Origin: Geosporobacter ferrireducens
GTDB lineage: Bacteria; Bacillota; Clostridia; Peptostreptococcales; Thermotaleaceae
NCBI RefSeq assembly: GCF_001750685.1
Contig: NZ_CP017269.1
Coordinates: 2,645,416-2,709,415 of the forward strand
Reading direction: 5' to 3'
DNA length: 64,000 bases
The notes beneath the pieces were generated by a model. It had not been told where the DNA came from. It was given only the letters and a program-made list of their open reading frames with translations, and searched no databases. Positions 1 to 64,000 of this stretch are shown piece by piece. The position numbers were made by a program, and so were the translations under genes. How positions within the stretch are numbered: position 1 is the stretch's first letter; each line of letters starts with the position of its first letter.

Positions 1-101
1 AAGGTATAAAAACCACCGGTAGTTCCAAAAAACCAAGGTGCCCCAATTGCTCCTAAATAAGTCAGCAGCGCAATGAACACTAATTGGATCGTCACTTTCA
101 T
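1..101 (-). CDS. PTS EIIC component, mannose/sorbose family (partial)
   Basis: Only the first 33 codons are in the window; the gene runs off the left edge. The ATG is preceded by a GGGAGGAATGAAAG-type ribosome site. The visible N-terminus begins MKVTIQLVFIALLTYLG and continues with GAPWFFGTTGG, which resembles the first membrane helix of mannose/sorbose-type EIIC permeases. EIIC forms the sugar channel in the membrane and works with the EIIB gene lying 53 bp upstream on the same strand. The substrate cannot be read from this fragment. Confidence 0.75.
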   Translation of the reverse strand, partial: MKVTIQLVFIALLTYLGAIGAPWFFGTTGGFYT

Positions 102-154
102 TCCTCCCTTTATTTATTTTTCAAAGTAAAGCCTTGTTTCTATTCTTTCACCTC

Positions 155-649
155 CTATTCCCTTACATATTTGTGCCTTTCCTTGTCCCATGTTATCAAA
201 GGGGTATCCGGGACCAACTGGAAAGAAATTTTTAAGCCTTCCCCGTGAAGCACTTCGAGTATTTCAATATCGGCGTCACTTAAAAAAACATTATGGGTAA
301 TCTCATACTGGGCACCTTCTTTTTTAGATACATTTCCAATATTGATCCATTGAGGACGAAATTCATTCCTGCATAATTCCTTAAGTAAGGACGGAAACCT
401 CACGATAATCAAATTGTTTCCTTCTTCAGAATCTAGTTTTTCTATCATTTCCTTGGATTCTGCCATACTGCACATATAGGTCTTATAATTTTTAGGTACG
501 GACATGGTCATAATTGATTTCAGCATAGGATTTGCCGCAGTTTTATCGTCTATGGCAACGATATTTTTAATTTCCAGATTTATCGCCCACTTGGTTATGA
601 TCTGACCATGTATTAATCGATCATCTACCCGAATAAAGTTTTTTCCCAT
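155..649 (-). CDS. PTS EIIB component, mannose/sorbose family
   Basis: Cytoplasmic phosphotransfer subunit of a mannose-family sugar PTS, 164 aa, the usual length for this domain as a separate protein. The phosphorylated histidine is expected at His14 in RVDDRLIHGQ, the family signature near the N-terminus. It takes phosphate from EIIA and passes it to sugar entering through EIIC, encoded just downstream. It starts 12 bp after the GntR regulator gene, so regulator and transporter form one operon. The EIIA and EIID genes expected for a full system must lie outside the window or elsewhere. Substrate unknown; this family handles hexoses, amino sugars and fructosamine-type compounds. Confidence 0.92.
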   Translation of the reverse strand: MGKNFIRVDDRLIHGQIITKWAINLEIKNIVAIDDKTAANPMLKSIMTMSVPKNYKTYMCSMAESKEMIEKLDSEEGNNLIIVRFPSLLKELCRNEFRPQWINIGNVSKKEGAQYEITHNVFLSDADIEILEVLHGEGLKISFQLVPDTPLITWDKERHKYVRE

Positions 650-661
650 TTTCCCGCCTCC

Positions 662-1396
662 CTAATACTCACTTTTTAATTCCACTTCTATCGAATATCT
701 GTCCCACCTTAAAATAGATTCTGCATATTCAAATGGAACACCACTGCTGTTATAGGTTATTCTTTTCACATCAAATACAGGAGTGCCTTTCTTTTGACCA
801 AACAGTGTGTACATAGCCTTTTCTTCCAAAATGCTGATGTTATAGATTTCTTTTGCACTGTGCGGTGTAATCCCTTTGGTCTCTAATATTTTATATAATG
901 AGCCAATATCTTCTATTAGCCCTGCCTCCTCTATTGATAAAAAGTTAGATGGTATATGGGATGTCTGCAATGCTATCGGCACTCCGTCCACCAGCCTTAA
1001 CCGCTTGATCCTCGTAATCCCGTTGTCCTTGTTTATATTCAATTTTTCAGCAATAGTTTCATCGAGGATAGCTTTAATTTCGATGACTCTTGTTTCCGCT
1101 TCAATTCCCTTCTCCTTTAACTCATCTGTAAAGCTCATAAGATTCAACATTCTGTTGATTTTGGGCTTTGCTACAAAAGTTCCTTTCCCCTGTATTCTAT
1201 AAAGGTACCCTTCATTTACTAAATCCGTTAAGGCCTTTCTCACCGTAATGGAACTGACATTATGGATCTTCTGAAGCTCGTTTTCACTTGGAACTTTTTC
1301 TTCAACTTTATATGTTCCGTCTTTTATTTTATTGATGATATCTTCTTTCACCCGATAGTAGAGCGGAATGGGTATATTCTTATTGATAGCGATCAC
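662..1396 (-). CDS. GntR/HutC-family transcriptional regulator
   Basis: DNA-binding regulator of 244 aa, first gene of the PTS operon. Residues about 10-77 form a winged helix (SENELQKIHNVSSITVRKAL, then the wing GYLYRIQGKGTFVAK). The rest is a UTRA ligand-binding domain, which in this family usually senses a phosphorylated sugar. It probably represses its own operon through the inverted repeat directly upstream and is released by a PTS product; this is inferred from position. The GTG used here directly abuts its only good Shine-Dalgarno sequence (GAGGGGTG), so the true start could be slightly downstream. Confidence 0.9.
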   Translation of the reverse strand: MIAINKNIPIPLYYRVKEDIINKIKDGTYKVEEKVPSENELQKIHNVSSITVRKALTDLVNEGYLYRIQGKGTFVAKPKINRMLNLMSFTDELKEKGIEAETRVIEIKAILDETIAEKLNINKDNGITRIKRLRLVDGVPIALQTSHIPSNFLSIEEAGLIEDIGSLYKILETKGITPHSAKEIYNISILEEKAMYTLFGQKKGTPVFDVKRITYNSSGVPFEYAESILRWDRYSIEVELKSEY

Positions 1397-1422
1397 CCCT
1401 CGGTATATTTATATATATTCAT

Positions 1423-1452
1423 GTTAGTATGTTCTTATGTTCTTATACTAAC
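1423..1452. promoter_or_regulatory. Probable GntR operator (inverted repeat)
   Basis: Perfect 8-bp arms GTTAGTAT and ATACTAAC flank a 14-bp centre. The centre overlaps two tandem copies of GTTCTTAT (1431-1446). The site lies just after the -10 box of the predicted regulator promoter, a position suited to repression. Confidence 0.6.
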
Positions 1453-1461
1453 TTTATTTTT

Positions 1462-1489
1462 ATAATAGCACAAATTTTTTGTCTTGCAA
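1462..1489 (-). promoter_or_regulatory. Sigma-A type promoter of the GntR-PTS operon
   Basis: Read on the minus strand: TTGCAA (1484-1489), 16-bp spacer, TATTAT (1462-1467). The inverted-repeat operator follows immediately. No start site was measured. Confidence 0.55.
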
Positions 1490-1542
1490 ACCTTTTTTTA
1501 ATTTTCTGACATATTTAAAACCGTAAGTACCCTATAAAACAA

Positions 1543-1575
1543 ATCAAAGGCAGAGACAAGGTCTCTGCCTTTGAT
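1543..1575 (-). terminator. Rho-independent terminator after the RND gene
   Basis: A perfect 15-bp stem (ATCAAAGGCAGAGAC and its complement) with a 3-nt loop. On the minus strand it is followed by TTGTTTT, 12 bp beyond the stop codon of the efflux gene. Confidence 0.85.
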
Positions 1576-1586
1576 GCTGATAGCTT

Positions 1587-4500
1587 CTACATATTTACTT
1601 TTAATTTTTTATGTCTGTAGTTTTCTTTGAATGCTTCTATTTTGCTTTCGATAAGACTATACAGCACAGGTACCACCACCAGGGTCAATAGGGTAGATAC
1701 CATTAACCCGCCCATAAAGGCTACTGCCATGGGGCGAAATAAGTCATTGCCAAAGAATGCTAACGGAAACAGGCCAAATACCGTTGTAGTGGTACTTAGC
1801 ACCACCGGTCTGAATCTGGCACTGACCGCTTTGGTACATGCCGATTCAATCCCTATGCCTTCTTTTCGTTGATCATTAATATAATCGATTAAAATAATCG
1901 CATTATTAATCACTACCCCCATCAGGCTGACGACACCCAATATACTAAATAGGGATAAAGGCTGCATAAATACTACCAGGGCAATCATAGAGCCTATTAG
2001 GGATAATGGTACTGCCACAAGGATGATGCCCGGCTGAACAACTGAATTGAACTGTATCATTAAAATGATGAACAGCATAAATACTGCAAACAGGGCCGCA
2101 ATACCTATATTTCCCATATCCCCTTCCAGGTCTGCTTTTTCTCCTTCTGGAATAATCGTAACACCGGGAAAGTCCATGTCCTTTATCTTTTCTTCCAAGA
2201 CCGTCTGCACATCAATTGCATTATATCCAGGCAGTACCTCCCCTTGAACAGCTATGGCCCTCTCCCCTTCATAACGGTTTACCTGTGCAATAACCGGCTC
2301 AAATCGAATATCTGCTACATCCTTCAGCAGTACCTGCAAGCCAGTAGTAGATTTTATTTTCAAGTTCTTCAAATCCTCCAGTTTTTTGATATCCCCTTTT
2401 ACCAAGATATCATACTCCTGATGTTTTTCTCTGAATATCGTTGCCTTTCTCCCCATCAAAGCTAGATTTACTTCTTTTTGTATATCATATTTCGTAAGTC
2501 CATAGGAAAGTGCCTTATTACTGTCTACCTTCATTTTAAACTGATAATCCAGTTGTGGCAGGTCATCCCGTACATTAGTGCTTCCCTCTATATCTTCCAG
2601 AGCTTCTTTGATTTTCTCTTTTGCCGAGAGGATGTCCTCCATTTCGTCTCCTTTGATGCGGATTTGAATAGGCGCACCCAATCCCCCTTGTACTTCCAGC
2701 TCTTTCACAATGACACTTGCGCCTATAACCCTTTTGTCATAGATCTGTTGAAGCTCTCGAACCAATTCTTCATTGCTTTTAAAGCGCCCTCCTTTTTCCA
2801 AATCTACTCTTATAGCAATCTGCGCCAGGTTCGGAGCATTGGATTGAGGCATAATGGATAAATCAAACTTGGGAAGACCTCCGCCAATGGATGATGTATA
2901 GGCCGTAATTTCCGGCTGCTCTCCCAGTACCGCCTCCACCTCTTTTACCAAGCCGTCGGTTTTATCTATATTGCTGGTATATTCCGTTTGTATATCAATA
3001 TAGATCATATCTTTCTCAGATTTAGGAAAAAGCTGCTGCTGTAAAACGCCGCTTAAGGATAAAGAGAAAACCAAAATAATAAAGGCAAGTGCAAGGGTTG
3101 TTTTCTTGTATCGCATTCCTAAAGTCAGCAGTTTTTCAAATGCGCCCTTCACTTTCCCTGCTTTCTCTTTCTTTCTGCTTTTTCTAAAGAATAAAAAAGC
3201 TAAAAGCGGTGTTATTAAAATTGCAATCCCATAAGAGGCTGTCAGGGATATGATAATCATCTGAGGGATGCCTCCTATAAAAGCCCCTGTTGTTGCCGGC
3301 AGAAACAGAAGGGGAGAAAAAGCGGCTATGGTTGTAAGGGTAGAAGATAGTATGGGTATGGCAACTTCCTTTGTTCCTTCTATGCATGCAGTCAGTCTGT
3401 CTATGTCTTCATCTATTTTGTTTTGAATGGCATCACTTACTACAATGGCATTGTCTACCAACATCCCCAGGGCCATGATGAGCCCCGTGATGGTAATCAT
3501 ATGAATTTTGATTCCCATGATGCCCATCGTTATAAAAGTAATCAGCATGGATAAAGGGATGGCAAAGGAAACCGTTGAAGCGTTCCGAAGTCCCATTCCC
3601 ATCATAATCACCAGAATAACGATGAATATTCCGCCCAAAAGATTTGCAGAAAAATGATCTACCGATTTGGCGACCTCGTCAGGCTGGTAAACAATTTCAT
3701 CTATGCTGATATCTGGAGGAAGTTCTCTTTTAAAGTCTTCTAAAACTTTTCTTACCTCCTTTCCTGCTGTAACTACGTTTAAATCTCCTTTAAAATACCC
3801 TACCAAAATAATTCCGTTTTCCCCATTGTTTCTTATTTTATAATTAGAATCCTTTTCTCCCATATATACCTGTGCCACATCTTTGAGTCTTACAACCATT
3901 TTGTCTTCCCGGATATCTATAATGCTATTGGCGATTTCATCCAGCGTCTGGAATAAACCCTCCTGATTTACATAAAACTTCATCTTTTCATCTTGTATAT
4001 TTCCTGAAGGCATTTGAATATTCTGCGCAGCAAGTATACTACTTATTTGGCTGAGGGACAGCTGGTATAAATCCAGTTTCTTTAAATCTACTTCTACTTT
4101 TATCTCTTTCTCCTGCTCTCCAATGATGTCAAATCTCTTGATGCCGCCAAGCTTTACCAGCCTATTTTTCAATCTTTCTCCATAGGATACCAGCTGTTCA
4201 TAACTGTATCCGTCACCGGACAATCCGATTAACATTCCGGTGGTTTCTATAAGGTTGGTATTGATATCTATTTCTGCTATCCCGTCAGGAAGTTCTTCCT
4301 TTATATCTTCAATCATCCTATAGAGTTCATTCCAGCTTTGATCCAGTTCACTCTCAGAAATGTCCATATCCAAAACGAGAAGAATTGCCGCTGCACTGTT
4401 GAGAGAAGAAGAACTGGTATAATCATAGTTTCTCAATTCCGTAAGTTTTTCTTCAAATTTTTGTGTTACCAGTATCTCAACTTCTTCTGCGGAAGCCCCT

Positions 4501-4661
4501 GGATAGATGACGGTGATCATTGCTGCCGGAGCAGGAACTTCGGGATATTCTTGCTTGGGAATCGTGTGGTAGCTATATGCACCAAAAATGATGATCATTA
4601 TGATGGTGAATATGGTCACAGTCTTGTTTTTTATCGGTAATCGAAGTATATGTTTAAACAA
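1587..4661 (-). CDS. RND-family multidrug efflux permease
   Basis: Inner-membrane proton antiporter of the AcrB/MdtB superfamily, 1024 aa, full length. One N-terminal helix (about 13-33) is followed by a large extracytoplasmic porter region, helices 2-6 (about 340-490), a second large loop and a final helix cluster (about 855-1010), the classic duplicated RND fold. The helix-4 proton-relay region reads GMLVDNAIVVSDA: one aspartate is kept and Asn stands where AcrB has its second Asp, as in many Gram-positive RND proteins. It follows the adaptor gene by 13 bp. TetR operators ahead of the operon imply induction by a toxic ligand. Substrate unknown. Confidence 0.95.
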   Translation of the reverse strand: MFKHILRLPIKNKTVTIFTIIMIIIFGAYSYHTIPKQEYPEVPAPAAMITVIYPGASAEEVEILVTQKFEEKLTELRNYDYTSSSSLNSAAAILLVLDMDISESELDQSWNELYRMIEDIKEELPDGIAEIDINTNLIETTGMLIGLSGDGYSYEQLVSYGERLKNRLVKLGGIKRFDIIGEQEKEIKVEVDLKKLDLYQLSLSQISSILAAQNIQMPSGNIQDEKMKFYVNQEGLFQTLDEIANSIIDIREDKMVVRLKDVAQVYMGEKDSNYKIRNNGENGIILVGYFKGDLNVVTAGKEVRKVLEDFKRELPPDISIDEIVYQPDEVAKSVDHFSANLLGGIFIVILVIMMGMGLRNASTVSFAIPLSMLITFITMGIMGIKIHMITITGLIMALGMLVDNAIVVSDAIQNKIDEDIDRLTACIEGTKEVAIPILSSTLTTIAAFSPLLFLPATTGAFIGGIPQMIIISLTASYGIAILITPLLAFLFFRKSRKKEKAGKVKGAFEKLLTLGMRYKKTTLALAFIILVFSLSLSGVLQQQLFPKSEKDMIYIDIQTEYTSNIDKTDGLVKEVEAVLGEQPEITAYTSSIGGGLPKFDLSIMPQSNAPNLAQIAIRVDLEKGGRFKSNEELVRELQQIYDKRVIGASVIVKELEVQGGLGAPIQIRIKGDEMEDILSAKEKIKEALEDIEGSTNVRDDLPQLDYQFKMKVDSNKALSYGLTKYDIQKEVNLALMGRKATIFREKHQEYDILVKGDIKKLEDLKNLKIKSTTGLQVLLKDVADIRFEPVIAQVNRYEGERAIAVQGEVLPGYNAIDVQTVLEEKIKDMDFPGVTIIPEGEKADLEGDMGNIGIAALFAVFMLFIILMIQFNSVVQPGIILVAVPLSLIGSMIALVVFMQPLSLFSILGVVSLMGVVINNAIILIDYINDQRKEGIGIESACTKAVSARFRPVVLSTTTTVFGLFPLAFFGNDLFRPMAVAFMGGLMVSTLLTLVVVPVLYSLIESKIEAFKENYRHKKLKVNM

Positions 4662-4674
4662 ATTGATCCCTCCT

Positions 4675-5865
4675 CTACTCTTTTATGTCCACGCTATCCC
4701 CATTTTTTATGCTTCTCATCCCTTCTACAATGATTTTGTCCCCAGGATTGATCCCCTTTCTTACCTCTATTTCATTCCCAAATACTTCTCCTAAAGTCAC
4801 CTCTTTTGCTGCAGCTTTTCCATCCTGTACAATATAAACAAAGTCAAATCCTTCGTTCAAAAGGCTGTTCATAGGAATAAATACCCCCTGTTTTTCTCCC
4901 AGTATGAACACGACATCTGCTAAGGTTCCTATGGGAATTTCATTGGGTTCAATGCTTATCTTTACTTCATACAGGCTGCTTTGGCTGCCGGGAATGGAAG
5001 ATAGGGTTTCCACAACTCCCTTGATCTCATCACCTTGATACCTTACTGCAACATCCGTTCCCAATGATATCTTGCCTAGATCTTCATTAGTAACACCAAC
5101 CTTAACGGTGCTCTCTACTCCCTTTATGGAAATGACGGGCAACCCGGATGTTATATAATCTCCCTCTTTTACTTGTATCTGTAGGATCACACCGTCAATT
5201 TCGCTCTTCAGAACACTGTTTTCCATTAATTCCTGGTTTTGCCGGTAGTTGGCCAATGCAATGTCTACTTGGTTTTTTAATATTTCAATCTCTTCTTTCC
5301 TTGCTCCCCTTAATATCTTGTTGTAAGCCTCTCTCGCGCTGTTAAGCTGCTTTTCCTCCAAATCCAGCTTCAGCTTCATTTCTTGCAACTGCTGGGATGA
5401 GATTGCACCTGCTTCCATGAGCCTTTCATATTTTTCGTAATTATCTTTCGTGTTTGCGTAATTTTTTTCAGCAACTTCCACACTTATCTTTAATTGGTTA
5501 ATATCTTCCTGTACAGCTCCCTTCACAGCCATATCATATTGGGTCTTTGCTATTTCATACTGGGCTTTCCCTATATCAACTTTTGTTTTTAAATCTTCTT
5601 CACTGATCCTGACCAGCTTATCTCCTCTTTTTACCTGCTGTCCCGATTTTACAAATATCTCTTCTACTTTTCCTCCCGTTTTAAAGGCAGATGTCCTTAC
5701 ATCCTGTGCATCTACGATTCCCATGTACGCTAAAGTCAGCGGAACCTTTTTTGTTTCAGCCTGCATGGCCCTGACGTTTTTTCTCTGTACTTCTATTTCT
5801 TTTTGAGGCTGGCAGCCTGTTAAAAGAAATACTCCTATCAGTATGCATACAATGAATTTCTTCAT
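4675..5865 (-). CDS. RND efflux adaptor, lipoprotein (HlyD/AcrA type)
   Basis: Periplasmic-adaptor-type protein, 396 aa, anchored by lipid. The signal peptide MKKFIVCILIGVFLLTGC carries a lipobox with Cys18. Then come a biotinyl-lipoyl half, an alpha-helical coiled-coil hairpin (about residues 95-205, rich in K/E/Q heptads), the second lipoyl half (DGVILQIQVKEGDYI) and beta-barrel and membrane-proximal domains. In Gram-positives such adaptors span the cell wall side of RND or ABC pumps. It is the first gene of the pump operon, 13 bp before the permease. Two TetR-type operator copies lie in its 106-bp upstream gap. Confidence 0.93.
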   Translation of the reverse strand: MKKFIVCILIGVFLLTGCQPQKEIEVQRKNVRAMQAETKKVPLTLAYMGIVDAQDVRTSAFKTGGKVEEIFVKSGQQVKRGDKLVRISEEDLKTKVDIGKAQYEIAKTQYDMAVKGAVQEDINQLKISVEVAEKNYANTKDNYEKYERLMEAGAISSQQLQEMKLKLDLEEKQLNSAREAYNKILRGARKEEIEILKNQVDIALANYRQNQELMENSVLKSEIDGVILQIQVKEGDYITSGLPVISIKGVESTVKVGVTNEDLGKISLGTDVAVRYQGDEIKGVVETLSSIPGSQSSLYEVKISIEPNEIPIGTLADVVFILGEKQGVFIPMNSLLNEGFDFVYIVQDGKAAAKEVTLGEVFGNEIEVRKGINPGDKIIVEGMRSIKNGDSVDIKE

Positions 5866-5885
5866 ATTTACCCCCCCTTTTTTAA

Positions 5886-5953
5886 TTAAATAGTTAGTTA
5901 ATCCGTTTTAAAAAAATCATAACTTCTTTCATTTTAATTAACTAATTAGTTAA
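5886..5953. promoter_or_regulatory. Two TetR operator copies before the RND operon
   Basis: Copy A (5938-5953) is a perfect 16-bp palindrome TTAACTAATTAGTTAA. Copy B (5886-5901) reads TTAAAT-AGTT-AGTTAA, 11 of 12 arm positions matching TTAACT-N4-AGTTAA. The same element occurs ahead of the tetR gene at 6634-6649, which ties the regulator to both transcripts. Confidence 0.75.
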
Positions 5954-5971
5954 TATTCTATAAAAATTTTT

Positions 5972-6598
5972 TTATTTTTGCCATCTCTTTAAATAATTCG
6001 TGATAGATTCTATATAAAAATCATAGAGGAACTCATCAAAAGTTTCTTTTACAAGTTTCTTATCAAAGCCACAATAATCCGCCCACTTTTCTCCTACCAT
6101 GATATATGTAGTTAAAGGCATCATTCCAAAGAAAAATCCAGCGATAATTCCTCTGTCTATTCCCTCAGGGTCAATCTCTAAAACATTTAACCGCTGTCTG
6201 CTATCTTCCATGATAGGAGAAAAAAATTCAAATGCTTTGTTGATTTTTTCACTGCCGGAATTTTTTATCATTTCTCCAAATAAAATACTGAAAATCTTTT
6301 TTTTATCCTTCAAAAAATCCATCATTTCATCGGCAACTTCGTTAACATCCTTTTTATTTAAAATACTTTTATTTTTCATTAATTGACTTTTTAGCAGAAC
6401 CATTTCATCTATATGAATATTGATCAACGCTGTCAGCAATTCTTCTTTGCTTTTGAAATAATAATAAATGAGAGCCTGGTTTACCTGTGCCCTTTTTGCA
6501 ATATCGCTTACCCTCGCACCCTCAAATCCAACTTCAAAAAATACATCTAAAGCTGCATCCAGTATCCTTTGTTTACTTTCCTGACTATCTGCTTTCAT
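5972..6598 (-). CDS. TetR/AcrR-family repressor of the RND pump
   Basis: A 208-aa TetR protein. The N-terminal helix-turn-helix is at about residues 10-55 (RVSDIAKRAQVNQALIYYYF, then KSKEELL), the canonical TetR signature. The C-terminal domain is the variable ligand-binding and dimer part. It lies directly upstream of, and is codirectional with, the adaptor-permease pair. Matching palindromes flank it on both sides, so autorepression together with repression of the pump is the simplest reading. Ligand unknown. ATG start, with a purine-rich site (GAGGCAGAG) upstream. Confidence 0.93.
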   Translation of the reverse strand: MKADSQESKQRILDAALDVFFEVGFEGARVSDIAKRAQVNQALIYYYFKSKEELLTALINIHIDEMVLLKSQLMKNKSILNKKDVNEVADEMMDFLKDKKKIFSILFGEMIKNSGSEKINKAFEFFSPIMEDSRQRLNVLEIDPEGIDRGIIAGFFFGMMPLTTYIMVGEKWADYCGFDKKLVKETFDEFLYDFYIESITNYLKRWQK

Positions 6599-6633
6599 GA
6601 TATTAATTCTCTGCCTCCTCTTCAGCTCATTAA

Positions 6634-6649
6634 TTAACTGTTTAGTTAA
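6634..6649. promoter_or_regulatory. TetR operator before tetR
   Basis: TTAACT-GTTT-AGTTAA, perfect 6-bp arms, 36 bp upstream of the tetR start. Same arms as the copy at 5938-5953 ahead of the pump operon. Confidence 0.7.
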
Positions 6650-6731
6650 ATTTTATATCCTGTTATATTAAAAGTCAATTATTTTTGGTATTGCAGAAGA
6701 TTATTTCTATTTTACGCTGCCCATTTACATA

Positions 6732-6774
6732 AACAACGCTACTTTCTTTATGCGGCAAAGAAAGTAGCGTTGTT
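6732..6774. terminator. Terminator hairpin after the stalk-domain gene
   Basis: An 18-bp perfect stem (AACAACGCTACTTTCTTT and its complement) with a 7-nt loop, 12 bp past the stop codon of the stalk-domain gene. The T-rich tail is clearer on the plus strand (ATTTTT), but the adjacent gene is on the minus strand. Confidence 0.8.
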
Positions 6775-6786
6775 ATTTTTATCCTA

Positions 6787-7983
6787 TTATTCTGTTTTAT
6801 TCAGAAGAATTCTTCCAATTTCAGGGCTAACAATACAGTAGGATATCTGTTCCCCGTCTACTTGTCCGTTCACCAAAACATGCTCCTCAAAACCATAGCT
6901 GGTCAGCTGAATGTTGGTTTCATCTTTTAAGACAATGCTTATGCTGTTGCCTGCAAGCATAAGGGGATATACACCTTTATGTGTAGGATTTATATTTAAC
7001 AGATTAATTAAATTATTTATTTCATCTGGTGTATAGGTTTTTATTTCTTCCTGCATCAAGCTATATAATTTCATTTCTTTAATCTCATCAATCGGTATTG
7101 CTTTTCCCATTGCTTCCAGGGATTCACCGATTTCAGCGGGAGCAGGTTTTTTTCCGGCAGGCTGTTCCCTGTTCCCGTCTGTTTTAATCGTAACGATACG
7201 GTTTGAATCATCCCATCCTACTATGGCACCTAAAGATTCCGCTACAAAACGCCCAGGAATAAAGGTACGTCCCTCTACAAGCTTTGCAGGCACTTCTAGC
7301 TGCACAGTTTCTACACTTTGTATTCCATCGACCTTTCTAGTTATGGTTGCAGTGTCCTGTCCAATGGTTAATACGATGTCCATATCCTCTGCAAGTACTT
7401 TAACTGCTTGCTTCTCTGCATCCCACGCTACTGTAGTCCCTAGTTTTTCCATCACTCCCCTCAAAGGAACTAAGGTCCGGCTATTTTCGATAAAAGAGGC
7501 AACATCCGTTTCAACCCACTCATCATTCACTTGTATACGAATGCCCTGATCCATAATCACTCTGTTTTCTATTGGCAGATTGTCCTCTCTACTGCCAGCT
7601 TCAGAATCACTTGAATCTGCCGGAAGTTTCAAGAGATAGGCCTGTTCTCCTTTAGCTACCTTTACAAGCTCTCTTCCAAAAATCTCATAAAGATACGCTG
7701 CATGTTCTTCAGCATAGGGTGTAATACCTATTTCAATATAGTCTCCCATTGGTCCTGTGTGGGTTACGGTAAACCCTTTTTCTGCTATTTCTTTGGCATT
7801 CTTCTCAAATATGTACTGGTCAATTTCCCTATGTTTTTGAACCAGGTAATTTTCAGTTTCTACTTCTATACTTGAAGCCCTATTAAATGCCATATCATCA
7901 GAGTTGGCAAAAACTGTACCTGATGAAATCGCCGTTATGCACATACCCATAATCCACGCTTTTGTAACCTTTGATTTAATCAT
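6787..7983 (-). CDS. Exported protein with copper-amine-oxidase-like stalk domain
   Basis: Secreted protein of 398 aa with a signal peptide (about 1-27, ending near SSGTVFA). Residues about 150-270 hold two half-repeats of the 'copper amine oxidase N-terminal-like' stalk domain: SRTLVPLRGVMEKLG with VAWDAEKQAVKV, and GRTFIPGRFVAESLGA with VGWDDSNRIVTI. Despite the name this domain is not enzymatic; in Firmicutes it is common on wall-associated proteins. The regions on either side (30-140 and 295-398) match nothing I recognise. It starts with ATG after AAGGAGGAATTTT. It has its own terminator and seems monocistronic. Role unknown. Confidence 0.88.
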   Translation of the reverse strand: MIKSKVTKAWIMGMCITAISSGTVFANSDDMAFNRASSIEVETENYLVQKHREIDQYIFEKNAKEIAEKGFTVTHTGPMGDYIEIGITPYAEEHAAYLYEIFGRELVKVAKGEQAYLLKLPADSSDSEAGSREDNLPIENRVIMDQGIRIQVNDEWVETDVASFIENSRTLVPLRGVMEKLGTTVAWDAEKQAVKVLAEDMDIVLTIGQDTATITRKVDGIQSVETVQLEVPAKLVEGRTFIPGRFVAESLGAIVGWDDSNRIVTIKTDGNREQPAGKKPAPAEIGESLEAMGKAIPIDEIKEMKLYSLMQEEIKTYTPDEINNLINLLNINPTHKGVYPLMLAGNSISIVLKDETNIQLTSYGFEEHVLVNGQVDGEQISYCIVSPEIGRILLNKTE

Positions 7984-8306
7984 AAAATTCCTCCTTACGC
8001 CTTTAATCTTATTCCATTATTTTAATTTGACGGAATTCCCTTGATCATGGTAATTGCTTATTTTAATTATGGTATATCTAAAAAAGTTTGCACCATCGGG
8101 TATCTTATCTGCCTCCTTTCTAACCGTTCCTTATATCCTTAGACGATGAAAAAATGATTTCGTTCCATAAATCTACGATTTAGATTTCTTAAAACATCGG
8201 TATATATGCAATTTATTGAACAAAATTTATATATGGAAATAATTCTTTCTACCTTTATACCAGAAAAAAGCAGATTCATTATCGTCTATGCATGTTTTGG
8301 ATAATA
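7984..8306. other. Intergenic region, no gene seen
   Basis: AT-rich stretch upstream of the stalk-domain gene. It should carry that gene's promoter. I see no convincing ORF, RNA gene or repeat before the hairpin at 8307. Confidence 0.5.
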
Positions 8307-8345
8307 CAAAGAGCCAAAGAACAATTCCTGTTCTTTGACTCTTTG
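8307..8345 (-). terminator. Terminator left from a lost chemoreceptor gene
   Basis: Arms of 17 bp with one mismatch (CAAAGAGTCAAAGAACA read on the minus strand) and a 5-nt loop. It begins 1 bp after the stop codon of the chemoreceptor remnant. The following T-tract is weak. Confidence 0.6.
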
Positions 8346-8346
8346 C

Positions 8347-8436
8347 CTATAGCTTAAATATTTTTATACTTTCTCCCAGTTGATTCATCATACGATTCAA
8401 CTCTTGCATAGATGAGGTAATTTCATCATATCTAAA
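8347..8436 (-). pseudogene. C-terminal remnant of a methyl-accepting chemotaxis protein
   Basis: Minus-strand frame reads RYDEITSSMQELNRMMNQLG then ESIKIFKL and a TAG stop. This is the typical last 30 residues of a chemoreceptor (EEI-x-SS-MQEL-N ... F-K). The frame is broken by TAG just upstream (about 8440), and further upstream runs directly into the AGCS symporter gene. It is therefore a tail left by a deletion, with the old gene's hairpin still attached. No start codon or receptor domain remains. Confidence 0.7.
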
Positions 8437-8450
8437 GGACTATTTACTTG

Positions 8451-10004
8451 CTACTTCGCCTTGGTGCGCGCATTTCCCGTCCAGTATTCTGTCTCTATTC
8501 CGATCTCTTGGGAGATGAATCGGGCACCATTGGTTCTGTTATAATGCTCTAGGGTTTTAATAATAATCCCGGAACCCATAATAAGGATTGGTACGTTTGC
8601 ATATACCACCATGATATTTACAAAATCTGAAATGTACCATAAATTTCCTAATTCAAGTCCTGCAAGAACCGTTAATGCACCAAAGGGAACAAAAAACAAT
8701 GCTCCTGCCGCACGAATCCCTGTAATAAAGCTTTTGCCTCTTGAAATAAAGTTTCCTGAAATCTCAGCAAAAAGGATGAGCCCAATGAGTGTTGTAAAGG
8801 CAAACAAAGCATAGCATAGTGAAACAATCATTTTTATCGCAGCATCCATGGAAGTACCAGGCACAAGATGCTGAATGGATGTAAGATATACGGTTAGCTT
8901 GGAAGAGCTGATAGACTCCCACGCAACACCTGCATCTCCCGTCCAAACGTGTGCCATAACAACCATAAAAGCAGTCATCGTACAAATAACAATGGTATCT
9001 AGAAAAACTCCAAGAGATTGAACAAAGCCCTGTTCACATGGGTGATCATTATCTGCTACCGCAGCGGCCATGGTAATTGTACCTTGACCGGCTTCATTTG
9101 ACATCAACCCACGCTTAATCCCTTGGGACAATGCCACCCCAAACGCACCGCCAAAAATTGCATCGGGAGTAAACGCTCCGGCAAATACAGCCTTAAAGAA
9201 GTAGGGGATTAATGGAAAGTTAATAAGGATCAGTATAAAAATAATCCCTGTATAAATCACTGCCATAAGAGGGACCAATAAATCCGTCACTGCAGTAACG
9301 CGCCTAAGTCCTCCAAAAACCGTCATTGCTACAGAAATAACTAAGAAAATTGCAATGGCATAGTAAACAACAGATTGGCGATCGAAGGTCGTACCTGCTA
9401 ATGTATCTGCAACAGATCCTAATGCCGTAAACATATGAAAGGTTTGCCCAGGAATACTGAACAAAGCATAGATGATGAAGATCCAAGAGAGCAAAACACC
9501 CACCCATCTTTTATCTCCATAAACTTTCTTACCATAGAAAGGAAGTCCTCCAACAAATTCATCGCCTTTTTTCTCTTTAAATATCTGGGCTAAAACGGCT
9601 TCTGCAAAAGCTGTAGCCATTCCGAAAAAGGCAGAAACCCACATCCAGAATACAGCACCCGGTCCTCCTACTGAAATCGCACCGGTAACACCCATAATAT
9701 TACCAGGCCCTACCCGCATGGCTGAACTTAATAGGAAGGCTGCCAATGGACTTACGCCAGTATCTGATGCCTTCTTCTCCATCAGGATGCGAACTCCTCT
9801 AGAAAATCTAGTGCATTGTACGAAGCCAGTTTTAAAAGTTAAATAAATACCGCAGCCTACAAGAAGAAGAATTGCAAAGGTAAATTTGCCTAAGATCGGG
9901 ATGCTGGCATACCAGTCATAATTTGTCGGGAAGTCCCATAAAAAATCAGCGATTGGAACAATAAACTCAAAAAAACTATTGATCGATTCAAATACTTCGT
10001 TCAT
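8451..10004 (-). CDS. AGCS-family amino acid:cation symporter
   Basis: Polytopic membrane transporter of 517 aa in the alanine/glycine:cation (Na+ or H+) symporter family. Diagnostic stretches include RVGPGNIMGVTGAISVGGPG near residues 96-116 and SNEAGQGTITMAAAVADNDH near 300. About 10-11 hydrophobic segments are visible. ATG start with AAGGAGGTATAGTGA. It lies 114 bp downstream of a MalY-type lyase gene on the same strand, so import of an amino acid for that lyase is plausible. The stop codon abuts a chemoreceptor remnant, so the last residues may derive from a fusion point. Confidence 0.93.
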   Translation of the reverse strand: MNEVFESINSFFEFIVPIADFLWDFPTNYDWYASIPILGKFTFAILLLVGCGIYLTFKTGFVQCTRFSRGVRILMEKKASDTGVSPLAAFLLSSAMRVGPGNIMGVTGAISVGGPGAVFWMWVSAFFGMATAFAEAVLAQIFKEKKGDEFVGGLPFYGKKVYGDKRWVGVLLSWIFIIYALFSIPGQTFHMFTALGSVADTLAGTTFDRQSVVYYAIAIFLVISVAMTVFGGLRRVTAVTDLLVPLMAVIYTGIIFILILINFPLIPYFFKAVFAGAFTPDAIFGGAFGVALSQGIKRGLMSNEAGQGTITMAAAVADNDHPCEQGFVQSLGVFLDTIVICTMTAFMVVMAHVWTGDAGVAWESISSSKLTVYLTSIQHLVPGTSMDAAIKMIVSLCYALFAFTTLIGLILFAEISGNFISRGKSFITGIRAAGALFFVPFGALTVLAGLELGNLWYISDFVNIMVVYANVPILIMGSGIIIKTLEHYNRTNGARFISQEIGIETEYWTGNARTKAK

Positions 10005-10118
10005 TCACTATACCTCCTTATTATTTTTTTAATTCGAATAGACCCATCTTTCCCCGGTGGGCTTATCCCCCTCCTTTAACCTTCCGGTATCTAGTAGAAA
10101 GCATTTATGCATAAGTAT

Positions 10119-11300
10119 TTATTCTAAAAATTTCCCTCTGATGGCTTTTTCCATTCTATTTAGTCCCTCTTGTAAAAGGGCTCTTGGGCAAGCCACATTT
10201 ATTCGCATATATCCGCTGCCTTCCTTTCCAAAGCCAATTCCGCTATTGAGTGCCACTTTTGCCTCATTCACCATAAGATCCTGAAGTTCCTCATTGTTTA
10301 GGCCAAGTTCTTTACAATCCAACCATAGGAGATAGGTTCCCTCTGGTTTATTCGGTTTTATTTGAGGAATATTCGTCCTGCAATAATCCGTGACAAACTG
10401 AATATTCTCCTCTAAATAGGCGATCAATTGGGTTAACCATTCCTCCCCTTCTCTGTAGGCAGCCTCAACAGCAACCAAACTAAAACAATTATTTCTTTTT
10501 ATATCTAATATATTTAATACTTTCTCAAATTTGTCATAATCTTTTTTATCTGGAAAAATCACTGTTGATGCCTGAAGCCCTGCAATATTAAAAGTTTTTG
10601 TCGCAGCGACACATGTAATGGAGTGCTTGGCAAATTCTTCAGATATGGAGGCAAAGGGAGTATACCTTTTACCGCCTAAAACCAAATCCCCATGGATTTC
10701 ATCGGCGATTACTTTGATATTGTTTTTAATACAAAGGTTGCCCAGCTTGATCAGTTCTTCTTTTGTCCACACGCGCCCCACTGGATTGTGCGGATTACAG
10801 AGAATCAGATATTTTACGCCATCATCGATTTTGCGCTCCAGATCCTCATAGTCCATCACATATTTTTCTCCCACTCGCTTTAGCGGATTGCATATAAGCT
10901 CTCTGTCATTATCCTGAACGACACTAAAAAAAGGATAGTATACTGGTGTTTGTATAATAATTTTGTCCCCTGGTTTTGTAAATTCTCGCATCATAATACT
11001 CATAGATGTCACTACAGCAGGACTATGGCAAATCCATTCCCGTTTAATCTCCCATCCATATCTTCTCTTATACCAGTCCATCACTGCTTCAAAATAAGAA
11101 TCTGGTCTAGCGGTGTAGCCGTAGATTTCTTGGGCAGCACGATCCTGAATGGCATCTACGATAGGCTTTGCAGCTTTGAAATCCATATCTGCAACCCACA
11201 GCGGCAATAAATCTCTTCTTCCAAACTTCACTTCTAATTCATCGTATTTCGCTGCAAAATTATTGCTTCTGTCTATGACGGTATCAAAATCATATTTCAT
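10119..11300 (-). CDS. MalY/PatB-type PLP-dependent C-S lyase or aminotransferase
   Basis: Fold-type I pyridoxal-phosphate enzyme of 393 aa, close to the length of MalY and PatB. It has LPLWVADMDFKA near the N-terminus and the PLP lysine in ATKTFNIAGLQ (about residue 235). NPHNPVGRVWT and ADEIHGDL supply cofactor contacts. Family members cleave cystathionine or cysteine conjugates, releasing thiol, pyruvate and ammonia. It overlaps the upstream DUF2284 gene by 4 bp (ATGA), implying translational coupling, and precedes the AGCS symporter. Exact substrate unknown. Confidence 0.92.
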   Translation of the reverse strand: MKYDFDTVIDRSNNFAAKYDELEVKFGRRDLLPLWVADMDFKAAKPIVDAIQDRAAQEIYGYTARPDSYFEAVMDWYKRRYGWEIKREWICHSPAVVTSMSIMMREFTKPGDKIIIQTPVYYPFFSVVQDNDRELICNPLKRVGEKYVMDYEDLERKIDDGVKYLILCNPHNPVGRVWTKEELIKLGNLCIKNNIKVIADEIHGDLVLGGKRYTPFASISEEFAKHSITCVAATKTFNIAGLQASTVIFPDKKDYDKFEKVLNILDIKRNNCFSLVAVEAAYREGEEWLTQLIAYLEENIQFVTDYCRTNIPQIKPNKPEGTYLLWLDCKELGLNNEELQDLMVNEAKVALNSGIGFGKEGSGYMRINVACPRALLQEGLNRMEKAIRGKFLE

Positions 11301-11881
11301 ATGGCATCCTCCTCAAAATTGACCGAATGGTTGTTATATAAAATTAAGCTTATATAGGATACGGTATTTTTCCCGTTGTTATAAGGGATACCACAACTGC
11401 GGGTTAATCCCATGACATCAATCCCATAGGCTTCTACAGATGCAACCGCTTCTTCTGGAAAATAACATTCTTTTCCTTCTTTATAGGCACATTTCTCACA
11501 GTGTCCGCAAGGCCCTACATTCAGTGGAAGTATTTCCTTCATTTGATATTTTGCTGCGAGCAAGTGGCGGATAGCTTTAAATACGCCGGTATGTACTGCT
11601 TTTCCTTCCATCATTCCCTTCATGTCAAAGGAACTTTTCAAAGGATGTATAGTTTGAAACAACAGCCCCTGTCCATACTGCATGGCTCTAGCTTTCAAGT
11701 CCTCTACAGTGCCTACGCCGGGAGGGCACATCCAATTGCTTCCATACATGCCGCACTTATTTTGTTCACACAACTTTCGCAGCTCATCGGAAAATTTCAC
11801 CTGTTCTATACCCACAACCGCAGCATGTGCAGCGTTTAATGCCAATACATCCTGAATTATCGCTTCTATCCGGTCTGTCAT
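11297..11881 (-). CDS. DUF2284 cysteine-rich metal-binding protein
   Basis: A 194-aa protein with three cysteine groups: C-x4-C then WMCPPGVGT (about 34-55), CGHCEKC with a later Cys (about 123-137), and SCGIPYNNGKNTVSY near the C-terminus. This pattern is typical of DUF2284 ('predicted metal-binding'), found mostly in strict anaerobes and probably binding zinc or an Fe-S cluster. No catalytic role is established. It is translationally coupled to the MalY-type lyase, which hints at a shared sulfur-amino-acid function. Confidence 0.88.
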   Translation of the reverse strand: MTDRIEAIIQDVLALNAAHAAVVGIEQVKFSDELRKLCEQNKCGMYGSNWMCPPGVGTVEDLKARAMQYGQGLLFQTIHPLKSSFDMKGMMEGKAVHTGVFKAIRHLLAAKYQMKEILPLNVGPCGHCEKCAYKEGKECYFPEEAVASVEAYGIDVMGLTRSCGIPYNNGKNTVSYISLILYNNHSVNFEEDAI

Positions 11882-11996
11882 ATTCCCACCCCTATTTGCT
11901 TATAAATTTTTGCTTTCTCTTCTCAATTATCTATGTATCTATATACTATATTATTAAAAAATTTTGTCAATTTTTCCATTTTATTTAATCACAAAA

Positions 11997-12019
11997 AGAG
12001 AGCGCTCTCATCGCTCTCT
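11997..12019 (-). terminator. Terminator after arginase
   Basis: Minus strand: AGAGAGCG, 7-nt loop, CGCTCTCT followed by TTTTG, 30 bp beyond the arginase stop codon. Confidence 0.85.
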
Positions 12020-12048
12020 CAACTTATTGATAAGTTTATATTTTTTGA

Positions 12049-12948
12049 TTATGCAATCAGCTTAAAGGTCCAATCTACTAAATCTATTGCTACCTCTGCA
12101 GTAACATCATTTTTATCCAGATGGGTATTTAACTCTACTAAATCCATTGATTTTACAAGCTTTGTATCCATCAGATGCTTAAATACATATTTTACTTCAT
12201 CAATTGTCATACCATCGGTTACAGGCGTACCTGTTCCAGGTACAAGATCTGAATCCAAGGCATCCATATCGAAACTCAAGTGCACTGCCTCTACATTATT
12301 TGCTTTTAATTTTTCAACAATATCTTTAAGTATTCCATCAACACCCATATACTTAACTTTGTCCATGGTATACAAGTTAAGCTTTTTATCTTTTGCTAGC
12401 TGAACCTCTCCCTCATCCAAATCTCTAGCGCCAATGATAAATACATTCTCCGGTCTTACTTTTACCCCTTTATAATAAACATCTGTCAATGAAGTGCATC
12501 CGACACCCATGGCTGCTGCCAAAGGCATACCATGTACATTTCCTGATGGAGAGGTTTCGTCGGTATTGATATCGCCATGGGCATCAATCCATACAACCGC
12601 TAAATTCTCATAGTATTTGCTTGCTCCTGCAATGCTTCCTAAACCCAACGAGTGGTCTCCTCCGATAACAAAGGGAAAGTTTCCTGCAGCTAAGGCACTA
12701 TAAACTTGATGGGCCAGATTTGTGTTTACTTCAACAATCGGCTTAAGATATTTCATTCTATTATGGAAGGCATACTTTTCCGTATCACATACTTTTGGAA
12801 CATACAAGTTTCCAAAATCATAAATACTGTGGTTGTATTTTTTAATAACATCTACGATTTTTTTCTCTCGCAGTTTTTCCGGACCATACTGTGCACCTTC
12901 CCTGTCACAGCCGTAATTCATTGGAACACCAATTAAACTAATATTCAT
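12049..12948 (-). CDS. rocF: Arginase
   Basis: Hydrolyses L-arginine to ornithine and urea with a binuclear manganese centre. 299 aa, the normal length for bacterial arginase. Metal-binding motifs are intact: GGDHSLGLGS (about 97-106), DAHGDINT (about 122-129, the D-x-H-x-D signature) and SFDMDALDSDLVPGTGTP (about 224-241). GNVHGMPLA follows the substrate loop. It ends with its own terminator. The 477-bp upstream region holds two GAATAATTATT elements resembling ARG boxes, so control by an ArgR/AhrC-type regulator is possible. Start ATG with AGGAGGTAATAGAAG. Confidence 0.95.
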   Translation of the reverse strand: MNISLIGVPMNYGCDREGAQYGPEKLREKKIVDVIKKYNHSIYDFGNLYVPKVCDTEKYAFHNRMKYLKPIVEVNTNLAHQVYSALAAGNFPFVIGGDHSLGLGSIAGASKYYENLAVVWIDAHGDINTDETSPSGNVHGMPLAAAMGVGCTSLTDVYYKGVKVRPENVFIIGARDLDEGEVQLAKDKKLNLYTMDKVKYMGVDGILKDIVEKLKANNVEAVHLSFDMDALDSDLVPGTGTPVTDGMTIDEVKYVFKHLMDTKLVKSMDLVELNTHLDKNDVTAEVAIDLVDWTFKLIA

Positions 12949-13140
12949 CTTCTATTACCTCCTATTTTGCTGTCATATTGTCAAAATTCTATTCTAAGAT
13001 CTATGGTATAAAAGAAAGTGTTTTACTGTTTATAACTATTTTCTGAAAATATTATTTACTAACTGCCCAATAGAACAGTACAATAGTGATTATAGCATCC
13101 GCCAAATTGCAGGTAAATGAAAATATTTATTAATCTTTCA

Positions 13141-13169
13141 GAATAATTATTAATTTTGAATAATTATTC
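13141..13169. promoter_or_regulatory. ARG-box-like inverted repeat upstream of arginase
   Basis: GAATAATTATT (13141-13151) and AATAATTATTC (13159-13169) form a perfect inverted repeat. Each half also resembles an ArgR/AhrC box (consensus near TGAATAATTATTCA); the second half reads TTGAATAATTATTCTT. The two half-centres are 17 bp apart, shorter than the 21 bp usual for paired boxes, so the assignment is tentative. The rest of the 12949-13425 gap shows only promoters and the palindrome at 13371. Confidence 0.4.
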
Positions 13170-13370
13170 TTTTCATATTTTTAAGGCGCTGTTTTTATAT
13201 GAAGAATTTCCTTCTCCACTTCCTATAATCTCTACATGTAAACCTTTGTTACATTTCATTCATTGTTTTATAAAAAAACAGTTTCCTGAATATTAAAAGA
13301 GTCGATGGAAAAATTTTTAAGTCTATAAATTTACAAACCCGTCACAACATGGTACATTTAATATATCTAT

Positions 13371-13390
13371 GGATACGAAATTTCGTATCC
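13371..13390. promoter_or_regulatory. Perfect 20-bp palindrome before the LUD gene
   Basis: GGATACGAAA followed by its exact complement TTTCGTATCC. It sits 36 bp upstream of the LUD start and just after a possible promoter (TTTACA 13330-13335, TACATT 13353-13358). Probable operator of an unknown regulator, not a terminator: no T-run follows. Confidence 0.55.
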
Positions 13391-13425
13391 GCATCAATTC
13401 AATTGGAAACATAGGAGGATTGCAA

Positions 13426-14067
13426 ATGAATACCCAATTAGATCTAAATTACGAAGCACTTGGACTGAAAACCGTTGAAGCATTACAGAAAAACAGATTT
13501 AATGCTTCTTTTTATAAGACCGCTCAGGAGGCCCTGGAAAAACTTTTTTCAATGGTTACACCAGAGGATTCTGTTGGAATTGCAGGGTCTTGGACTTTAC
13601 AGCAGTTGGGTGTGGTAGAAACGCTAGAGGAACGCGGGAACACCGTTTTCTGTCACCATAAGCCTGGACTAAGCCCGGAGGAAGTTTTAGAAACCCGACG
13701 CAAACAGTTAACCTGTGATGTTTTCTTGACAGGTACCAATGCCATTACCATCGATGGCCGGCTGGTAAACACAGATGCAACGGGTAACCGGGTAGCCGCC
13801 ATGATTTTTGGTCCTAAAAAGGTGATTGTCATTGCAGGGGTAAATAAGATTGTACAAAGCTTGGAGGAAGCCGAGGAACGTATTCGCGCCACTGCTGCCC
13901 CCCTTAACAATAAAAGGTTAAACCGCTCCAACCCCTGTGTTCAAACAGGTAAATGCATGGATTGTCAAGGTCCGACACGGCTATGTAATGTCACAACAGT
14001 ACTGCATAAACGCCCGCCAGCATCAGACATTCACATTTTGCTTGTAGAAGAAGAACTGGGTTTCTAG
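13426..14067 (+). CDS. LUD-domain (DUF162, LutC-like) protein
   Basis: A 213-aa protein of the lactate utilisation LUD family, the stand-alone clostridial type. It shows GIAGSWTLQQLG, DVFLTGTNAITIDGRLVNTD and NRVAAMIFGPKKVIVIAG, characteristic of the Rossmann-like LUD fold, and a C-terminal cysteine group C-x-TGKC-x-DC-x6-C that may bind a metal. Start chosen at the ATG 7 bp after ATAGGAGG; an upstream in-frame ATG at 13369 lacks a ribosome site and lies at the palindrome. In Lut operons the family works with Fe-S partners, but none is adjacent here, so its substrate is unknown. A strong terminator follows. Confidence 0.88.
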   Translation: MNTQLDLNYEALGLKTVEALQKNRFNASFYKTAQEALEKLFSMVTPEDSVGIAGSWTLQQLGVVETLEERGNTVFCHHKPGLSPEEVLETRRKQLTCDVFLTGTNAITIDGRLVNTDATGNRVAAMIFGPKKVIVIAGVNKIVQSLEEAEERIRATAAPLNNKRLNRSNPCVQTGKCMDCQGPTRLCNVTTVLHKRPPASDIHILLVEEELGF

Positions 14068-14083
14068 AAATAGGGTTTAAAAA

Positions 14084-14120
14084 ACGAGTCAAAGGCAGCT
14101 TTCTCCCTTGACTCGTTTTT
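14084..14120 (+). terminator. Terminator after the LUD gene
   Basis: ACGAGTCAA (14084-14092) pairs with TTGACTCGT (14108-14116) and is followed by a T-run. A-rich sequence before the stem lets it act on the opposite strand too. Confidence 0.85.
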
Positions 14121-14203
14121 CATTGTTTTCTCATAAACGGGGCTTCCGGTTTTTTGTATAAAGCAGCAGACCGTAAGAAAGTTTATGTCAAATTCTATGG
14201 ATT

Positions 14204-16090
14204 TTAGTTCTGTATCATACGCTTCATAATTTCATTGCTTCGTTGGATAAAACTTGTCATCGCTTCCGGCTCAAGAGGTTTATGGCTTAGCACAGCGAGA
14301 TCGTATATCTGCTGTGCAACTAAGTTTAGTACTTCTGACGCTTCACCGGCATGCTTTAAGCAATATTGAATCAGGGGATGCTTTTTATTCAGCACAAGGA
14401 TTTCTTCACTTGGCATCACACCAGGATTAAATCCCCCTAAACTGTAACGCTGCATCATCTCCTGCATCCTTCTGCTGTCCTCGGAAAGAATAATCATTGC
14501 TGCAATATCCCCAGATTTCAGATTTTCCAGCTGAAGCTTGCAGTTCTCTTTGTTGAGGGCCTTCTTAAAGATCGTTGTCAATGCCTCTATTTCTTTGTTC
14601 TTTGTCTCTTCATCCACCCCTTGGTCAGCATCCTTCATCAGCTCTGAAATATCAGAGTCTACCCGTTTGAAGCTGATATCATTCTTCTTCATCTCTATAT
14701 GTGAGATGAAGGCTGAATCAATGCTGTGATCCAGGACAACAGCCTCAACTTCATGCTCCTTTAACAGCTTAATATACTGGGCTTGCTGGATGGGGTCCGA
14801 TACATAATAGATTTGCTTTTCCAATTTTCCCGTATGCTTTTCCAGGTATTCCTGAGCAGTTACATATTGCTCCCCCGTCGTTTTATACAGGACGATCCCC
14901 TCTATTTTTTCATAGAACTTGTTATCTTTGATGAGTCCATATTTTACAAATGGACTGATATCATCCCAAAACTTTTCAAATTCTGCCCGATTCTCTTTAA
15001 ACAGACTGTTTAATTTATCCGCTACTTTCTTCGTAATGTAGTCAGAGATTTTTCTTACAAAACCATCATTTTGCAAGAAGCTTCTGGAAACGTTCAATGG
15101 CAGGTCAGGACAGTCAATGACACCTTTCAGCAGCAGCAGAAATTCTGGAATCACTTCTTTAATATTATCGGCAACAAAAACCTGGCTGTTGTAAAGCTTG
15201 ATGCGCCCCTCAATGGTGTCAAACTCTGTATTGAGCTTCGGAAAATAAAGAATTCCCTTTAGGTTAAATGGATAGTCCATATTCAGGTGAATCCAGAACA
15301 GCGGTTCTTTAAAATCTCTAAAGGTCTTTCTGTAAAAGTCTTTATACTCCTCATCGGTACACGCATTGGGCTGCTTCAGATAAAGCGGTGAAACATCATT
15401 CAATGCTTCCGGTTCTGTGATAATGATATTTCCGTCCTTATCTTTTTCCGGCTCCTTGTCCGCCACCTCAAAATAAAGGGGATAAGGCATAAAGGAACAA
15501 TATTTTTCAATGGTATCTTTTACCGTGTATTCACTTAAGAAGGTTTCTCCATCTTGTCCCAGATGCAGGGTGATTTCAGTTCCTCTTTCAGTTCTGCTGC
15601 CATCCTCCATCTCAAATTCAGTACCGCCATCGCAGCGCCATTTCACTGCCGGCGCATCTTGTTTGTAAGAGCGGGTATGGATTTCTACAACGTCTGCTAC
15701 CATAAAAGCAGAATAAAAACCTAATCCAAAATGACCAATGATTTGATCGGTATCTCCTTTGTCCTTATAGTTTTTCAGAAAATCCTCAGCGCCGGAAAAG
15801 GCAATCTGATTGATATATTTTTTCACTTCTTCATCGGTCATACCGATACCATTGTCAATGAATTTCAATGTCCTTGCAGTTCTGTCCAATACCACTTTCA
15901 CCTGAAAATCAGTTTCACCGTTTAGGTCTGCTTCACCCAGGCTATGTAGTCTTTTTAGTTTTGTAATGGCATCACACCCGTTGGAGATAAGTTCCCTAAT
16001 AAAAATATCGTGGTCTGAATATAGCCACTTTTTAATGATAGGAAAAATATTCTCACTGTGGATAGACAAATTTCCTTTTTGTTTACTCAT
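14204..16090 (-). CDS. htpG: Chaperone HtpG (Hsp90)
   Basis: Cytosolic ATP-dependent chaperone, 628 aa from the chosen start. The N-terminal ATPase has ELISNGCDAI, FIDNGIGMT and GHFGLGFYSAFMVAD, matching the Bergerat-fold motifs. The middle domain begins near LFWIHLNMDYPFNLKG and DNIKEVIPEFLLLLKGV-DCPDLPLNVSR is the conserved catalytic-loop region. The start is the ATG 7 bp downstream of AGGAGG, giving MSKQKGNLSIHSENIF; an earlier in-frame codon adds six unsupported residues. No HrcA CIRCE element is seen upstream. Confidence 0.96.
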   Translation of the reverse strand: MSKQKGNLSIHSENIFPIIKKWLYSDHDIFIRELISNGCDAITKLKRLHSLGEADLNGETDFQVKVVLDRTARTLKFIDNGIGMTDEEVKKYINQIAFSGAEDFLKNYKDKGDTDQIIGHFGLGFYSAFMVADVVEIHTRSYKQDAPAVKWRCDGGTEFEMEDGSRTERGTEITLHLGQDGETFLSEYTVKDTIEKYCSFMPYPLYFEVADKEPEKDKDGNIIITEPEALNDVSPLYLKQPNACTDEEYKDFYRKTFRDFKEPLFWIHLNMDYPFNLKGILYFPKLNTEFDTIEGRIKLYNSQVFVADNIKEVIPEFLLLLKGVIDCPDLPLNVSRSFLQNDGFVRKISDYITKKVADKLNSLFKENRAEFEKFWDDISPFVKYGLIKDNKFYEKIEGIVLYKTTGEQYVTAQEYLEKHTGKLEKQIYYVSDPIQQAQYIKLLKEHEVEAVVLDHSIDSAFISHIEMKKNDISFKRVDSDISELMKDADQGVDEETKNKEIEALTTIFKKALNKENCKLQLENLKSGDIAAMIILSEDSRRMQEMMQRYSLGGFNPGVMPSEEILVLNKKHPLIQYCLKHAGEASEVLNLVAQQIYDLAVLSHKPLEPEAMTSFIQRSNEIMKRMIQN

Positions 16091-16201
16091 AAATACCCTC
16101 CTGATCATTTAATATAATTGTTTTTTTATTCTAATATCCTAAAGGAACTGTATATCTTTTACAAATTTATATTACACCTAGTTCAATAGGTAGTCAATAC
16201 A

Positions 16202-16234
16202 AAACTAGCACTCTCTTCACGAGAGCGCTAGTTT
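16202..16234 (-). terminator. Terminator after the MATE gene
   Basis: AAACTAGC-x-CTCTC pairs with GAGAG-x-GCTAGTTT across a 5-nt loop, one mismatch; on the minus strand it ends in TTTTG. Confidence 0.8.
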
Positions 16235-16278
16235 GGGGAGGTATTTTTTGGAGCTGTAAGAAGCAATATTCTAGTATT

Positions 16279-17622
16279 TCACTGGACTCTAGCCGGCAGC
16301 TTTCGGCTTACTATAAAATAAAGAACAGCGGAAATCAGAATAGATACAAAATCTGTTAATGGTTGCGCATAAACGATTCCTGTAAAGCCGCCAAATGCGT
16401 TTAGTATGAACAGTAGGGGAATAAATACAAAACCTTGTCTGCTTACAGATAAAACCAAGGAGGGTATGGCTTGACCCATTGCCTGTAAAGCATTGGTGAA
16501 AATAAACAGGATACCGATGACCGGACCAGACAGCATCAAAGCTCTTAATATAATCATGCCATATTCAATTACTGCTTTACTGTTAATGAATGTTCGAACA
16601 ATTGAATTTGCACCCAACCAATAGATAATCGTTAGTATAGTGCCAAGGACTACCGAACATATAACTGAAAACTTTAATACTTCTCCAGATCGTTTGTAAT
16701 TCTTTGCACCATAGTTATACCCCAACAACGGCTGAATTCCTTGTCCTAAACCAAGCTGCAGCAAGACAATCATCATGCTTGCTTTCATTGCAACACCCAT
16801 AGCGGCTACCTGGATATCACCATAACCGGCTAGGAAATTATTTAAAACTACATTGGACACCGTCATCAAAATATTGTTAAGAGATGCGGGAATACCTATT
16901 GCCAGTACGGTCGTTAGAATTTGATCACCCATCTGAAAATCTTTAAAAGAAATAGATAAAATAGACTTTTTACGCAAAAAATAAATAATATAATATCCCG
17001 CACCGACTATATTGCCAATTACTGTAGCAACAGCGGCACCAACAACACCCATATTCATCGTAAGAATCATGATCGGATCCAGTACAATATTAGCAATTGT
17101 ACCAAGCAGCATCCCAAACATTGCTTCATTGGGTTTCCCTTCTGCACGAACAATGTTACTAAACGTCTGGGAAAGGATTACAAAGGGTGCGCTTAATGCT
17201 ACATAATTCAGATACCCTCCTGCTAAACCAATGGTATCCTTGCTGGTACCAATCAAGCGGAGAATCGTCGGCATGCAAACCCAAAATAATATCATTAATA
17301 AACAGCCTATCCCTATAGAAGCATAGAAACAGAAGGAAGATACTTTTTTGGCATATTCCCGTCTGCCTTCACCTAATGCCCTAGATATTAAAGAGGTTCC
17401 ACCTACAGCAAACAGGGTGCCTGCTGCCATAAACAGCAAAAAAACAGGGGTGGTTAACGATACCGCAGCCACCTGTAATTCATCACCAGTTTGACCTACA
17501 AAAAAGGTGTCTGCAATATTATAAATGAACACCACCAGCATACTGATAATGGCAGGAATTGCATTTTGGGCAACGGCTTTCGGTACAGACATTCTTTCAA
17601 ATAATGCTATATTTTGTTCCAT
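16279..17622 (-). CDS. MATE-family efflux transporter (MepA-like)
   Basis: Twelve-helix Na+ or H+ coupled multidrug exporter of 447 aa. It shows the duplicated MATE fold, with VFIYNIADTFFVGQTGDE in helix 1 and PLLGYNYGAKNYKR after helix 7, both family signatures. Start set at the ATG after AAGGAGTGATTC; the preceding codon is a TTG. A MarR-family gene is 75 bp upstream on the same strand, and copies of one operator precede both genes, so expression is probably induced by ligands of that regulator. Substrate unknown; MepA-type pumps take cationic dyes and biocides. Confidence 0.94.
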   Translation of the reverse strand: MEQNIALFERMSVPKAVAQNAIPAIISMLVVFIYNIADTFFVGQTGDELQVAAVSLTTPVFLLFMAAGTLFAVGGTSLISRALGEGRREYAKKVSSFCFYASIGIGCLLMILFWVCMPTILRLIGTSKDTIGLAGGYLNYVALSAPFVILSQTFSNIVRAEGKPNEAMFGMLLGTIANIVLDPIMILTMNMGVVGAAVATVIGNIVGAGYYIIYFLRKKSILSISFKDFQMGDQILTTVLAIGIPASLNNILMTVSNVVLNNFLAGYGDIQVAAMGVAMKASMMIVLLQLGLGQGIQPLLGYNYGAKNYKRSGEVLKFSVICSVVLGTILTIIYWLGANSIVRTFINSKAVIEYGMIILRALMLSGPVIGILFIFTNALQAMGQAIPSLVLSVSRQGFVFIPLLFILNAFGGFTGIVYAQPLTDFVSILISAVLYFIVSRKLPARVQ

Positions 17623-17646
17623 CAAGAATCACTCCTTATAAAATAG

Positions 17647-17660
17647 TGTAGCTTGCTACA
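17647..17660. promoter_or_regulatory. MarR operator before the MATE gene
   Basis: TGTAGC-TT-GCTACA, arms identical to those of the perfect palindrome ahead of the marR gene. Confidence 0.7.
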
Positions 17661-17696
17661 TATATTTTGAAAAAGATAGGAGCTTTTTCGCTCCGT

Positions 17697-18134
17697 CTAC
17701 TGCTCTTGAATATTTTCATAGATTAAATTTAATAGATATAGTAACTCTTCAACTTGGGTATCTGTGAGCCCCTGAAGTAGTTTCTGTTCCATTTGAATTT
17801 TAAACTCGCACATGGCACGATGAACAGAGGCTTCATTTTGTGTGAGATAGACATTTTTAACTCGCTTATCCTCAGCATCAAATTCGCTCGTAATAAATCC
17901 TTTGCTTTCCAGGCGTTTTAAAATTCCAACGACGGTAGGATGCGCTACTTCAAGATAGTCTTCAATGTCTTTCTGTGAGGTCTTTAATCCCTTACGCTCA
18001 TTTAGATAAGCCAACACTCTTCCTTGAGACAAGGTCAAATCAAATAGCTTTAATTTTTGATTTGACTTCCTCTCAATGCAATCATGGATGAGTTTTATCA
18101 GAAAACCGACATCCTCATTTTGGTGCATAGACAT
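17697..18134 (-). CDS. MarR-family transcriptional regulator
   Basis: A 145-aa winged-helix regulator. The recognition region is SQKDIEDYLEVAHPTVVGIL, then KRLESKGFI and the wing with DAEDKRVKNVYLT, typical of MarR. Helical ends form the dimer interface. It sits just upstream of the MATE pump gene. The palindrome TGTAGC-N2-GCTACA occurs once before marR and once before the pump, which supports autorepression plus control of the pump. Inducer unknown. Confidence 0.93.
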   Translation of the reverse strand: MSMHQNEDVGFLIKLIHDCIERKSNQKLKLFDLTLSQGRVLAYLNERKGLKTSQKDIEDYLEVAHPTVVGILKRLESKGFITSEFDAEDKRVKNVYLTQNEASVHRAMCEFKIQMEQKLLQGLTDTQVEELLYLLNLIYENIQEQ

Positions 18135-18150
18135 CCTTCCTTTCTAAACG

Positions 18151-18164
18151 TGTAGCATGCTACA
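18151..18164. promoter_or_regulatory. MarR operator before marR
   Basis: TGTAGCATGCTACA, a perfect 14-bp palindrome 16 bp upstream of the marR start. Confidence 0.75.
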
Positions 18165-18260
18165 ATTATACATTTGGATTTTAAAAAAGTCAACATCCCT
18201 GTATAAATTTGGGGGAATTGTTTTCCTTCAGATAATGCGCATTTAATCAAGAATGGGCCT

Positions 18261-18288
18261 AGGCAGAGATATTAAGCTATGTCTGCCT
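18261..18288. repeat. Small inverted repeat between CotH and MarR genes
   Basis: AGGCAGA and TCTGCCT arms around a 14-nt loop, with outer GGGC/GACCC partial pairing. No T-run on either side, so not a clear terminator. Its arms resemble the outer arms of the repeat at 27402-27464. Confidence 0.4.
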
Positions 18289-18347
18289 GACCCTGTTCTT
18301 ATTATGGTAAAAGTTTGGACAAAAATGTACCTTTCTATGATTAGACT

Positions 18348-19919
18348 TTAGTTGCTTTTTTGTGTTTCTCCTTGCATCCTATTCATGGTCGTATTTCCGG
18401 TGGTAGGAAGCGTACCTGCCAGCTGCTGTTTTATATTTTCAACCCTAGCTTTTACATAATTTATAATGGAAACGGAGCTTCCTCCCATTCTACCGCCCGG
18501 TCCACCTTTCATATTCTCACCCATGCCCCCCTGCGGTCTTTCTGGCCTTTCTTCACCATCAGGTCTCTCGGGTCTTTCTCCCTCTGGAAATACTGGCGGC
18601 ATGCCTTGCTGCTGATCTTGAGGCGGCTGTCTAAACATTTCATTTGTTTTTTCTCCAGCACTCTCATCCGGTTTCACAGGCATATTCTGAACAGCATCCT
18701 TTATCGCCGCTGCCTCTGTTTCAGAATAGACGATACTAGTTTCAAACTGCTCCATCGTATAGAACTTCGTAGGGTCTGCTGCAACATAAGGTCGGATAAT
18801 TTTGGCCAGTTCATCAACTCTACCTTCAAAGTTTTCAAGATATGCAACAAGCTCTTTGATATATCCATGGTACCTTTCCTTATATTCCTGCACTGCCAGC
18901 AGATTATTGATCATCGGAAGGTTTTTTATATTTGCCCCCGATACAGGCTCATCGATGGGAATAGTTGTACTGCTGCCATTTCCTCCGCCGCCGCCGAAAC
19001 CGCCTATGGACATATTATAATCCCAAGGAAGTACCGTAAATTTTCCATCCTGTCCGTAGAGATAGTAGTTCTGTGCCATGTTTCCATTGTAACTGTCATA
19101 GTTGCCAAGCACGGTATTGGCCGCAATATATTTTAATGTGCTGTCCACATCTAATACGCTCTCAATATTCCCCTTTTCGCCGGCCTTCATATCATTCAAA
19201 ACTTTTATGAAGTTTTTCAGATCTGTTTTTGTCTCATCTTTACCGGATTTTTGTTCGCTTTTGTCATAGTTGCTGCCTTCTACATATTGTAAGGTACTGC
19301 CTTGTTCCTGCTTATAAAGGTTTCCTTTGTCGTTGTCAAAATTCCTCTCTAAAAAGCTGTCGTCAATTGCTTCTACACAAAGATAAAAACCATATAATTC
19401 ACCGTTAATATAGATATTGGCAAAGGCTGTAAGGGGTACATCCGCTCCGATTTCCCGCAATGCTTCATAGCTTAAGTATTCCCGCATATAGGAAGGGTCA
19501 GAATACATGTTGTTTACCACAAATTCATCCAGTCCAAAAAGGGTCTGTCCCTTTACATATTTGTCCAGCTTAATTCTAAAACTATAGCGATCAGAATCAC
19601 TGCTTGCTACCGACCTTAAAGAAAGATTCCCCTTGGTTCTAAAACCTACATTTTCTACTGTATTCCCATCAATGGTTACTTTTGCACTCTTGTACTCCTC
19701 TGCCAGAGGATCGCTTAGCATACTCTTCCAATCTTCTTCGCTGACTTCCACGTGGATATCTATCACACGGTCTTTTTCAAATATTCCGCCATACTCGGCA
19801 GTCTCCTTGGACGATATAACTTCAAGGGCATAGGCTCTCAAAACTGCTACGGTTGTAAATAAGAGAATCCCTGCCAGTATAATGCTCATGAATTTTCTTG
19901 CTATAATCTTCTTTTTCAT
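18348..19919 (-). CDS. CotH-family protein, exported
   Basis: About 523 aa, with a signal or membrane-anchor helix at 10-30. CotH proteins are kinase-like; in Bacillus CotH phosphorylates spore-coat proteins. Here the CotH core covers about 45-360, with NVGFRTKGNLSLRS, FGLDEFVVNNMYSDPSYMRE, NIYINGELYGFYLCVEAID and VLPWDYNMSIGG, the last holding the conserved Asp. The C-terminus (about 430-500) is a low-complexity Pro/Gly/Arg/Glu segment (GERPERPDGEERPERPQGG). It is third in an operon with VTC and DUF4956 genes, a grouping seen in many non-sporulating bacteria, so a surface role outside spore coats is likely. The second ATG is better placed after AGGAGG. Confidence 0.88.
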   Translation of the reverse strand: MKKKIIARKFMSIILAGILLFTTVAVLRAYALEVISSKETAEYGGIFEKDRVIDIHVEVSEEDWKSMLSDPLAEEYKSAKVTIDGNTVENVGFRTKGNLSLRSVASSDSDRYSFRIKLDKYVKGQTLFGLDEFVVNNMYSDPSYMREYLSYEALREIGADVPLTAFANIYINGELYGFYLCVEAIDDSFLERNFDNDKGNLYKQEQGSTLQYVEGSNYDKSEQKSGKDETKTDLKNFIKVLNDMKAGEKGNIESVLDVDSTLKYIAANTVLGNYDSYNGNMAQNYYLYGQDGKFTVLPWDYNMSIGGFGGGGGNGSSTTIPIDEPVSGANIKNLPMINNLLAVQEYKERYHGYIKELVAYLENFEGRVDELAKIIRPYVAADPTKFYTMEQFETSIVYSETEAAAIKDAVQNMPVKPDESAGEKTNEMFRQPPQDQQQGMPPVFPEGERPERPDGEERPERPQGGMGENMKGGPGGRMGGSSVSIINYVKARVENIKQQLAGTLPTTGNTTMNRMQGETQKSN

Positions 19920-19937
19920 TTTCATTCCTCCTATTGG

Positions 19938-20624
19938 TTAATATTCTGTCGCGTCGGCACACATGGATAAGGTAATATTCAGATTCCCGTTTCTACAACG
20001 GATTGCATCTATGAATTCTTTCTGATTTATTTCTTTATCTATTTCTACGATATAATTCAACTCATATAGACTGCCCAAATCCGTTGTTTTTACTTTTCTA
20101 AGCATATAATTCGTTGTAAATGCTTCAAATACGTCATCAAAAGCTCCCTCAAAATCCAGATCTTCAGGAATAGTAATTTTTAAAAGCTTCTGGGAAGTTG
20201 TTTTAGCTCCAAAATTTAATAGATTCAGGATTAACATCAGCAAACAAAGAACTGCTGTAAACAAAACAGCATATCCATAAAACCCAACCCCACAGGCAAG
20301 TCCTGCAGCCATTGTAAAAAGAACATAGGCAATATCCTTCGGATCTCCTGGTGCACTTCTAAACCGAATGATGGAAAAGGCTCCGGCTAAGCTAAATGCC
20401 CTTGCCACATTGCTGCCGATCAAAAGGATAATGATGGCAATGACCGTGGGTACCAGCACCAGTGTAAGTGAAAAGTTTTGCGAACAGCTGCCTTTTCCGC
20501 AGGTTTTCATATAGGTTAGGCTGATAACGCCTCCTAGAACAAAGGATACAATGATCGTCAATATGGCACTGGTTAAAGATATTGAGGCACTAGCTGCCGT
20601 TGTGTTGAATAAGGTCTCAAACAT
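19938..20624 (-). CDS. DUF4956 membrane protein
   Basis: A 228-aa protein with four predicted helices in the first 130 residues and a cytosolic alpha-beta domain after about 150 (ITIPEDLDFEGAFDDVFEAF). The motif SLAGAFSIIRFRSAPGDPKDIAYV after helix 2 is the DUF4956 hallmark. Function unestablished; it is typically encoded with a VTC-domain protein and CotH. It overlaps the 3' end of the VTC gene by 52 bp and is followed by cotH after 18 bp, so the three are cotranscribed and probably act together at the membrane. Confidence 0.88.
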   Translation of the reverse strand: MFETLFNTTAASASISLTSAILTIIVSFVLGGVISLTYMKTCGKGSCSQNFSLTLVLVPTVIAIIILLIGSNVARAFSLAGAFSIIRFRSAPGDPKDIAYVLFTMAAGLACGVGFYGYAVLFTAVLCLLMLILNLLNFGAKTTSQKLLKITIPEDLDFEGAFDDVFEAFTTNYMLRKVKTTDLGSLYELNYIVEIDKEINQKEFIDAIRCRNGNLNITLSMCADATEY

Positions 20625-21361
20625 ACATTTACGTCTCCCTTCAATTGTTTATTTCTTAATACCATTCGTTTATGTTCCACACCATATTTTGAAAAGCTGG
20701 TGGGAAAAATTTTGTGTTCAGAAAGAAGCTTTGATAACCATAGTGGAATACTCTTTTCTGCTTTAACTTCCATAAGCCATTGATCCCTTTCAAGTAAGCT
20801 TTCTCCGTAATCTCCACTTTCAAGCCTCAAATCATATCTTCTTGTTCTGATGTTTGTGTCAAAAGTGATTCTTAAATCATTATCGTCCTTGCAAAATAAG
20901 GCTTTTCTGTCATAGGCCAGATAGAGCTTTGGTTCAAGGGAATATAAGCTTAAAATATACGCGATTTCATTCATTACCTGTTTATTCATATAGATTTTAA
21001 GCTCTGGCTGAATACCTGTACTTACAAAATTATAGGCTTCATCTAGCTTTAGGGCTGTCCTTCTTTTATTGACCAACCCGCACACCTTTTTCTTAATCTC
21101 TACATACACTTTTGCATCTGCTTTAGGCGTCCCATAAGAACGAATGCGCAGTTTTTCTTTGTACTTTGGTTTGGCCAAAGAATTCCTGATAAGGTAATTG
21201 TCTTTTGTATCATAATAAATGTTGCTTATGGTGTAAAATTCCTGATCTCTGTTATATTGATCCGGCTCCATATACCAAAGCAGCCTTTGTTGAATTTTTT
21301 GGTATGTGGTTTGATCCAGTAAAAATTTGTTTTCATATCGGTTAAAAACCTCTATTGCCAC
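20573..21361 (-). CDS. VTC-domain polyphosphate polymerase
   Basis: A 262-aa protein of the triphosphate-tunnel family. NRYENKFLLDQ at the start, IYYDTKDNYLIRNS, KEKLRIRSYG, VYVEIKKKV and NKRRTAL give the alternating basic and acidic strands lining the tunnel; LMEVKAEKSIPLW and ISKYGVE-type FSKYGVEHKR close it. Yeast Vtc4 makes polyphosphate from ATP with this domain. First gene of the VTC-DUF4956-CotH operon, GTG start after AAAGGGAG. A two-component system is transcribed divergently 213 bp away and is the likely regulator. Confidence 0.87.
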   Translation of the reverse strand: MAIEVFNRYENKFLLDQTTYQKIQQRLLWYMEPDQYNRDQEFYTISNIYYDTKDNYLIRNSLAKPKYKEKLRIRSYGTPKADAKVYVEIKKKVCGLVNKRRTALKLDEAYNFVSTGIQPELKIYMNKQVMNEIAYILSLYSLEPKLYLAYDRKALFCKDDNDLRITFDTNIRTRRYDLRLESGDYGESLLERDQWLMEVKAEKSIPLWLSKLLSEHKIFPTSFSKYGVEHKRMVLRNKQLKGDVNVCLRPYSTQRQLVPQYL

Positions 21362-21574
21362 GATAATCGCTCCCTTTCAAATCAAATTTTAAAGATTGAA
21401 GCAGCTGCAAAACTTATTTCTTGATCTCATTCTACAAAGAGAAGCTTAAAGAAACCTTAAACATTTAACAAAGATTTAACATCAATAAAAATTCATAAAT
21501 CCCTCACATTTAAGGTTGCTTTAAGCCTGAATGTGATATAATACAGCAAATGAAATTGAATGGGAGGTTTTAAT

Positions 21575-22252
21575 GTGCGCATATTAGTCGTAGAAGATGA
21601 GCTTCCTTTAGCTGAAGCATTGGTACAAATATTGAAAAAAAATAATTTTACCGTAGATGTGGTTCATGAGGGCGAAGTTGGATTGGATAATGCTTTAAGC
21701 AATATTTATGATTTAATCCTGTTGGACATCATGCTGCCGAAAATGGATGGCCTCAGCATATTAAAAAACATGCGCCAGGAAGGAATCTCCACGCCTGTTA
21801 TCCTGCTCACAGCAAAGGGAGAAATTTCCGATAAAGTGACTGGCCTGGACAGCGGTGCCGATGATTACCTGGCAAAACCTTTTGCAACAGAGGAACTATT
21901 AGCCAGGATAAGGGCACTATCAAGGCGCAAAGGTGAAATATTATCAAATAACACTTTAAAATATGGTGATATTGAATTAAATACTTCAACTTTAAAATTA
22001 TCCCGAAGTAATAAAGAGGTAAAACTCACATTAAAAGAAAGTGAATTGTTGGAATTCCTTATTTTAAGAAAAAATGTAACCTCTCCAAAAGAGTTAATTA
22101 TCGAAAAACTTTGGGGATTTGAATCAGAGGCTGAACATAATCATGTGGAAGTGTATATTTCTTTTTTGAGGAAGAAGCTTTTGTTTATAAACTCTGAAGT
22201 AACCATTAGTACCGTTCGCGGGGTAGGATATATTTTGGAGGTGAAGGAATAA
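21575..22252 (+). CDS. OmpR-family response regulator
   Basis: 225 aa from the GTG start. Receiver domain 1-115 with acidic pocket E7/D8, phospho-acceptor Asp51 in LILLDIMLPKMDG, and the conserved Lys in DDYLAKPF. The winged-helix DNA-binding domain (about 130-222) ends with HVEVYISFLRKKL and TVRGVGYIL. The GTG lies 6 nt after GGGAGG; an ATG five codons earlier overlaps that ribosome site and is rejected. It is followed directly by its kinase and divergently faces the VTC-DUF4956-CotH operon. Confidence 0.95.
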   Translation: MRILVVEDELPLAEALVQILKKNNFTVDVVHEGEVGLDNALSNIYDLILLDIMLPKMDGLSILKNMRQEGISTPVILLTAKGEISDKVTGLDSGADDYLAKPFATEELLARIRALSRRKGEILSNNTLKYGDIELNTSTLKLSRSNKEVKLTLKESELLEFLILRKNVTSPKELIIEKLWGFESEAEHNHVEVYISFLRKKLLFINSEVTISTVRGVGYILEVKE

Positions 22253-23509
22253 ATGTTTAAACAGCTTAGAAATAAATTTCTTATTCTTAATTTAATCATT
22301 ATCTCGATCCTGATGCTGGCTGCTTTTCTTTCTATTTACGGACTCACTTATACCAATGTATATAGGGACATTGACAGGGAGCTCCATAGAATATCAGAAT
22401 TTAGCCGTAAAAAGGACGGCGGCCCCGGTCAACCACCGTTAGACCGGGATCTTAATTCGCCTCCACCTCCGCCCAACCGTTCTGTTTCTTTTGTTTTAAT
22501 CACAGATGGAGAAGGGACCCTCGTTCATATTGCATCTATATTTGATATGGACAATACTTTTTATGAATCTGCAAAAGAAGCTGCCTTATCCCGGGATGCA
22601 AATACAGGCACCTTTAAAATGGACGGCACTTATTGGGCCTTTATGACCCGGCCCCATTTTGACGGCTATAACAAAATCATTTTCTTAGATGTCACTTCCC
22701 AGCTGGGCATTCTTACGAATCTGATCTATACTTTTTTAGCGGTTGCACTCATTATGTTGATTTTTATCTTTTTTATCAGCAGATTCTTTGCTAATAGATC
22801 CATCAAGCCCATAAAAGAAGCCTTCGACAAACAAAAACAATTCATTGCCGATGTCTCTCACGAATTGAAAACACCCCTTACGGTAATCAATACAAATGTA
22901 GACGTTCTTTTATCTAACCGCCAGGAATCCATCAATGATCAGGTAAAATGGCTTCACTATATCAAGTCTGAAACAGAAAGGATGACGAGGCTCACGAATG
23001 ATCTGCTGTATCTTGCTCAAATAGATTATTCAAACATGAAAATGATCTATTCCAATTTTGATTTCAGTGAAGCCGCTGAAGATGTGCTATTAACCATGGA
23101 AGCGGTTATCTTTGAAAATAATATTTCTCTCCAATACAATATTGAGCCCAATGTCTTTCTCTACGGCAATCGTGAACAGCTTCAACAGGTAATCATGATT
23201 CTTCTGGACAATGCAATAAAATATACAAACAACCAGGGCTATATAGATTTCTCTTTGAAAAAAAGCCATCATCAGGTTATCTTGTCCATAACCAATACAG
23301 GCGAAGGTATCTCCGTTGAACATATCGGTAGAATCTTTGATAGATTTTACCGCACCGATGCATCACGATCAAGGGCAGGAGGCGGTTACGGACTTGGCCT
23401 GGCCATCGCTAAAGCAATCATTGAACAGCATAAAGGGAAAATCTCCGCCAAAAGCGTGGTATCTCAAAGTACAACCTTTTCCATTGAGCTGCCTTGTTCG
23501 AGCTGTTGA
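22253..23509 (+). CDS. Sensor histidine kinase
   Basis: Membrane kinase of 418 aa. Helices at about 9-30 and 154-177 enclose an extracellular sensor region that includes a proline-rich stretch near 57-75 (GGPGQPPLDRDLNSPPPPP). HisKA carries His203 in FIADVSHELKTPL. The ATP domain follows with the N box (VIMILLDNAIKYT), the G1 region (ITNTGEGIS), the F box (IFDRFYRTD) and G2 (GYGLGLAIAKAI). Its start codon abuts the regulator stop codon, so the two are translated together. Signal unknown; the Pro-rich sensor and the CotH tail are both low-complexity and surface-exposed. Confidence 0.95.
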   Translation: MFKQLRNKFLILNLIIISILMLAAFLSIYGLTYTNVYRDIDRELHRISEFSRKKDGGPGQPPLDRDLNSPPPPPNRSVSFVLITDGEGTLVHIASIFDMDNTFYESAKEAALSRDANTGTFKMDGTYWAFMTRPHFDGYNKIIFLDVTSQLGILTNLIYTFLAVALIMLIFIFFISRFFANRSIKPIKEAFDKQKQFIADVSHELKTPLTVINTNVDVLLSNRQESINDQVKWLHYIKSETERMTRLTNDLLYLAQIDYSNMKMIYSNFDFSEAAEDVLLTMEAVIFENNISLQYNIEPNVFLYGNREQLQQVIMILLDNAIKYTNNQGYIDFSLKKSHHQVILSITNTGEGISVEHIGRIFDRFYRTDASRSRAGGGYGLGLAIAKAIIEQHKGKISAKSVVSQSTTFSIELPCSSC

Positions 23510-23541
23510 TCAAGCTGTGAAATAACCTTTCGACTAAAGAA

Positions 23542-23586
23542 AACCCCCTTCAGATAAGTTTTTAAACCTATCTAAAGGGGGTTTTT
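23542..23586 (+). terminator. Terminator after the two-component system
   Basis: AAACCCCCTT pairs with AAGGGGGTTT, with an inner AGATA/TATCT stem, followed by a T-run. Confidence 0.9.
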
Positions 23587-23619
23587 TCTTATTAAGGCAA
23601 TTGTGCAAGCGAGTCATTC

Positions 23620-23643
23620 GGGACGGTCAAAAAGAACCGTCCC
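23620..23643. repeat. REP-like GGGACGGT hairpin
   Basis: GGGACGGT (23620-23627) and ACCGTCCC (23636-23643) around an 8-nt loop; on the minus strand the flank reads GTCAAAAGGGACGG. This resembles GTGACAAGGGGACGG repeats at 63740-63786 next to a REP-type transposase. The methyltransferase stop codon lies inside the loop. Confidence 0.6.
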
Positions 23644-24238
23644 TTTTGACTTTTTTTGCAACAATAACAAACATTTCTTCATTGTCCATTTCAACAATTG
23701 TTTCTAAATCTGAGTTCTTAAAATACTCTTTAATTATATGCATCTGTGGCAAATTGTCCTCCGATACTGCTTCTGAAGTATTTTTATGCAGATTGTTTAT
23801 CGCTTCTCTGCTTTGAGAATGACAAATTGCAAACTGACCACCCTTTTTTAAATACTTTGCAATAATTTTAATGGCCAATTGCTTTTCGCTAAAGTGAGGA
23901 AACATCGAGTAGCAAATGACAAAGTCAAAGTATCCATGCTGCAGGTTAGATTCCAGAACATCTCCACAGATAAAAGAGACATTGTCATATTTATATTTAC
24001 GTTGAGCAATTTCAAGCATTTTATCGGAAATGTCGATTGCTTTTATTTCTCCTTTTTTTCCGGCCTGCTCTGCAAGAAAAGGTATTAAAATTCCTGTTCC
24101 TGTCCCTACGTCCAAGATTTTGGCTCCGCTTTCAATATTTAGTAAGTTTAAAATATACTTGATTTTGTCTGTATCATGCTTACAAATAATATCCCATTTT
24201 TCAGCCATTGAATCAAAAAACTCCCTTTGTGTAATCAA
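23627..24238 (-). CDS. Class I SAM-dependent methyltransferase
   Basis: A 203-aa Rossmann-fold methyltransferase. Motif I is AKILDVGTGTGILIPFL (about 39-55), with IKAIDISDKMLE (motif II) and FICGDVLES and FDFVICYSMFPH after it. Start is TTG, overlapping the ECF gene stop (TTGA) after GGGAGGG. The last residues (KRDGSF and stop) are encoded by a REP-like hairpin, so the natural C-terminus may have been altered by insertion. Third gene of the FmdE-ECF-methyltransferase group; its substrate may be related to whatever that transporter imports, but this is inference. Confidence 0.88.
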   Translation of the reverse strand: MITQREFFDSMAEKWDIICKHDTDKIKYILNLLNIESGAKILDVGTGTGILIPFLAEQAGKKGEIKAIDISDKMLEIAQRKYKYDNVSFICGDVLESNLQHGYFDFVICYSMFPHFSEKQLAIKIIAKYLKKGGQFAICHSQSREAINNLHKNTSEAVSEDNLPQMHIIKEYFKNSDLETIVEMDNEEMFVIVAKKVKRDGSF

Positions 24239-24771
24239 ACGATTATACCCTCCCTTTTAATTAGATTGCTTTTTTCCAATGCAAAAACTATTGCCGGAAT
24301 AAACACAATTTGTATTATAATTCCTGGAATTCCTTGAGCAATTGCTCCGGTTATAAATACAATAGGACTGGGCAGTTTAGCCATAAAGAATGTTGCAAGG
24401 ACCCATACAACGATCGATGAAATAATCCTCCCAACAAGCATACTGCAGATAAGGGAAATATAGACATTTAGTTTGAATTTCTTATACAGCAAGCTTGTAG
24501 CCGCTCCATATGCCGCCAATTCAAACACCATAAAAGGCAATACCGGAAAAGCCGGAGGCATGCCTGTGAGCAATGAACTTAAAATCGGCGTAATGGCTCC
24601 TACTGCAATGGCAAAGGGTAAACTAAGAACAAAACCAGCAATAAGAACCGGAATATGCATGGGTAAAAAAGTTGAGCCTCCGCCAAACGTATGAAACACT
24701 GTAGGTAAAATTAACCCTAGAGCAATAAAAAAACCTGATAATACTGTTTCCTTTCTCGATTTGTTTTTCAT
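24235..24771 (-). CDS. ECF transporter S component
   Basis: A 178-aa integral membrane protein with about five or six helices. The pattern VLSGFFIALGLILPTVFHTF, then LPMHIPVLIAGF and GAITPILSSLLTGMPP is typical of substrate-specific S components of energy-coupling-factor vitamin or metal transporters. The ATPases and T component (EcfAA'T) are not in the window, so it probably uses shared ones. It has its own promoter and a long leader with a terminator-like hairpin directly before the gene. Substrate unknown; pairing with FmdE suggests a cofactor or metal-related compound. Confidence 0.82.
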   Translation of the reverse strand: MKNKSRKETVLSGFFIALGLILPTVFHTFGGGSTFLPMHIPVLIAGFVLSLPFAIAVGAITPILSSLLTGMPPAFPVLPFMVFELAAYGAATSLLYKKFKLNVYISLICSMLVGRIISSIVVWVLATFFMAKLPSPIVFITGAIAQGIPGIIIQIVFIPAIVFALEKSNLIKREGIIV

Positions 24772-24803
24772 AAAAAATCCCCTTTTCTTTGTTTAAAATA
24801 AAA

Positions 24804-24896
24804 AAACCACAAAAGAGCTATTTTCAAATAGCATCCCTTCATGGTTTAATTTCCATCAATCAAAGTTTACAAATTCATCAAAGCCTTCATGGCCTT
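24804..24896 (-). promoter_or_regulatory. Attenuator-like leader of the ECF gene
   Basis: On the minus strand the roughly 130-nt leader has a short hairpin (AAGGCC, loop ATGAA, GGCTTT; 24880-24896). A larger hairpin (24804-24847) has AACCA/TGGTT ends and inner GCTATTT-GA-AAATAGC, followed by T7, so it looks like an intrinsic terminator placed before the ribosome site. The 9-mer CCATGAAGG occurs in both hairpins, which would allow alternative pairing. No known riboswitch class was recognised. Confidence 0.5.
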
Positions 24897-24910
24897 GTTT
24901 TATTGTCATT

Positions 24911-24939
24911 AATATAACATATTTCATACAGTAACTCAA
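24911..24939 (-). promoter_or_regulatory. Sigma-A promoter of the ECF gene
   Basis: TTGAGT, exact 17-bp spacer, TATATT on the minus strand; transcription would start near 24904. Confidence 0.65.
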
Positions 24940-25027
24940 TTACTGCATCACCCTTTTAGAAGGCATTCTTATCCTATTTCCTTCATTTTTTTGAGCAACA
25001 TAAGCTGTATTTTTCTCTTCTTTTTTC

Positions 25028-25552
25028 TTATAACTCCCTGGAATAATCCTTAAAACAATCTAAACAAACCTTTTTATCCTCCATTAATCGAATCTTATGC
25101 TCTGGGGCGCCTTCCCCGCAGTTTTCGCATATAATGGTTTTGAACAATCTCGCTCTTTCCGGCAATTGAAAGCCCGGGCTTTTGAATTCAAAAATCTCCT
25201 CCACCGGTGCATTTAATAGATAGGCTTGTCGCTCCTCTCTTCCCATCTCTACCTGAAATGGCTTTAGAACAATACGAATGCTTTGATTGGTAGGACGATG
25301 AAAAAAGCTGAAAGCCTGCTTTCCAGTTCCTCTGTAAATAAGGTTTCCTTTTCCAAAGCTGCAGCCTAAAAGTACTTGAATCGCATCCACACCACAGGCA
25401 TCATTTTCAGTAATACAAACAACATCTTCGTCCTTAGAAAAATCAATCTTTAGTTTTTCTTTAGCTGCCTGACTGGCTTTGTAGCCGATGGCTAGCCCTG
25501 GACATTCATGTCCATGAAAATCAACACATTTTTCCCATAACTTCTTAATCAT
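25028..25552 (-). CDS. FmdE-family protein
   Basis: 174 aa from the chosen ATG after AAAAGGAGATGAAAAG. FmdE domain: KCVDFHGHECPGLAIGYKAS (about 6-25) with the conserved His-x-His-x2-Cys group, ENDACGVDAIQVLLGCSFGKGNL, then FYHRPTNQS-type FFHRPTNQS. A C-terminal zinc ribbon CENCGEGAPEHKIR with CLDCFKDYS follows. FmdE was named from formylmethanofuran dehydrogenase operons but exists widely in anaerobes; its reaction is not settled. An upstream in-frame extension of 70 codons would run through a terminator-like leader and is rejected. First gene of a group with an ECF transporter and a methyltransferase. Confidence 0.9.
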   Translation of the reverse strand: MIKKLWEKCVDFHGHECPGLAIGYKASQAAKEKLKIDFSKDEDVVCITENDACGVDAIQVLLGCSFGKGNLIYRGTGKQAFSFFHRPTNQSIRIVLKPFQVEMGREERQAYLLNAPVEEIFEFKSPGFQLPERARLFKTIICENCGEGAPEHKIRLMEDKKVCLDCFKDYSREL

Positions 25553-25658
25553 CTTTTCATCTCCTTTTAAAAATAAAAATAAGCCATGAATGCTAATAAA
25601 ATAGCCGTCATGGCTTAAATCGTCTTCTTGACGAATTAAATCAACGTTTATCATTATA
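25553..25658 (-). promoter_or_regulatory. Promoter and attenuator-like leader of fmdE
   Basis: A -10 TATAAT lies at 25653-25658 (minus strand), with only a weak -35. The leader has hairpin TCGTC-AAGAA-GACGA (25620-25634), then AAGCCATGA/TCATGGCTT (25581-25616) followed by ATTTTTATTTTT, directly before the ribosome site. Its plan (short stem, then CCATGA-containing terminator stem with an inner AT-rich arm) matches the leader of the ECF gene downstream. Confidence 0.5.
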
Positions 25659-25760
25659 TCCCGAGTTCTTGTTAAAATATCTCTACATGGTACAATGCAA
25701 CAATCCGCTACAACACATAAAGCACTGCTGTTTAAATATTTTTCTAACGATTTATATGCC

Positions 25761-25800
25761 ATAAATAAACTTTAAAATTTCAATCTTAAAGTTTATTTAT
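25761..25800. repeat. AT-rich 15-bp inverted repeat upstream of fmdE
   Basis: ATAAATAAACTTTAA (25761-25775) and TTAAAGTTTATTTAT (25786-25800) are exact complements with a 10-nt loop, about 100 bp upstream of the fmdE promoter. The remaining gap up to 26113 holds only the promoter region of the HD-domain gene. Could be an operator or a terminator of a lost gene. Confidence 0.5.
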
Positions 25801-26113
25801 GTTTTCACTATATTAAAGTTCTTGAATTTTGTCAATAGTTTATTAATTCTCTTTCTTGTTATCTAACATCCCTGTACAAGTTTGCCTAAGCAATCTTTTT
25901 CCCATTTCTTTTATATACTCCTATCAACCTAACAAGCAAGGAAGGTCCACCTTTGCCAGCACATTCATATCATTTCTTTACCAACTATTTGAATATTTAC
26001 TCAAATGTTAAAAGCGCATATAATTAATCTAAGACAGATTTGATAATATTGGAAGTAAACTCAAAAGAACTGCTGTATTTTTTTGATTCTCTAAACGAGG
26101 AGTGTGAATATGA

Positions 26114-27328
26114 ATGGGAAATAATAAAAATGCCCTATATGTAAAAAAACAAATTAGTGAGCTTGTTCCGGGTGATATAATCTTGCATCCGGTTTACAGA
26201 ACCGATGGATTAATGCTGATCAATCAATACAAGACATTGTCAGCAGATATTATTCAAAAGATTGTTTATCATATACCATCACGAATGCCAGTAATCGTTG
26301 CAACTAAACAAGCACTATATGAACAGTTTATCGAAGATAAGCAGTATGAAGATGCACAGTATATTCGTTTATTAAGAGAAACGACCACCGAATATAATAA
26401 AATCATGTTAATGGCCTTAAATATAAGCTCTTTGATAGATTCAAGGGCTAATTTCCAAGATGCAAACCAAAGTTCTATCCCAGAGCAAAACCACAAGAGC
26501 GATAATGACTACTTAAGTACGTTGTATAAGTTTCCACTGTTTTTAGCTTTTGAAAATAATCTTGAATCATCCCGGTTAAAAGACAGGGCTGGTGAAGTAA
26601 GGCGAACTTTACTTGATATGATTCAATCAAATGATGTCCTTCGGCAGGCCCTTAACCAAATAAAAAACTATAAAGACATCCTGCTGATACATAGTATCAA
26701 TACAACAAGTATTTCCCTAATGATTGGATTGACCCTCGAGCTAACAGAAGCGGAACTTGTAGATCTTGCAGTTACAGCGCTACTTATGGACGCATCCTTA
26801 ACGAAGCTTCCTAAGGATACTTTCAATACCCACCTGCAATACGCTTCAAAACAAAAAGATTTTTACCAAGTATATGTAGAATTTATAAAAAGCCTGTCTA
26901 ATGAGCTTCCTCTGCTCAGAAAGGAATCTATTATTTATGGAGTCCTTGATTATTATGAATATTACAATGGTGAAGGTTATCCAAAAGGGAAAAAAGGTAA
27001 AGACATAAGTTTATTTGGCAGAATAATTTCAATTGCTCACTTTTATGAGGAAAAGGTGGGCGGCTATTTCCATAACAATGGAACAAAACCAAGAGAGGCT
27101 ATAAAATTAGTTTGGGAAAACAGAGGGAAGAGACTTGATCCTAATATCGTAGATATTTTTATTCGCCGCACAAATTTCTTTAAAGTAGGAGAACCCACCG
27201 TTACACAAGAATATGGCCGGGGCATCATTGTTGGTTTTGAAGATTATATGAATGCACCTCATATGCCTATCGTAAAATTTGAGAATGGGATGACCGTAAA
27301 TCTTTTAACGGCATACAAAAAGAAATAG
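26114..27328 (+). CDS. Degenerate HD-GYP-domain protein
   Basis: 404 aa. The N-terminal 120 residues (ELVPGDIILHPVYRTDG) resemble the region found before HD-GYP domains. The HD-GYP fold covers about 180-345, but the key motif normally HD-x-GK reads LLMDASLTKL: the metal-binding His is lost and Asp kept. The GYP motif survives as YNGEGYPKGKKG and the preceding HHE is YYE. An active c-di-GMP phosphodiesterase would need the missing ligands, so a binding or signalling role is more likely. The C-terminal 60 residues (GEPTVTQEYGRGIIVGFEDY) form a small domain that recurs in a decayed copy at 35.3 kb. Monocistronic. Confidence 0.8.
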   Translation: MGNNKNALYVKKQISELVPGDIILHPVYRTDGLMLINQYKTLSADIIQKIVYHIPSRMPVIVATKQALYEQFIEDKQYEDAQYIRLLRETTTEYNKIMLMALNISSLIDSRANFQDANQSSIPEQNHKSDNDYLSTLYKFPLFLAFENNLESSRLKDRAGEVRRTLLDMIQSNDVLRQALNQIKNYKDILLIHSINTTSISLMIGLTLELTEAELVDLAVTALLMDASLTKLPKDTFNTHLQYASKQKDFYQVYVEFIKSLSNELPLLRKESIIYGVLDYYEYYNGEGYPKGKKGKDISLFGRIISIAHFYEEKVGGYFHNNGTKPREAIKLVWENRGKRLDPNIVDIFIRRTNFFKVGEPTVTQEYGRGIIVGFEDYMNAPHMPIVKFENGMTVNLLTAYKKK

Positions 27329-27401
27329 AAAACGATCTTTTGCATTTCTAAAAATAATTATACGTAGGGGAAGGACCTATGTATGATCCTGAAAATGAAG
27401 C

Positions 27402-27464
27402 AGGCAGACACAAGGCCCCCCCTACGAAAATCAGGTATTGTAGGGGACGACCTCGTGTCTGCCT
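27402..27464. repeat. 63-bp inverted-repeat element
   Basis: Outer arms AGGCAGACAC and GTGTCTGCCT; inner arms CCCCTAC and GTAGGGG; the arms are partly complementary in between (AAGGCC... with GACGACCT). GC-rich against its surroundings. It lies between convergent genes and may also serve as a terminator. Looks like a mobile hairpin (REP/MITE-like) rather than a normal terminator, as no T-run follows. Confidence 0.5.
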
Positions 27465-27520
27465 GGATAAAATTAAGCTTTCTCAGTCACATATCCATAA
27501 TATGAAGTATCGGCAAAGGA

Positions 27521-28141
27521 CTACTCATACACACCATACTTAATAATTCTCAGGTATTGATCAAACCGTTCCATATATTTATCAATACACCCTATTAAAT
27601 TATCCTCCCCCTCTTTAAGTCGCTTAACCGCCGTATTTTCAATATGATGGGATACAATAAGCAATAGGTCCATAACCATTTCAGGGTCAATATCCTTCCG
27701 GTAGTTATCGGTATTTATCATTTTAAACAACCGTTCATGTGAACGGTTATGCCGCTCATCAACCTCTTCTCTGAGTTCAGCAGGGGCCTCCAGTATGGCG
27801 CCCAGCATAAACTTTAATACATAAACATTCTCCTGCATAACGTCTTTATAATATTCTCCTATGCGGTCAAAATGGTCAAACACATCAATGGTTCCTTCTT
27901 CTCTCTGAAAGTCTTCCAAGAACTTGTTGGTAAGGGATTCAAAAAGGTAGTCCAGAAGATATAAATATAGGTTCTTTTTGTTTTTAAAATAAAGAAACAA
28001 TACGCCTTTAGAGATGCCAAGACGCTTGACGATTGTATTGGTTGAGGTATTTATATAGCCGTTTATGGCAAATTCCTCGATACATACCTGTAAAATATCA
28101 TTTTTTTTGCTTTCGGGTAACTTTTCGAAGGTCTCATACAT
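27521..28141 (-). CDS. TetR-family regulator of the ABC export operon
   Basis: A 206-aa TetR protein. HTH about 18-52: INTSTNTIVKRLGISKGVLF-type sequence (YINTSTNTIVKRLGISKGVL) with FLYFKNKKNLYLYLLDYLF following. It is the last gene of an operon (ABC ATPase, permease, adaptor, TetR), 39 bp after the adaptor. Two palindromes of TGACCA/TGGTCA type frame the operon promoter 4.4 kb upstream and are the likely targets. Being last in its own operon gives it delayed negative feedback. Ligand unknown. Confidence 0.9.
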   Translation of the reverse strand: MYETFEKLPESKKNDILQVCIEEFAINGYINTSTNTIVKRLGISKGVLFLYFKNKKNLYLYLLDYLFESLTNKFLEDFQREEGTIDVFDHFDRIGEYYKDVMQENVYVLKFMLGAILEAPAELREEVDERHNRSHERLFKMINTDNYRKDIDPEMVMDLLLIVSHHIENTAVKRLKEGEDNLIGCIDKYMERFDQYLRIIKYGVYE

Positions 28142-28180
28142 TCGTGTTCCCCTCCTCTAAACAGCGTTAAACTTTCATTT

Positions 28181-29425
28181 TTATTCTTTAGATTCTATAG
28201 GCTTTATTTTCATACCTTCCCGAATACTGTTGTCAGGCGCGGATAAAATAAGGTCTCCTTCTTTTAACCCATCCATAATTTCTACAAAAAACTCATCCTG
28301 TATTCCCTTCTGTATTGTTCGAAGAACTGCTTTTTCCGATTCTATCACAAATACGCAGCTTTTTCCTTTATAGTCAAACACCGCGCTTACAGGCACCATT
28401 ATAACATTATTTTTCCTTTGTGTAATCACTTTTATGTCCACCTCATACCCAGGCTTCAATTCTACAATTTGTTTCAATGCCTCAATCGTCACAGAGACTT
28501 TTTTTTGATTGACGCCAAGAGAAGATGTGATCGTTGTTGCACTGGGTGCAATTTTAACAACTTTTCCTTCTACCATCTGTTTTCTTTCCGATCTTTCTAT
28601 AAGCTCTACCTCGTCTCCCAGTTTCACACCGGTAACATCATCTGTAAGAATATACGCTTCAATTTCAACATTTTCTATATTTCCGATCATAAATGCGATC
28701 GTTCCTGGCACACCCACTGTATTGGCTTCTACTTTTCTTTCAAGAATGATTCCGTCTATGGGGGATCGCATCTCCTGTTTTTTCAAGCTTAATAAAATAC
28801 TTTCCCGGTTCAGTACGGCTTGCTCCAGTTGAGCCCTATAGGCTGCCCGAATACTGTCCGGCGTATTATTTTCTATCTCTTGCAGATGAATTTTGGCAGT
28901 ATTTAATGAAGCCTGTGCATTTTTCAGTCCGGATTCTTTTTGATTGAACTCTTGGCGGCTTACTGTGCCTGACGCATAAAGCAGCTTTGCATTATTAAAA
29001 TCATCTAATGCTGATAAATAAGTATCCTCTGCTTGTTGAACGGCAATCCTTGCCTTTTCTACCTGTGTTGCATAGTTTCGTATCTCACTTCCCTGAAAGC
29101 TTGCCTCTATTTCCTTTATTTTTTCATTGGCATTCTTGAGCTGTATTTCCAACTGCTCCTTCTCCATAGTAAGGAGCAGTTCACCCCTTTTCACCTGTTG
29201 CCCCACTTCAGCCGCTACATTTTGGATTCGTCCGCTGCCTTCAATGCTTATGGTCTCTAATTCCTTACATTTCACAGTTCCTATATCTTCTACATATTTT
29301 TTTATATCTCCTCTCTCTACCTTTGCTGCTTCCACTGCTGTTCCTTGATTTAAAAGGCCCCACAAAAGAGAAGCTATCAATACAATCCCGATCATCAAGC
29401 TCCATATCACTTTCTTTTTCATCAC
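28181..29425 (-). CDS. HlyD/MacA-type adaptor protein
   Basis: 414 aa with an N-terminal membrane anchor (about 5-22) and no lipobox. Lipoyl halves flank a long coiled-coil hairpin (about 95-215): GRIQNVAAEVGQQVKRGELL before it and MRSPIDGIILERKVEANT after it. A beta-barrel domain (VEIEAYILTDDVTGVKLGD) and membrane-proximal domain (MVPVSAVFDYKGKSCVFV) follow. It works with the FtsX-like permease 48 bp upstream as a MacAB-type exporter. Coiled-coil length is compatible with contacting the permease outside the membrane. Confidence 0.92.
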   Translation of the reverse strand: MMKKKVIWSLMIGIVLIASLLWGLLNQGTAVEAAKVERGDIKKYVEDIGTVKCKELETISIEGSGRIQNVAAEVGQQVKRGELLLTMEKEQLEIQLKNANEKIKEIEASFQGSEIRNYATQVEKARIAVQQAEDTYLSALDDFNNAKLLYASGTVSRQEFNQKESGLKNAQASLNTAKIHLQEIENNTPDSIRAAYRAQLEQAVLNRESILLSLKKQEMRSPIDGIILERKVEANTVGVPGTIAFMIGNIENVEIEAYILTDDVTGVKLGDEVELIERSERKQMVEGKVVKIAPSATTITSSLGVNQKKVSVTIEALKQIVELKPGYEVDIKVITQRKNNVIMVPVSAVFDYKGKSCVFVIESEKAVLRTIQKGIQDEFFVEIMDGLKEGDLILSAPDNSIREGMKIKPIESKE

Positions 29426-29473
29426 ATTTAACCTCCTATAAAATATTGCCTACCCGAAATAATCATTTTGCCA

Positions 29474-31858
29474 TTACTCTGCACTTTTTAGAGATTCAAC
29501 CATATTAATGGATAAGATTTTTTTTGCAAGCATCCAATTTGCCGTTGCTGTAAAAGCAATAATCAATAATGCTGCAATCAAATAACTGGATGGCTTAAGA
29601 ACAACGGGCAGCTGCATATTGTCCGTCATCTGCATTTTAATCACAATATCCAAAAGAAATCTCCCCAAGGGAATTCCGGCGATAATTCCAAAAGCACTAA
29701 TAAAGAAATTTTCGTTGAATACCACACTTTTTAGTTCCCTGGCTGTAAACCCCAGTACCGACAACGTTGCAATTTCTCTTCGACGTTCGAAAATATTGAT
29801 ATTTGCTATATTATAAATGACCGCAAAAGCTAGAATGCCCGCTCCAAGAATCATAAAGACAATGACGGAGTTCATCGACTCCAGCATTTTCTCATTATTG
29901 GCGACAATCTCTGATTTCGACTGAATGGTACTAATCGTCAGGATATCTTTTAATTGATCGATGACGGCTTTCTCATGCTTCGGATTTTCTAGTTTAATAT
30001 AGGCCCCATTGGTTATAAGGCCTTCTTTCAGCAAGTACTTTAGATAATCTGTACTGCATATGGCGCTTTGACCTGTATATTGGGCTATGACGCCTTTTAT
30101 ATGCACCTCTTTTTTATTCTTTTCTTCATTCTTTCCGGGGTAAAAAGACCGGAGGTATGCTTTTTCTCCAACTTGTAAATCTAACGTATCCAGTAACCTT
30201 ACAGGAAGCAAAATCCCTTCTTGCGGAAGTACTACCTGCTTTCCAGTCTCATCAAGAATACCATATAACGTAGAATTCCTGTTTAGGGCAACCAGGCCGA
30301 TATCTTTTTTCATCCAGCCGTTCGTGATCTCCATTCCGCTTTCTAATATCGGTTCAACAGACCGAATAGGGTCAATACTTCGTATAAAATCAAGTTCATC
30401 TATATTCATGATTTTTGAAAAACTAATTTTTATATCATGTTTTTGTATTTCAGAAAATTGTACCCGCATTAAATCATCGATTGAGTTCTTCAATCCAAAT
30501 GCTACTAAAAGCAGGGCCATTGAAAAAATGATTCCTATAGAAGCCATTGCAGACCGCTTCTTATAGCGGAAAAGGTTCCTCAAGATGATTTTCCAGCTGA
30601 AATTAAACCTTTTCCAAAGCAGTTGGATGTTTTCCAAAAACATTTTTTTACCGGAAGCAGGCGCTTTCTGTCTCATGGACTGGGCTGGAACCAGATACAA
30701 CTCTTTCCTGCATGCATTATAGCCCGCAGCGGCACAAAAGCACAAAGCCAATGATGCCGCCGGCAGTACCAGCGATCCGGAAACTGCTGTTCCTTCAATG
30801 GGAAGGCTGTACATCATGTTAAACATATTGAGTAAACCCCTCCCGACAATAAATACTCCCATTACCGCTCCAGCAATGCTGCCAAGTACACCGACCAGCA
30901 AAGGATAAGTTTGATAGTGGAGCATAATATCCAGGTTGCTGTAGCCTAAAGCCTTAAGAACTCCCATCTGCGTCCGCTGATTCTCAATCATCCTCGTCAT
31001 CGTAATATAAATAATCACTGCAGATGCGATAAAAAAGAGCATGGGAAAAACTGCTGCCATAGAATTCAAGGCGGTCACATCTGCATCAAACATACTGTAA
31101 CTGATCTGGTTCTTTCTTTCGATGGTACTGATCATGCCATAGGGCTTCAACATTCTTTTCAGTTCATCCTTAACCTTTTTGACATCTCCTTCCTGATTTA
31201 AAAGTACATTTATATCATTTACCGATCCTTTGAAATCCAGGATGGTTTGCAAATAAGACTTCTTCACATAGATAATACCAAACCGTGTGGGATCAGGTGC
31301 TATTTCACTTTGGTCCCGCATTTCTAATATATATTCAGGGCTTTTCGCCGTGCCCACTACCTTTAGCTTCACCCGATCTCCGTTAATAATGGGTTCTATA
31401 GTCTGGCCGATTGCTAATCCATTGGCATAAAAAAAAGAATCGGATACAATGCATTGATTGCTCGCATCCATAGAAAAATAGCTGCCGGATTTCAATTGGA
31501 TGTCGTTGACAATTGTACTTCTTTTATCGGGAAGAGAAATCAGCCTGACCGTCGCTTCCTTTTCCGGCATACTTATCCTTACATCCTGAACAACCCTTCC
31601 TATGGCCATTTTCACTCCAGGGATAGCTTCTATCCGTTTAACCACACCTTCAGGCGCACGATATACAGAACTCCATAGATCCGCCAGCCGGTAATCTTTA
31701 AAATGCTTGCTGCCCGCTTCTGAAAGGTTCTCCAGAGCAAAATTCAATCCGGTATAGAACATCACGCCAATCATAACCACCGCCAGAACAGATATAAACT
31801 GTCCCTTTGATTCCCCTAGATCCCTATAAAATTTCTTTAAAAAGATCCACATTACCAT
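29474..31858 (-). CDS. FtsX/MacB-like ABC permease
   Basis: 794 aa, with a duplicated FtsX design: an N-terminal helix (about 20-40), an extracytoplasmic domain (about 45-250), three helices (about 268-390), a second N-terminal helix (about 440-460), a second external domain and a last helix trio (about 660-790). Such proteins couple ATP hydrolysis to mechanical change outside the membrane and export peptides, lipoproteins or antibiotics. It overlaps the ATPase gene end by 7 bp (ATGGTAA), so subunits are translated together. Substrate unknown. Confidence 0.92.
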   Translation of the reverse strand: MVMWIFLKKFYRDLGESKGQFISVLAVVMIGVMFYTGLNFALENLSEAGSKHFKDYRLADLWSSVYRAPEGVVKRIEAIPGVKMAIGRVVQDVRISMPEKEATVRLISLPDKRSTIVNDIQLKSGSYFSMDASNQCIVSDSFFYANGLAIGQTIEPIINGDRVKLKVVGTAKSPEYILEMRDQSEIAPDPTRFGIIYVKKSYLQTILDFKGSVNDINVLLNQEGDVKKVKDELKRMLKPYGMISTIERKNQISYSMFDADVTALNSMAAVFPMLFFIASAVIIYITMTRMIENQRTQMGVLKALGYSNLDIMLHYQTYPLLVGVLGSIAGAVMGVFIVGRGLLNMFNMMYSLPIEGTAVSGSLVLPAASLALCFCAAAGYNACRKELYLVPAQSMRQKAPASGKKMFLENIQLLWKRFNFSWKIILRNLFRYKKRSAMASIGIIFSMALLLVAFGLKNSIDDLMRVQFSEIQKHDIKISFSKIMNIDELDFIRSIDPIRSVEPILESGMEITNGWMKKDIGLVALNRNSTLYGILDETGKQVVLPQEGILLPVRLLDTLDLQVGEKAYLRSFYPGKNEEKNKKEVHIKGVIAQYTGQSAICSTDYLKYLLKEGLITNGAYIKLENPKHEKAVIDQLKDILTISTIQSKSEIVANNEKMLESMNSVIVFMILGAGILAFAVIYNIANINIFERRREIATLSVLGFTARELKSVVFNENFFISAFGIIAGIPLGRFLLDIVIKMQMTDNMQLPVVLKPSSYLIAALLIIAFTATANWMLAKKILSINMVESLKSAE

Positions 31859-32556
31859 TCAATCCTTTCTATCGGCATGGGGTTTTCATTCAACTCAACC
31901 GCCTCTACTTTCCCATTTTTGATCTTTACAACCTTATCCGCCATTTGTGCGATAGGGCTATTATGTGTAATGATCATCACAGTCTTTTTGAATTCCCGGT
32001 TTACATCTTTGAGCAGCTTCAAGATAGCTTTGCCGGTCATATAGTCCAGCGCCCCTGTAGGCTCATCACATAAAAGCAAAGTAGGGTTTTTAGCAACGGC
32101 TCTGGCAATAGATACTCTTTGTTGTTCCCCCCCGGAAAGTTGAGCAGGGAAATTGGCTATTCTTTCCCCTAGTCCCACCTCTTTTAACACCGATACAGCA
32201 TCTAGGGGGTTATCACAAATCTGAGCTGCAAGCTCCACATTCTCTAAGGCTGTCAGATTGGGCATCAGATTGTAAAACTGGAATACAAATCCAATATGCT
32301 TTCTTCTGTACATCGTCAATTCACTCTGGTTCAACTTTGCTATATCCTTCCCATCGACCCATACCTCTCCAGAGGTAGGAAAATCCATTCCGCCTAAAAT
32401 ATTCAATACCGTACTTTTCCCTGCTCCGCTGGGCCCAAGCACAACTACCAATTCTCCCTGGACAACTTCAAAGGATATGCCATCGGCAGCCCTGATTTTT
32501 ACCTCTCCCATTACATACTCTTTTACTACATCCTTGATTGTAATAATTGGTTTCAT
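31852..32556 (-). CDS. ABC transporter ATP-binding protein (LolD/MacB type)
   Basis: 234 aa. Walker [10 protein letters not shown] (about 40-48), Q loop [20 protein letters not shown], signature [14 protein letters not shown], Walker [13 protein letters not shown], and the H-loop His in IITHNSPIA. This is the DevA/LolD/MacB ATPase branch that partners FtsX-like permeases. First gene of its operon; a consensus promoter with two TetR-type palindromes lies 25-96 bp upstream. Confidence 0.95.
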
Positions 32557-32580
32557 TTAGCCGTTCCCCCTTACACCAGT

Positions 32581-32652
32581 ATGACCATATGGTCATTTTA
32601 TAATCATTATACTGCTCCCTCCATCGCTAGTCAATGACCACATGGTCATTGA
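32581..32652 (-). promoter_or_regulatory. TetR-controlled promoter of the ABC operon
   Basis: Minus strand: TTGACT (32629-32634), 17-bp spacer, TATAAT (32606-32611). Operator 1 overlaps the -35: TCAATGACCA-CA-TGGTCATTGA (32631-32652). Operator 2 is downstream of the -10: ATGACCATATGGTCAT (32581-32596), a perfect 16-bp palindrome. The common core is TGACCA-N2-TGGTCA. Confidence 0.85.
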
Positions 32653-32701
32653 CATGCTGTTTCTTAAAATAAATCTTAAAAATATTATAAAAACACACAA
32701 A

Positions 32702-32732
32702 AAAGACCGCAGAAAAAATTCTACAGTCCTTT
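32702..32732 (-). terminator. Terminator after recQ
   Basis: AAAGGACTGTAGAA pairs with TTCTGCGGTCTTT using G-U pairs; the minus strand continues with a T-run. It lies about 110 bp past the recQ stop. Confidence 0.7.
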
Positions 32733-32840
32733 ATTTCAGCGATCTAGAGAGATTAAAACCTATAGTATCCTCTCTCATGCATATCCTCATAGTCTCTCAA
32801 GATTGGAATCCTTAAAATAGATTATGCCATATACTTTTTA

Positions 32841-34997
32841 TCACATACTACTTGAAGCAGTATCTATGCTTTTCTTTAAAAGCACCTTCTTAATATCAAA
32901 ATAAGATATCTCTTCCGGCAATGCCTCTTTAATCGGCTTGAGATACTGGCTCCCAACCCGGTCTATCACTTCCAAGATCTGTTTCTCTATAGCTTCATCA
33001 ACCATGCCCTCAGGGTTTATCTCTAAACCCTCTGAAAAACACTTCTCTAAATGGCTTAATATTGTATTCTCTGTACAGCCTCTTTCTTCAGCCATTTTCT
33101 CTATAGATAATCCTTGTTGATGCAGTGCATAAGTCTCAAGATGGGATTGAATTTTATCAGGCCCCTTTGATTTTGATGACAAGTCTTTTTCTGGCTTTGA
33201 AACAGTGGATTCAATGTTGTTTTTATTCATATAGCTTATAATTGTGCGAAGGAACAGCCCTCCATAGGTTTCGGCCTTAACCGCTCCAATCCCCTTTATC
33301 TTTAGCAGTGCTTCTTTGCTTTCTGGTAAATATACAGCCATTTCTTTCAATGTGGTATCAGGAAAGATAACATAGGGAGGCACACCCTTCTCTAAGGCAA
33401 TTTTCATACGTAAATCCTTTAGATCTTTCAATAGGCTTTCATGAACTGTCCCTTCTTCTTGGCACTCCATTGCAGTAATTTCTCCTCGTTTATATACTTC
33501 TTCCTTTCCTTTTAATACGGCTGCCGATTGAGGTGTTAATTTGACTACAGGATATTTGCCTTCCGTCATCGTAAGATACCCTTCTGCCACGAGAAATAGA
33601 ATAATCTGCTGTATATCTTTTGTCGTATATTCCTCCATGATTCCATAGGTCGAAAGTTTTTCCAAACCTAATGCGAATACTTTCTTATTTTTAGATCCAC
33701 TTAAAACATTGGCTACCATTGTAACACCAAAGCTTTCCTTCATCCTGTAAACACAGGAGAGAATCTTTTTCGCTTCCAAGGTAATATCTCTCTTCTCTCT
33801 GTCATCTAAACAATTGCTACATTTTCCACATTGCACCCAATCGGTCGTTTCCCCAAAATATGTTAGAAGTCTTTTCCTTAAACAGTCATGGGTATGACAA
33901 TAGTCGATCAAAATCTGCAGGTTTTTATATGCTACGATTTCTCTTTCAGAGTGCATCGTATTGAGCTCTATGAGATATTTTTGCTTTACTACATCCTGGG
34001 GAGAAAACAATAAGATACATTCACTGTTTTCACCATCTCTGCCTGCCCTGCCAGCCTCCTGATAATAAGCTTCCATGTTCTTTGGCATATTAAAGTGAAT
34101 CACATACCGAACATTCGATTTATCTATTCCCATCCCAAAAGCATTGGTAGCTATCATAATTGAACTCTGATCATAGAGAAAAGTATCCTGAGCTTCTTGT
34201 CTTTCTTCAGTTCCCATTCCCCCGTGATACATGCTGACAAAGAAACCTTTGTCTTTTAATTCTTTATTTAAGCTCTCTACTTCTTTCCGTGTAGCACAAT
34301 AAATGATTCCTGATTGATCTGAACGCTTTTTTAAGTAATTTAGAAGATATTTTTTCTTATCTATGCCTTTTTCAACGCGAAAATAAAGATTGGGCCGGTC
34401 AAAACCCGTCACGATCTCTAATGGTCGGTTAAGCCTCAAGATTCCTTTTATATCTTTTATAATTTCTTCTGTCGCCGTAGCTGTAAAGGTACCTAGTATT
34501 GGCCGGCGATTCAATCTAGCGATAAACCTGGGTATTTCTTTGTAACTCGGCCTAAAATCATGTCCCCACTGACTGATGCAATGGGATTCATCTATTGCTA
34601 TAAACGGAATGCTTACATCCATCACAATATTTAAGAAGTCGGGAGTGTTTAATCTTTCTGGAGCGATATACACAAGTTTATATTGACCTGTTCTTATTTC
34701 CTCTAGCCGTATTCTTTGTTCTTGTGATGTTAAGGTACTGTTTAGATAAGTAGCTGATATACCGGATTCTCTTAAGGCATCTACTTGATCTTTCATTAAT
34801 GATATAAGCGGTGAAATGACTAACGTTATGCCTTCCATCAATAAAGCAGGAATTTGGTAACATAAAGATTTCCCTCCACTGGTAGGCATAATGCCTAATA
34901 CGTCTTGTCCACTTAATATCCCTTGAATTAATTCATATTGGCCTTTTCTAAAACTTTCATAACCAAAATATTCTCTTAGTATACGGTTCAGATCCAT
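32841..34997 (-). CDS. recQ: ATP-dependent DNA helicase RecQ
   Basis: 3'-5' helicase in recombination and repair, 718 aa. Motifs: I MPTSGGKSLCYQ, Ia VISPLISLMKDQ, II AIDESHCISQWGHDFRP, III TATATEEI, IV IIYCATRK, V/VI ATNAFGMGIDKSNVRYV and YYQEAGRAGRDG. The zinc-binding domain has its four cysteines (CHTHDCLRK, then CGKCSNC). The RQC winged helix and an HRDC domain (about 505-580, LRMKIALEKGVPPYVIFPD) follow, and a C-terminal extension with a helix-turn-helix (about 620-715, RQC-like 'helicase C-terminal' region) completes the Bacillus/Clostridium-type form. Confidence 0.96.
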   Translation of the reverse strand: MDLNRILREYFGYESFRKGQYELIQGILSGQDVLGIMPTSGGKSLCYQIPALLMEGITLVISPLISLMKDQVDALRESGISATYLNSTLTSQEQRIRLEEIRTGQYKLVYIAPERLNTPDFLNIVMDVSIPFIAIDESHCISQWGHDFRPSYKEIPRFIARLNRRPILGTFTATATEEIIKDIKGILRLNRPLEIVTGFDRPNLYFRVEKGIDKKKYLLNYLKKRSDQSGIIYCATRKEVESLNKELKDKGFFVSMYHGGMGTEERQEAQDTFLYDQSSIMIATNAFGMGIDKSNVRYVIHFNMPKNMEAYYQEAGRAGRDGENSECILLFSPQDVVKQKYLIELNTMHSEREIVAYKNLQILIDYCHTHDCLRKRLLTYFGETTDWVQCGKCSNCLDDREKRDITLEAKKILSCVYRMKESFGVTMVANVLSGSKNKKVFALGLEKLSTYGIMEEYTTKDIQQIILFLVAEGYLTMTEGKYPVVKLTPQSAAVLKGKEEVYKRGEITAMECQEEGTVHESLLKDLKDLRMKIALEKGVPPYVIFPDTTLKEMAVYLPESKEALLKIKGIGAVKAETYGGLFLRTIISYMNKNNIESTVSKPEKDLSSKSKGPDKIQSHLETYALHQQGLSIEKMAEERGCTENTILSHLEKCFSEGLEINPEGMVDEAIEKQILEVIDRVGSQYLKPIKEALPEEISYFDIKKVLLKKSIDTASSSM

Positions 34998-35299
34998 ATT
35001 TACACCTCATTCATTCCAACTGCTTCTTTTGTAATCTATATTTTAGGTCCTGCCATTGTTCAATACTTCTATACTTTATGATTATAACATAAAGATAAAT
35101 ACCTTTTTCTAAATCATCTCTATCAAATCATCCTCATCAAGCTTTTCTTCTTTCTGCCTCTTTATTGAAATATCCGTTGAAAGAAATTTATCTTTTCATT
35201 TTCCATAAATTGACCTCCACATAAAATAGTCGTTTTCATATGTATTGCTGATACGTTTGTTTTTCTAATAAAGTCTCCTAATACCGATTATTTTCTATA
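34998..35299. other. Intergenic region, no gene seen
   Basis: AT-rich, upstream of recQ. No ORF with a credible ribosome site, no RNA gene recognised. It joins the decayed HD-GYP fragment. Confidence 0.5.
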
Positions 35300-35482
35300 A
35301 TATTTAAGGATGCTGCACGTTCATATAATTTCTTTAAACTAGGAGAACCCACAGTCAATCAAGAATATGGGCGAGGTATCATTGTTGGTTTTGAAGATTA
35401 TATAAACTCACCGCATATGCCTATCATAAAATTTGAGAATGGAGTGACCATAAATCTCTTAACGAAACATAAGCACAGATAA
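35300..35482 (+). pseudogene. Decayed 3' end of a second HD-GYP-like gene
   Basis: The plus-strand frame reads FFKLGEPTVNQEYGRGIIVG, then FEDYINSPHMPIIKFENGVT, then INLLTKHKHR and TAA. This matches the last 50 residues of the intact protein at 26114-27328 (FFKVGEPTVTQEYGRGIIVG, FEDYMNAPHMPIVKFENGMT, VNLLTAYKKK) at most positions, and the DNA is also close. Weaker similarity extends up to about 35300 (IFKDAARSYN). No start codon or HD domain remains, so this is a truncated paralogue. Confidence 0.85.
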
Positions 35483-35592
35483 AAACCTATCTTGAGAGGA
35501 CAGAATGTAAAAAATATTAAATAATTAATTAAACCGCCGTTACTTATGATGTGCTTCACCCTATCGCTGTAACTGCGGTTTATGATATATTC

Positions 35593-35807
35593 CTAATCTA
35601 AACTGCCTATGTGCTTATTTATAAAAGAACGAATTTCTTCCAATGCTTGTGTAGCCTCTGGGAAAAGAGGACCCGTAGCAGGATTGTAGTAAATTCTTAA
35701 TTGAACCATCCTTTTGACCTTCGGTGATAATCCGGGCTAATACTTCATATAGAAATGTGTTTTCTTTTTTGATTATAGCTTTAGCCTCATCGGGAATAGC
35801 TTCTGAG
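35593..35807 (-). pseudogene. Frameshifted TetR-like C-terminal remnant
   Basis: Minus strand, after the MFS stop: one frame gives PDEAKAIIKKENTFLYEVLA then RIITEGQKDGSI, typical of the ligand domain of a TetR regulator. The reading then makes sense only in another frame, MVQLRIYYNPATGPLFPEAT then QALEEIRSFINKHIGSLD and a TAG stop. There is no HTH. The two parts probably belonged to one gene broken by an indel and an N-terminal deletion; the joining of the second part is inference. Confidence 0.5.
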
Positions 35808-37037
35808 TTAGTTTTGATTGGGCTTATTTTGGGGTTTTCCCGCTTCAACCAGATCCTTGCTGCCAATCAGGAAAAAACTTTGAATAAATAGTAGAAACCC
35901 AGTTCCTATTAACAGCCATTCGATTCGGATCATATCGGCTATTGGTCCAAATACCAGCATTCCCAAGGGCATCATGGAGCTTGATATCATTACTAAGACA
36001 CCGAATACCCTTCCTAGGAAATCCGCTTCAACTTTTTCCTGCAGCAGAACCGTTGAAGGAGTATTGAAAAGCGGCATGGAAATGCCCACAATCCCCATAA
36101 TTAATAGATAAATCCAAAAGACAGGCACAATGCCAAGGGCAATGGTACAAATACCAATGACAAAACTCGAAAATGTCATCGTATAAATCTTATTACTGAA
36201 ACCACCCCAAGAAGCGATGATCATACCCCCTAGCATCATCCCAAGAGAAAAGGTGATTTCTATGGCGGTTAGGCGCCATACATCGTCGCCAAAGCTTCTA
36301 GTGACCTGAAGTGGGGTTAAAAAAGCAACCGGAGCCGCTAGAAAAAAGAAAAAGGCACAGAATACAAAGAACTTTCTCACATAAGTATGGTCCCTTATAT
36401 AAACGATACCCTCACGCATATCTTTAAAATAACTGACTTGTTGCAAATTTTGCGCCTTGGCATGGGCTGGCATCTTCAGGAAAAAAAGCAGTACCCATAC
36501 CGCAATTGCAGCTGTAACTACGTCAATAAAAAAGATTGCTTCAATGGTTGCCATCATAAGAAGCGCCCCGCTAAGCATAGGCGAGGTCAGCATAACTATA
36601 GATTGGATACTTCCGTTGATACCATTGACCTTTGTCAGCTTATCCTCCGGCACTATTTGAGGAATAAATGCTCCAATAGCTGGCGTTTGAATACCAGAAC
36701 CAATTGCCCTGAAAGCAGACATAGTAAAAAGTAATCCCATGGAACCATAGCCTAGAAGAAATAAGATAGCCAGCAGTAGGGTTGTTACTGCAATAAATGA
36801 ATCCGACAACATGATAAGTATTTTCCGATTATATCGATCTGCCCAAACTCCTGCAAAAGGCGAAATGAAAAATGTCGGCAGAAAACCACAAATAATAGAA
36901 ATCGTCATCATGAGACCCGACTTGGTATTGAGCGTAATATACCACATAATTGCATACTGAACCAATGAAGAACCAAAAAGCGACAAGGTTTGGCTTAATA
37001 GAAACAAGAAGATGTTCTTTTTCCAATTATCTTTCAT
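35808..37037 (-). CDS. MFS efflux transporter (EntS/MefA-like)
   Basis: About 409 aa from the ATG after TTGGAGTGC; a 15-codon longer start has no better site. Twelve helices. WADRYNRKILIMLSD between helices 2 and 3 is the MFS signature loop (normally G-x-x-D-R-x-x-R-R). FLSQTLSLFGSSLVQYAIMW in helix 1 is typical of the macrolide or siderophore exporter branch. The downstream fragment of a TetR regulator may once have controlled it. Substrate unknown. Confidence 0.9.
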   Translation of the reverse strand: MKDNWKKNIFLFLLSQTLSLFGSSLVQYAIMWYITLNTKSGLMMTISIICGFLPTFFISPFAGVWADRYNRKILIMLSDSFIAVTTLLLAILFLLGYGSMGLLFTMSAFRAIGSGIQTPAIGAFIPQIVPEDKLTKVNGINGSIQSIVMLTSPMLSGALLMMATIEAIFFIDVVTAAIAVWVLLFFLKMPAHAKAQNLQQVSYFKDMREGIVYIRDHTYVRKFFVFCAFFFFLAAPVAFLTPLQVTRSFGDDVWRLTAIEITFSLGMMLGGMIIASWGGFSNKIYTMTFSSFVIGICTIALGIVPVFWIYLLIMGIVGISMPLFNTPSTVLLQEKVEADFLGRVFGVLVMISSSMMPLGMLVFGPIADMIRIEWLLIGTGFLLFIQSFFLIGSKDLVEAGKPQNKPNQN

Positions 37038-37130
37038 ATTTGAACTGCACTCCAATCTGGATGTATACTGTGATACCTGCACTGCAAGTCTACTGATTAA
37101 TGAAACATCTCTTTATCCTGTATTAGCTTA

Positions 37131-37814
37131 TCAATCATTTGTCGAATCGCCGTCCCCTGTGACTGGAATAGCATCCCCAAGGTAAGTCGGCTCTGGCTTT
37201 ATCATCGTATAAAAGAAATCTTTGACTCTTGCTAATACTTCTCGTACCTCTCTATATTCCTGACCGGCATACAAGCGTAGATCGGAAGCAACACCATTGG
37301 CTTCTATACCTAGTGCTCTTGCAATATATAGTGCGCGATACAAATGATATTCCTGGGTAACGATAATGATTTTCTTGGCCTGAAAGATATCTCTTGCACG
37401 ATACAGGCTTTCATAGGTAGAAAATCCTGCGTGATCCATAAAAACTTGTTTAGAGGGAATACCTGCATCCATAGCAAACTGTTTCATGACATTCACTTCA
37501 TCGTATTCTTTTCTCCCATGATCACCACTCATAATCAGCCGATCTGAAACACCTTTTTCATAGAGGCTGATGCTTTGAAGAAGTCGGTCCTCCAGCATGT
37601 GGCTTGGCTTCTCACCCCGAACCCCTGCGCCGAGTACAAGAATGCAATCCCAGTCTGTTTGAGCAGCTTCTTGTGTGGACAGTATTTGATCTTTAACAGA
37701 GCTTTTTACATAGCTATTGATACTAAACAGGGCAGTTAACCCAACAACTGTAAGGATCGATAAATAGATGAATATTTTCCATGCACACTTTAGTTTCTTC
37801 ATTCTTCGCTCCAT
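37131..37814 (-). CDS. YdcF/SanA-type DUF218 membrane protein
   Basis: 227 aa with one N-terminal helix (about 12-32). The DUF218 core begins at DCILVLGAGVRG, followed by MLEDRLLQSISLYEKG, LIMSGDHGRKEYDEV and ITQEYHLYRALYIARALG (VTQEYHLYRALYIA here). Related SanA proteins affect envelope permeability and vancomycin sensitivity at high temperature; chemistry unknown. ATG with GAGGAAGATTAA. It ends 93 bp before the MFS gene start; whether they share a transcript is unclear. Confidence 0.88.
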   Translation of the reverse strand: MERRMKKLKCAWKIFIYLSILTVVGLTALFSINSYVKSSVKDQILSTQEAAQTDWDCILVLGAGVRGEKPSHMLEDRLLQSISLYEKGVSDRLIMSGDHGRKEYDEVNVMKQFAMDAGIPSKQVFMDHAGFSTYESLYRARDIFQAKKIIIVTQEYHLYRALYIARALGIEANGVASDLRLYAGQEYREVREVLARVKDFFYTMIKPEPTYLGDAIPVTGDGDSTND

Positions 37815-37889
37815 TTAATCTTCCTCTTTTCGTATTTTTACAATCAGACAAAAGCTTGTCCTCTTCTTAAAACAAGTCTTAACGCCATG

Positions 37890-38237
37890 CTATTCTGAAT
37901 CACCGCGGTTCTTCATTTTGCTTCCCCAGTTGGCTAGTACTTTAAGAGCTAGAATTAGATTTTCTCCATTTTCTGTCAGTGAATACTCTACCCTAGGCGG
38001 CACTTCCATAAATTGCTTTCGGTTTATAATATCATATGATTCTAATTCTTTTAGTGTTTGCGTCAACATCATGTTGGTAATTCCATCAATACCCCTTTTT
38101 AATTCATTATATCGCATCGTTCCGTTTTTACTTAATATCCAAATTATTGGCAACCTCCACTTTCCCCTGATAAGGTTTAGTGCGAATGTTAACGGACAGT
38201 TGTCTAGAGGACCTTTATACAGTTCTTTGTCATTCAT
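37890..38237 (-). CDS. HxlR-family regulator
   Basis: 115 aa from the ATG after TTGGAGTGATAGT; an in-frame upstream extension lacks a ribosome site. HxlR signature: CPLTFALNLIRGKWRLPIIW (Cys near residue 14), MRYNELKRGIDGITNMMLTQ, then LKELESYDII and VPPRVEYSLTENG. Many HxlR proteins sense electrophiles or oxidants through that Cys. It is divergent to a GNAT gene, with two palindromes between them. Confidence 0.9.
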   Translation of the reverse strand: MNDKELYKGPLDNCPLTFALNLIRGKWRLPIIWILSKNGTMRYNELKRGIDGITNMMLTQTLKELESYDIINRKQFMEVPPRVEYSLTENGENLILALKVLANWGSKMKNRGDSE

Positions 38238-38308
38238 ACTATCACTCCAATACTTAGTTTTTACTTCCTTAAACAGAAAAAACTGCATACTTGTCATAAT
38301 AACCTTAA

Positions 38309-38342
38309 TTGATATAATCATATCAAAGCTGATTGATCAATC
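38309..38342. promoter_or_regulatory. Two palindromes between hxlR and GNAT genes
   Basis: TTGATAT-AATC-ATATCAA (38309-38326) and GATTGATCAATC (38331-38342, perfect). They lie 40-55 bp upstream of the GNAT gene and 70-105 bp upstream of the HxlR start. Likely targets of the HxlR regulator, by position. Confidence 0.45.
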
Positions 38343-38382
38343 AAATATATTTTTTTAATCTTTTGTAGAAAGGAAGATTCAT

Positions 38383-38925
38383 ATGAGTATACATTATGAG
38401 GTTATTTCTGATGAAAGTATATTTTGTATTAAGGATTTATGTAATGAATTGATGGCTTATCAAAAATCTAAAGCCCATATCCATCCTGAATGGTTTGACA
38501 ATATGTGTTTTGAAACGAGAATGCTTCCATCGATCAAGAGTGCTCAGGCCAACCTAATAATCATCGCTAAAGATGACAATGAAATTGTTGGATATGCCTA
38601 TAGCAATATTTGTCCCAAGGAAACCTATTCCGGCGGATTTGCTACGCTTAAACCTGTCAATTTCTTTGACTTTGATTCTGTTAAAGGGGATGATGTCGGT
38701 TGTCTCTCTCAGTTTTATATAAAAGAGGGTTATCGTAAAACTGGCATAGGTTCCGTTTTGTTCGAAAAGTCTATGGACTGGCTAAAATCATTTAAATTCA
38801 TAAATGATTTGTTCATCTTTGTATCAAACGGGAATGGGGATGCATTGAAATTCTATCAAAGTAAAGGTTTTAAAACAAGTCACCAGATACTCAATGGGTT
38901 TATTACAGTGTTAAGAAATACTTAG
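38383..38925 (+). CDS. GNAT-family N-acetyltransferase
   Basis: 180 aa. Acetyl-CoA-binding motif A region: CLSQFYIKEGYRKTGIGSVL (about 105-124), with the R/Q-x-x-G-x-G/A pattern as RKTGIG. FVSNGNGDALKFYQSKGFK near 148-166 is motif B. It is divergent from the HxlR regulator and likely controlled by it. Ribosome site AAAGGAAG. Substrate unknown (amine of a drug, amino acid or protein). Confidence 0.88.
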   Translation: MSIHYEVISDESIFCIKDLCNELMAYQKSKAHIHPEWFDNMCFETRMLPSIKSAQANLIIIAKDDNEIVGYAYSNICPKETYSGGFATLKPVNFFDFDSVKGDDVGCLSQFYIKEGYRKTGIGSVLFEKSMDWLKSFKFINDLFIFVSNGNGDALKFYQSKGFKTSHQILNGFITVLRNT

Positions 38926-38973
38926 CAGATAAAATAATTAGCTACAAAAGTCTACCCGCTTATCCTAAAAAGT

Positions 38974-39021
38974 AAGAACCCTGTTCTCCTAAAATACTAA
39001 GGAAAAACTGGGTTCTTTTTA
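38974..39021. terminator. Terminator after the GNAT gene
   Basis: AAGAACCC (38974-38981) pairs with GGGTTCTT (39010-39017), followed by T5. Confidence 0.8.
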
Positions 39022-39045
39022 TACTGTATCTGAGTAAAATCTAAC

Positions 39046-39138
39046 TGGCGGAGAGAGAGGGATTTGAACCCTCGGTACGGGGTTTGCCCGTACAACGGTT
39101 TTCGAGACCGTCACCATCGGCCACTCGGACATCTCTCC
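39046..39138 (-). tRNA. tRNA-Ser (anticodon CGA)
   Basis: Read on the minus strand: acceptor GGAGAGA pairs with TCTCTCC, discriminator G and encoded CCA (39046-39048). Anticodon stem ACGGT/ACCGT with loop CTCGAAA gives anticodon CGA, reading UCG serine codons. A long variable arm (TTGTACGGG...CCCGTAC) and T loop GGTTCAAATCC complete a type II serine tRNA of 93 nt. Confidence 0.97.
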
Positions 39139-39145
39139 GTAATAT

Positions 39146-39598
39146 CTACTTTCTTTTTCGCAGCTCCCGAAAAAATGATTTCATCATTTCACTACATGCT
39201 TCTTCCAATACACCGCTGACAACCTCTGTCTGGTGATTGAACCGCTCATCCTCTGGAATGTTGAGCAGCGATCCGGCAGCCCCTGCCTTAGGGTCCATAG
39301 CGCCCACAATCAATCGATCGATCCGGGCCATTAGAATAGCTCCTGCACACATAGGACAAGGCTCTATGGTCACGTAGAGGTCACAACCATGTAATCTCCA
39401 TCCGCCTAAAACCCTTGCTGCCTCACGAATCGCTATAATCTCAGCATGGGCAGTAGGATCTTTAGAGGTTTCCCGTAAGTTATAACCCCTTGCAATGATT
39501 TCCCCATCTTTTACAACGACTGCGCCAATGGGCACCTCTTTCAGTTCCATGGCTTTCGCGGCTTCTTTTAGTGCTTCCTGCATAAAAAATTCATCCAC
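39146..39598 (-). CDS. tadA: tRNA-specific adenosine deaminase TadA
   Basis: Deaminates A34 to inosine in tRNA-Arg(ACG). 150 aa from the GTG that follows GGAGG by 7 nt; upstream in-frame codons lack a ribosome site. Zinc site: HAEIIAIREA (His-Ala-Glu, catalytic Glu) and EPCPMCAGAIL (Pro-Cys-x2-Cys). VPIGAVVVKDGEIIARGYN precedes it. It ends 7 bp before the tRNA-Ser gene and lies downstream of the HPr gene. Confidence 0.95.
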   Translation of the reverse strand: MDEFFMQEALKEAAKAMELKEVPIGAVVVKDGEIIARGYNLRETSKDPTAHAEIIAIREAARVLGGWRLHGCDLYVTIEPCPMCAGAILMARIDRLIVGAMDPKAGAAGSLLNIPEDERFNHQTEVVSGVLEEACSEMMKSFFRELRKRK

Positions 39599-39708
39599 AG
39601 AGTTGCCTCCTACAAAAGGGGTAATACATCTAGCCAGAATTATATCATAAAAACGATGTCTTAACAACGGCTTACATCTTCCAATAATGCGCAAAGAGGC
39701 AGCGCTTC

Positions 39709-39975
39709 TTATGCTTCACCAAATTTAGATTCTAAAAGCCTAACCAATCCTTCCACTGCTTCTTTTTCGTCAGGACCTTCAGCTGATATGGTGATCCTAT
39801 CTCCTTCAACGGCTCCCATACTTAAAATTCCAATGATGCTTTTACTATCATATTCTTTACCATTCTTTATAACTTTAATTATCGAATCATATTTTCCTGC
39901 TTCTTTTACAAACAAGCTGGCTGGTCTTGCATGCAATCCCGACTTATTGCTGATGATTACTTCTGCCTTATACAT
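39709..39975 (-). CDS. HPr-like phosphocarrier protein
   Basis: 88 aa, the standard length. Start at the ATG after GGAGGAAAACA. Active His15 in SGLHARPASLFV and regulatory Ser46 in DSKSIIGILSMG are both present, so it can take phosphate from EI and be phosphorylated by HPr kinase; it is not a Crh-type protein lacking His15. No ptsI gene is adjacent. It sits after nagB at the end of the yhf-like cluster, which also encodes a PRD protein, so it may link this pathway to PTS signalling. It may instead be the cell's general HPr. Confidence 0.92.
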   Translation of the reverse strand: MYKAEVIISNKSGLHARPASLFVKEAGKYDSIIKVIKNGKEYDSKSIIGILSMGAVEGDRITISAEGPDEKEAVEGLVRLLESKFGEA

Positions 39976-40020
39976 TGTTTTCCTCCTCCTATGCACTTTG
40001 AATTTAAATTATATTTTCTC

Positions 40021-40746
40021 CTATAATTGATCATTTATTTCTTTATCTATTACGATGGTTACCTGTGGATGAATCTGTAATATAGAAGCCGGTACTTTCG
40101 TACTGCATTTTCCGTCTATAATCTTAGATATAATCTTTGCTTTATTTTCTCCACATGCTAACAAAAGAATTTTCTTTGCCTTCATGATGGAGCCGATCCC
40201 CATGGTAACCGCTTGCTTAGGAACCTCTTCTACCGAATGAAAGAATCTGCTGTTTGCCTTAATTGTATTCTCTGCCAAATCAACCAAATGGGTTCCAATC
40301 AATAGTTCTTCGCTGGGTTCATTAAATCCAATGTGTCCATTGGCCCCTATCCCTAGCAGTTGAAGATCTATTCCTCCTTTTTCTTCAATCAGCTCGTCAT
40401 ATCTCTTGCATTCCTCGAGAATATCCGCTGCGATGCCATTCGGTATATAGGTATTTTTCAGTTGAATATTCACATGATTAAACAAATTTCTTCTCATGAA
40501 ATAAGCATAGCTCTGTTCATGGTTTGGGGCTAATCCATAATATTCATCCAAATTAAAGGTTGTAATCGAAGAAAAATCCAAGCCCTCCTCCTTATGCATA
40601 CACACTAATTTCCTATAGGTACCTAAGGGCGTACTCCCTGTAGCTAATCCCAATACAGCATTTGGGTTCGTTTTTACCTCTCGTGCAATGATAGATGCTC
40701 CTTGTTCGCTCAATTCTTCATAATTTTTTACTACAATGATGTTCAT
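40021..40746 (-). CDS. nagB: Glucosamine-6-phosphate deaminase
   Basis: Converts glucosamine-6-phosphate to fructose-6-phosphate and ammonia. 241 aa, the short Firmicute form without the allosteric C-terminus of E. coli NagB. LGLATGSTPLGTY (phosphate loop), FNLDEYYGLAPNHEQSY (catalytic Asp), and GIGANGHIGFNEP (ring-opening His) are intact. It overlaps the yhfW-like gene by 4 bp, so it is translationally coupled to the yhf cluster. That coupling suggests the cluster yields an amino-sugar phosphate. The E. coli yhf operon has no such gene. Confidence 0.95.
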   Translation of the reverse strand: MNIIVVKNYEELSEQGASIIAREVKTNPNAVLGLATGSTPLGTYRKLVCMHKEEGLDFSSITTFNLDEYYGLAPNHEQSYAYFMRRNLFNHVNIQLKNTYIPNGIAADILEECKRYDELIEEKGGIDLQLLGIGANGHIGFNEPSEELLIGTHLVDLAENTIKANSRFFHSVEEVPKQAVTMGIGSIMKAKKILLLACGENKAKIISKIIDGKCSTKVPASILQIHPQVTIVIDKEINDQL

Positions 40747-41963
40747 ACGAAATGATCCCCCTTTATCAGGCTGTAGAAGCTGCGTCCGTTTTGTGGGTAT
40801 CTGACATCAAAGTATTCAGCAATGGTAGCTGCTATATCCGATAGGGTTTCCCTTTCTCCCAGGGGTTTACTGTCTAATGCTTTTCCATATGCAAGCAAAA
40901 ATGTCTTTTCTCTTGTATGCTGACTATGTCCGATGGTAGGATCATTCCCATGATCCGCACTGATTATAAGCAAATCATCCTTTTCCATTTTTTCTATGAT
41001 CATTTCCAAATATTTATCTACAATCATTAGCTTTTCCGAATATCTTGAAACATCTTCCGCATGGCCTGCCAAATCCGTTTCCTGAACAGTAGCAGCAATA
41101 AGTCCTTCATTCATTCTATCTACAGTGTTTATGATTTCTTTCATGACCTTCTCTGTATCAATGGCAACCACTTTTGTTGCACCTTCACATTGAATAATAT
41201 CCTGCATTTTTCCAATCAGTGCAACCTCTTTTCCCGCTTTTTTTAATATACTGGGAATCTGCTTTTCAGGATCTACCCCATATCCTAAATGCCGTACCTG
41301 GTATCCGCTTTTATATACGCCTGATTTGGGTGAATTAACGCCTACCAATCCATCCCCTCGTCTTTCTATGCTGTTTATAAGCGTTTCTACGCTAAGCTCT
41401 TTTCCCCCTAAAGCAATCACACGGTTTACCTGAACATTGTTTCTCACCATATTCCCTATTTTTAGAACTTCATCGAAGGATATGGCATCCAATGGGGCCG
41501 TTATATTATAAATTTGCCCGTAATCAGTTTCTATATTATCCGCCACGATAACCAATTCATTGACGAATAGATAAGGTTTATCCCTATCTGGTACTGCAAC
41601 CACATAACCCTGTTCCTCAAGGGCCCGTTTTACAGTCATCATGGAATTTTTAAAGGGTTCCATGAGGGGTTTCATCGGTTTGGTACCCATTATTTCCTGG
41701 TGTCCCGCATAACTGTCTGCTCCATAGTGCTGCAAATTTAAAACGCCATAGCTGGCTATACTTGTATTCCCATTTAATCTGGGGTGCTTCACAATCTTAT
41801 TGATGCCTAATCTGCTTAAATTAGGTATGCTTATATTTTCTGCTTTATCCAATATATGATAAAAGGTATTGGCTCCTTGATCCTGAGGGCGGATCCTGAC
41901 GACATCTTCCATGTGTCCGACACCCAGGCTATCGATTATCAATACAATCGCTCGTTTTTTCAT
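40743..41963 (-). CDS. yhfW: YhfW-like phosphopentomutase-family protein
   Basis: 406 aa, alkaline-phosphatase superfamily, DeoB-like. Metal ligands: VLIIDSLGVGHM (Asp near 10), ISADHGNDPTIGHSQHTREK (Asp, His and the second metal site near 337-356), and a cap domain between. The nucleophile region is HQEIMGTKPM, where DeoB has a Thr in a similar stretch. It probably isomerises a sugar phosphate by intermolecular phosphate transfer. Twelve bp separate it from the yhfX-like gene upstream, and nagB overlaps its end. Substrate unknown. Confidence 0.85.
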   Translation of the reverse strand: MKKRAIVLIIDSLGVGHMEDVVRIRPQDQGANTFYHILDKAENISIPNLSRLGINKIVKHPRLNGNTSIASYGVLNLQHYGADSYAGHQEIMGTKPMKPLMEPFKNSMMTVKRALEEQGYVVAVPDRDKPYLFVNELVIVADNIETDYGQIYNITAPLDAISFDEVLKIGNMVRNNVQVNRVIALGGKELSVETLINSIERRGDGLVGVNSPKSGVYKSGYQVRHLGYGVDPEKQIPSILKKAGKEVALIGKMQDIIQCEGATKVVAIDTEKVMKEIINTVDRMNEGLIAATVQETDLAGHAEDVSRYSEKLMIVDKYLEMIIEKMEKDDLLIISADHGNDPTIGHSQHTREKTFLLAYGKALDSKPLGERETLSDIAATIAEYFDVRYPQNGRSFYSLIKGDHFV

Positions 41964-41975
41964 CGTATCACAACC

Positions 41976-43151
41976 TTATCTAAGTTTCTTACCCAGACTA
42001 TCATAGACCCCAATAATTTCAGGATGATTGCTTTGTATTCCTTTTACCAAAACGACTTCACTCCTGGTTACAAAAATCTGCGTGCGAAATGCATAAATTA
42101 CTGTGTCTCCAATATGAACCGCTCTTTCTCCTAATTTTAATATTCCATAGTAGTCTATGGCCTCAGGAGAAATCTCTTCAGCTTCCAGGATATTCTGCCT
42201 CATATTTTCAAAATCCCTGCCAACCATAGCCTTCTTTACACGGGATCTTCTATAGTACCCGCCCCCATATACATAGGCCTTATCTTCAAAACAATGAGAT
42301 ATTTCGCTTACATACACCATTGCAGGCTTCTCTTCAACTATCTCATTTTCATGGATTGGCGTCGTTCCCGTAAGCGCATGTCCCGGCTCCCCATGGGTTG
42401 CACCTAGTTTCGCTAGCAAAGGGAAAGAAGCTACTGCATTGGCACTTGGCGTATTGATTTGTTTGATTTCTATACCCAATTCCTCTTTTAGTTTTTTCAC
42501 GCTTCGAATGACGGTATATACATTTTCTGTTTCTTTAATCTTCCCTTTCTCCGAATCATATAAAAAGCAAGGAAAGGCTGTAACCCCTGTAATGGTAACC
42601 CCCTGCAATTTTTTTATTTCTTTCGCCTTTTCTATCAGCTCTTCTTCCTTAAATCCCCCTACCTGCCCTTCACAGACCAGATCATTAGGACCTACAACCT
42701 TTAATAAAATATCCTGCCGCATTTCTAATCTTAAGGCTTCCTCCGAAATCTCCCGTGCCTTTTCCACCGAAAATACTGTGATCACTTCCGGTTTATAAGA
42801 TAAAACTTCTCGTATCATTCCAAAAGGAATTTGAACCAAATGTCCCACGTGTCCTAACTTTATTCCCGCCCTGCCAAGCTCTATAGCTTCCCATGGATCT
42901 ACCGCAACAGCCTTGGCTATCCCACTTTCTGCAATAATCTTTGCTATTTCCGCATTTCTTCCGATCTGCTTGGTCATCATATAGAGGGTTATATTATGCT
43001 TTTTAGCAGCCTGCGATAATTTCTGGGCATTGCTCTTTATTTCATCTATATCTAATACATAGGAATTCGGGTTGATTAAACCTTCCCTATGAAATTTAAT
43101 TGCAGTTTCTATCAATTTAGGATTTCTTTTTATCGTCATATCCAAAAACAT
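41976..43151 (-). CDS. yhfX: YhfX-like PLP protein (alanine racemase N-terminal fold)
   Basis: 391 aa, fold-type III PLP enzyme. The PLP lysine is expected in LYMMTKQIGRN (about residue 58). IAKAVAVDPWEAIELGRAGIK and LGHVGHLVQIPF continue the TIM barrel. TPSANAVASFPLLAKLGATH and GEPGHALTGTTP are characteristic of the YhfX group. The C-terminal beta domain seen in true alanine racemases appears replaced by a different one (VHIGDTVIYAFRTQIFVTRS). It follows yhfS with no gap. Reaction unknown; racemisation or decarboxylation of an amino acid is possible. Confidence 0.88.
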   Translation of the reverse strand: MFLDMTIKRNPKLIETAIKFHREGLINPNSYVLDIDEIKSNAQKLSQAAKKHNITLYMMTKQIGRNAEIAKIIAESGIAKAVAVDPWEAIELGRAGIKLGHVGHLVQIPFGMIREVLSYKPEVITVFSVEKAREISEEALRLEMRQDILLKVVGPNDLVCEGQVGGFKEEELIEKAKEIKKLQGVTITGVTAFPCFLYDSEKGKIKETENVYTVIRSVKKLKEELGIEIKQINTPSANAVASFPLLAKLGATHGEPGHALTGTTPIHENEIVEEKPAMVYVSEISHCFEDKAYVYGGGYYRRSRVKKAMVGRDFENMRQNILEAEEISPEAIDYYGILKLGERAVHIGDTVIYAFRTQIFVTRSEVVLVKGIQSNHPEIIGVYDSLGKKLR

Positions 43152-44261
43152 TTACTTTTCTCCTTCCTCTAAGGCCTGATCCATGGATGCCTTTAATATT
43201 CGAAGGACTGTATCTGCTCCGGCTCTCATTGGATTTATCCGTATCATAGAATCAGCCAATCCAGGATCTGATTTTAAAAATGTTCCAGATACCTTATAAA
43301 ACATGGCAGCAACCTCATATCTGGATTCTGCACCTATTGGATAGGGCGCTGCACCCAGTTTGGCGCTAATTTCTAAAACCTTCTTTGCGATAGGTTCTTC
43401 AAGTTCAACTAAAACCACTCTAGATTGTGCATTTGCTATAAAAGCTGATTGAATGCCTTTTATCTCACCGGAATTTAATCGATTGATTATTTTGTTTCCT
43501 TCTTCCGCCTGAACAGCAAAAGATACAGGTGTATACACCAACGACCGTAAAGCATCCATTGCCTCATGGCCTTGAACTTGACTGCCCCCTGAATAATTCA
43601 TCTTTCTAATTTTGTCTATCATTTGTTTTTTACCAACGACACAGCCAATGCCTTCCGGGCCCAGCAGTTTAAATAAAGAAAAGGCACTGGCATCTGCGCC
43701 AAGCTGTACCCCTATTTTTTCTGCTTTCATTACAACATAGTTATCATCAATCAATAGGGTTGTGTTACAGTTTATTTCCTTAATTATGCTTACTACCTGG
43801 CCCAGGTCATAGCTGTCATCCAGTTTTTGTCTGGAATGCTGAATAAGCACAAAGGATACTGATGAAAGGACTTCACGGTCTTTATAAGACAGCTCATTAA
43901 AATTAATAAAAACAGGTTCTAACCCCATTGATTCTATAATTACTTTTGTGGTTGGATATATGGGTGCTTCGTGCAGCAGTATTTTTTGGTTAGGCTTTAA
44001 TTCCGCATTCATAACACTTCTGATGGCACCTGTTCCTGCTCCCCGAACCAGCACTGCATCCTCCGCCTCAAAAAATTGAGCCAGCACTTCCTCAACCTTC
44101 TTGGTATACCTTGGCTGTCCAATACCCGGCACCACACCATAATCTCCACCATTGAAGAATTCATATCCATCAAAGTGTTGATGTATAATATCTACCAATT
44201 TAAATTGCATCTCTTTCGCTTTTTCTAAGTCCATGGTCGCGATCGGATATGTCCTCATCAA
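43152..44261 (-). CDS. yhfS: YhfS-like PLP-dependent aminotransferase-fold protein
   Basis: 369 aa, fold-type I PLP enzyme of the cystathionine gamma-synthase/aminotransferase type. DNYVVMKAEKIG carries the cofactor Asp and ASAFSLFKLLGPEGIGCVVG the probable PLP lysine (FSLFK-LLGPEG). N-terminal GDYGVVPGIGQPRYTKKVEE and RGAGTGAIRSVMNA match the YhfS group. Starts 10 bp after the php-like gene and abuts yhfX. Substrate unknown; two PLP enzymes side by side suggest successive steps on an amino compound. Confidence 0.88.
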   Translation of the reverse strand: MMRTYPIATMDLEKAKEMQFKLVDIIHQHFDGYEFFNGGDYGVVPGIGQPRYTKKVEEVLAQFFEAEDAVLVRGAGTGAIRSVMNAELKPNQKILLHEAPIYPTTKVIIESMGLEPVFINFNELSYKDREVLSSVSFVLIQHSRQKLDDSYDLGQVVSIIKEINCNTTLLIDDNYVVMKAEKIGVQLGADASAFSLFKLLGPEGIGCVVGKKQMIDKIRKMNYSGGSQVQGHEAMDALRSLVYTPVSFAVQAEEGNKIINRLNSGEIKGIQSAFIANAQSRVVLVELEEPIAKKVLEISAKLGAAPYPIGAESRYEVAAMFYKVSGTFLKSDPGLADSMIRINPMRAGADTVLRILKASMDQALEEGEK

Positions 44262-44271
44262 TATACGCCCC

Positions 44272-45180
44272 CTAAATCTTTAGAAATCTCTTTGGATTGT
44301 GAATCATCATAACATCAATTTGTTCTTCCGTTATTCCGGCATCCATCAATTTTGGTATAAAATGATCGATTAGATAGCTATATCCAATTCCTCCATTAGC
44401 CTTTAGATGGGATTTTCTCGTCATATCTTGAGATAATACAATTTGATCCAAATGTCCCCTATGGATTAAATCCCTTATATGTGCTGCCCGCTTTTCATCT
44501 GATTGATAGTTCAGCTTGCCAATGGTATCGAAAGCTAAAAAGCAGCCTTTATCCGCAATGCTCAGGTGATAATCCAGATCACAGTTTAAATCTAAGTGTC
44601 CGATCACTACCTTTGTTGCATCCACGCCAAATTCTTTGAAAAACTTTAGCTGCTCCAATGCATGAGTCCCTAATGTCGTATGGGTTGAAACCGGCCTTCC
44701 GGTTTCTAAATGGGTCCTTGCTGCGATTCTGAATACCTTAAGTTCCATAGGCGTCATGACATTGTTGCTGGTTCCGATCTCTCCAATGACATGGGCTTTT
44801 ATATTTGTATCCTCTATTCCTTCCAATAAATCTTTTATCAAAAGCTTGCTGATCTCTGTTTCTTCCATTTCATATACATATTGGGGCAAATAAGGTTCTT
44901 TATAAAATCCTGTACTGATGATGATATTGATTCCGCTTGCATCGGCAATTTTTTTCATCGCCTGTATATCTCTTCCCATGCCGCGGTTCGTAACTTCGAC
45001 GATTGTATCGATCCCTTTTCCCTTAAGGGTTTTCATTTCTCCAATGACAGCATCTATATCATCAAATTTTGCATCTTGATCTTTCTTTTGGGCTGACAAG
45101 TCTATTTTAAGATGTTCATGAATATAGGTTTTTCCTAAATCCTCTGCACTAATTATTCCATGAATCGTTGTTATACTCAT
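44272..45180 (-). CDS. php: Phosphotriesterase homology protein (PHP/YhfV)
   Basis: 302 aa, binuclear-metal TIM-barrel hydrolase of the amidohydrolase superfamily. Ligands visible: YIHEHLKID (His-x-His), HVIGEIGTSN (bridging Glu, as in E. coli PHP, rather than a carboxylated Lys), STHTTLGTHALEQL (His), VIGHLDLN (His) and LSQDMTRKSH (Asp). Start moved to the ATG after AGGAGAGGACCT. It overlaps the amidase gene by 4 bp. In E. coli PHP is part of the yhf operon and its natural substrate is unknown; lactones, esters or phosphotriesters are split by relatives. Confidence 0.92.
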   Translation of the reverse strand: MSITTIHGIISAEDLGKTYIHEHLKIDLSAQKKDQDAKFDDIDAVIGEMKTLKGKGIDTIVEVTNRGMGRDIQAMKKIADASGINIIISTGFYKEPYLPQYVYEMEETEISKLLIKDLLEGIEDTNIKAHVIGEIGTSNNVMTPMELKVFRIAARTHLETGRPVSTHTTLGTHALEQLKFFKEFGVDATKVVIGHLDLNCDLDYHLSIADKGCFLAFDTIGKLNYQSDEKRAAHIRDLIHRGHLDQIVLSQDMTRKSHLKANGGIGYSYLIDHFIPKLMDAGITEEQIDVMMIHNPKRFLKI

Positions 45181-46319
45181 AGGTCCTCTCCTTTCCATCC
45201 CCAAAATCCAAGGTCTTTCTCTTTATAACCTTCTATAAAATACCGCTCAAATAAATCGGGCTTTGGAAATAATGTTCTTATACGATCCCCAAGGGCAATC
45301 GCCAGCTTACCGCTTTCTACTCCTTTTTTCCCTACAATTAAAATGCCCATTCCCAGTTCATCGCTTGGAATCGTAATGGCCGTCCCATCAATCATATTGG
45401 CGACCTTTAACAGATACTTTCCCGAATTATTTTGAATGTCTCTTCCTGTTTGGCCGAATAGCCCTAGTACAGAATCTCCTGTACCATATACATCTATGGG
45501 CCCTTCCAGGGTAATAATCATGTCTATATCCTCATTAAATAGTTCTTCACAGGTGGAGATTGCAAGATGCCGGTCTTCTATATGCTTAAAATCCTTCTCA
45601 ACAATTTCCACGAATCCGGAGATCTCATTCACAACCTTATCAAGCTGTCTTCTCATATCCTTTCCATTGGGCAGCCGCACAGAGCCTTCCTTTGGTACAG
45701 CAACCCTTGCTTTCCTATTCTGAATATCACTGCAGCCAATCTCTTTCATATTGCTAAGTGCACCGATTGCTTTTTTACACAAATCATAATCATGGGAGAT
45801 TACTCCGATACCCGGTATAAAATTTATATTATCTGTTGAAATTCTTGGATGGCTGCCTTTTAATCCCAAGCCCTTACCCATAATAGAAAAAAGTCCTGTA
45901 CTCATGGCAGGAGCAAGAACCGACCCTCCCCCATCGGTACCTATGGCAATATCATTGATACCACGCAATATATTTACACAGCTTCCGCTGGAAGAACCTG
46001 TCATCACTCTTCCTGTTAATGGATTGATCAAATCCACGTCAATGGCTCTTCCTCTTTCAGACATTTTGTCAACAGTATGAAATAAAAAGCCTTTTATCCC
46101 TTTTAAGCGCTGCACAAGGGCTGGACCTATTTGGACTGTATTCTTGACGCCAAACAATACCAAGGAAGCCATTGGGTCTTCAGTTAAAGTAACCACAGCT
46201 TCTTCCAGTACTTCCTTTCTGAAATAAACTACGCTTTTATTCTCCATATCCTTTGCCTTCAACATGGCTTTATTAAGCTTTTTCATTTGCAGCAGCAAAT
46301 TGTCTTGTAGAATATTCAT
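45177..46319 (-). CDS. Amidase-signature family enzyme in the yhf-like operon
   Basis: 380 aa from the ATG after AAGGAGCGAGCGT, shorter than the usual 450-500 aa. The catalytic triad can be placed: Lys59 in LFGVKNTVQIG, cis-Ser in MTGSSSGSCVN (about 109-111) and nucleophile Ser133 in IAIGTDGGGSVLAPA. These match the family pattern in which an amide or ester bond is hydrolysed by Ser-cisSer-Lys. The C-terminal third is divergent and short. The E. coli yhf operon has no amidase, so this is a lineage-specific addition; overlap with php by 4 bp shows it is part of the same pathway. Substrate unknown. Confidence 0.82.
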   Translation of the reverse strand: MNILQDNLLLQMKKLNKAMLKAKDMENKSVVYFRKEVLEEAVVTLTEDPMASLVLFGVKNTVQIGPALVQRLKGIKGFLFHTVDKMSERGRAIDVDLINPLTGRVMTGSSSGSCVNILRGINDIAIGTDGGGSVLAPAMSTGLFSIMGKGLGLKGSHPRISTDNINFIPGIGVISHDYDLCKKAIGALSNMKEIGCSDIQNRKARVAVPKEGSVRLPNGKDMRRQLDKVVNEISGFVEIVEKDFKHIEDRHLAISTCEELFNEDIDMIITLEGPIDVYGTGDSVLGLFGQTGRDIQNNSGKYLLKVANMIDGTAITIPSDELGMGILIVGKKGVESGKLAIALGDRIRTLFPKPDLFERYFIEGYKEKDLGFWGWKGEDL

Positions 46320-46419
46320 ACGCTCGCTCCTTATTTCTTTAATGAATGTATGGAAGGGTCTCTGGACCTCCGGTATTACACGCTGGCAGGCATGGAAACC
46401 CCACCACACAAAAGTCATT

Positions 46420-47700
46420 TTATGCTGCAGGTACAAATAATCCGATTATTGTAAGAATGTTTACCAGAATTCCTACCAGGATTGCCGCCATTGGGCCAAC
46501 TGCCATACGAACAACAGGTCTACCGGCGATATCATTTAAGATATACAGCCCTAGAACGATGAAGAAGCCGATTCCGGGAGCCATGGCATTGGCAGCGTTC
46601 ATACCTCCAACTAAAAGAGCAACTTCCAAAAGCTTAGACATGGCATTACGGATATTGTCTCCTGACTTTCTTATGCCTGGAAATTTATCTAGAAACTTGG
46701 ATATTTGATCAAGGAATAATACCTCTGCACCTATAACCAGTGCCCCAACAACTGCTGCAATCAATGGATTTCTAATAAATAATCCTACTGCAAATACGAA
46801 AGTCATCCCTGCTGGTGCATATACGCCTGTTGCTATAGCGGTAGAAGCAATTAATGGAATAAAACCTATTCCTCTTGCCAATGCAGCTACACCTGCATCA
46901 ATGTGCTTGCCTTCTGCCAACAAATTTAGAGATATTGGATCTCCGGCCATAAGGCTTAGCGCTGTAGCTGCAGAAATCAAACCACCTATCACCATAAAGT
47001 AGGGAATGTTTTTCTTTATTCGTTTTACTCTTTCTGCAAACACAGAGACTAGATCTATTGTTTCTTCTTCTGATTTTTCTTTCATGGCATAGATAATCAA
47101 AATAATCATACCTACAATCAGTGCAGTACCCTCCGGATTAATGTTGACTGTAATGGTTCCCAGCTGTACTGGGCTAAATATAATCGCCAGCTGTCTTGCT
47201 AAAACAGAAAATACTAAATTAATCAAACCTTTTTTCGCGCTGTATTGATATCCGGTAGCAAGGGCCGGGAATGCGGCAAAGGCAATCACTACCGGGCTGC
47301 CCACCTGCCCCAGACTTCCCATAAAATTCACAGGGAGTAATTCAAAGGCTTTTACTACACTTTCCAATCCTAATAAAATTCCGGCACCATAAAGTGCTCC
47401 TATAATACCTGCAACAGCTATTCCCTTTTTCCCATCCGGTGAAGAGTTCCCTATAATATCTGTCCCTAACAAAATACAATGAATTAAAATAATACTTGCA
47501 GTTAATGAGAAAGGTATACCAAAACCGATAACTAAACCGAAACTCATTGCAAAAGAAGTCGCTGCAATTTCTTTTCTTGTCATTCTCCCTTCTATATGTT
47601 CCGGCATTATGGGGCGCAGTCCATCGTTAAAAACGGCAATCCCTTTATTCGCCATAATGGCGGCTAAAGCCCCAATCAACATAATCAGTAGGATATTCAT
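46420..47700 (-). CDS. yhfT: YhfT-like membrane transporter
   Basis: 426 aa, about 11-12 helices. MLIGALAAIMANKGIAVFND at the start and FGLVIGFGIPFSLTASIILI match the YhfT family of putative transporters. A hydrophilic loop near residues 210-225 (KEKSEEETIDLVS) divides two halves. Expected to import the substrate of the yhf pathway. It follows yhfU by 22 bp and precedes the amidase gene by 100 bp. Substrate and coupling ion unknown. Confidence 0.86.
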   Translation of the reverse strand: MNILLIMLIGALAAIMANKGIAVFNDGLRPIMPEHIEGRMTRKEIAATSFAMSFGLVIGFGIPFSLTASIILIHCILLGTDIIGNSSPDGKKGIAVAGIIGALYGAGILLGLESVVKAFELLPVNFMGSLGQVGSPVVIAFAAFPALATGYQYSAKKGLINLVFSVLARQLAIIFSPVQLGTITVNINPEGTALIVGMIILIIYAMKEKSEEETIDLVSVFAERVKRIKKNIPYFMVIGGLISAATALSLMAGDPISLNLLAEGKHIDAGVAALARGIGFIPLIASTAIATGVYAPAGMTFVFAVGLFIRNPLIAAVVGALVIGAEVLFLDQISKFLDKFPGIRKSGDNIRNAMSKLLEVALLVGGMNAANAMAPGIGFFIVLGLYILNDIAGRPVVRMAVGPMAAILVGILVNILTIIGLFVPAA

Positions 47701-47722
47701 TGTTTTTCCCCCTTTTAAGTTT

Positions 47723-48085
47723 TTATTTTTTCAAAATTTCCTTAACAATTGCAGAGACCGCTTTTTCATAGTGATCCCCGGTAAAACCAAAAGCTATTTT
47801 TCCTTCTGCTACAGCTTTTATAATCTCTTCTTCCTTTGGTGCTTTTCCAGGCATAGAAACCGTAGCGCATTTATCTCTTGTAAGTAGGGCTATGGCCATG
47901 CTTAAAGCGCCTCCTCCACCGGTGTGACAAGCCCCCAAATAATAGTCCGCTTTACCCGCCTTCATATCACTGGCAGCTTGCAAATCGCCTTTTATCTGTA
48001 CTTCTACTTTATCACCACCTATTTCTTTTACTAAATCTGCGATCTTTTGCTTTTCAACTTGCCCGCCAATTACAAATTTAATCAC
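47723..48085 (-). CDS. yhfU: YhfU-like DUF2620 protein
   Basis: 120 aa from the GTG after AGGAGGAGAAAAGG, giving VIKFVIGGQVEKQKI, the expected DUF2620 N-terminus. Motifs: KAGKADYYLGACHTGGGGAL (about 60-80) with an HTGGGG glycine loop, and GKIAFGFTGDHYEKAV near the C-terminus. No membrane helix. It overlaps the 3' end of the PRD gene by 8 bp. Always found with YhfT, so it is probably a small cytosolic subunit or partner of the transporter. Function unknown. Confidence 0.87.
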   Translation of the reverse strand: MIKFVIGGQVEKQKIADLVKEIGGDKVEVQIKGDLQAASDMKAGKADYYLGACHTGGGGALSMAIALLTRDKCATVSMPGKAPKEEEIIKAVAEGKIAFGFTGDHYEKAVSAIVKEILKK

Positions 48086-48467
48086 CCTTTTCTCCTCCTT
48101 CATTCTGTAATTTTGAAAGTATTGTACATGCGTGTGCAGCAATAAACCCTTTTTCTGAATCCGGTATCTTAATGCTTAACTGTTCTTCAAGACGTTTATA
48201 AAATTTAGGGAGTTCATCATAAAGTTTGCTTTGTTTAACCTCATCTAAAACCAGTTCATCGATCGCATTGATTTCTTCTCCATTTTTTATTCTGGTCAAT
48301 GCGATCGCTAAATGGGTTATTAACATAGAACCATTTTCTTCGGTCAGTATCAGAGCGTATTTTTTTTCAAATTCCTGTGCAAAATCTATGACAGCAATCT
48401 TTATTTCGGGACTTATTTGATCTGATTCCTCTAAGATATCCAGTCTTTGCTTTAGTAAGTCATCCAT
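48078..48467 (-). CDS. PRD-domain protein (YhfY-like)
   Basis: 129 aa, a single PTS regulation domain without a DNA- or RNA-binding part. Conserved histidines that PTS proteins can phosphorylate lie in MLITHLAIALTRI (about residue 52) and GFIAAHACTILSKL (about 112). It occupies the place of YhfY in the enterobacterial cluster. Alone, it may act on YhfZ or on the transporter in response to PTS phosphate, and an HPr gene sits at the other end of the cluster. A YhfZ-type operator lies 17 bp upstream of its start. Ribosome site GGAGGTGATAAA. Confidence 0.85.
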   Translation of the reverse strand: MDDLLKQRLDILEESDQISPEIKIAVIDFAQEFEKKYALILTEENGSMLITHLAIALTRIKNGEEINAIDELVLDEVKQSKLYDELPKFYKRLEEQLSIKIPDSEKGFIAAHACTILSKLQNEGGEKGD

Positions 48468-48483
48468 TTTATCACCTCCGATT

Positions 48484-48506
48484 CAATATACATTTTTTTG
48501 TACATT
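48484..48506. promoter_or_regulatory. Probable YhfZ operator, copy before the PRD gene
   Basis: Minus strand AATGTACA-N6-TGTATATTG. The same 23-bp pattern with identical spacing occurs before yhfZ at 49486-49508, in the opposite orientation. Arms AATGTACA and TGTATATT form a near-perfect inverted repeat. Confidence 0.75.
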
Positions 48507-48513
48507 CAAGCTA

Positions 48514-48531
48514 AAAAAAGAGCTCCTTTTC
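48514..48531 (-). terminator. Weak hairpin after yhfZ
   Basis: AAAAGGAGCTCTTTTTTT on the minus strand, directly after the yhfZ stop: a short stem around GAGCTC with a T-run. It may separate yhfZ from the operon starting at the PRD gene. Confidence 0.4.
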
Positions 48532-49469
48532 TAGTAAGTCGGAATCATTTCGTTCCGAATCACTTTCTGCTGAATATTCTCTACTTCATTCATATTAATA
48601 AACTTCTTTAAAATATGTCCAAATTCTTTATTTTCTTTATTTACTACGATCGTCGCGATGGTATCTTCTTTGCTATTTTGTTTGGATATGAGATTTTTTA
48701 AAGGACAAATATTATATTCAAGATTCTTTTCTTTGATCTCATCGATATTCCAAATAGCAGCATCTACTTCATTATTTTTCATCTTTTGAAGTATCTGATT
48801 ATAGGGCGTATTAATATACGTCACATCTATCCCTTCACATTCACTGGAAGTTAATATAATCTGGTCAATGGATGTAGAGTCTAATGCTACCCGCATGCCA
48901 CGCTTGATCTTGTCTTGTTGATGATCCCTAAAGATGATCACATGATTTCCTACATAACTTTCTTCACTAAATTCATGTACAATTTCTATATCCGATGATT
49001 TTTCCATCTCTAAATTAGCTGCTAATTTGGAAACAATGGCAAAGTTATATTTCCCCAAATTCAAAGCCTCGATTCTTTTCGAAGCACCCCTCATAAAAGC
49101 TAGACTAAAGGGTATGCTGCTTTGCTCAAAGGTCTTATAAAGTCCGGTAGCAAGCCCTTCATATCTCTTTGAATAGGGTAGGGGCATTACCGCCATGATC
49201 ACGCCAAAATCGGATATCTCCCATAATTTTTTATAATCTATTTTTACAATATAGGTTCCTAAATGCCCCCTTGATTCTAAGCCGATTCCTTTTATCTCTT
49301 GAAGAAACTTCAAGGCGGATTGAACGGTTCCTCTAGCCGTATTAAAGTTTTCCGTATACTGACTGACCGTACCTATCCTGTCGCCTTCACCATAAGTGAG
49401 GAATTCCCGGGCAAGAAGTGTAATGATAATTCCGTTTTTGGACATTAGCTTCTTTTTAAAATCATCCAT
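48531..49469 (-). CDS. yhfZ: YhfZ-like transcriptional regulator
   Basis: 312 aa from the ATG after GAGAGGATAAAAAT. Residues about 20-75 are a winged helix (TVSQYTENFNTARGTVQSAL, then KFLQEIKGIGLESRGHLGTY). The rest is a periplasmic-binding-like effector domain: FGVIMAVMPLPYSKRYEGLA, VIIFRDHQQDK and ALDSTSIDQIILTSSECEGI. This two-domain design is that of YhfZ, a GntR-like regulator. Copies of one operator lie before yhfZ and before the PRD gene, implying control of itself and the operon. Effector unknown, likely the pathway substrate. Confidence 0.87.
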   Translation of the reverse strand: MDDFKKKLMSKNGIIITLLAREFLTYGEGDRIGTVSQYTENFNTARGTVQSALKFLQEIKGIGLESRGHLGTYIVKIDYKKLWEISDFGVIMAVMPLPYSKRYEGLATGLYKTFEQSSIPFSLAFMRGASKRIEALNLGKYNFAIVSKLAANLEMEKSSDIEIVHEFSEESYVGNHVIIFRDHQQDKIKRGMRVALDSTSIDQIILTSSECEGIDVTYINTPYNQILQKMKNNEVDAAIWNIDEIKEKNLEYNICPLKNLISKQNSKEDTIATIVVNKENKEFGHILKKFINMNEVENIQQKVIRNEMIPTY

Positions 49470-49485
49470 ATTTTTATCCTCTCGC

Positions 49486-49508
49486 AATGTACATTATTTT
49501 GTATATTG
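49486..49508. promoter_or_regulatory. Probable YhfZ operator, copy before yhfZ
   Basis: Plus strand AATGTACA-TTATTT-TGTATATTG, 17 bp upstream of the yhfZ start codon. Matches the copy at 48484-48506 in both arms and in spacing. Confidence 0.75.
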
Positions 49509-49770
49509 TAATTTGATTATAGCATAAAAAATTAAACTTTAAAACTGAAAATTCTATTTTTTATTTCATTTTTGATAAAAATCCACAGCTGCAGCTGGTT
49601 CAGGTTTTCCTAGATAAAGTTTTTAAAAAACTTCTATATAAAAAACTTCAAAAACATAATTACGTTGTTTTTTTGTAAACAATTCTTAACTTTCTTTCAT
49701 GATATTTATGATACGATGAGAATAAATGGTAAGGTGTGAGCGCCTTTCAATAGATTAAAGGGGGATAACT

Positions 49771-50514
49771 ATGTTTATTAAGGATCAAAAAAATGCTGTA
49801 TGGATGGTCGTATCGCTTATTCTGGCACTGGGGATTGTTGTTTCATCCTATATTTTGACCTCCGGAATCAAAGAAATCAAAGGCTCTACAAATTCATTGT
49901 CGGTAAAAGGTTCTGCAAAGAAGCAAATTACATCTGATTTAGCCGTCTGGACTGGCTCCTTCAGTTTGCAGTCTTCAAGTCTTTCTGAGGCATATCAAAA
50001 CTTAAAGGATAGTGAGAAAAAAGTAAGAACCTATTTAGTAAAGCAGGGAATTAAAGAGCAAGACATCATATTTTCTTCTATATCCACCAATACCAATCAT
50101 GTGATGCTGCCGAACGGGATGTACTCTAACCAAATCGAAAGTTACAGGCTCTATCAGAGTGTAGAGATTCGATCTAATGATATTGATAAGATAACAGAAA
50201 TTTCAAGAAATGCTACAGATTTAATTAATGAAGGTGTAGAGTTCCAGTCTAACACGCCTCAATATTTTTATACAAAACTGTCAGAGTTAAAAATAGATAT
50301 GATTGAGCTTGCAACCAAAGATGCCAAAGCCAGGGCAGAAAAGATGCTCGGAGCCACAGGGAACCGGGTTGGCACGCTAAAATCAGCATATGTAGGTATT
50401 TTCCAAATAACACCCCTATATTCCGATGAAATTTCCGATTATGGGATGAATGATACAACCTCCATTGAGAAGGAAATCACATCGGTAGTGACCTGTGAAT
50501 TTGAAGTACAATAG
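49771..50514 (+). CDS. SIMPL-domain (DUF541) protein, membrane-anchored
   Basis: 247 aa with an N-terminal anchor helix (about 10-31) and an external SIMPL domain. SLSVKGSAKKQITSDLAVW begins the domain; FSSISTNTNHVML and YRLYQSVEIRSNDIDKI are typical. AKARAEKMLGATGNRVGTLK and the C-terminal SVVTCEFEVQ close it. The family (YggE, BP26) forms channel-like ring assemblies and is linked to oxidative stress; no enzymatic role is known. Strong AAGGGGGATAACT ribosome site. It is flanked by its own terminator and divergent from yhfZ. Confidence 0.9.
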   Translation: MFIKDQKNAVWMVVSLILALGIVVSSYILTSGIKEIKGSTNSLSVKGSAKKQITSDLAVWTGSFSLQSSSLSEAYQNLKDSEKKVRTYLVKQGIKEQDIIFSSISTNTNHVMLPNGMYSNQIESYRLYQSVEIRSNDIDKITEISRNATDLINEGVEFQSNTPQYFYTKLSELKIDMIELATKDAKARAEKMLGATGNRVGTLKSAYVGIFQITPLYSDEISDYGMNDTTSIEKEITSVVTCEFEVQ

Positions 50515-50523
50515 GTACTGCAG

Positions 50524-50557
50524 AAAGCCTTGAATCGTTGCTTATTCAGGGTTTTTT
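50524..50557 (+). terminator. Terminator after the SIMPL gene
   Basis: GCCTTGAAT pairs with ATTCAGGGT (with G-U pairs) and is followed by T6. Confidence 0.7.
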
Positions 50558-50624
50558 GATGCCTTTTCCCGATAGACTTTTAATACCGTGAATATACTTT
50601 CTGCCGGCAGGGGAATTATATTCC

Positions 50625-51779
50625 CTACAGCCCTTTATTGATTTTATGAATACTGTCTATCGCATATTTTACTTCTTCTATTGTATTGTAATGGCTAAAG
50701 CTAAACCGTACTGTACCCTGGGGGAAAGTTCCCAAGGTTTTATGAGCTGATGGCGCACAGTGCAAACCACACCGGGTCATAATGCCATACTCTTTGTCCA
50801 GAAGATAAGCGACTTCTCCATTGTCCCCTTTTGTAAAATCAATAGAAACCACTGCTGTCCGGCCTTGTGCTCCAGGCAGCCCTGCTAATCTTATACCTCT
50901 CATATTCAATATTCCTTCAATAAACTGCTGTGTGATCCGCAGTTCCTCGTCTCTTATACTTTTAATTCCTGTTTTCATAAGATATGTAAGTGCTGCATGC
51001 AGTCCAAAGATTCCAGGAAGGTTCATGGTTCCCGGTTCAAACTTATCCGGCAAATAATCCGGTTGGAATTCAGACTCCGAGGCGCTCCCAGTACCGCCGC
51101 ATATGAGGGAATCCATCTTTTTCGCTAATGGATTGCTGATAACAAATCCGCCAATCCCCTGTGGCCCTAACAATCCTTTGTGTCCTGTGAATGCAACTGC
51201 ATCTGCATTCATTTCTCTAAAATCTATCTCATAGATCCCTGCAGTTTGTGCACTATCTACTATAAAATTGAGATTATATGCCTTGCATAGCTTACCTATC
51301 TCATAAATGGGAAGGATTGTCCCGCATACATTAGAGGCATGGGTCATAATAACAGCTTTTGTATTTGGCTTTATATGCTGCTTAATATCCTCAACATCCA
51401 ACCTTCCAAAGCGGTCGCATTGTACCTTGGAAAACTCTATTCTTTGACTGCACAGTTGTGATAGTGGTCTCATCACTGCATTATGTTCCATAGAGGACAG
51501 GATACAGTGATCTCCTGCCTGCAGTATACCTTTTATAAGATAATTCATACTTTGGGTTATATTCATGGTAAAAACCACATTATCCGGATTATCGAAATTA
51601 AAAAGTCTGCAAATCATTTCTCTGACCTCAAGCACCACTTCACCAGCTGAGAACGCGCTGCTGTAAGTCCCTCTCTTTACGTTAATTCCTACATTATCTA
51701 TATAGTTCTTTACTGCGGCACCTACCCCTGGGGCCTTCGGAAACGTAGTTGCTGCATTATCCATATAAATGTTATGCAT
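50625..51779 (-). CDS. Cysteine desulfurase family protein (EF2568-like)
   Basis: 384 aa from the ATG after GGAGAGAGATGTG. Fold-type I PLP enzyme of the NifS/CsdB type: MDNAATTFPKAPGV at the start, MTHASNVCGTILPI, VDSAQTAGIYEID, FTGHKGLLGPQGIGGF with the PLP Lys, and the active Cys in MTRCGLHCAPSAHKTLGTFP. It resembles the subgroup associated with selenium-dependent molybdenum hydroxylase maturation. It is divergent to a YedE/TusA/DUF3343 operon that also concerns selenium, so it may release selenium or sulfur from (seleno)cysteine for that route. Confidence 0.9.
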   Translation of the reverse strand: MHNIYMDNAATTFPKAPGVGAAVKNYIDNVGINVKRGTYSSAFSAGEVVLEVREMICRLFNFDNPDNVVFTMNITQSMNYLIKGILQAGDHCILSSMEHNAVMRPLSQLCSQRIEFSKVQCDRFGRLDVEDIKQHIKPNTKAVIMTHASNVCGTILPIYEIGKLCKAYNLNFIVDSAQTAGIYEIDFREMNADAVAFTGHKGLLGPQGIGGFVISNPLAKKMDSLICGGTGSASESEFQPDYLPDKFEPGTMNLPGIFGLHAALTYLMKTGIKSIRDEELRITQQFIEGILNMRGIRLAGLPGAQGRTAVVSIDFTKGDNGEVAYLLDKEYGIMTRCGLHCAPSAHKTLGTFPQGTVRFSFSHYNTIEEVKYAIDSIHKINKGL

Positions 51780-51961
51780 CACATCTCTCTCCAATCTATA
51801 TGTACTTCCACTTTAATTTCATTATACAGGACGGAGGGATAGGAGATTATAGATATTTTCTATGGGAATCTTTACCATCATTTTTTCTGTCAATTATACA
51901 TCCTCTATCATTGATAATATAATATCCATGAGATCATTATTCATTACTAAGGAGGGTTAAA

Positions 51962-53047
51962 ATGAAAGACAAGAAAGGTATTATTTCTACGGGTGCCGTC
52001 ATTGGTCTTATATCTGTTCTCCTTGTTAAATACGGCAATCCGGCAAACATGGGCTACTGTATAGCTTGCTTTTTGAGAGATATCTCAGGCGCCCTAGGTC
52101 TCCACAGAGCTGCAGTAGTACAATACATACGACCAGAAATCATTGGTCTGGTACTGGGCGCTTTTCTAATGTCCTTCGGCATGAAAGAATTTAGGACAAG
52201 AGGCGGCTCTTCCCCGTTTTTAAGATTTGTCCTTGGCTTTATCGTTATGATCGGGGCTCTCATGTTCCTCGGATGTCCACTCAGAATGGTACTTCGAATG
52301 GCCGGTGGAGATGCAAACGCTTTGGTCGGTCTCCTTGGCTTTGCTGGGGGTATCGGGGTAGGCATATTGTTCCTAAACAAAGGTTTCAGCCTGAAAAGAA
52401 CTTATACCCTTACAAGCTTTGAAGGTTTCGTATTTCCTTCTCTTAATCTGGGACTTCTTGCACTGCTCCTTGCTGCACCTGCATTTATATTTTTCAGTAC
52501 AGAAGGCCCTGGGTCAAAGCATGCCCCGTGGCTATTGGCCCTTATATCCGGTCTTATTGTTGGCGCCTTAGCCCAAAGAACAAGACTTTGTATGGTAGGC
52601 GGAATTAGAGATTTAATTCTTTTTAAAGATGCTTATCTGATATCGGGATTTATATCCATATTTGCAGCTGCTTTAATCGGCAACCTGCTAATAACCAAAT
52701 CCTTCCATCTTGGCTTTTCTGGTCAGCCGGTAGCCCATATGGACGGTCTTTGGAACTTCCTGGGCATGGCGTTGGCCGGATGGGGTTCTGTACTGCTGGG
52801 CGGCTGCCCCCTTCGTCAGCTGATACTCGCCGGAGAAGGAAATATTGACTCTGCAATAACAGCTATGGGCATGCTCACCGGTGCAGCTTTTGCGCATAAC
52901 TTCAGCCTTGCCGCATCTGCAAACGGGCCTGCACCGAATGGTAAAATTGCTGTAATAACAGGTTTGATCATACTGCTGGTTGTTTCTTATTTCAATATGG
53001 AAAAAGAAGCTATAAAAATGAAAGGAGATGTAAAGCTTGAAGCTTAA
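51962..53047 (+). CDS. yedE: YedE-family putative selenium transporter
   Basis: 361 aa, about nine helices, YeeE/YedE family. Cysteines in membrane segments are conserved: GYCIACFLRDISGALGLHRA, LGCPLRMVLRMAGGDANALV, QRTRLCMVGGIRD and LGGCPLRQLILAGEGN. The repeated GCPLR motif is the signature of two thiol-based gates, as in YeeE thiosulfate channels. The selenium assignment rests on the companion TusA-like and DUF3343 genes, a known genomic association. ATG after AAGGAGGGTTAAA. Confidence 0.9.
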   Translation: MKDKKGIISTGAVIGLISVLLVKYGNPANMGYCIACFLRDISGALGLHRAAVVQYIRPEIIGLVLGAFLMSFGMKEFRTRGGSSPFLRFVLGFIVMIGALMFLGCPLRMVLRMAGGDANALVGLLGFAGGIGVGILFLNKGFSLKRTYTLTSFEGFVFPSLNLGLLALLLAAPAFIFFSTEGPGSKHAPWLLALISGLIVGALAQRTRLCMVGGIRDLILFKDAYLISGFISIFAAALIGNLLITKSFHLGFSGQPVAHMDGLWNFLGMALAGWGSVLLGGCPLRQLILAGEGNIDSAITAMGMLTGAAFAHNFSLAASANGPAPNGKIAVITGLIILLVVSYFNMEKEAIKMKGDVKLEA

Positions 53048-53249
53048 AACCATTGATGCACGAGGAAGATCATGTCCTGAACCTGTGCTTATGACTAAAA
53101 AAGCTGTAGCTTTAAATTCAGAAGGGATACAGGTCTTAGTAGATAATACTACTGCCTGTGAGAACATTAAACGGTTCGGAAGTCATTCAGGCTATAAAGT
53201 AGAAGTTGCTGAAAAAGGTGAGGATTTTGTCCTTACCCTGAAAAAATAA
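53037..53249 (+). CDS. TusA-like sulfur/selenium carrier (YedF N-terminal type)
   Basis: 70 aa, single TusA/SirA domain. Active Cys13 in ARGRSCPEPVLMTKKA. Start is TTG after AAAGGAGATGTAAAGC, overlapping the yedE end by 11 bp. Longer YedF proteins carry a C-terminal extension; here it is absent. Acts as a soluble persulfide or selenide carrier, presumably receiving substrate from YedE. A Cys also occurs in NTTACENIKRFG. Confidence 0.9.
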   Translation: MKLKTIDARGRSCPEPVLMTKKAVALNSEGIQVLVDNTTACENIKRFGSHSGYKVEVAEKGEDFVLTLKK

Positions 53250-53251
53250 TT

Positions 53252-53494
53252 ATGGAATATTTAGCAACTTTTTTTACCCACTCAGGAGCCATAAAATATC
53301 AGAAATTACTTAGAAACCAAGGCTGCTCCGTCGACTTAATGCCGGTACCCCGAAAGGTAAGCTCTAACTGTGGTATCGCCGCAAAATTCAGCTATGAAAA
53401 TAAGATCCGGACAATCATTAGCGATGATATCGAATCCCTTTATATCGTGGAAGAAAAAGCGTACAAACTGCTATATAAAGCTGGCGAAGAATAA
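53252..53494 (+). CDS. DUF3343 small protein
   Basis: 80 aa. YLATFFTHSGAIKYQKLLRN at the start and SSNCGIAAKFSYENK in the middle (Cys near 41) are typical of DUF3343, which often follows TusA-like selenium proteins. Probably a small thiol or selenide-binding partner. It begins 3 bp after the TusA-like stop codon; no clear ribosome site, so coupling is likely. Function unestablished. Confidence 0.85.
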   Translation: MEYLATFFTHSGAIKYQKLLRNQGCSVDLMPVPRKVSSNCGIAAKFSYENKIRTIISDDIESLYIVEEKAYKLLYKAGEE

Positions 53495-53570
53495 TCTTCG
53501 CCCGTTTGCTTTTTCCAAGAGATAAAAAATTTTATCCTGTTTCTATAAAATATATTACAAATAATACAGA

Positions 53571-53604
53571 AAAAACTACCTGTAGATGTAAACAGGTAGT
53601 TTTT
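53571..53604. terminator. Bidirectional terminator
   Basis: AAAAACTACCTGT and ACAGGTAGTTTTT arms with an 8-nt loop. A-run before and T-run after serve both the selenium operon and the convergent CAP-domain gene. Confidence 0.9.
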
Positions 53605-53625
53605 CATACAGCCTTCAGCTGGTTG

Positions 53626-54366
53626 TTATTTAGCTTTTATAAACATTTGTGTAAACCTATAGCTGTTAGAATTTCCTGAATCCTTTGCTATTCCTATACC
53701 GATATGCGTATAATTGGGATTTAAGATATTGTTTCGGTGTCCTTCAGAGCCCATGAAAGCGGTATGTGCTTTCGCAACGCTGCTGTTGATAGCAATATTT
53801 TCCCCTGCAGTACTATAGCTGATTCCAAAGGTCTTCATCATATCAAAAGGACTTCCATAGGTAGGTGAAGTATGAGAAAAATATTTGTTTCTTACCATAT
53901 CTTCAGACTTTTCCTGTGCAACAGATATTAATTTGTCATGAAGCTGTAGTGGTGCAGCCCCTACTTTTGCTCTCTCAGCATTGATCAACTCCAGCATCTC
54001 GTATACACCAGCCTGGTATTTTCCTGTTTCTGCCGGTTGTTGCGGTGCTGGTGTCGGTGCTGGCTGTGGTTCCGGTTTTGGCTGCGGTGCCGGTGCTGGT
54101 TGTGGTGCCGGCTTCACTTCTTTTTCTTCTGCCGGAGCAGGCACAGACTTATTCGGATTCGTTTTTATGTATGTCTTGTACCAAGCAGTTACGTCTTTAA
54201 CATTACAGGACTTATTTAGTGTTGCATTGGTCAGTGAAACTTTGTTTTGCTCCTTGCCATTTACATAAACTTTGTACTGTACTTCTGCATTTGCCATTGA
54301 ACTGAATGGAACCATCAGAAGTGTTGATGCCAATACTACCGATAATCCTTTTTTCATCTTCTTCAT
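53626..54366 (-). CDS. Secreted CAP/SCP-domain protein (YkwD-like)
   Basis: 246 aa with a signal peptide (about 1-27, ending in SMANA). A proline-rich linker (about 80-112, repeats of PAPQP and PEPQP) joins to the CAP domain (about 118-246). The latter has YEMLELINAERAKVGAAPL, KYFSHTSPTYGS, TAGENIA and GHRNNILNPNYTHIGIG. The His/Glu positions of the CAP cavity are present. Secreted CAP proteins are common in spore-formers; role unknown. Related YkwD and SafA partners are spore- or wall-linked. Confidence 0.9.
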   Translation of the reverse strand: MKKMKKGLSVVLASTLLMVPFSSMANAEVQYKVYVNGKEQNKVSLTNATLNKSCNVKDVTAWYKTYIKTNPNKSVPAPAEEKEVKPAPQPAPAPQPKPEPQPAPTPAPQQPAETGKYQAGVYEMLELINAERAKVGAAPLQLHDKLISVAQEKSEDMVRNKYFSHTSPTYGSPFDMMKTFGISYSTAGENIAINSSVAKAHTAFMGSEGHRNNILNPNYTHIGIGIAKDSGNSNSYRFTQMFIKAK

Positions 54367-54524
54367 TCATATCCATCTCCTTTTCCTTTATCACAACTCG
54401 TACAGTAGCGGCCATAAGGCTATCGGATACGCCTTATAGCATTCATTATACAATGATATATGAGTTTATAGGCGATGTAATATATGGAATATCAGTAGAT
54501 GCTTTCCTCTAACGGGTTTTTGAG

Positions 54525-56237
54525 TTAAATTTTGAATTTTTGTATCATATGATTTAAGGTTCCGGCCAGTTCTGCTTGTTTTTGAGATACCTTAGCAACC
54601 TCTTCCAATGCATCTGCAACTTCAGACACATTGCTTGATATCTCCTGAGTACCGGCAGTCGTTTGTTCAGAAGTGGCTGATACAGATTCAATCGCTACAT
54701 TGATCTGATTGACGGCTTCTGCAATGCTTTGTGCATTTTGATCAAATTCGAAAATGAGACGATTCATATATTCTGCATCTTTTTTATATTGAATTCCTGT
54801 GTCTACAAGGGTTTCATAATCCTTATGTACCTTCTCGTCAATGAACTGCAGAATATCGTTGGAATTTCTGGATAGATTATTGAAAGCACCATAAACATGT
54901 TTTATCGTTTCCTGGATATTTGAAACAGCTTTAGAAGATTCCTCTGCTAATTTTCTTACCTCATCTGCAACAACAGCAAATCCCCTCCCGTGTTCCCCTG
55001 CTCTGGCTGCTTCGATAGCTGCATTGAGCGCAAGAAGATTCACCTGATCTGAAATAGCTGATATGGCTGTGGCCATGGTTTCGATTTCTCCAACGACCTT
55101 TCCTGCCTCAATTGCTTGGAGGATACTTCTTTGTTTTTCTTTATATATGTCCTGTGCTACTTGTCGGGATTGCTCTGCACTTTCTTTCATCCCTTCAGCC
55201 CGTTTGCTAATCTCAATAGATTCAAAATTGCCCTCCTTTGCCCTCACTGCCAATCGGTTTACGGCTGCAGCCACTTCTTGTCCTGATGCATTTACTTCTT
55301 CAAGTGAAGCGCTGGTATCTTCTGTGCCCTTTGAAATTCCTTGTGTTGCAGCATCAATGTTATGGGCTTGGGCCAATACTTCTTCAATGGTCGCAGAGAG
55401 TTCCTGACTGGAAGTATTCATATGTGCTGCATTGTTTACAATTTCTTTTATCAGATTTTGTGTATTCTGTACAGCTCTATTTAATGCCCTGACCAAAGTC
55501 CCTATTTCATCCTCTGTATGTACATCCATTTGCCTTGTTAAATCGCCGTTTCCAAATCCTTCTGCAAATTCTATGACTTTTCTTAATCCATTGGTGATAA
55601 TCTTCGTTAGTATGATTCCCATAGACAAGGCAAAGACAATAGCTATGGCTAAATAAATCAGCGTATCCTGAACAGTTTTAGCATATGCTTTCTTGTTCTC
55701 CTTCATTACGTCTTCCATAAGCTGCTTATTTAGATCTACCAATTGTTGTAATGCTTGCTGTATACTATTTTCCCATATTGTAAGGTTATCAAATTCGACC
55801 ATGGCTTCATCCATTTTGTTTTCTTTTATAAACCTTAAATATTTGTCCTGTGCCATTCTATAGGAAGCAAGTTTGCTGTTGAAAGATTCTATCATCAGCT
55901 TTTCTTCCTCTGTCATATAGGTATCGGTATAGGATTTCATCAGTTCATCATTGCTGTTTCTTGCAAGCGTCACAAGCTTCTCAACTTCCGAAACGGATAA
56001 TGTATTATTAGGCATCATCAGAAAAGATAGATTTAACCGGACAGATAATACATTCTTCTGTACATCGCTAATCTGCTCTAAAGGAATAACTCTATCTGTA
56101 TACATAGATTCAATACGGGCATCCGTATCTTTCAAGCTTTTGATTCCTATCCATCCAAGGCTTCCCATAAGAAGAATCCCTATTAGAAAAGCAGAAATCA
56201 ACTTCGTACCGATTTTTAAATTTGACAGCCATTTCAT
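54525..56237 (-). CDS. Methyl-accepting chemotaxis protein
   Basis: 570 aa. TM1 about 10-32, a four-helix-bundle sensor (about 35-185), TM2 about 188-210, HAMP (about 212-265), then the signalling coiled coil with the hairpin tip [20 protein letters not shown] and [18 protein letters not shown]. Start moved to the ATG giving [20 protein letters not shown]; an earlier start adds seven residues. No CWxP pentapeptide. Ligand unknown; a small aromatic or organic acid is a common ligand of such sensors. No che genes are nearby. Confidence 0.94.
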
Positions 56238-56316
56238 TTGTACGCAGCCCCCCCTCACAAATTCATAGTACTTATATAGATAAGGATAATTATACCATTA
56301 TTATGTAATCATTACA

Positions 56317-56397
56317 TTATTTGCGTACAAGTTTTTGGCTACTTTCTATAATTTCACCTACTGTTGAAGCTTTATCCACGCCAAAGGAAGTGTCACC
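56317..56397 (-). pseudogene. Possible 3' remnant of an unknown gene
   Basis: One frame reads GDTSFGVDKASTVGEIIESS then QKLVRK and TAA, with a protein-like helical end, beginning 10 bp after the P1 peptidase stop codon. A TAG lies directly upstream in frame. No start codon. I cannot name its family; it could be chance. Confidence 0.25.
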
Positions 56398-56406
56398 CTA
56401 TAAAAA

Positions 56407-57456
56407 TCACTTTAATATTTCTAACAATTTGTCTTGCGGTAGTGCATGTACCTGTCTTTGTTTCTGTCCTTGCAGGGTCTCTGCCATACACATCGAATTA
56501 ATGATTGCTTCTTCAACAGCTTCAATCGCGCCTTCAAAAATAACATCCAGTTGCTCTGACGGAAACATATTTATAGGATAAATTGCTTCATGACCATAAG
56601 CGTAACAATTTCCGGTAGAAAAAGTAATAAAAAAATCGCCGCTGCCTTCTTCCCCAATACCTCCTAACTTTGCCATTGCTAACGCTGCCCTTTTTGATAC
56701 TCTTTTACACTGTAAAGGGATTAAAGGAGCATCTGTTACTAACGTGACTAATAATGAGCCATCATTTTCCGGAGTATCCCAGGGTAAGGGAACTTCCTGC
56801 TCATTTATTATTTCCCCAACCATTTGATTCGCGATAACAAGATCCTGTCTTCTTCCAAAATTTGTTTGAACCAGTGCTCCAATCGTAAAGCTTCCACAGT
56901 CACATTCAACGATTCTGGAAGCAGTCCCTATACCTCCTTTAAACTCAAAACAAATCATTCCTGTTCCGCCGCCAACATTACCTTCTTCAACAACTCCAGA
57001 TTTAGCACCCCGTATTGCTTCCTCCATGTCCTCATATTTTATTGTGGTTTTTTCCAGATCACTTAACCATCCGTCCCAGGTTTCAGCTACAATCCCATTG
57101 GAAAATGGTTCAAGATTATCAATTCTTCTCGTTGCTAACGAAAGATAATGATGTGCTAATCCTAGTAAATGGCTGCCTGTAAAAACAATTGGTGTTACCA
57201 GGGTCCCCGTTTCATCAATCCAATGGGTGCCTGTAAATTCTCCTGTTCCATTAAAGGCAAAAATTCCTGCGGGAAAATGACATTCTTGCAGTTTTCCGTT
57301 ATTCGGCATAATTACTGTAAGTCCTGAACAAACATCTTTATCTATAATGGTTTTATGTCCTACAACAATTCCTTCCACGTCTGTAATTGCATTCAATTTT
57401 CCTGTTTTTAATTTACCAATCGTTATGCCTAATTCTCTTAATCTTTTTCTCTGCAT
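56407..57456 (-). CDS. P1/DmpA-family peptidase (S58)
   Basis: 349 aa. Ntn-hydrolase fold enzyme that cleaves itself to expose a nucleophilic Ser; relatives remove N-terminal D- or beta-amino acids. Family motifs: GIVVGHKTI early, GNVGGGTGMICFEFKGGIGT (about 158-177) and the self-cleavage Gly-Ser in GEEGSGDFFITFSTGN (about 270). DAPLIPLQCKRVSKRAALAM precedes it. It appears monocistronic. Substrate unknown. Confidence 0.9.
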   Translation of the reverse strand: MQRKRLRELGITIGKLKTGKLNAITDVEGIVVGHKTIIDKDVCSGLTVIMPNNGKLQECHFPAGIFAFNGTGEFTGTHWIDETGTLVTPIVFTGSHLLGLAHHYLSLATRRIDNLEPFSNGIVAETWDGWLSDLEKTTIKYEDMEEAIRGAKSGVVEEGNVGGGTGMICFEFKGGIGTASRIVECDCGSFTIGALVQTNFGRRQDLVIANQMVGEIINEQEVPLPWDTPENDGSLLVTLVTDAPLIPLQCKRVSKRAALAMAKLGGIGEEGSGDFFITFSTGNCYAYGHEAIYPINMFPSEQLDVIFEGAIEAVEEAIINSMCMAETLQGQKQRQVHALPQDKLLEILK

Positions 57457-57611
57457 AATAATCTCCTATCTTAGTAAGTATTTAACTAAATCCTGCTTGA
57501 TGAAAAAATGGCACATTTCCAAACTGCTGAAAAAGTCCAAATCCGGGTTAATTTGACTTGTTTAAGAACCCTGTAATTTCATCTGTTCCAGTGAGGGCAG
57601 GTCTATCTGCG

Positions 57612-58379
57612 TTATTTATTTTTTCCCATAATCTTATCAAACCGACTATCCATACAAACACTGATATCTGTTGTAACAAATTTCCCTTCATGGAAAAGAC
57701 TAAAAATCGTGGCCGGTGAAGGGGCCGATTGCGCTTGTTCCATACTTTCCAGCTTAATGATCTTTAAAGAAAGACCTCGCTTTGCTGCTGTTTCAACCAG
57801 TGAATTTTTAACATGATACTCGGAATAAGGGCAGCGGTTAGAATAATATACAACGTAGCCATTTTTCTCTGGACACTCCCCTGTTTTTACCGATTCGTTA
57901 AAAACAGGCGATATTCCTTTGCGGTTCATATTTTTGACCAGAAGGCTAAATCCAGAAGGTATGCTTTCACATATTTCAAACCCCTGTCTCAGCAGCCATT
58001 TGCCATCACTCATAAAGTGGTATTTCTGTGTACCCACAACGGTTACCAAACCATCTTTTCCCTGTGCGGCAGCATCATCCATCGCCTGTTGCAATAGTGC
58101 CTTACCATGACCATTTTCTTTATATTTTCCTGAAACCCAGAAGCAGTTCACCATTATATAGTTGGGCGCTGCTACAGGAACCCACGCCTTTTCAGCAGGT
58201 CCATACTCGATGAATACTTTTGCCCGTTCGTCCAGCTTTCTGAAAATATATCCATTATCGAATGCTCTTCTCAGCCATTTTTTTTTTAGTTCATAGCCCT
58301 CTGAACATTTTTTATCGGAAAAAGCACAGCAAATATGCTCAGAATCAATGTTGCTCTTATTCAAAGTTATATATTGCAT
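57612..58379 (-). CDS. GNAT-YoaP fusion protein
   Basis: 255 aa. Residues 1-150 are an acetyltransferase: VNCFWVSGKYKENGHGKALL (about 86-105, with KENGHGKAL as the acetyl-CoA loop) and DGLVTVVGTQKYHFMSDGKW. About 165-255 is a YoaP-like domain, a thioredoxin-like fold with YYSNRCPYSEYHVK (Cys near 187) and KIIKLESMEQAQ. The pairing is fixed in YoaP. Whether the second domain is redox-active with one Cys is unknown. A large palindrome lies 83-138 bp upstream. Confidence 0.86.
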   Translation of the reverse strand: MQYITLNKSNIDSEHICCAFSDKKCSEGYELKKKWLRRAFDNGYIFRKLDERAKVFIEYGPAEKAWVPVAAPNYIMVNCFWVSGKYKENGHGKALLQQAMDDAAAQGKDGLVTVVGTQKYHFMSDGKWLLRQGFEICESIPSGFSLLVKNMNRKGISPVFNESVKTGECPEKNGYVVYYSNRCPYSEYHVKNSLVETAAKRGLSLKIIKLESMEQAQSAPSPATIFSLFHEGKFVTTDISVCMDSRFDKIMGKNK

Positions 58380-58461
58380 TTTTTCACCTCTTTTTTGAAT
58401 CTTAAAAGTGCACAGAAATGCTCTATAAATTTCAAGACTTCTATAGGAATTATTTATAGCC

Positions 58462-58517
58462 CTATTATATCATTGATAATATGACAACATGCTGTCATAT
58501 TATCAATGATATAATAG
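58462..58517. repeat. 56-bp near-perfect palindrome
   Basis: 25-bp exact arms (58462-58486 and 58493-58517) with a 6-nt centre ACATGC. It lies upstream of the GNAT-YoaP gene and downstream of the PAS-kinase terminator. No T-run, so not a simple terminator; it could form a cruciform or bind a dimeric regulator. Confidence 0.75.
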
Positions 58518-58522
58518 AAAAA

Positions 58523-58551
58523 GTTCTCCCAACCCCTCCGTCTGAGAGAAC
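58523..58551 (-). terminator. Probable terminator after the PAS kinase
   Basis: Minus strand GTTCTC and GAGAAC arms around a GC-rich loop, then TTTTTC. It is 95 bp from the kinase stop codon. Confidence 0.55.
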
Positions 58552-58645
58552 CTGAAATATATCTTAAATTTATTTGTGCTTTTTTCTCAGAAAAATAAGC
58601 CATCAGAACCGGCTTTGCCTTTATGTTTTATACTAAATGTAAAAG

Positions 58646-60751
58646 TTAGTTAATCTCTTTAATCGAATATATATCTGAAAGCTCAACAGTGATTTTTTGT
58701 ATAATTGAATAATCATTCAAAGCATACTCTATCTCTGTTTTATCATTATTTGTTGAAATCACCTTGCATGGCAGTTCAACAATAAATTCACTTCCAAATC
58801 CTACTTTACTTTTTACATATATTTTGCCTCCAAGCACTTCCACAAAAGCTTTTGTTAGAGATAATCCAATGCCGCTGCCTTCGTACTTTCTTGTAAGCAG
58901 TTGGTCTGCCTGTTTATACCGCTCAAATATCGTTTTCTGTTTGTCTTCAGGAATACCAATCCCGCTATCCTTAACGGAAATCACAACTTTTTTACCTTTA
59001 TCTATCAAGCTTACCTGTATCGTGCCATTAGCGTCTGTAAACTTAATTGCATTTGAAAGAAGATTAAGCATAATTCTTTCGATGATATCAATATCACAAG
59101 CAATAATCTTTTTATTTACATTTGAAACATAACTAAGTTCAATCCTTCTATCTTTCACATAATCCATTACCGACAGCGTTATTATTTCAACAATGTTTAC
59201 AATATCGTAATTTCCCAAGTTTAACTCATAAAAATTTGCGTCAATTTTTGTTGTGTCGATAAGGTTATTTACGAGTCGCAGCAATCTGAAACAATTTTGC
59301 TTCATTGATTTTAAATGGTGAAAGTATTTATCACTTTCTAAAGATGGATTTCCTTTTAAATATAGGTCGAACAATTGTATTGCACTCAAGATAACATTAA
59401 GGGGCGTCCTTAGTTCATGAGACATATTTGCAATGTATTCACTTTTTGCGCTATTGGCATACTCCGCTTCTTCCTTTGCCTTTTTTAATTTTTCAGCCAT
59501 TGCCTTATGTTCTGTGATATCACGATAAACTCCTAAAATTCTATAAATTTTTCCTGTATCATCCTGAATCGGTATAAGCGTTGTATAAACATATATAATT
59601 CCTGCTGGCATGTTCAGGCACTCTTCATAGCTTTGCATGGTTCCTAATTCAATACACTTTCTATAATTGTTACTTAGAAGTTCTGCAGAATCCTTAGGAA
59701 AAACATCTTCTATATATTTGCCTGAAACATCTGCAGTTTTCATCCTCAGCCTCTTTTCAATAGAAGGATTGATGGCTACAATTTTGAAACGGTCATTTGA
59801 AATAGCATCCATAAGCAGAACCCCATTAGAGGTATTTTCAAAGACTTCTCGGTAACGCTGTTCACTTTGCCTTAATGCCTCTTCTACCCTTTTACGTTCT
59901 GCTACCTCCTCCTGCAGTTTAATCGTTCGTTCTCTAACTCTATTTTCAAGCAAATCATTTGTTTTACGAAGCTCATCTTCTGCTTTTTTCCGCTTCGTTA
60001 CATCCACTAGACTAAAAACAAGTCCCGTAACCGTGTCATGGGTGTTTTTCACAGGAATTAAATCCCAATCCCAATAGGTAATCCCTATCTCAGGGAACTC
60101 CTTGTACTCAAAGGGCTTTGCATAAAACGAAACGGGCTGGCCGGTTTCAATTACACGGCGGAAAATTACTTCATTATCAGCATATGGATAAAGAGCAAAA
60201 TGATTTTTTCCTATGTAAAATTCAGGAGGATGATTACCTGCATCGGCATACCGCTTATTCACACGAATAAAGTTGAAGTCCTTATCAAGATAAGCGATCA
60301 TAGCACTTTTTGTATCAAAAATACTCTCTAAAGTGTTCTTGACATCATATAATTCAGTTTCATTATTTTTATGTTTAGTTATATCCTGTACGATGCCTAT
60401 ATATTGATAAGGTATTCCTGCAGTATCATAATTAAATGATAAAATAAAACTTAACCATATAATAGAATGATCTTTTCGTATAATCTTCTTCTCAAAAGAA
60501 TAATGTGCTTTTCCCTGATCAAATAACAGGTCTTCAGATATTCTATCGATATTTTCTACGAAATAGATATCTTCTATGGCCATATTAATAAGCTCTTCTT
60601 CTGTATATCCTACGATTTCACTGAACTTTTTATTTACCTTAAGAAACTTTCCGGCTAGTGTGGAAGTATACACACCGATTTCCGGATGATCAAAAAGTGA
60701 TTTTAAAGCGGAGTCTTCAAAAGTGTAATCAAGCCTGTTGTTATCAGTCAT
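58646..60751 (-). CDS. Multi-PAS sensor histidine kinase
   Basis: 701 aa, no membrane helix, so cytosolic. PAS 1 about 10-130 (HPEIGVYTSTLAGKFLKVNK), PAS 2 about 135-255 (FDTKSAMIAYLDKDFNFIRV), a coiled coil (about 258-295), PAS 3 about 295-415 (YREVFENTSNGVLLMDAIS). HisKA has its His near 445 in ANMSHELRTPLNVIL. HATPase: LLSNAIKFTDANG (N), VKDSGIGIPE (G1), IFERYKQAD (F) and GSGIGLSLTKAFVE (G2). No response regulator is adjacent, so it is an orphan kinase, perhaps feeding sporulation or the neighbouring sigma genes (inference). Confidence 0.93.
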   Translation of the reverse strand: MTDNNRLDYTFEDSALKSLFDHPEIGVYTSTLAGKFLKVNKKFSEIVGYTEEELINMAIEDIYFVENIDRISEDLLFDQGKAHYSFEKKIIRKDHSIIWLSFILSFNYDTAGIPYQYIGIVQDITKHKNNETELYDVKNTLESIFDTKSAMIAYLDKDFNFIRVNKRYADAGNHPPEFYIGKNHFALYPYADNEVIFRRVIETGQPVSFYAKPFEYKEFPEIGITYWDWDLIPVKNTHDTVTGLVFSLVDVTKRKKAEDELRKTNDLLENRVRERTIKLQEEVAERKRVEEALRQSEQRYREVFENTSNGVLLMDAISNDRFKIVAINPSIEKRLRMKTADVSGKYIEDVFPKDSAELLSNNYRKCIELGTMQSYEECLNMPAGIIYVYTTLIPIQDDTGKIYRILGVYRDITEHKAMAEKLKKAKEEAEYANSAKSEYIANMSHELRTPLNVILSAIQLFDLYLKGNPSLESDKYFHHLKSMKQNCFRLLRLVNNLIDTTKIDANFYELNLGNYDIVNIVEIITLSVMDYVKDRRIELSYVSNVNKKIIACDIDIIERIMLNLLSNAIKFTDANGTIQVSLIDKGKKVVISVKDSGIGIPEDKQKTIFERYKQADQLLTRKYEGSGIGLSLTKAFVEVLGGKIYVKSKVGFGSEFIVELPCKVISTNNDKTEIEYALNDYSIIQKITVELSDIYSIKEIN

Positions 60752-61199
60752 CTTTTCACAATCCCCCCTAAATATGTAATATCTATAAATTCCTGAGATT
60801 TTTTTGTTGAAATTGAAAATTGAAATAAATTTTTTTTCATTATCATGCCTCCATCGAACATTCCCTTTATTCTTGGATTTTTATACTATTGGATCTCTAT
60901 GACTTGATCCGGTTTACATAGGGTTTCTTTTCAAAACTACTGTGAATTTAGATTTTTTCATCCACATGAACAGTATTTCTAGCCCTCGACCCTCATCCAT
61001 ATTAATCCTCCCATTGCCTTCTGTTTTAATATAAGTTTTTAGACTATTCGACTTATGATATGTAATAACCTTCCATAAAGTAGAAAGATATGGATAGGTT
61101 TTAATTGCAGGACTAGGAGATACTTCGTTTGCCGTGTTCAATCCTTTTTAATGAAAAGGCAAACGAAGTGTTTCCTCGCCTTAAAAATCATTAAAAGAA
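60752..61199. other. Intergenic region without a clear gene
   Basis: A 75-codon TTG-start frame at 60914-61141 exists, but its ribosome site overlaps the start and no family is recognised, so it is not called. No RNA gene or repeat seen. Confidence 0.4.
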
Positions 61200-61224
61200 A
61201 AAGGTGATTGCTAACATCACCTTT
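61200..61224 (-). terminator. Terminator after the split sigma operon
   Basis: AAAGGTGAT and ATCACCTTT arms with a 7-nt loop; minus-strand tail TTTTTCTTTT. Confidence 0.85.
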
Positions 61225-61318
61225 AAATCCAGTCATATTAATTATTTGAATGGTTTCAATGAATACAGCCCAATTGTAACTGTGGTGGGTTGGTAAAGTT
61301 GATTTTACTTTTTATAGT

Positions 61319-61543
61319 TTAATGAAAATATGCTGTTATATCTGAAACATTAGCAAATTGGAAGGTTTTGATGCAGTAAATCAGCTTGATGCTAAGTTCT
61401 TGAAAGTGGTCCTCGTTAAAATAGCCATTTACAATACTACTTTTATAAAGAATAGGTTTAAATATATCTAAAAAAGCACCGATTGCTTCATGATTTCCAC
61501 CTTTCGCTTGGTCAAAAAGATCTCTCATCGAAGTATCACTCAT
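61319..61543 (-). CDS. rsoA: RsoA-like sigma-factor partner (region 2 type)
   Basis: 74 aa. AKGGNHEAIGAFLDIFKPIL (about 13-32), then EDHFQELSIKLIYCIKTFQF, has the pattern of sigma region 2.1-2.2 (the core-polymerase clamp). It matches the small HTH_16/YvrHa group. In Bacillus subtilis RsoA joins SigO to form one working sigma factor. Here it is 13 bp after yvrJ, which follows the SigO-like gene, so a two-subunit sigma is encoded in one operon. Start ATG after AAAGGAGG. Confidence 0.8.
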   Translation of the reverse strand: MSDTSMRDLFDQAKGGNHEAIGAFLDIFKPILYKSSIVNGYFNEDHFQELSIKLIYCIKTFQFANVSDITAYFH

Positions 61544-61556
61544 AGGAGGACCTCCT

Positions 61557-61703
61557 TTACTGACTAGCCTTCACAAGGCTTTCAACTACCTGAATGAGGG
61601 TTTTGTTCAACTCATCCAGCTTCTTTTCTATCCGGATTAAAAGAAAGGCTGTTACGGCTATGGGGAAGCCTAAATTTGAAATACAGTCATTAAATATTTC
61701 CAT
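61557..61703 (-). CDS. yvrJ: YvrJ-family small membrane protein
   Basis: 48 aa, too short for routine ORF lists. Sequence MEIFNDCISNLGFPIAVTAF, then LLIRIEKKLDELNKTL and more. One helix (about 10-24) and a charged coiled-coil end are typical of YvrJ, which in Bacillus lies by sigO-rsoA. Ribosome site is GGAGGGG before ATG. It sits 2 bp after the SigO-like stop codon. Function unknown; possibly a membrane sensor or target of the split sigma factor. Confidence 0.85.
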   Translation of the reverse strand: MEIFNDCISNLGFPIAVTAFLLIRIEKKLDELNKTLIQVVESLVKASQ

Positions 61704-61705
61704 GC

Positions 61706-62242
61706 TTATTCCCCTCCGATCTGTTTTCTTAGTTTATTCAATGCAGTATTTTTAATTTTATTGACCGATTGTTTGCTGATGCCTAATTCTTTGGCAACCA
61801 GATGGTCTTTCTTGTCTTTAACAATACATTCATAAACAATTTGTTTTTGTCTCTCTGTAAGATTGTGAATAGCCTTTAATATGTTTCTATCTGTAAATAT
61901 TTCACAAAGATTCAGATACTCTTTATCCGCGTAGATTTCTTCTTCAAAATTAACAGAAGCATCGGGAATGGTATTGATTTTTTCTTCATCAAAGTTTTCG
62001 TCCAGGGTATTTAAATAGAGTCCTTCCTTTTCCCTGATCGTGCTTTCTTTTTTCCTTAAATCTATTGAAGCAAAGACAATAGATTTTTTTATGTAGCTGC
62101 ACAGACTGATTCTGAATAGATAATCATTAAATTTCTTATTGAGGCTTTCTAGGGATGTCCGATCCTTCAATAGGATGCCATTGATATATAGATCCCTATT
62201 TTCTGTATCCCCTTCTAGAAAGCGCCTTGCCAGGTGATCCAT
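61706..62242 (-). CDS. sigO: SigO-like sigma factor, region 4 subunit
   Basis: 178 aa. The C-terminal third is sigma region 4: AIHNLTERQKQIVYECIVKD, then HLVAKELGISKQSVNKIKNT and ALNKLRKQI, a helix-turn-helix. The N-terminal 110 residues (LNKKFNDYLFRISLCSYIKK, DLRKKESTIREKEG) lack a clear region 2, which the RsoA-like protein two genes down supplies. This matches the SigO/RsoA design of Bacillus. ATG after AAGGAGGGGATAAG. First gene of the operon; its promoter region has a 16-bp palindrome. Confidence 0.82.
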   Translation of the reverse strand: MDHLARRFLEGDTENRDLYINGILLKDRTSLESLNKKFNDYLFRISLCSYIKKSIVFASIDLRKKESTIREKEGLYLNTLDENFDEEKINTIPDASVNFEEEIYADKEYLNLCEIFTDRNILKAIHNLTERQKQIVYECIVKDKKDHLVAKELGISKQSVNKIKNTALNKLRKQIGGE

Positions 62243-62294
62243 CTTATCCCCTCCTTACGTAAACCTCCATACACTCTTTCCCAATTAGTAAAAA

Positions 62295-62310
62295 ACTTTA
62301 AGCTTAAAGT
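62295..62310. promoter_or_regulatory. 16-bp palindrome upstream of the sigma operon
   Basis: ACTTTAAGCTTAAAGT, perfect, 52 bp upstream of the SigO-like start; on the minus strand it runs into TTTTTT. Operator or small attenuator. The rest of the 62243-62559 gap holds the divergent promoter of the next gene (TATAAT 62504-62509, extended TGN-like context). Confidence 0.45.
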
Positions 62311-62559
62311 AATTAAGCTTCCCCTTACTATATAAGACGTGTTATACAAAAAATAATCACCCATATTTTGTAAAATTTTCTATTATTTTAAAAATATTTT
62401 CTATAGATTCGTTAATGGCTATTTATATCCAAGTTAAGCCTATAAAAGCTACACTGCAACAAGACATAAAATTCCACAATAAACCATATATGTAATAATA
62501 TGATATAATTATAGGTATTAAAATTTTGGTAAGATCTATAAACAATGAGGTGTTAGATT

Positions 62560-63084
62560 ATGAGAAAAGTATTACTTATTACATTTGTTTTTCTGCTAAT
62601 TGTTACAAATTTGATTGCTTTTAGATCACTGATGAAAGAAAGAGCATTGGAAAACTTTTATTTGGCTTCGACCTTTGAAGATTGCGTTGAATACACAGCA
62701 ATGACTTTAGAAGTTTTAAGTGATGAGCTTTTTTCGAAGAATAAAATAATCGATAATGAAGAATTTCTTGCATCTGTTTCACACGCCAAATCAGAAATAA
62801 TTATTTATACAAAAATCTTCCTCAATCTCCGTTTTATTGATAAGGAAAATCTATATAATGCAGACTTAACCCCATTAATTAATTATTTAGATAAGCTGTC
62901 TAAAAAAGAAATTATTTTACAGGAAGATATGAACATTTTGCGTGAAATAGTAAAATATAAAGAGGATTTAAATAATACAAAAATTATCTTAGAGAAAAAA
63001 AGTTTTTTTTATACCAAGTATTATCCTAATAAAAAGATCGTTGAAACTTTAGAAGCCATTAATACTTTGGTAAAGAACAGATAA
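62560..63084 (+). CDS. Unknown membrane-anchored helical protein
   Basis: 174 aa. A single N-terminal helix (about 4-22, LLITFVFLLIVTNLIAFRS) anchors a largely helical, charged external or cytosolic domain (FEDCVEYTAMTLEVLSDELF, EDMNILREIVKYKEDLNN). No lipobox. No family recognised. It is divergent from the SigO-like operon, with a 317-bp gap, which makes it a candidate target of the split sigma factor; that is inference. Ribosome site is a weak GAGGTG. Confidence 0.7.
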   Translation: MRKVLLITFVFLLIVTNLIAFRSLMKERALENFYLASTFEDCVEYTAMTLEVLSDELFSKNKIIDNEEFLASVSHAKSEIIIYTKIFLNLRFIDKENLYNADLTPLINYLDKLSKKEIILQEDMNILREIVKYKEDLNNTKIILEKKSFFYTKYYPNKKIVETLEAINTLVKNR

Positions 63085-63119
63085 AACCATCAATATAATA
63101 CTGATGGTTTTATCTGTTC
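63075..63119. terminator. Bidirectional terminator
   Basis: An 18-bp perfect stem (GAACAGATAAAACCATCA and its complement) with a 9-nt loop; it overlaps the stop codon of the plus-strand gene and ends 1 bp before the stop of the minus-strand gene. Confidence 0.8.
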
Positions 63120-63120
63120 T

Positions 63121-63516
63121 TTAATAGAAATAAGTTGCACAAATCCAAGGACTCTCTACAGGCACCCATCCTGCGCTGCTGTTAGGGCCACCCTCCATGT
63201 ATCTAAATTTTTGTCTCATTTCAATATATGTGGCTCCGTCTTTTGTAAGTCTTATGTAGGCGTCAAAATAAAAGGAGTCCATTAAAAGTGCTTGTTTTAC
63301 AGGATCACTACTAGCTCCAACTCCTTGTAGCGTTACGAAACCCGAGCCAATAGTTGTTAAAGATAAGAAAGCTGAAACAACTCTATATAAAGTCATTATG
63401 GGATCAACCTTTTGATATCTGTTTATAACGGCCTTACAATCATCATGAAGTGCTAAAACATCATCTGCTGTCAGTTTATTAGTTGTTACATATTTAACTT
63501 CACCTGGGTTTGGCAT
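63121..63516 (-). CDS. Unknown small protein
   Basis: 131 aa, no signal peptide. MPNPGEVKYVTTNKLTADDV starts it and SLTTIGSGFVTLQGVGASSD is a hydrophobic middle that may be a membrane-binding segment. It is rich in Tyr and ends YMEGGPNSSAGWVPVESPWI plus CATYFY. No family recognised. ATG with AGGAGAGGTTTAAT. Flanked by a terminator on one side and a 63617-63685 inverted repeat upstream. Confidence 0.65.
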   Translation of the reverse strand: MPNPGEVKYVTTNKLTADDVLALHDDCKAVINRYQKVDPIMTLYRVVSAFLSLTTIGSGFVTLQGVGASSDPVKQALLMDSFYFDAYIRLTKDGATYIEMRQKFRYMEGGPNSSAGWVPVESPWICATYFY

Positions 63517-63616
63517 ATTAAACCTCTCCTTTTCATTTTGTATTTTTATATTTTGTTAGGCTCTTCCACTCTCTGGCCAGTTCGTTTTGCCCTACACTAG
63601 ATAAGAAGATTAAATG

Positions 63617-63685
63617 GGTAAATAAATCAACTACGTGGCAAAAATTTTTTTTAAATTTTTTTCAAAAGTGGTTGATTTATTTACC
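63617..63685. repeat. Inverted repeat with A/T-tract core
   Basis: GGTAAATAAATCAAC (63617-63631) and its exact complement (63671-63685), with further wobble pairing inside and a centre of long A and T tracts. Upstream of the 131-aa gene and next to REP-like repeats. May be a MITE end pair, an operator or a strong hairpin. Confidence 0.6.
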
Positions 63686-63739
63686 GCTTTATCTGTTTTA
63701 TATAGAGTGGAGTTCCAACAAAATAGGAAAATATTAAAT

Positions 63740-63786
63740 AAAGTGACAAGGGGACGGGGTTAGAAAGTGACAAGGGGACGGGGTTA
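63740..63786. repeat. Tandem REP-like repeats
   Basis: Two direct copies of AAAGTGACAAGGGGACGGGG followed by TTA, at 63740-63762 and 63764-63786, period 24 bp. They lie 50 bp upstream of a REP-associated tyrosine transposase, the usual arrangement. A GGGACGGT hairpin of similar type occurs at 23620-23643. Confidence 0.8.
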
Positions 63787-63835
63787 TTGACACGTGTTCG
63801 TCCATATGATATAACATATCATAGAGGTGGTTTTT

Positions 63836-64000
63836 ATGCCAAGAATGCCAAGGATAAAAAGCAAAAGCGGAATATATCATATTGTTATGAGAGGAATAAA
63901 TCGTCAAACTGTGTTTGAAGATGAGGAAGATTGCCATAAGTTTATTCAAACCTTGCAAAAATATAGAGAGATTAGTGAGTACAAATTATATGCCTATTGT
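63836..64000 (+). CDS. REP-associated tyrosine transposase (IS200-like, partial)
   Basis: The first 55 codons; the gene continues past the window. MPRMPRIKSKSGIYHIVMRG then INRQTVFEDEEDCHKFI matches the N-terminus of RAYT/Y1 transposases (SGIYHVMLRGNNRQ type). HUH and catalytic Tyr residues must lie beyond the edge. Strong ribosome site AGAGGTGG. It is expected to process REP hairpins as single strands, and tandem REP-like repeats are directly upstream. Confidence 0.9.
   Translation, partial: MPRMPRIKSKSGIYHIVMRGINRQTVFEDEEDCHKFIQTLQKYREISEYKLYAYC

Follow-up and report, generated by a model that had tools for sequence, protein, structure and literature searches.

Leaderless effector cassettes as the putative regulon of a SigO-YvrJ-RsoA-like split sigma factor in Geosporobacter ferrireducens and its relatives

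SigO-RsoA is the standard example of a sigma factor divided between two proteins, and its known regulon is tiny. We know of no reason for the split, nor of any established function for the small linked protein YvrJ. An operon of this kind in the clostridium Geosporobacter ferrireducens raises the question of which genes such a factor controls outside Bacillus subtilis. The initial annotation of the locus described a region-4 protein lacking region 2 and a region-2-like protein, encoded on either side of YvrJ. Here we compare the window, meaning the whole 64,000-nucleotide stretch analysed (contig NZ_CP017269.1, positions 2,645,416 to 2,709,415), with related genomes and with plasmids of Bacilli. 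The comparison suggests that the regulon of the SigO-like factor in Clostridia is likely readable from a promoter and a conserved box. The features of the window are collected in Table 1.

Table 1. The split sigma factor operon and the adjacent predicted cassette, in coordinates of the window
Feature	Position	Strand	Description
rsoA-like gene	61319..61543	-	74 aa, HTH_16 / sigma region-2-like
yvrJ	61557..61703	-	48 aa, small membrane-type protein
sigO-like gene	61706..62242	-	178 aa; sigma region 4, alpha-helical N-terminal half, no recognisable region 2
Candidate autoregulatory operon promoter	62328..62362	-	GGGTGATT...TTATATAG; degenerate motif instance
p174	62560..63084	+	candidate immunity protein with a membrane anchor at its N-terminus; convergent with p131
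p131	63121..63516	-	131 aa, leaderless candidate effector
Conserved 5'-leader box	63553..63597	-	GTGTAGGGCAAAACGAACTGGCCAG, predicted outer stem
p131 promoter	63597..63631	-	GTTGATTTATT...TTATCTAG
Second, divergent same-type promoter	63670..63705	+	no recognised target gene in window

The three genes sit on the minus strand where the initial annotation had placed them, with YvrJ between the 178-aa and 74-aa proteins and with intergenic gaps of 2 nt (sigO-like/yvrJ) and 13 nt (yvrJ/rsoA-like). Pfam assigns Sigma70_r4 to residues 124-173 of the 178-aa protein (E 1.5e-7), YvrJ to the 48-aa protein (E 9.4e-16) and HTH_16 to the 74-aa protein (E 2.3e-12). The claim that the largest of the three carries region 4 without region 2 held up in searches with Pfam, NCBIfam and a profile. 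Residues 1-115, searched alone, matched no Pfam family at E 0.1, and their sole NCBIfam match was an unrelated model at E 0.17. The profile, built from 19 SigO-like homologues, matched 13 distinct solved sigma-factor sequences at E 0.001, with the best stretches confined to profile positions 87-177, the C-terminal part with region 4 (best match FliA 1rp3, E 1.5e-8, profile positions 117-175). Two observations qualify this picture: TIGR02937 (sigma70-ECF) aligns to residues 3-175 of the whole protein, scoring 37.8 bits against a cut-off of 42.9, and Foldseek alignments of the AlphaFold model (helical N-terminal half plus region 4; pLDDT 76, pTM 0.34) span whole ECF sigma factors at about 20 A rmsd, none of them at E 0.001. 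The structural comparison is clear for region 4 and gives nothing firm for the N-terminal half. Because both the sub-cut-off match and the badly superposed alignments run over the full length, this half may contain a decayed remnant of region 2. The 74-aa protein is region-2-like, as had been claimed: a profile of 18 RsoA-like proteins matched region 2 of SigF (1l0o_C residues 11-77, E 2.7e-4) and SigW (E 0.0043), both weakly, and its remaining matches up to E 1 were weaker and mixed. At sequence level, the sigma factor is split between the 178-aa and 74-aa proteins. The orphan PAS kinase gene downstream (58646-60751), also mentioned in the initial annotation, gave no sign in a scan of its domains of belonging to the sigma system and was set aside.

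The source genome holds two complete and two broken sigO-like genes, and only the copy in the window is part of a whole operon. The copy at genome position 4248948 is without yvrJ and rsoA, the one at 3428521 has kept yvrJ-rsoA and lost most of sigO, and the one at 5346664 is truncated. SigO-like proteins were found in 14 of 198 related genomes (E 1e-10), and in a class-wide sample the SigO profile matched 8 of 391 genomes (E 1e-12), three of them over the region-4 part only. The gene order sigO-(yvrJ)-rsoA recurs among the compared loci, one relative having three operons in about 11 kb. YvrJ is present at nine loci with sigO and/or rsoA (the window, L016, L082, L083, L084, L086, L092, L098 and L148), while at six others a gene for a BhlA-type holin replaces it (L090, L091, L093, L094, L097 and L099). 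The two never occur together at the compared sigO/rsoA loci, and eight loci, several of them broken, have neither in the compared stretch (L014, L015, L085, L087, L088, L089, L095 and L096). A BhlA-type gene also accompanies a one-piece sigma factor at L140, and in the source genome YvrJ is present at a locus with a one-piece sigma factor, L018. The BhlA assignments come from Pfam for L091 (E 6.5e-34) and L097 (E 1.1e-31), and from a profile for L090, L093, L094, L099 and L140. Taken as a SigO/RsoA-like split sigma operon enclosing YvrJ, the locus thus passes the sequence tests, is conserved in other genomes and has relatives on plasmids of Bacilli. Anaerosolibacter, Thermotalea, Anaerophilus and Tepidibacter are among the relatives.

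A search for a shared promoter motif, which the initial annotation had suggested, was productive. The copies have in common the promoter TGGTTGAT/C...TTATMTAG, which lies upstream of most sigO operons examined and, divergently, before small genes, where the -10 element runs directly into the near-invariant box GTGTARGRCRAAACRARYTGGCC. The operon promoter of the window, which a stricter form of the pattern did not pick up, has counterparts at the equivalent place in other copies and suggests that the operon is autoregulated by its own split sigma factor. An element of the same type as the second, divergent promoter of the window lies upstream of sigO in the broken copies L015 and L016, and divergent pairs of a box promoter and a sigO-side promoter occur inside single intergenic regions. 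When up to three mismatches are allowed, 13 of 198 relatives have the -10/box pattern; the reversed pattern, used as a control, is absent from all 198. Ten of these 13 genomes also have sigO (Fisher P 1.3e-11, with genomes taken as independent). The box-only genomes number three. In G009 there is a sigO-yvrJ-rsoA operon, but it is more divergent and falls below the SigO threshold of E 1e-10. In G134 the sigma factor is one-piece, and after it come genes for a BhlA holin and an Amidase_2 protein, then the box and an effector of 137 aa. G015, whose box has three mismatches, yielded no sigO when searched. Four sigO genomes (G017, G031, G059 and G082) had no box at three mismatches. The exact box, GTGTARGRCRAAAYRARYTGGCC, occurs in 17 stretches of a public genome collection and nowhere in the viral collection. 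The shared promoter and box and the co-occurrence of box and sigO are, like the split architecture, properties of these genomes. The source genome has five box sites, three of them followed by an intact-looking gene: p131 of the window, a 139-aa gene at L015 and a 240-aa gene at L137. Genome-wide use of the promoter alone was less informative. The relaxed pattern (three mismatches) was dropped at 112 matches against 89 in the control, and the stricter one gave eight matches against three, its sites outside known loci (2477435, 2551315 and 3815887) being attributed to chance.

The leader 3' of the -10 element can form a potential outer stem, UGUAAGRC/GYCUUACA, enclosing a palindromic core. Over 40 sequences the best stem averages 5.9 pairs, against 3.6 when the 3' part is shuffled; the window leader and its closest kin have a stem of only 4 pairs, which for the window singly is not significant (p 0.27). 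In a model-based alignment of 36 leaders 87% of cells pair, changes on both sides occur in three of eight pairs (equalled by 15 of 500 shuffles) and the covariation score was reached by none of 500 shuffles, figures that are biased towards structure in that the model was built from 13 of the 36 sequences and the alignment was fitted to the structure. As an Rfam RNA the box of the window stretch drew sub-threshold chance matches only, none at a gathering score. The element may work in the transcript, as a leader, or in the DNA, as an operator.

The genes behind the box differ between loci, whereas promoter and box are constant. An automatic rule (start no more than 140 nt from the box, length 40 aa or more, longest candidate taken) assigned 30 ORFs to the 41 box sites of the compared loci, starting 46-71 nt past the box; the count includes the fragments L130 (40 aa) and L143 (at a contig end). 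Of the 11 sites left without an ORF by this rule, two have an intact-looking gene on inspection (L146 and L148), and the others have truncated relatives of effectors (L138 and L131), fragments or nothing. Copies decay and duplicate. Several of the predicted effectors carry domains recognised by Pfam: YkuD (L,D-transpeptidase; 5.9e-11), SH3_3 (4.2e-9), Amidase_2 (2.6e-19), Amidase_3 (3.5e-40) and LysM (3e-8), the last in a protein that also has CARDB. Another has a C39-like peptidase match below the cut-off, and a 405-aa effector has a weak metallopeptidase match (E 0.043). Fourteen effectors are 119-145 aa long; those scanned have no credible Pfam family, and 11 of the 14 contain a hydrophobic stretch over threshold, the exceptions being p131 and the proteins of L015 and L091. 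An N-terminal signal was called in none of 31 effectors (the 30 automatic ones and one added by hand), against 21% of 303 background ORFs (P 6e-4); the calls come from a simple hydropathy rule, not SignalP, and the background ORFs are of 100-400 aa, a narrower range than that of the counted proteins.

As convergent neighbour of an effector we took the largest ORF of 60 aa or more on the opposite strand, no further than 700 nt away. One was found for 21 of the 30 automatic effectors, and 18 of these 21 begin with an anchor or signal (binomial P 6e-10, baseline 21%). The three that do not are a ribokinase-like (L137) and an SbcC-like (L092) protein, both of housekeeping type and named by eye, and a 60-aa ORF at L130. 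For the other nine effectors the rule gave no convergent ORF, in several cases because the compared stretch stops short. Effector and neighbour families also go together: YkuD effectors with a 274/279-aa partner (L082 and L083, one genus), SH3 effectors with a DUF881-type partner of 183/188 aa (L083 and L099, different families), and effectors of 145, 144 and 136 aa with partners of 162, 165 and 166 aa (L086, L136 and L093, two families). Variable effectors paired with specific neighbours are what polymorphic toxin-immunity systems display. At L057 of the source genome, a box without an effector is followed by an orphan 274-aa protein, 74% identical to the YkuD partner of L082, as expected of an orphan immunity gene. 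Judged from sequence, then, the effectors are without signal peptides, their neighbours are anchored and the pairing is consistent.

In the window the pair is p131 and p174, whose genes stand end to end, 36 nt apart. p131 has no match in Pfam, NCBIfam or PHROG; its only relative, a weak one (E 0.003-0.005), is a Thermotalea protein of 130 aa that also follows a box. That Thermotalea protein in turn has a clearer relation to a 119-aa box-linked protein (E 1e-9). Its AlphaFold model (pLDDT 55) was too poor for use. p174, described beforehand as a divergently encoded membrane protein of no known kind, indeed has an N-terminal membrane anchor and no credible family match in Pfam, NCBIfam or PHROG, and it is a candidate immunity protein for p131.

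Related arrangements exist on plasmids of Bacilli. A search of plasmids with the SigO protein returned eight records, of which five were examined (L175-L179); two further SigO-bearing plasmids came from an effector search (L181) and from a YvrJ search (L184). In five of these seven, a protein without a leader is accompanied by a partner of membrane or lipoprotein type, a count in which two plasmids are near-identical and one, L181, having come from the effector search, gives no independent test of effector presence. On L176 the effector has 130 aa and is a relative of a clostridial one (8.7e-12), and its convergent partner is a membrane protein. On L181 it is a 154-aa homologue of a clostridial effector (4.1e-21) and the convergent partner bears a signal; on L184, a Paenibacillus plasmid, it is a lysozyme (2e-17) and the convergent partner is a lipoprotein. 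The near-identical L177 and L178 have sigO-yvrJ, then a 63-aa gene in the rsoA position; their effector has a weak sub-cut-off NAGPA match, and the next gene, in the same orientation, encodes a membrane protein of 80 aa. No effector was found in L175 or L179. The second subunit is recognised by profile in L184 (6e-9; order sigO-yvrJ-rsoA), in L181 (4e-5) and barely in L175 (0.009), and in L176, L177 and L178 was assigned from size and position. On the Lysinibacillus and Priestia plasmids, the identity of RsoA comes from position. In L175 and L176 yvrJ precedes sigO, and in L181 no YvrJ was found. By eye, sequences of the type GGTTGT/GGTTGA...CTTTATA precede several of the plasmid effectors and sigma genes. 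The plasmids found by YvrJ alone (L182, L183, L185 and L186) have no SigO, and one effector searched against plasmids gave no match.

The small membrane protein at the centre of the operon could be the exit route of the effectors. YvrJ occupies the position that a BhlA holin gene has near the sigma pair in other families, and YvrJ of the window has a weak PHROG holin match (E 5.8e-4). Homology of the two is not supported, the profiles being dissimilar (hhalign probability 0.1%). In 391 genomes sampled across the class the YvrJ family occurs in 69 and the split-pair profile in eight. For the 30 best YvrJ loci in this survey we counted up to two same-strand genes on each side. The 78 neighbours so obtained include 26 of DUF1659, 23 of DUF2922 and some sigma factors; no endolysin family was among them, and a general association of YvrJ with endolysins was not seen in this set. 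Single cases are a YvrJ-Amidase_2 gene pair (L189) and a lysozyme gene after the operon (L184). From its position, the PHROG match and the one YvrJ-amidase pair, YvrJ is a weak candidate for a release protein.

We consider it probable that the split sigma factor controls polymorphic, leaderless, bacteriocin-like effector/immunity cassettes, working in the manner of UviA/UviB/Bcn5. The SigO-like protein would supply region 4 for recognition of the -35 element and the RsoA-like protein region 2 for recognition and melting of the -10 element; as a holoenzyme, the two would form one promoter-reading factor that amplifies its own operon and switches on all dispersed cassettes with the shared promoter type and the box in the 5' leader. 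Each cassette would encode a small signal-less protein directed against the walls or membranes of competing bacteria. In most cassettes a convergent gene would supply the immunity protein, anchored in the membrane or of lipoprotein type, that protects the producer; p131 and p174 are the putative cassette of the window. The effectors may leave through YvrJ or BhlA, or after these have permeabilised the membrane. We infer antibacterial action and immunity from the domains of the effectors, their missing signals, the pairing and the turnover of cassettes.

The same genes could instead serve the producer itself, with wall enzymes and small proteins acting in autolysis, sporulation, stress or competence and the convergent membrane proteins regulating them or the sigma factor. 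Such a self-directed role, which we regard as rather unlikely, has its precedent in B. subtilis, where SigO-RsoA transcribes oxdC-yvrL, yvrJ and its own operon according to the excerpted text of PMC8103513 and, in an excerpt of PMC10141391, is listed under acid stress, a producer role. It would also suit the frequency of YvrJ without the split pair, mostly beside DUF1659 and DUF2922, and the box genes that lack an immunity candidate. It sits poorly with effectors that differ by locus behind a fixed promoter and box, with copies that decay and duplicate, and with effector and partner families that recur jointly in different genomes; because of this variety, turnover and recurrent pairing, competition fits better than housekeeping.

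That the genes form a split sigma factor while the box promoters serve a different one, their linkage being incidental, is distinctly improbable in our estimation. The sigO genomes without a box, the apparent absence of sigO from G015 with its mismatched box and the one-piece factor that sits with the box in G134 speak for this reading; the same-type promoter before most sigO operons examined, the divergent promoter pairs in single intergenic regions and the strength of the co-occurrence speak against it. We find it very improbable that the sigma pair, YvrJ or BhlA and the wall enzymes are relic late-gene cassettes, lysis modules derived from phages or plasmids that have no part in competition. 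The order of BhlA and amidase in L140, YvrJ beside Amidase_2 in L189, operons on plasmids and RsoA-like matches in two viral contigs and one record bearing the label bacteriophage would accord with such an origin; against it, the exact box is missing from the viral collection, no phage structural genes were noticed among the ORF starts of the loci when read by eye, and many effectors are not lysins. Anchored convergent partners are, moreover, not to our knowledge part of phage lysis cassettes.

If bacteriocin-like control is correct, factors related to SigO-RsoA control a large, fast-evolving antibacterial set with its own immunity genes, an undescribed bacterial weapon system, and YvrJ acquires a testable role; the 23-base leader box would let such proteins be found by DNA search alone. 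A broader form of the proposal is possible, and we put it forward tentatively. Across Bacillota, SigO-YvrJ-RsoA would form the core by which a polymorphic antibacterial system is controlled and its products are released, with the fixed promoter (and, in Clostridia, the structured 5' leader) as a plug-in module: any captured leaderless wall- or membrane-active protein with an anchored partner would become a weapon released through YvrJ or BhlA, and the SigO regulon of B. subtilis would be a domesticated descendant. OxdC of B. subtilis is leaderless, and YvrL is a membrane protein.

Among known systems, polymorphic toxin-immunity systems combine variable effectors with neighbouring partners that look cognate, and they include partners left as orphans and cassettes in decay. 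The loci described here are similar in all of these features; they differ in that no shared N-terminal trafficking domain was noticed and diversity lies behind a shared promoter and leader instead of a protein domain. SigO-RsoA (YvrI-YvrHa) of B. subtilis likewise has regions 4 and 2 on separate small co-encoded proteins with YvrJ linked. It is reported to transcribe yvrJ as well as its own operon in the excerpted text of PMC8103513, and the promoter sequence suggests such self-directed transcription here too. In contrast to B. subtilis, YvrJ here lies between the two subunits in one operon, and the predicted targets are effector/immunity cassettes rather than oxdC-yvrL. No title or abstract opening that we found ties SigO-RsoA or YvrJ to bacteriocins, a scope outside which most subscription papers fall, including two primary SigO-RsoA papers. 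At TcdR-TcdE toxin loci, an autoregulated Group V sigma factor and a holin serve proteins without export signals, as given in excerpts of PMC4885068, PMC10467148 and PMC3369941. The dedicated sigma factor and targets without export signals have counterparts in our loci, where YvrJ or BhlA would take the place of the holin; our loci differ in their split sigma factor, in the absence of any large toxin seen and in having bacteria as predicted targets.

The nearest documented arrangement is UviA-UviB-Bcn5 of Clostridium perfringens and C. algidicarnis, where the locus of a leaderless bacteriocin also encodes a sigma factor, a holin of the BhlA family and an endolysin (excerpted text of PMC9527704). 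A dedicated sigma factor, a small holin-type protein, a leaderless product and wall-active domains have counterparts here, as far as the genes indicate, and the leaderless proteins behind the shared promoter would be putative bacteriocins. Unlike that system, the window has a two-piece factor in place of the one-piece Group V type, YvrJ rather than BhlA, and no endolysin among the six proteins scanned with Pfam (58649-63516); and the loci have many short exchangeable effectors with convergent immunity candidates and a conserved leader box. The Tepidibacter locus L140, with a one-piece sigma factor, BhlA, amidase, box and effector, comes close to a bridge between the two systems: its sigma factor aligns over its length to the BotR model, at 51.8 bits against a cut-off of 138.35, which is consistent with Group V kinship.

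Sigma factors in one piece occur at two loci, one of them in a Tepidibacter cassette that combines the factor with a box (the near-invariant leader element) and an effector gene; the LysM-like stretch of this cassette was recognised by eye. A second sigma-like gene adjoining the split pair of a relative (L097) is divided into two ORFs, a 128-aa HTH_16 part and an 81-aa region-4-like part, and is possibly a broken one-piece factor. An unverified record from the gut, L180, which carries the label bacteriophage, also contains a SigO-like and RsoA-like pair.

Coordinates of the loci and features described
Locus	Position	Feature
L018	3947-5324 (genome about 2286-2287 kb)	one-piece sigma locus: 191-aa sigma, then two 71-77-aa genes and YvrJ
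L140	2333-4345	cassette of Tepidibacter type with one-piece sigma, a BhlA holin, Amidase_2, LysM-like stretch, box and a 137-aa effector
L097	2661-3305	two-ORF sigma-like gene
L180	1945-2660	SigO-like and RsoA-like pair
L087	8470-9552	leucine-rich-repeat protein
L015	5555-5779	tyrosine-recombinase-like fragment
L083	8750-9636	tyrosine-recombinase-like fragment
Window	63070-63125	inverted repeat
Window	63827-64000	start of transposase-like ORF

The tyrosine-recombinase-like fragments, identified by eye, adjoin sigO copies and may bear on cassette movement. Just past the orphan + strand promoter of the window, a REP-associated transposase-like ORF begins (by eye), preceded by a 'gtgacaaggggacgggg' repeat.

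The inverted repeat separating the convergent candidate immunity (p174) and effector (p131) genes is probably their shared terminator. In L087, the gene convergent to the C39-like effector encodes a leucine-rich-repeat protein with an N-terminal anchor (LRR_4, 2.2e-19).

The YvrJ gene of L018 is the third in the window's genome, and one of the two small genes preceding it matches DUF1659; YvrJ beside DUF1659/DUF2922 is the common arrangement among the 30 best YvrJ loci of the class survey.
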